DNA of 10,057 bases, taken from positions 1 to 10,057 of the forward strand of contig JAAEPW010000711.1 of NCBI GenBank assembly GCA_024232355.1, written 5' to 3'. This document shows positions 1 through 10,057 of this stretch, in pieces. Each line of letters starts with the position of its first letter. The stretch's first letter is position 1. The translations under genes and the position numbers were made by a program. The notes beneath the pieces are model-generated. The model was not told the DNA's origin and made no database searches. It was given only the letters and a program-made list of their open reading frames with translations. The stretch comes from Chloroflexota bacterium (GTDB taxonomy: Bacteria; Chloroflexota; Anaerolineae; B4-G1).

Positions 1-37
1 CCGCTTGGGCTTCCGTTGCTGTAGCTTTTTTAATCAT
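1..37 (-). CDS. Start of an unknown protein, truncated by the window edge
   Basis: On the minus strand an ATG at 37-35 opens a frame with no stop through the 12 codons left in the window, reading MIKKATATEAQA. A GGAG ribosome binding site lies 8 nt before the ATG. This is the position where the leftward operon would resume after the oppositely oriented HNH gene. The lysine- and alanine-rich N-terminus matches nothing I recognise and is too short for any functional call. The call rests only on the binding site, the start codon and the operon direction. Confidence 0.5.
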   Translation of the reverse strand, partial: MIKKATATEAQA

Positions 38-67
38 TACAGGTTCTCCAATCTAAAAAAGGTAGAG

Positions 68-96
68 TTGACGTAAAACGCTAGATAGTGTATAAA
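68..96 (+). promoter_or_regulatory. Sigma-70-like promoter for the HNH gene
   Basis: TTGACG at 68-73 (5 of 6 match to TTGACA) and TATAAA at 91-96 (5 of 6 match to TATAAT) are separated by 17 bp, the optimal spacing. The expected transcription start is near 102-104, about 60 nt before the GTG of the HNH gene. It is the best promoter in the window and gives the endonuclease its own transcription, independent of the leftward operon. Confidence 0.7.
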
Positions 97-131
97 ACGG
101 AAGCCAACCGATTGTATCTCGGCTGGCTTCC
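92..131 (-). terminator. Hairpin followed by a T-rich run, probable minus-strand terminator
   Basis: Positions 99-111 and 119-131 form a 13-bp stem with one mismatch and a 7-nt loop. On the minus strand the stem is followed by GTTTTAT, as in an intrinsic terminator. On the plus strand no T-run follows, and the predicted HNH transcription start falls inside the left arm, so a full hairpin would form only in the minus transcript. It could stop leftward transcription that has run antisense through the HNH gene, before the next gene at 37. An operator role is an alternative. Confidence 0.45.
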
Positions 132-161
132 TAACACGATGAACCTGATAAGGAGGCTACC

Positions 162-701
162 GTGTCTAAAAGCAATTCTATTGAAAATCTGTGTTCCGCA
201 CCAGTTCCAAACTTTCCTGATTATCGCGTTGACACTAATGGTGGGGTATGGAGCTACAAGTTTGGTAAATGTCGTTTGTTGAAGCCAGTGCTGAACAACA
301 GAGGTTACCACATCGTCGGCTTGTGCAGAGACGGAAAAAGGCACATACAAAGAGTCCACGCATTGGTACTCATGACCTTTGTTAGTCCACGTCCAGAAGG
401 CGAAGAAGCGTGTCATTGGAACGGATGCCAAACCGATAACCGTCTTGTTAATCTTCGCTGGGACACTCACAAAAACAATTATGCTGATGCCGTGCGGCAT
501 GGTACGTCTCACATTGGTGTTGGCTCTCCTCCGGGAGAAGCCCACTCTACTGCTAAGCTCACCGAGGCGGATGTTTACGAAATCAGGCGGCGGCATGCGG
601 CGGGTGGCATAACCCAAGCAGCATTGGCCAGTGAATATCCCGTTAGCCGCAAGCAAATTGCGAACATTATCCACCGCAAAAGATGGTCCCACATTCCCTA
701 G
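162..701 (+). CDS. Free-standing HNH homing-type endonuclease with NUMOD4-like region and C-terminal helix-turn-helix
   Basis: A 179-residue protein, the only convincing plus-strand gene here. Residues 15-42 (PDYRVDTNGGVWSYK) resemble NUMOD4, the DNA-recognition segment of phage HNH endonucleases. Residues 63-110 carry the HNH_3-type core: H66 in RVHALVLMTF, then CHWNGCQTDNRLVNLRW (C84, H85, N92, N97), followed by THKNNYAD. Residues 131-175 look like a resolvase-type helix-turn-helix (LTEADVYEIRRRHAAGG ... SRKQIANII) for target binding. The start is GTG at 162, 5 nt after a perfect AGGAGG (151-156). A strong promoter precedes it. Its TAG stop overlaps the stop of the convergent gene within CTAG at 698-701. 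Such genes usually behave as selfish homing elements in phage genomes; this one interrupts a leftward operon. All key residues seem present, so it is probably active. Confidence 0.9.
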   Translation: MSKSNSIENLCSAPVPNFPDYRVDTNGGVWSYKFGKCRLLKPVLNNRGYHIVGLCRDGKRHIQRVHALVLMTFVSPRPEGEEACHWNGCQTDNRLVNLRWDTHKNNYADAVRHGTSHIGVGSPPGEAHSTAKLTEADVYEIRRRHAAGGITQAALASEYPVSRKQIANIIHRKRWSHIP

Positions 702-1102
702 CCCTTCTTCGCTACCCATAACTCCCCCCTGGCCTCGGCACAAACTCGCAAAGTATTTGCGAGGGAGTCTATTCGGTATTGGCCTTCGGGGGCCGCTGGA
801 TCGGCAATCAAGACAATCTTGAGTTTGTAGCGATCCCAACTTTCTGGATTACACACCATGCAAACCAGATTGCCGCTACGAGCCACGCCGCTCATACCCC
901 CACCACAGATTGGACAGGGATGCTCGAAGTTCCCGATCAGTCCGCTGGCCGGTGTGGGCGGAGGTTTCCCTGGGGCCGGTGTTGGCTTCGGACTACTGGG
1001 CTCGAACAGGTCGAACACACCGCTGGTTTTTGCTTGCGAATTACCCATTCTGTTTTTCTTTCTTATTTTGAGCCGTGTCCCCCGTGTCTGGGTGGTAGGC
1101 AC
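698..1102 (-). CDS. Small zinc-ribbon protein of unknown function
   Basis: A 134-residue protein with three parts: a basic N-terminus (residues 9-20), a proline-rich linker (35-53, SSPKPTPAPGKPPPTPAS) and a C-terminal domain opening with a four-cysteine zinc ribbon, CPIC at 63-66 and CMVC at 81-84. The rest ends in a short helix-rich stretch (IDSLANTLRVCAEARGE). I do not recognise the family. I chose the GTG at 1102 because AAGGA lies 8 nt upstream in the same 14-nt context that precedes the primase gene. An ATG at 1048 (MGNSQAKT) is possible but has a poor binding site. It is the last gene of the leftward run before the HNH gene, with which it shares a stop-codon CTAG. Confidence 0.7.
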   Translation of the reverse strand: MPTTQTRGTRLKIRKKNRMGNSQAKTSGVFDLFEPSSPKPTPAPGKPPPTPASGLIGNFEHPCPICGGGMSGVARSGNLVCMVCNPESWDRYKLKIVLIADPAAPEGQYRIDSLANTLRVCAEARGELWVAKKG

Positions 1103-1108
1103 GGGTTA

Positions 1109-1122
1109 AGTCCTTTGGTGGT
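1109..1122 (-). promoter_or_regulatory. Shared ribosome-binding leader (copy 1), before the gene starting at 1102
   Basis: On the minus strand, ACCACCAAAGGACT precedes the GTG start at 1102 and contains the AAGGA binding site. The same 14 nt occur before the primase gene at 4297-4310. The identity supports the GTG start chosen for the downstream gene. Confidence 0.65.
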
Positions 1123-1139
1123 AAGTGGTTAAGTGTGGT

Positions 1140-1267
1140 GTGTACCTGTGTCCGCTGTTTTGACGCGCACACACACACCGGTAAGCAGAGGCAGGGTGAC
1201 TGACAGAGGCAGAGTGACTGACGCTGCCTCGCGTGACGTAGTGTGCTAATGCGGACACGGGGTACAC
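1140..1267. repeat. Long-range inverted repeat enclosing the tandem repeats
   Basis: GTGTACCTGTGTCCGC (1140-1155) is matched by its reverse complement at 1251-1267, with one extra G and one substitution that would be a G-U pair in plus-strand RNA. The enclosed 95 nt include a smaller hairpin, GAGGCAG (1206-1212) against CTGCCTC (1224-1230). The result is a potential large stem-loop or cruciform in the intergenic region. Confidence 0.6.
1187..1222. repeat. Two tandem 18-bp repeats
   Basis: AGAGGCAGGGTGACTGAC (1187-1204) is followed directly by AGAGGCAGAGTGACTGAC (1205-1222), identical at 17 of 18 positions. Directly repeated units of this size are common as binding sites for initiator or regulatory proteins, but two copies are few for iterons. 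Confidence 0.8.
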
Positions 1268-1287
1268 AGGTACACAGTAGACACTCA

Positions 1288-1332
1288 TACTACTACTACT
1301 ACTACTACTTAAAATATAGAGAGAGAGAGAGA
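1288..1332. repeat. (TAC)7 trinucleotide tract followed by (GA)7 tract
   Basis: Seven perfect TAC units (1288-1308) are followed by a 10-nt AT-rich spacer (TTAAAATATA, 1309-1318) and then seven GA dinucleotides (1319-1332). Such simple repeats are rare in compact phage genomes. The short AT-rich segment between two skewed tracts could be an easily melted stretch. Confidence 0.9.
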
Positions 1333-1428
1333 AAAGGAGCCTCTGGGGGCTATTTTTGAACCTGGCACCCCCCGTGTCCCTTGCTGTGTACCTATCTCGT
1401 TTTGTGTTCTTCATGGTACACACCTAAA

Positions 1429-4293
1429 CTACCATTCCTTTGTAGATTGGGGGGTTGGTTCATCATCTGACATGATTTGGGAGTGAATATAGTCGAAGTC
1501 GATTGCGACTCCTTTGCTTGTGGTTCCACCAACTCGCCGCCGAGATTGGATGGCAGTTCGGACACGGAGAAGAACTTGCTTGATTCCCTGGTCACGCCAT
1601 AGGGTGTCTTTGAGTAATTGATCGGCGACCACTCTCGGAGCCAGAAATAAACAGTCAGCTTCTTCTCGGCCTGGTTTTTCCTTGTCTGTAAAGCGGTCGA
1701 TCTTTACCCCGCTTCTGGCAAGACACTGTTCGGATTCACCGGTATCGTCGGCACCAGTCTGGATGTCGTCGATTAGCTGGGCCACCGATCGAGCCCCCTT
1801 GCGGGTGCTTGTGGTGGCGTTGAGGATTGACCGTAACAGTTCGATTTCATCCTTATTTTCCTCCCCGTCGCCAACTTCTTCGCCGTCGGTGGTCTTGACA
1901 ATTTCAGCCAGTACAGTGTTGGCCATGTTCATGTCGTGGTGCATTAGAGCGCTCAGGATGGACGATGGGCAAGCGTAGCTGTCGACGATCCGGTCGTCAA
2001 TCTTACGCCCATTCTCGGCTTTGTGGTGCTTCCCACGTAGCTCCAGGGCTAGCTTTCTAGCCCCGAAACCATAGTGAATGGCCGTTGCGAGTAGCTTTTG
2101 GCCTAGGTCGCGTAGCTCGGGGGCCTGCGGCGGGACTAGATTTCCCTCGTCGCCTGGCCGTGCTGGTAGTAGCTCCTGGACGATGAATCGGTTGCGGTCA
2201 GGGGCGCGTTCGAGTAGGACGTTGATACCCGCTAGCCAGCCGATGTGCTGTAGCCGGTACTCTACGCTGGCCTGGTGGGCTGTTCCACGCAGGCTAGAAT
2301 CGCCACGGCTGGAAGCCCGGAGCATGTCGAGGATTTTCTGCTTTTCCTTGGTCGAATCGAACTCGTCGCAGAGGATCACGCGGGATGAGTTGCCGATGTC
2401 TTGGCGGATGCCGGCGGCCGACGACTGGCTAGAAGCCGACGAAAGGCCCCCGAAGATTTCCTTGAGGGTAGCAAACAAAACAGATTTTCCGCTTTTCGAG
2501 GCTCCGATAATGGCCATTTGTGGCCGCCAACCCCAGATAACCTGGACGAAAGTAGCTAGAATGGCACCAGTGATTACCGAAGGGGCCATTTTGTGCTTCC
2601 ACCGCCACTGGGAAAATAGGTCGGTCCCTTGCTTTCCAACGGCACTGGCCCACGTCCTGTCCTTGGCTAGTTCGAGGTAGCGTTTCAGCGTCTCGAAGTC
2701 GTACCACGGCTTACCACCGGCGAAATGGAGCAAAAGCCCGCCGATTCGCGGGTGTTTGATTAGTTCGAGCGTGTCGCCGTCGTAAATGGCTCCTTCCTGG
2801 CTGCCTGTGAGCACGATAGAGCCGTCTTCATCATTGTTGGGCTTTCGACCTGCCCACACGCCCGGACCGAGCATAGAGCGGTCATGGAGCCGCTTCCCGC
2901 CCGCCAGGTAGGCCACGGCTTCACGTACTCCGGTGAGACTGGCCATGCCGGGCACTTCTTCGCGGCCTTGGTGGATGTTTTGCCGAGCTGGCTTGCCCGC
3001 GATTTGGAGCAGATCAGCGTAGGATACGCGGTTGATGTCCCTGATTCTGGAGTTTTTGCGGTTGAACTCACTGTAGACTTCGATCTGGCCGTTTTCCCAT
3101 TCGCCGAGGACGTCGAGCTTGATCATGCCGCAAACGATTTCGTCGGTGTAGGTGGGTTGTTGGGCGGGAGTGGCGTCGCTTGCAGCGTGACTTGTCACGT
3201 GACTTGTCACGTTTTGGGTAGGTTTTGCCGCCTCAATCAACTCCCCCGCCCGGGCTAATTTTAGCAATTCTTCGTAGGTTCCGCCGGCTAGAATCCAGTC
3301 GCGGAGGTCGAATCCGTGTTTTTCGGTGATCTCTCCCGGTAGCTTCACTAGCCTGGTTTCTTTAGCTACGGTAGCTATAGATTCGCCGAACCGCCTAACA
3401 CCAGTCTGTCCGGATTTGTCTAGGTCGCCAACCACAAATGCCTCTGCCAGTCCAGCGAACAGAGCTATCATTTCCGCCCTGGGCGTCTCCATTGCCCCGC
3501 CAGAATTGCTGATGACTAGGTGCGTCTTTTCTAGCTTTTTAGGTATGATCGACTGCAAGGTTAGTAAATCCGTGACACCCTCTACTTTCCAGACAATTTC
3601 GGCCTCTTTAATGTGCTGGAGAGCCCATTTTCCGATCCATCCGGCGGTCGATCCAAAAGTCGTTTTGGACTTCTTCCAGATCGGCGGTTTGTCTTTGCCT
3701 TGGAACACCGGAAGCGTCTTTCCGTTGCGTGGCAAGAGTGCCTGGCCGACTGGATCAGCGTCGAGGAAATGGGGGCCGTAGACCGGGAAGCTGAAGACTT
3801 TGTGATTTGCCTTTCCCTTCGGCACGCCGCCCATCGTGGCACCGGCCATTAGTATTGATTCCGGCGTTATTCCCTTCTTATGGGTATCGCAATAGGTTTT
3901 GGCAAGATCGTCATTCCATTTTTGGGGAGCGACCTGATCGTTCGGGTCATTCTTCGGAGCGTCGGGGAGTTTGATGCCGGCTTGCTTGGCGAAGTATCGG
4001 ACGGCCTCCATGCGGTCGCCAAGCTCCGGCCGGGCCATGGCCATAAAGTCGAAGAATGAGAGATTCCGGCCTTTGTCCGAGAACTCGTGATACCGACCTT
4101 TGGTAGGGTGTTCGCCGATATTCACGCCGGCAGATGGATTCTTATCTTTCTGCCAAAAGGCCCGGCACGTCACCCAGCCTTTGGCGTCTGGTTCGCTGCC
4201 GGTTATGTCGACGTTGACATTGCGGTATTCGGCGAGGATGTCGAGAGCATCGAGTATTTTCTGTATGGCTTCTGGCCATCCTTGTTTAGCCAT
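1429..4293 (-). CDS. Toprim primase fused to P-loop ATPase (phage replication primase-helicase type)
   Basis: A 954-residue protein that probably makes primers and unwinds or loads on DNA at the phage fork. Residues about 38-86 resemble the CHC2 primase zinc finger (KNPSAGVNI ... GRYHEFSDKGRNLSFFDFMA), but only C43 remains of the expected metal ligands. A Toprim domain follows: catalytic glutamate E238 in KVEGVTDLL and the DxD pair D290/D292 in VVGDLDKSG. A Ser/His/Ala/Thr/Pro-rich linker (about 357-380) leads to the ATPase half, with Walker A GASKSGKS (597-604), Walker B ILCDEF (D643, E644) and a possible arginine-finger segment near 694-702. The last about 75 residues (PRVVADQLLKDTLWRDQGIKQ...) look winged-helix-like. 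The ATG at 4293 follows AAAGGA at good spacing. The ATPase subfamily (DUF927- or D5-like) is uncertain; the primase-ATPase call is solid. Confidence 0.85.
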   Translation of the reverse strand: MAKQGWPEAIQKILDALDILAEYRNVNVDITGSEPDAKGWVTCRAFWQKDKNPSAGVNIGEHPTKGRYHEFSDKGRNLSFFDFMAMARPELGDRMEAVRYFAKQAGIKLPDAPKNDPNDQVAPQKWNDDLAKTYCDTHKKGITPESILMAGATMGGVPKGKANHKVFSFPVYGPHFLDADPVGQALLPRNGKTLPVFQGKDKPPIWKKSKTTFGSTAGWIGKWALQHIKEAEIVWKVEGVTDLLTLQSIIPKKLEKTHLVISNSGGAMETPRAEMIALFAGLAEAFVVGDLDKSGQTGVRRFGESIATVAKETRLVKLPGEITEKHGFDLRDWILAGGTYEELLKLARAGELIEAAKPTQNVTSHVTSHAASDATPAQQPTYTDEIVCGMIKLDVLGEWENGQIEVYSEFNRKNSRIRDINRVSYADLLQIAGKPARQNIHQGREEVPGMASLTGVREAVAYLAGGKRLHDRSMLGPGVWAGRKPNNDEDGSIVLTGSQEGAIYDGDTLELIKHPRIGGLLLHFAGGKPWYDFETLKRYLELAKDRTWASAVGKQGTDLFSQWRWKHKMAPSVITGAILATFVQVIWGWRPQMAIIGASKSGKSVLFATLKEIFGGLSSASSQSSAAGIRQDIGNSSRVILCDEFDSTKEKQKILDMLRASSRGDSSLRGTAHQASVEYRLQHIGWLAGINVLLERAPDRNRFIVQELLPARPGDEGNLVPPQAPELRDLGQKLLATAIHYGFGARKLALELRGKHHKAENGRKIDDRIVDSYACPSSILSALMHHDMNMANTVLAEIVKTTDGEEVGDGEENKDEIELLRSILNATTSTRKGARSVAQLIDDIQTGADDTGESEQCLARSGVKIDRFTDKEKPGREEADCLFLAPRVVADQLLKDTLWRDQGIKQVLLRVRTAIQSRRRVGGTTSKGVAIDFDYIHSQIMSDDEPTPQSTKEW
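3187..3210. repeat. Two tandem 12-bp palindromes inside the primase interdomain linker
   Basis: GTGACTTGTCAC occurs twice back to back (3187-3198 and 3199-3210). Each copy has perfect 5-bp arms around a 2-nt centre. On the coding strand they read VTSHVTSH, a low-complexity stretch between the Toprim and ATPase halves of the primase. They may be a simple linker expansion or a protein-binding site lodged where the protein tolerates it. Confidence 0.85.
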
Positions 4294-4296
4294 GTC

Positions 4297-4310
4297 AGTC
4301 CTTTGGTGGT
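4297..4310 (-). promoter_or_regulatory. Shared ribosome-binding leader (copy 2), before the primase gene
   Basis: The same minus-strand ACCACCAAAGGACT as at 1109-1122, here placing AAAGGA 6 nt (CTGACA shares its last base with the start) upstream of the primase ATG at 4293. The two genes it precedes encode unrelated proteins, so the match is at the level of DNA or translation control. Confidence 0.65.
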
Positions 4311-4323
4311 TGTTTGCTGTTCG

Positions 4324-4620
4324 CTAGTCACACTTCCGTTCCCGCCCTATCAACGTAAGTAGCTGCTGTCGCTTGCTGGGGTTCTCTATGTACTCCCCTA
4401 AAGCGGCGGCACAATCATAGCAAAGGTCCAGTTCGTCCGAATCATAATCCCCGCCGACAAGACAATTCCACGCAAGCGTTCCACTCCCCGCCCCGACATT
4501 GCACCAGTCAAAATTTTCGACATCGGGATACTCGGCTGTCCGCTCGCATAAGTCGCATTTAAGCTCGACACACTCCCGACGCTTTACGATTTTCATTTCC
4601 TTGGTTTCGTATTTCTTCAT
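4324..4620 (-). CDS. Small four-cysteine (zinc-finger-like) phage protein
   Basis: A 98-residue protein starting at ATG 4620, with AAAAGGA just upstream. A longer frame reaches 4746 but would overlap the preceding gene and lacks a comparable binding site. Two CxxC pairs, CDLC (22-25) and CYDC (67-70), are spaced as in a split zinc ribbon, with an acidic middle (GGDYDSDELDLCYDC). Its C-terminus is basic (KRQQLLTLIGRERKCD). Small proteins of this layout are common in phage early regions; the role is unknown. It lies 30 nt upstream of the primase gene and 32 nt after the double-cysteine-domain gene, in one probable operon. A 34-nt leader before it is a near-copy of the one before 5378. Confidence 0.75.
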   Translation of the reverse strand: MKKYETKEMKIVKRRECVELKCDLCERTAEYPDVENFDWCNVGAGSGTLAWNCLVGGDYDSDELDLCYDCAAALGEYIENPSKRQQLLTLIGRERKCD

Positions 4621-4654
4621 GGTTTTCCTTTTCGTGTTGGAGTTGTCCGGCTTC
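4621..4654 (-). promoter_or_regulatory. Repeated translation leader, copy B
   Basis: On the minus strand this leader runs from the upstream gene's TGA through AGCCGGACAACTCCAACACG to AAAAGGAAAACC and the ATG at 4620. It aligns over its whole length with the leader at 5379-5413, which has AGCCGGGCGACTTTAACACA and then CGAAAGGGAAACC. The only differences are a few substitutions and one length change. Confidence 0.7.
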
Positions 4655-5378
4655 ATTCTGACGTTGGCGTGGTATCCACGGGCAGGAAGTATACGGATGT
4701 TTTGTCGTCCCTGAAGTCGGGTGAACACATGCTCTGCCATGGGCATCGTCCATCAACCCATCGTGTCGCGTAGTAACACCCATTGCATCGAGCCTTATCA
4801 TCCTTGACAGTCTCCAACAGTGTCCCATCCTTCACATAGAATCGCTGGCCGATTGCTGGTTGCTGGGGTTCTGTTGGGAAGGCTTCGACAGCGGCGGGTG
4901 CATCTTTGACCTCGGGTTCTACTGGTACGAAGATTACGCCTTGGCCGCCATTACGTGCTGCTGATCCACATACTGGTCGGTTGTATGTTTTACAGGGGCG
5001 CCCCTTACCTTCATAAAAGCATCCATTACAGATGCATTTCGGAACAACGACTTTAAGCAGTGTGCTGGTTTCACTATCAGTGAACTCCGAACCAAGCGGA
5101 TAGTATGAGCGTTTCGGCAGTTCCGGCTCACTCCCCCGGTCAATCAGTTCTCCGGCTTCATCTTCCAAGTCTGCCGTAGGTGCCTCGCAATCCGGGTCGA
5201 GTATTTGTCGCCGGGCGTCCATCATGCCTCTGGCTACATGATATGCGTGACTTGGAGTGTCGTTGTATGTGCTTCCTGGCTTCCCGGGGAATTGTCCGGT
5301 GCGGATTAACTCAACCGCCAACACGTCTATCAGTAGCATGTTCGGTTCCCTGTATCGGTCGCTTTGGTCTTTACTCAT
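4653..5378 (-). CDS. Protein with two tandem CxxC...C...C domains, function unknown
   Basis: A 241-residue protein; ATG at 5378 after AAAGGG. The N-terminal 95 residues are helical and acidic (IDVLAVELIRTGQFPGKPG, then ARGMMDARRQILDPDCEAP). The C-terminal part holds the same domain twice. Each copy runs G-x2-F...TLL-x-V-V..., then CNGC(F/Y)Y, a third and fourth cysteine, and a closing strand (VIFVPV, VYFLPV). Cysteine spacing is CX2CX8CX7C in copy 1 (about residues 115-136) and CX2CX10CX5C in copy 2 (about 198-219), so the span from second to fourth cysteine is equal. This suggests a duplicated metal-binding domain of a kind seen in small phage proteins; DNA or protein binding is a guess. It is preceded by a hairpin-rich leader and followed by the small zinc-finger gene. 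Confidence 0.8.
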   Translation of the reverse strand: MSKDQSDRYREPNMLLIDVLAVELIRTGQFPGKPGSTYNDTPSHAYHVARGMMDARRQILDPDCEAPTADLEDEAGELIDRGSEPELPKRSYYPLGSEFTDSETSTLLKVVVPKCICNGCFYEGKGRPCKTYNRPVCGSAARNGGQGVIFVPVEPEVKDAPAAVEAFPTEPQQPAIGQRFYVKDGTLLETVKDDKARCNGCYYATRWVDGRCPWQSMCSPDFRDDKTSVYFLPVDTTPTSE

Positions 5379-5413
5379 GGTTTCCCTTTCGTGTGTTAAA
5401 GTCGCCCGGCTTC
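5379..5413 (-). promoter_or_regulatory. Repeated translation leader, copy A
   Basis: Minus-strand leader of the double-cysteine-domain gene, near-identical to 4621-4654. Even the TGA that opens copy B (the true stop of its upstream gene) is present here as GGGTGAAGCCGG, although no gene ends at this point. This suggests the segment was copied together with a neighbour's stop codon. Confidence 0.7.
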
Positions 5414-5497
5414 ACCCACCGGGCATGAGGAGCCAATCTACTCTACTGGGTTGGTTAGACCAAGAGGCTCCAGGGCATACCCGCTTGCCTTCGGGTA
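5404..5497 (-). other. Three consecutive hairpins in the leader upstream of 5378
   Basis: Between the small ORF stop (5518) and the start at 5378 lie three stems. TACCCG/CGGGTA at 5478-5483 and 5492-5497 has an 8-nt loop. GGAGCC/GGCTCC at 5429-5434 and 5466-5471 encloses TTGGT-TAG-ACCAA at 5451-5463. GCCCGG/CCGGGC at 5404-5409 and 5419-5424 has a 9-nt loop. None is followed by a real T-run, so termination is unlikely. They could be a structured 5' leader that controls translation. No tRNA fold and no known riboswitch was recognised, and I found no convincing promoter in the gap. Confidence 0.5.
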
Positions 5498-5517
5498 CAT
5501 CGGCGTCGATCAGGTGC

Positions 5518-5640
5518 TTAAATATCGCTCAACGACTCATTGCGGACTCGCATAGACGGCCTCCTTTCAGTATTGCGGTATCGCGTGCCGTATTCGACGG
5601 GCGGTATGCGATAGCTTAGTCGGATTGTCCAGAATCTCAT
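5518..5640 (-). CDS. 40-residue hypothetical protein
   Basis: The ATG at 5640 lies 1 nt after the TGA of the upstream gene, with GGAGG 8 nt before it, and the frame runs 40 codons to TAA at 5518. The product begins MRFWTIRLSYRIPPVEYG and is rich in arginine and tyrosine (basic). An internal ATG at 5553 in the same frame also has a perfect AAGGAGG at 6-nt spacing and would give an 11-residue peptide (MRVRNESLSDI). The tight coupling and two strong binding sites favour real translation. The short length and lack of any recognised family keep confidence moderate. Confidence 0.5.
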   Translation of the reverse strand: MRFWTIRLSYRIPPVEYGTRYRNTERRPSMRVRNESLSDI

Positions 5641-5641
5641 G

Positions 5642-5971
5642 TCACTTTCCTCCCTCGCTCCCGCGAGTCATGGCTGTCAGCTTGGCTTTCAGGTCCGCGT
5701 TCTCGGCTTGTAGTTGTTCGATTTGTTCTTCCAGTTCACTTACAGTCACGCCCCGTTCTTCAAACCACGCGAATAGCTCCTTTTGCTCGGCCAGCGATAA
5801 TGGTTCCCTATCGTCGCAACGTGCCAGCAGTACATTCGAGTCGTCGTCAAGCGGGCGGTCGAGGGTGGCTTGCAGTTGCTCGATGGCGTCGAGGCACTCG
5901 ATAACGTGGGATGCGTCTATATAGCCTTGGTTTGCCCACTCTCGCAACTCCGCGATTCGTTCAGCGTCCAT
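5642..5971 (-). CDS. Coiled-coil protein, mosaic paralogue 1
   Basis: A 109-residue acidic protein. N-terminus MDAERIAELREWANQG; a central segment HVIECLDAIEQLQATLD; a C-terminal coiled coil from about residue 77 (VSELEEQIEQLQAENADLKAKLTA). The start, middle and end each match parts of the protein at 6487-6786, with unrelated sequence between, so the two are diverged or recombined paralogues. The ATG at 5971 has AAAGG 8 nt upstream and lies 2 nt after the previous stop. Leucine-zipper-like repeats suggest oligomerisation or partner binding. Small coiled-coil proteins of this type fill phage early regions and have no known function. Confidence 0.75.
   Translation of the reverse strand: MDAERIAELREWANQGYIDASHVIECLDAIEQLQATLDRPLDDDSNVLLARCDDREPLSLAEQKELFAWFEERGVTVSELEEQIEQLQAENADLKAKLTAMTRGSEGGK
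5673..5713. repeat. 41-bp block shared with 6524-6564
   Basis: Identical at 39 of 41 positions to 6524-6564; both encode LQAENADLKAKLTA at the ends of the two coiled-coil paralogues. Flanking sequence diverges at once, so the block was copied or exchanged recently, or is under strong constraint. Confidence 0.9.
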
Positions 5972-5973
5972 TG

Positions 5974-6171
5974 TTATCGCCTTTCTTGTTTATTGCCCAT
6001 CGCTCTCACAGACACTCTCTCTCTTGCTTTCTGCCGTGCCGACTTAACAAGCAATCGGCCACACACGACACACGCCAAGGGGTCCCTCCAGTGGCTGCAA
6101 TTATCGGGGTCGTCAAACTGTTCATCATAAACTCGACTGTCTCCGTTCGTGATGCAGTCATTGCACCTCAT
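5974..6171 (-). CDS. Small zinc-ribbon-like protein
   Basis: A 65-residue protein with two cysteine pairs, CNDC near the N-terminus and CVVCGR at about residues 34-39, plus CSHW between them, arranged as a short zinc ribbon. The C-terminus is strongly basic (KSARQKARERVSVR). Two adjacent ATGs exist (6174 and 6171). The second is 5 nt from GGAGG and is preferred; the first is only 2 nt away. The starts overlap the stop of the DUF4031 gene in ATGATGA, so translation is probably coupled. Nucleic-acid binding is plausible from the cysteines and charge, but this is inference. Confidence 0.65.
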   Translation of the reverse strand: MRCNDCITNGDSRVYDEQFDDPDNCSHWRDPLACVVCGRLLVKSARQKARERVSVRAMGNKQERR

Positions 6172-6455
6172 CATCCCCTCCCGCCGCCTCGGCGGCTTTG
6201 CGCGAGTCGCTTTCGTTGTCGCAGTTTCACCAACTCCTGAACTGTCGTTTCAATTGCTCCGAGACGAACTGCGTCCCGTCGCTTGTTTGGCGTCAAATCG
6301 TAATGGTCGCCACGTCGCCAGTTTGCTCGTAAACCCAGCACTTTGCGAAACGCCTCTAGTTCCGCGTCGCTGTCGGCCATTAGATGGCACGCGGAACGAT
6401 ACTGACGCCCCGGTCCCCACCCCATGCAAGGCCGTTGTTCATCGACGTAAACCAT
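6171..6455 (-). CDS. DUF4031 family protein
   Basis: A 94-residue protein matching the DUF4031 pattern from end to end. It starts MVYVDEQRPCMGWGP, continues with a CHLMADSDAELEAFRKVLGL segment, then HYDLTPNKRRDAVRLGAIE and a helical tail ELVKLRQRKR. The family is widespread in phages and bacteria and has no established biochemical role. I chose the ATG at 6455 because GGAAGGGG precedes it and family members start at this MxVYVD; the frame extends to 6512 without a better site. Its last codons (RRGGGRG) come from a CCGCCTCGGCGG palindrome that recurs in two neighbours in another frame, so the tail is probably an added piece rather than part of the domain. Confidence 0.88.
   Translation of the reverse strand: MVYVDEQRPCMGWGPGRQYRSACHLMADSDAELEAFRKVLGLRANWRRGDHYDLTPNKRRDAVRLGAIETTVQELVKLRQRKRLAQSRRGGGRG
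6184..6202. repeat. GC-rich palindrome CCGCCTCGGCGG, copy 1
   Basis: A 12-bp palindrome (5-bp arms, 2-nt centre) followed by CTTTGCG, 19 bp identical to 7244-7262. It lies at the 3' end of the DUF4031 gene, read as QSRRGGG. The minus strand continues directly into the GGGAGGGG binding site of the next gene. Confidence 0.85.
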
Positions 6456-6486
6456 TTTTCCCCTTCCATCCGGCAGGCAGGAATGC

Positions 6487-6786
6487 CTACCCTCCTTTTT
6501 CCTCCGCGTCAACCGTGTCTATAGCTGTCAGCTTGGCTTTCAGGTCTGCGTTCTCGGCTTGCAGCCGCTCAACCATCGCAATCGCACATTCACCGTGATA
6601 CTTCCAACAATCATCCCAGTGCGTGCGAATACGACTGCCACGCTTATTCATTAGCGTGTCGAGGGTTTCTTGTAGCCGCTCGATTTCGTCAAGCATCTCT
6701 TCTAGGTACGCACGATACGAACTCGCAGGCAAGTCGTGGCATCCACGAATCTCATCTACTAACTCCGTGATTCGTTTATCGTCCAT
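6487..6786 (-). CDS. Coiled-coil protein, mosaic paralogue 2
   Basis: A 99-residue protein beginning MDDKRITELVDEIRG, with AYLEEMLDEIERLQETLD in the middle and MVERLQAENADLKAKLTA near the end, followed by an acidic tail. The two helical segments predict coiled coils. Between them is a stretch unique to this copy (RTHWDDCWKYHGECAIA) with two cysteines and two histidines. It is a paralogue of 5642-5971. I prefer ATG 6786, 7 nt after GGAGG, over the GTG one codon earlier. The start overlaps the previous gene by 11 nt. Function unknown. Confidence 0.75.
   Translation of the reverse strand: MDDKRITELVDEIRGCHDLPASSYRAYLEEMLDEIERLQETLDTLMNKRGSRIRTHWDDCWKYHGECAIAMVERLQAENADLKAKLTAIDTVDAEEKGG
6524..6564. 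repeat. 41-bp block, partner of 5673-5713
   Basis: Second copy of the block encoding LQAENADLKAKLTA, in the gene at 6487-6786. The two substitutions are synonymous C/T changes on the plus strand. Confidence 0.9.
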
Positions 6787-7150
6787 CACTCCCCCTCCCC
6801 GCCTCGGCGGCTAGTGTTTTGCTAATCCATGCTTCCAACCCTGGCGACCTATACTCTCCGTCAGCGTTCTTGGCTAACTCGTCCACAACGGTTCGCAACC
6901 GCTTGTTCTCCTCCACCATCTCCGCACGCTCAGCCAGCAGGCGGGGGAGGGCGTTGCGGGCGGCAACTGCGAGGTTTATATCTTTATCCTCTCCACCCAC
7001 TGGGCATGGTATGTCTTTTGTGTCGATACTACACAGCACCCAGGCGCATGGCCCCCACACTATGCCATGTCCTTCCTTCCACGGTCCCGGCGTTGCCTCC
7101 GCCTCCAGTCGCGTCAACTTGGCAATCTCCGTGATTCGTTCGCTATCCAT
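6776..7150 (-). CDS. Ead/Ea22-like (ATPGPW-type) phage early protein
   Basis: A 124-residue protein. Residues 10-25 (LTRLEAEATPGPWKEG) and the later DINLAVAARNALPRLLAE are the signature pair of the Ead/Ea22-like family found in many phage early regions: the ATPGPW turn and the 'aaRNALPxLL' helix. Between them are two cysteines (CAWVLC) and another (DIPCPVGGE). A coiled coil follows (AERAEMVEENKRLRTVVDELA). The N-terminus MDSERITEI is shared with the coiled-coil paralogues downstream, and RLLAERAEMVE with the gene upstream, so it too is mosaic. ATG at 7150 has AAAGG 7 nt before and overlaps the previous stop by 8 nt. The function of the family is unknown. Confidence 0.78.
   Translation of the reverse strand: MDSERITEIAKLTRLEAEATPGPWKEGHGIVWGPCAWVLCSIDTKDIPCPVGGEDKDINLAVAARNALPRLLAERAEMVEENKRLRTVVDELAKNADGEYRSPGLEAWISKTLAAEAGRGSDGR
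6799..6810. repeat. GC-rich palindrome CCGCCTCGGCGG, copy 2
   Basis: The same 12-bp palindrome at the 3' end of the ATPGPW-type gene, read as LAAEAG. As in copy 1, the minus strand runs straight into the purine-rich binding site (GGGGAGGGGG) of the following gene. Confidence 0.85.
6907..6944. repeat. 38-bp block shared with 7382-7419
   Basis: Identical at 35 of 38 positions to 7382-7419. Both encode RLLAERAEMVE plus the next residues, in the ATPGPW-type protein and the coiled-coil protein upstream, whose other parts are unrelated. Confidence 0.9.
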
Positions 7151-7526
7151 CGCTATCCCTTTCTGCTATATTCTCCATCCCGTGGTTACATTGAACAGGC
7201 GGTGGGAGAGTGCTTTTTCCTAACTTGTGGCCGCTATTCTTCCCCGCCTCGGCGGCTTTGCGTGCCATGATTTCCGCAACGGCCTTGGGAAGATACTCGA
7301 GTCCACATTCCTTTTTCAGCAATGATAACAATGCCTCACGGTCTGCGTTCAGCGTGTCTATCCATTCCTTTTGTTGTTTGATCTTCTCCACCATCTCCGC
7401 ACGCTCGGCAAGCAGGCGGTCAAACAGCTTTAACGCACTGAGAGGCCAAGGGCCAGTAACGTACTTGATGTTATTGCGTATGCTAGCAATCTCTTCGTCG
7501 GTAAGTGGTTGTGGTTGGTCGCTCAT
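7143..7526 (-). CDS. Coiled-coil hypothetical protein
   Basis: A 127-residue protein: N-terminus MSDQPQPLTDEEIASIRNN, then WPLSALKLFDRLLAERAEMVEKIK, which starts a coiled coil to about residue 70, then PKAVAEIMARKAAEAG. The last about 32 residues (KNSGHKLGKSTLPPPVQCNH...) look unrelated to the rest and follow the shared GC-rich palindrome, as if the frame had run on into former spacer DNA. ATG 7526 overlaps the upstream TGA in ATGA, and AAAGGG lies 8 nt before. Its 3' end carries the binding site and start of the next gene. No family recognised. Confidence 0.72.
   Translation of the reverse strand: MSDQPQPLTDEEIASIRNNIKYVTGPWPLSALKLFDRLLAERAEMVEKIKQQKEWIDTLNADREALLSLLKKECGLEYLPKAVAEIMARKAAEAGKNSGHKLGKSTLPPPVQCNHGMENIAERDSDG
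7244..7262. repeat. GC-rich palindrome CCGCCTCGGCGG, copy 3
   Basis: Third copy, in the coiled-coil gene at 7143-7526, read as RKAAEAG. It is 19 bp identical to 6184-6202 but in a different reading frame. Here the gene continues for a further 30-odd codons instead of ending. Confidence 0.85.
7382..7419. repeat. 38-bp block, partner of 6907-6944
   Basis: Second copy of the RLLAERAEMVE-encoding block, in the coiled-coil gene at 7143-7526. Similarity ends soon after it on both sides. Confidence 0.9.
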
Positions 7527-7918
7527 GTCTCGGTCCCTTTCGGTTCGGTCAACTCGATGCGTTCTTCATGCGGAAACGCTCCGTCCAGCACGGTTAGAAT
7601 GTCCGCGTCTTTGGGGAGCATTCGCAATAGGCCGTCGGCAAGGCCCTGCCACAGACCAGTGCGAATGCTGTACTCGATCTTCCAGTTCGGGTGTCGTGCT
7701 TGATGGACGGTAATCAGCAGGTGAATCACTCGATGGCGTGCGGATTCTTCTTCTCGCAACCGCTCTTTCGCCTCCGCTTTGGCGACGTGGTGTATGGTTC
7801 TCCAGTTTTCCGCAATGGTTATAACATACCGGATTGCGTATACGCCCGCGACAATGACAAGCACACCCACCATAGCCACCACTACAATAGCAACACAAAA
7901 GGGCATTGGAATAAACAT
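7523..7918 (-). CDS. Small protein with one N-terminal membrane helix
   Basis: A 131-residue protein. Residues about 6-34 (PFCVAIVVVAMVGVLVIVAG and on to VYAIRYVI) form a long hydrophobic helix, a membrane anchor or signal anchor. Next comes a charged helix (HHVAKAEAKERLREEESARH) and a small domain ending with WKIEYSIRTGLWQGLADG and a loop rich in Asp and Pro. The start is ATG 7918, 6 nt after GAGG; the GTG one codon before is less likely. It sits 65 nt downstream of the ERCC4 nuclease gene and overlaps the next gene by 4 nt. No family recognised; a cytoplasmic domain tethered to the inner membrane is the simplest reading. Confidence 0.7.
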   Translation of the reverse strand: MFIPMPFCVAIVVVAMVGVLVIVAGVYAIRYVITIAENWRTIHHVAKAEAKERLREEESARHRVIHLLITVHQARHPNWKIEYSIRTGLWQGLADGLLRMLPKDADILTVLDGAFPHEERIELTEPKGTET

Positions 7919-7986
7919 CACTCACCTCTGCTTTCTGTCTTGGAAACTTCCGGCAACTCCCATCGGCGTAAAAATGCACTGGGAAC

Positions 7987-8553
7987 TTATTTGGTATTAG
8001 CGGCCTTTTCCCTTTTCCTTTGCCACTCCCAAAACCTCTCCAGCATGTGAAACGTCAATGTCTCACCCATTCGCCGACTACCGGCAAGCACCCAATTCAC
8101 CCGCTCGTATTTCCGTTGCCAGCTAAGGATGGTTCCGTAAACAGAGCGGGGGTTGAGACGGCTTTGCCAGTTGTTTCGGTGTGCGGAAGGATTGCAGATC
8201 ATGGGCCAGGTGGCTTCGATAAGTACAACGCCGTTTTTCATTTCGCTTAGTCGCAAAACTTCTCGGCGGAACCGCTCGCGTTTTGTGTTGTTGCCAAGTG
8301 TCATGTAAAAATCTTCTAAGGACTTCCGCTCGATCGATAGATCATCGTGATAGTCTTCGATCGAATAGTCGCCGGTTTTCAGGTGTAATCGTTTGGTTTT
8401 CACGATTAGAGTGGCGTTTTCGTTTTCGACATATTGTGCGGGGACGTTTGAGAATGGATAGGGAGCCTTCTCTTGCTGATCGATCAGGACCGTGAACGGG
8501 CAGACTCGGATTTTGTCGCTTTCGTTGGTGTTTTTGCTTTTGTCAGTGGTCAT
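7987..8553 (-). CDS. ERCC4-domain nuclease (XPF/MUS81-type fold)
   Basis: A 188-residue single-domain protein. The ERCC4 catalytic motif GDX(n)ERKX3D is complete: G61-D62 in LKTGDYSI, then E75-R76-K77-S78-L79-E80-D81 in IERKSLED. The first strand has the conserved D25 (VLIDQQEK). The motif is followed by helix RFRREVLRLSEMKNGVVLIE, typical of the fold. These enzymes cut flaps, forks or Holliday-like junctions near single-strand/double-strand boundaries. Phage versions usually lack the (HhH)2 domain, as here, and may act with a helicase or partner. The C-terminal 60 residues (SVYGTILSWQRKYERVNWVL ... RFWEWQRKREKAANTK) look helical and may bind DNA. ATG 8553 overlaps the previous stop in TGATG. 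The helicase gene is two genes upstream. Confidence 0.9.
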   Translation of the reverse strand: MTTDKSKNTNESDKIRVCPFTVLIDQQEKAPYPFSNVPAQYVENENATLIVKTKRLHLKTGDYSIEDYHDDLSIERKSLEDFYMTLGNNTKRERFRREVLRLSEMKNGVVLIEATWPMICNPSAHRNNWQSRLNPRSVYGTILSWQRKYERVNWVLAGSRRMGETLTFHMLERFWEWQRKREKAANTK

Positions 8554-8774
8554 CAATTCTGCTCCCCCTCTGAATACCCGATCAACGGCTTGGCTCTAGT
8601 TTCAATGTAAAGAACAATATCAGCTAACCCCACTTCACATACGCGGGCCGGTGCGGCGAACATACCGGCGGGCATGTTTACAGCCAGCCAGGAGCATATT
8701 TCCCGGGCTTCTTTCAAGGTATCAAGTTCCCGCTGGGAGAAGTTGATTTTGTTTGGGGGTATTTTTAGGGGCAT
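8553..8774 (-). CDS. 73-residue hypothetical protein
   Basis: Begins MPLKIPPNKINFSQRELDTL and continues with a helix (KEAREICSWLAVNMPAG) and ARVCEVGLADIVLYIETRAKP. I chose ATG 8774 because AAAGGA lies 4 nt upstream; the frame extends to 8960 but that part only mirrors the helicase in another frame. The gene overlaps the helicase 3' end by 53 nt, and its own stop shares bases with the nuclease ATG, so the three genes are probably translationally coupled. It has no recognised domain. The position between helicase and nuclease suggests a small accessory factor. Confidence 0.65.
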   Translation of the reverse strand: MPLKIPPNKINFSQRELDTLKEAREICSWLAVNMPAGMFAAPARVCEVGLADIVLYIETRAKPLIGYSEGEQN

Positions 8775-10057
8775 GGCTTCCTTTCCATAACTCAATATCT
8801 TCCTGCAAAAAAGTCTTCCGAACTCCCAATCCCGATCTCTTACAAAACTCCCTAGCCACCGCTTTCTGGCCGATAGCAATACAAGCGTCTTCCGCCCGTG
8901 AGAATGCAGTATAAATCCACTCTCGCGTGCAAACCCGCCGGGCCGCCGGTGAACTATCAATCATCGGGATAACGATCTTCCACTGGCTTCCCTGGCTTTT
9001 GTGGGTCGAGACGGCGTAGCCGAGGTCCCAATTGCAGCCGGTGTCAGTGGCGTCGTCACTATCATCATCGTTGCTCTGGCCTTTGGGGATTTTAATTATT
9101 CGCTTCGGACTCTCTAGCTCGGCCACGGTCAACGCCGGCGTAATGTCCAACACCCGCCCCATCTCGCCGTTGGCCACATATATCTTCCCGTCTTCGTTGG
9201 CCAGTGGGTCATTATCATCGGCGGCCGGCAGCCAAGAGTTTTTCAGGCAGATGATCTTGTCGTTAATCCTGAATCGGTTGCCGGTGATTTGCTTTCCGTT
9301 GGGGTTTAGGAGCCCTTGAAGTTCGGCGTTCAATGTCCGGCGGGCCAGTGGGGATTTCTTATTGACCGCACAGAGGACTTGGCAATCCCAGACGGGATCG
9401 TACTCGCGACCGGCGGCAAGTTGCATAAGTATGTTTCGCAACGCAGTTCGCTGGGCATTGGCGTTGGACCGCTCCAGCACAACCAAGTTTTCGCCACCCT
9501 TTATATCCAGCGTTGCCGACGGTGTAAACGTATGCGTATCCCGAATCTCAGCACACACTTTCACAATCCGGCCGCTATTCCGCTGAATCTCAGTCAGCAT
9601 CCCACACGGTAACCCAGCGGCAATCATATCTCGCAGTGGTGCCCCGTGCCCAACAGGGGATAACTGATTCGGATCGCCGACAAATAGAACGTGACACCCA
9701 ACGGCCCGGGCCGATAACAGGGAGGCCATTAGATCGGTGTCAAGCATCGAAGATTCGTCGACGAAAATGTATCGGTATGGTAGTAGATTGCCGCTGTTGT
9801 GGGTGAAGCTCCAGGCACCACCGGGAGCAACTTCGACTTTCAACATCCGGTGGATTGTGGTTGCTTGTAAGTCGATGCCTTCCTTAGCGAGTGATTCGGT
9901 CAGCCGGACTGCTGCCTTGCCGGTGGGGGCACAAGCTGCTATTCTGTCGTCGCCCACTGATTTGATAATCTCGCCGATCATCTGAGCCGTGCAATACGTC
10001 TTGCCGGTTCCCGGACTTCCGGCCAAGATTCCGATTATCCCTTGTGTGGCTTTAGAC
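8722..10057 (-). CDS. RecD/Dda-like superfamily-1B DNA helicase, N-terminus outside the window
   Basis: The frame is open to the window edge, so only the last 444 residues are seen. The visible part starts SKATQGIIGILAGSPGTGKT, with Walker A (GSPGTGKT) at 13-20, motif Ia (APTGKAAVRL), motif II VDESSMLD, motif III GDPNQLSPVG, a Q-rich TEIQRNSG segment, a small inserted beta domain (NGEMGRVLDI), and motifs V/VI in YAVSTHKSQGSQW and WIYTAFSRAED. This is the arrangement of RecD2, TraA and Dda helicases, which move 5'-3' on single-stranded DNA. An acidic loop (SNDDDSDDATDTG) precedes motif V. The tail after motif VI (from about residue 405) is family-specific. Together with the ERCC4 nuclease and primase it defines the replication module. 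A RecD2-like N-terminal domain may lie outside the window. Confidence 0.9.
   Translation of the reverse strand, partial: SKATQGIIGILAGSPGTGKTYCTAQMIGEIIKSVGDDRIAACAPTGKAAVRLTESLAKEGIDLQATTIHRMLKVEVAPGGAWSFTHNSGNLLPYRYIFVDESSMLDTDLMASLLSARAVGCHVLFVGDPNQLSPVGHGAPLRDMIAAGLPCGMLTEIQRNSGRIVKVCAEIRDTHTFTPSATLDIKGGENLVVLERSNANAQRTALRNILMQLAAGREYDPVWDCQVLCAVNKKSPLARRTLNAELQGLLNPNGKQITGNRFRINDKIICLKNSWLPAADDNDPLANEDGKIYVANGEMGRVLDITPALTVAELESPKRIIKIPKGQSNDDDSDDATDTGCNWDLGYAVSTHKSQGSQWKIVIPMIDSSPAARRVCTREWIYTAFSRAEDACIAIGQKAVAREFCKRSGLGVRKTFLQEDIELWKGSHAPKNTPKQNQLLPAGT

What the first reader, a model, noticed from the sequence alone, without database searches (positions are those of the whole stretch)
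5642..7526. Set of early genes built from shuffled sequence cassettes
Four genes share separate blocks in different combinations. A 5' block of about 24 nt (ATGGAx...AACGAATCxCGGAG) starts 5642-5971, 6487-6786 and 6776-7150. A LLAERAEMVE block is shared by 6776-7150 and 7143-7526. A QAENADLKAKLTA block is shared by 5642-5971 and 6487-6786. An LDxIExLQxTLD block is shared by the same two. Regions between the blocks are unrelated, and two blocks are over 90% identical at the DNA level. This looks like active cassette exchange generating new small coiled-coil proteins rather than simple gene duplication.
Basis: partly seen in the sequence, partly recalled or inferred. Interest (0 to 1): 0.72.

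Follow-up and report, generated by a model that had tools for sequence, protein, structure and literature searches.

The report
Phage mini-genes built from swappable blocks
A string of tiny genes from an uncultured bacterial virus is assembled from short re-used DNA blocks with interchangeable middles, and the same blocks turn up in another virus in different combinations, which points to gene-making by piece exchange of a kind so far described for a few gene families.

Summary
Four adjacent minus-strand genes share in-frame DNA blocks (41/44, 38/42, 28/36, 23/26 nt), and the stretches between the blocks are no more alike than shuffles.

Viral contig L012 carries the core of gene 6487-6789 (153 bp, 80%) with different ends, and the same head and junction blocks on other genes; the other 8.3 kb of that contig gave no significant blastn match. 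Among protein relatives, P0044 has P0028's two ends (84/85, 66/67 aa) and a P0055-like middle; P0048 has P0043's head and P0089's tail. Like block sharing occurs in a second viral contig and in Corynebacterium phage PSonyx.

Best explanation: recombination at short conserved blocks swaps cores between small, probably helical phage proteins. Enzyme, timing and protein function are inferred.

Sub-gene mosaicism is known for lambda/Stx Ea22, and block-mediated exchange for tandem T7SS immunity genes: a new variant of a known kind.

The parts
5642..5971 (-). Gene A, 109 aa: head MDAERIAEL, LDAIEQLQATLD block, own core, LQAENADLKAKLTA tail
   Evidence: the protein search found only itself at E<=0.1
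5974..6174 (-). Gene B, 66 aa, between A and C; no block hit to the other genes
   Evidence: no family match better than E=0.09
6171..6455 (-). Gene C, DUF4031 protein (ORF listed to 6512; start taken by me at the ATG at 6455); its 3' end carries the junction repeat in another reading frame
   Evidence: PF13223 E=7e-17; repeat
6487..6789 (-). Gene D, 99-100 aa; core EMLD...ERLQAENA (6547-6699) also found in viral contig L012 with other ends
6776..7150 (-). Gene E, 124 aa; head as in A/D, then LTRLEAEATPGPW, variable core, AARNALPRLLAERAEMVE, AAEAG tail
7143..7526 (-). Gene F, 127 aa; head MSDQPQPLTDEEIA, LLAERAEMVE block, second half shared with P0011, internal AAEAG repeat
5670..5713 (-). QAENADLKAKLTA block, copy in A
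   Evidence: 41/44 nt with 6521-6564
6521..6564 (-). QAENADLKAKLTA block, copy in D; the D-core match to L012 (6547-6699) ends within it
5858..5893 (-). LDxIExLQxTLD block, copy in A
   Evidence: 28/36 nt
6658..6693 (-). LDxIExLQxTLD block, copy in D; the D-core match to L012 begins 6 nt before it
6903..6944 (-). LLAERAEMVE block, copy in E
   Evidence: 38/42 nt
7378..7419 (-). LLAERAEMVE block, copy in F
   Evidence: 38/42 nt
5948..5983 (-). Start block (ribosome-binding site, start codon, first codons), copy at A
   Evidence: family D1
6763..6812 (-). Junction E>D: AAEAG tail of E, GGAGG, start and head of D; matches L012 4977-5026
   Evidence: 52 bp 84.6% (window 6761-6812)
7127..7162 (-). 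Start block, copy at E
   Evidence: family D1
6169..6202 (-). Junction C>B: GCCGCCGAGGCGGCGGGAGGGGATGATG
7242..7262 (-). Junction-like repeat inside F (CGCAAAGCCGCCGAGGCGG), about 100 nt before the end of F

Best explanation
The array is a set of small phage genes whose cores are exchanged by recombination at short conserved blocks. Some blocks lie inside the genes, in predicted helices (LDxIE, LQAENA, NALPRLLAER). Others lie at gene junctions, where one DNA repeat can serve as the tail codons of one gene, the Shine-Dalgarno and start of the next, and in places its first codons. A core that arrives between two such blocks stays in frame and can be translated at once. Partners are probably co-infecting phages or prophages as well as neighbouring paralogues, and the agent is probably general phage or host recombination machinery acting on short homology. 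The products would be small, mostly helical proteins with constant helical ends and a changeable middle, whose most likely role is tuning host or infection processes in the manner of Ea22. Shown: the block sharing, the abrupt edges, and other combinations in independent sequences. Inferred: the recombination agent, the timing and the protein function.
For: Within the window: blocks of 41/44, 38/42, 28/36 and 23/26 nt with cores no more alike than shuffles, and codon identity above synonymous expectation for four of five block types, all but the head. Independent contig: L012 shares D's core (153 bp, 80.4%), the A head (29 bp, 96.6%), the E>D junction plus head (52 bp, 84.6%) and the C>B junction (28 bp, 92.9%); the last three all lie on or beside one L012 gene with another core. 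The other 8.3 kb of that contig gave no blastn match below E=0.25 and tblastx none below E=0.002. D against its L012 counterpart: 43/51 aa in the core, 2-3/20 before it, 4/19 after it. Relatives: P0028/P0044 share 84/85 aa at the front and 66/67 at the end; P0044's middle matches P0055 (51/59 beyond the shared front), P0028's does not (P=0.63). P0048 is P0043 (105/107) then P0089 (92/102), overlapping at the NALPRLL block. P0014/P0018: 85/85, then 25 and 26 aa with no likeness (P=0.94), then a shared AAIAKAE. Of 16 long-segment pairs among 5565, 14 have an internal break and 13 of these have one edge within -5 to +24 residues of that block. Elsewhere: L001 (44/47, 71/81, 34/38 nt in two genes 6 kb apart; codon P 0.007, 0.0004, 0.0007) and PSonyx gp48/gp54 (49/53 and 32/36 nt, codon P 0.00015 and 0.0001). 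Control: lambda (48.5 kb) has no self-match at score >=50.
Against: DNA evidence for exchange with another phage rests on one contig (L012). The protein chimeras come from metagenome contigs whose DNA I do not hold, so assembly chimeras are possible there. Beyond the edges the proteins are often still related: of 13 right flanks tested 9 were above shuffles at P<0.03, and so were 6 of 6 left flanks; the P0028/P0044 middles are weakly alike (P=0.03). P0002/P0007 break away from the NALPRLL block, and some pairs have a second edge elsewhere. The head block is too short to show codon-level copying. Whole A/F, D/F and D/E show weak protein likeness (P 0.006-0.010). Six of 11 distinct phage contigs show no within-locus block sharing at score >=44. 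The -5 to +24 window was chosen after seeing the data.
Confidence: 0.77

Rival explanations
1. Plain duplication followed by very fast divergence of the cores under diversifying selection, with the ends kept by protein function (helix packing, oligomerisation).
For: The RLEAxATPGPW and NALPRLLAE motifs are conserved family-wide (block motif in 93 of 106 proteins, a set found by searching with it). The E model has confident helical ends (pLDDT about 93) around a weak core (59-68). Weak whole-length likeness of A/F, D/F and D/E.
Against: Synonymous positions in four of five block types are conserved beyond codon-usage expectation while cores are at shuffle level. A core (D) is kept while its ends change. 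P0028/P0044 have near-identical ends around middles of different kinship.
Confidence: 0.1
2. Gene conversion homogenises the ends of old paralogues within one genome; no core ever moves.
For: Explains high DNA identity of blocks between neighbours in one genome.
Against: Does not explain D's core with foreign ends in L012, or P0044 and P0048, which combine parts of other listed proteins.
Confidence: 0.1
3. The end blocks are regulatory DNA repeats (ribosome-binding/start elements like SAS) spread for expression; their coding content is incidental and recombination at them is secondary.
For: In five of the six repeat copies printed, GGAGG and an ATG follow the repeat; it is read in two frames (C against E and F). 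PSonyx gp48's copy of the shared tail has GGAGG before the ATGA where gp47 is annotated to start.
Against: Does not explain the internal blocks LDxIE, LQAENA and LLAERAEMVE. One window copy lies inside F, about 100 nt from its end. At PSonyx gp54 the next annotated gene starts 20 nt further on.
Confidence: 0.2
4. Artefact: metagenome assembly joined different genes at conserved stretches.
For: Most relatives come from metagenome contigs, some of them short.
Against: The window and L001 hold several copies of the blocks at different places in one contig, and PSonyx, a deposited phage record with a named bacterial host, has the same pattern.
Confidence: 0.03

Closest known systems
Ead/Ea22 proteins of lambda and Stx phages (PMC10834534; abstract and passages seen)
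   Same: Small early phage proteins with a short N-terminal part, coiled-coil region and exchangeable C-terminal domain; described there as mosaic, with shared blocks and unlike ends.
   Different: Described there as an ea22 gene varying between phages; here four neighbouring genes of one genome share blocks, and E does not match any Pfam model at E<=1.
Tandem T7SS immunity genes esaG/tipC (PMC9484751; abstract and outline seen)
   Same: Tandem small genes recombining through conserved sequence blocks, for tipC at the 5' and 3' ends.
   Different: Bacterial immunity gene paralogues; here the cores show no likeness and a partner lies in another virus.
PeSL promoter-terminator cassettes of T4-like phages (papers not held; known here only through PMC4503421 passages)
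   Same: Short repeated elements said to mediate shuffling of phage genes.
   Different: PeSL stands for promoter early stem loop; here no sigma-70-like promoter and no coding-strand terminator was found in 5400-8000, and the repeats are coding.
Start-associated sequences of cluster K mycobacteriophages (PMC3203893; passages seen)
   Same: Short repeats at translation starts of many different phage genes.
   Different: A 13-bp repeat with proposed role in translation initiation; the passages seen do not present it as an exchange site.
Protein fragment shuffling in phages (PMC10684548; abstract and passages seen)
   Same: Recent sharing of fragments between otherwise unrelated phage proteins.
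   Different: That survey stresses receptor-binding proteins, endolysins and replication proteins; 'Ea22' and 'coiled-coil' have no hit in its main text.

Membership tests
Ead/Ea22-like (PF13935) | Match to the Pfam profile | tested here: not met
   No Pfam family for E at E<=1; PF13935 matched 1 of 58 members of alignment A8 at E<=0.01 (A8 holds E, one protein each of L001 and L002, and 55 of the 109 hits, chosen by me). Weak structural lead only: BFVD rank 7, Gordonia phage Denise Ead/Ea22-like, E=0.08
Ead/Ea22-like (PF13935) | Mosaic N-terminal / coiled-coil / C-terminal build | tested here: met
   mosaic build; for the coiled coil only predicted helices
Ead/Ea22-like (PF13935) | Tetramer; favours lysogeny | not testable with these tools
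   needs purified protein and infection assays
T4-type PeSL cassettes | Promoter and stem-loop at cassette borders | tested here: not met
   0 promoter-like sites; 3 terminator-like sites, all on the + strand, against 2.7 in shuffles (sigma-70 consensus only); the CCGCC/GGCGG inverted repeat is not kept in L012 copies
Cluster K start-associated sequences | Short repeat at several translation starts | tested here: met
   start block at A, D and E and in L012
Cluster K start-associated sequences | The 13-bp GGGATAGGAGCCC consensus | not tested
   window junctions look different by eye; no scan was run
Integron gene cassettes | Integrase and structured attC sites | tested here: not met
   no integrase family among the 15 window ORFs scanned against Pfam; inverted repeat not conserved. 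The rest of the genome is unseen
Diversity-generating retroelement | Reverse transcriptase and template/variable repeat pair | tested here: inconclusive
   no reverse transcriptase family among the 15 window ORFs scanned; the Avd hit to F (E=0.095, 13 of 80 bits) is far below cut-off; only 10 kb seen

The most novel reading that the evidence does not exclude
Phages maintain an integrase-free cassette system: coding repeats that span gene end, ribosome-binding site and gene start, plus internal helix-coding blocks, act as standard ports through which cores are swapped in frame between otherwise unlike viruses and expressed at once, giving a combinatorial supply of new small proteins against changing hosts and defences.
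Probability: 0.22. Interest if true: 0.78.

Novelty: new variant of a known kind. Interest (0 to 1): 0.55.

Why it matters
Many small phage genes have no known origin or function. If their ends are re-used blocks and their middles are exchanged, part of the apparent orphan genes are new combinations of old pieces; whole-protein clustering would then miss their kinship, and block-level comparison would give a way to trace how new phage genes arise. The array makes a testable prediction: crossovers between related phages should fall in the named blocks.

Tried and rejected
Whole-window megablast against phages: no match. Primase and helicase in viral contigs: pattern matches but none confirmed. 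Exact degenerate DNA pattern of the A/D tail in viral contigs: none. Gene A protein search: only itself. Alignment A1 in genome contigs: 159 pattern matches, none confirmed. The single genome-contig hit for the P0002-type tail (L015) lies in a long repeat-rich protein of a bacterial bin; I judge it chance and dropped it. D by tblastn in phages and plasmids: none at E<=1. Array by distant blastn in phages: three Helicobacter phage hits at E=0.05, taken as chance. The idea that the CCGCC/GGCGG inverted repeat is a structured recombination site was dropped because the L012 copies do not keep it. Solved-structure fold search: nothing at E<=0.001. The D model is too weak to use (pLDDT 67, two sequences). 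I did not name the host.

Against my reading: 6 of 11 distinct phage contigs show no within-locus blocks; the self-matches of L011 and L012 were not followed up, and those of L016/L017 lie elsewhere in the locus, not at the tail module. In PSonyx, of 8 self-matches two are gp48/gp54, one lies within gp78 and gp89, one joins two tRNA genes, and the other four lie between genes or around gene starts by their coordinates. In the first 50 kb of MW202476, 18 of 20 self-matches lie in one tandem repeat and 2 between 17.1 and 18.6 kb. P0060/P0067 keep 19/30 identity beyond the break, so their tails are related. Codon-level copying is not shown for the head block.
Full report
WHAT IS THERE. The window is phage-like: primase-type protein (1429-4293, phrog_35358 E=3e-18), ERCC4-type nuclease (7987-8556, phrog_3490 E=8e-18) and a RecD2-like helicase (8722-10056, below the RecD2 cut-off), with a run of small minus-strand genes between them. 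No whole genome is held for it.

CHECK. Ungapped DNA matches in frame: A/D 41/44, 23/26 and 28/36; E/F 38/42 and 17/17; D/E head 14/14; and, in different frames, C/F 19/19 and C/E 19/22. A/D and E/F scores are 23 and 18 s.d. above 200 codon shuffles. In the six A/D and E/F segments outside the blocks, similarity is at the level of shuffles (P from 0.05 to 0.99); whole A/F, D/F and D/E after the head are weakly above it at protein level (P 0.006-0.010). To separate copying from protein constraint I compared codons at identical residues with random synonymous choice at the window's own codon usage: A/D tail 11 of 14 same codons (5.1 expected, P=0.001), E/F block 9 of 12 (P=0.006), E/F AAEAG 5 of 5 (P=0.003), A/D LDxIE 7 of 9 (P=0.011); heads 5 of 6 in each of three pairs (P 0.05-0.11). 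So four of five block types look copied at DNA level; the head is suggestive only.

JUNCTION REPEAT. The fifth block reads, on the coding strand, about ACGCAAAGCCGCCGAGGCGGGAGG, followed closely by a start codon. At E>D, C>B and three places in L012 it lies at the end of one reading frame with GGAGG and ATG after it; in F it lies about 100 nt before the end without them (read from the stretches printed). The AAEAG-type tail is thus at least partly the translation of the next gene's ribosome-binding site. PSonyx gp48 and gp54 share a tail (32/36 nt) with GGAGG shortly before a final ATGA; at gp48 that ATGA is where gp47 is annotated to start, at gp54 the next gene starts 20 nt later. L001 has a 38/46-nt repeat that holds a gene end, GGAGG and an ATG.

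SAME BLOCKS, OTHER COMBINATIONS. L012 (IMG/VR 3300035698_011049, 14.3 kb) was found with the A/D alignment. Window against L012 by blastn, 11 rows at E<=1: 153 bp at 80.4% = D core; 52 bp at 84.6% = E>D junction and D head, at the start of L012's gene 4998-5303; 29 bp at 96.6% = A head on that gene; 28 bp at 92.9% = C>B junction at its end; weaker rows of 83% (35 bp), 83% (30 bp) and 90% (21 bp); four more rows at E>=0.18 are taken as chance. The core of gene 4998-5303 resembles a DnaJ zinc domain (E=8e-5, below cut-off). The remaining 8.3 kb of the contig gave no blastn match under E=0.25. Against its L012 counterpart D has 6/10 identical residues in the head, 2-3/20 next, 43/51 (123/153 nt) from EMLD to QAENA and 4/19 after that. 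The shared core starts 6 nt before the LDxIE block and ends inside the QAENA block, the two blocks that A and D share around different cores.

PROTEIN RELATIVES. A search with E, P0002 and F gave 109 proteins at E<=10, three of them the queries; I read 51 of the hits in full besides P0002. P0002 has F's head (13/14) and E's RLEAEATP and AARNALPRLLAER; P0007 has the same first seven residues and the same tail as P0002 (33/35) on another middle; P0008 and P0009 carry that tail on other fronts; P0011 has F's second half (46/56) on another front. Viral loci L016/L017 and L018 carry a like tail (LPKTADGV...) on yet other fronts. Of 5565 pairs among 106 proteins (window, L001 and PSonyx copies removed first), 16 share at least 30 aa at 78% or more; P0030/P0085 are alike to the end and P0056 ends with its segment. 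Of the other 14, 13 have one edge within -5 to +24 residues of the NALPRLL block; P0002/P0007 do not. Beyond the edge many flanks are still above shuffles (9 of 13 right, 6 of 6 left at P<0.03), as expected of family members or of a second shared block. I reduced these to eight events; if breaks fell evenly, all eight would lie in that window with chance 1.8e-5, but the window was set after seeing the data.

THREE CLEAR CHIMERAS. P0028/P0044: 84/85 at the front, 66/67 at the end, middles of 92 and 119 aa that are at most weakly alike (P=0.03); P0044's middle matches P0055 (67/80 over the shared segment, 51/59 beyond the common front), P0028's does not (P=0.63). P0048: P0043's front (105/107) and P0089's following part (92/102), overlapping at the block; between them P0043 and P0048 differ (P=0.78) before a shared RAVQAP end. 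P0014/P0018: 85/85, then 25 and 26 aa without likeness (P=0.94), then AAIAKAE.

OTHER PHAGES AND CONTROL. In L001/L004 two genes 6 kb apart share 44/47, 71/81 and 34/38 nt with codon P of 0.007, 0.0004 and 0.0007. PSonyx gp48/gp54, near a distant E relative (gp55, tblastn E=0.4), share two blocks. At score >=44, 5 of 11 distinct phage contigs show any self-match (L001/L004, L003, L009, L011, L012) and 6 do not. Lambda has none at score >=50.

STRUCTURE. E, modelled with 56 sequences, has mean pLDDT 79.3: helix 3-18, a weak core (pLDDT 68 and 59 for residues 31-40 and 41-50), a long helix 54-95 and helix 103-118. D is predicted all-helical but at low confidence.

MECHANISM. Recombination at short conserved blocks explains these results best. 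Junction blocks have the extra property that a swapped gene keeps a ribosome-binding site and start. Which enzymes do it is not shown. A role like Ea22's in tuning infection is an inference from build and company, not from a family match: E has no Pfam hit, and 1 of 58 relatives scanned matches PF13935.

KNOWN OR NEW. Ea22 mosaicism (PMC10834534, abstract and passages), exchange through conserved blocks in tandem immunity genes (PMC9484751, abstract), start-associated repeats (PMC3203893, passages), PeSLs (seen only as cited in PMC4503421) and recent fragment sharing in phage proteins (PMC10684548, passages) together cover the principle. I did not see this junction repeat or this array in the listings of searches, which cover open-licence papers only. 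Hence new variant of a known kind.

Noticed in passing
162-701, + strand: A NUMOD4/HNH_3 homing-endonuclease-like ORF (E=8e-4 and 5e-5, both below cut-off), on the opposite strand to the other genes.
   Followed up: no
4653-5378, - strand: 241-aa protein with several Cys-x2-Cys stretches (CNGC, CICNGC), weak phrog_33085 (E=5e-4) and LRV_FeS (E=0.19) hits.
   Followed up: no
1186-1222 and about 1290-1335: An 18-bp tandem repeat (2.1 copies), then triplet (ACT) and GA runs downstream of the primase gene.
   Followed up: no
L016 1888-1956, L017 5283-5351, L018 5842-5943: A recurrent C-terminal module LPKTADGVxIxPG... with a YSTxEAAE-like end on unlike fronts; related tails in P0002, P0007-P0010, P0021 and P0026.
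   Followed up: partly
P0014/P0018 and P0043/P0048: Near-identical fronts, unlike middles and a short shared end (AAIAKAE; RAVQAP...FPEAFAGEVG).
   Followed up: partly
PSonyx record 43893-43986 and 48021-48114 (L014): 67/94-nt match lying within gp78 (annotated HNH endonuclease) and gp89 (annotated DNA-binding protein).
   Followed up: no
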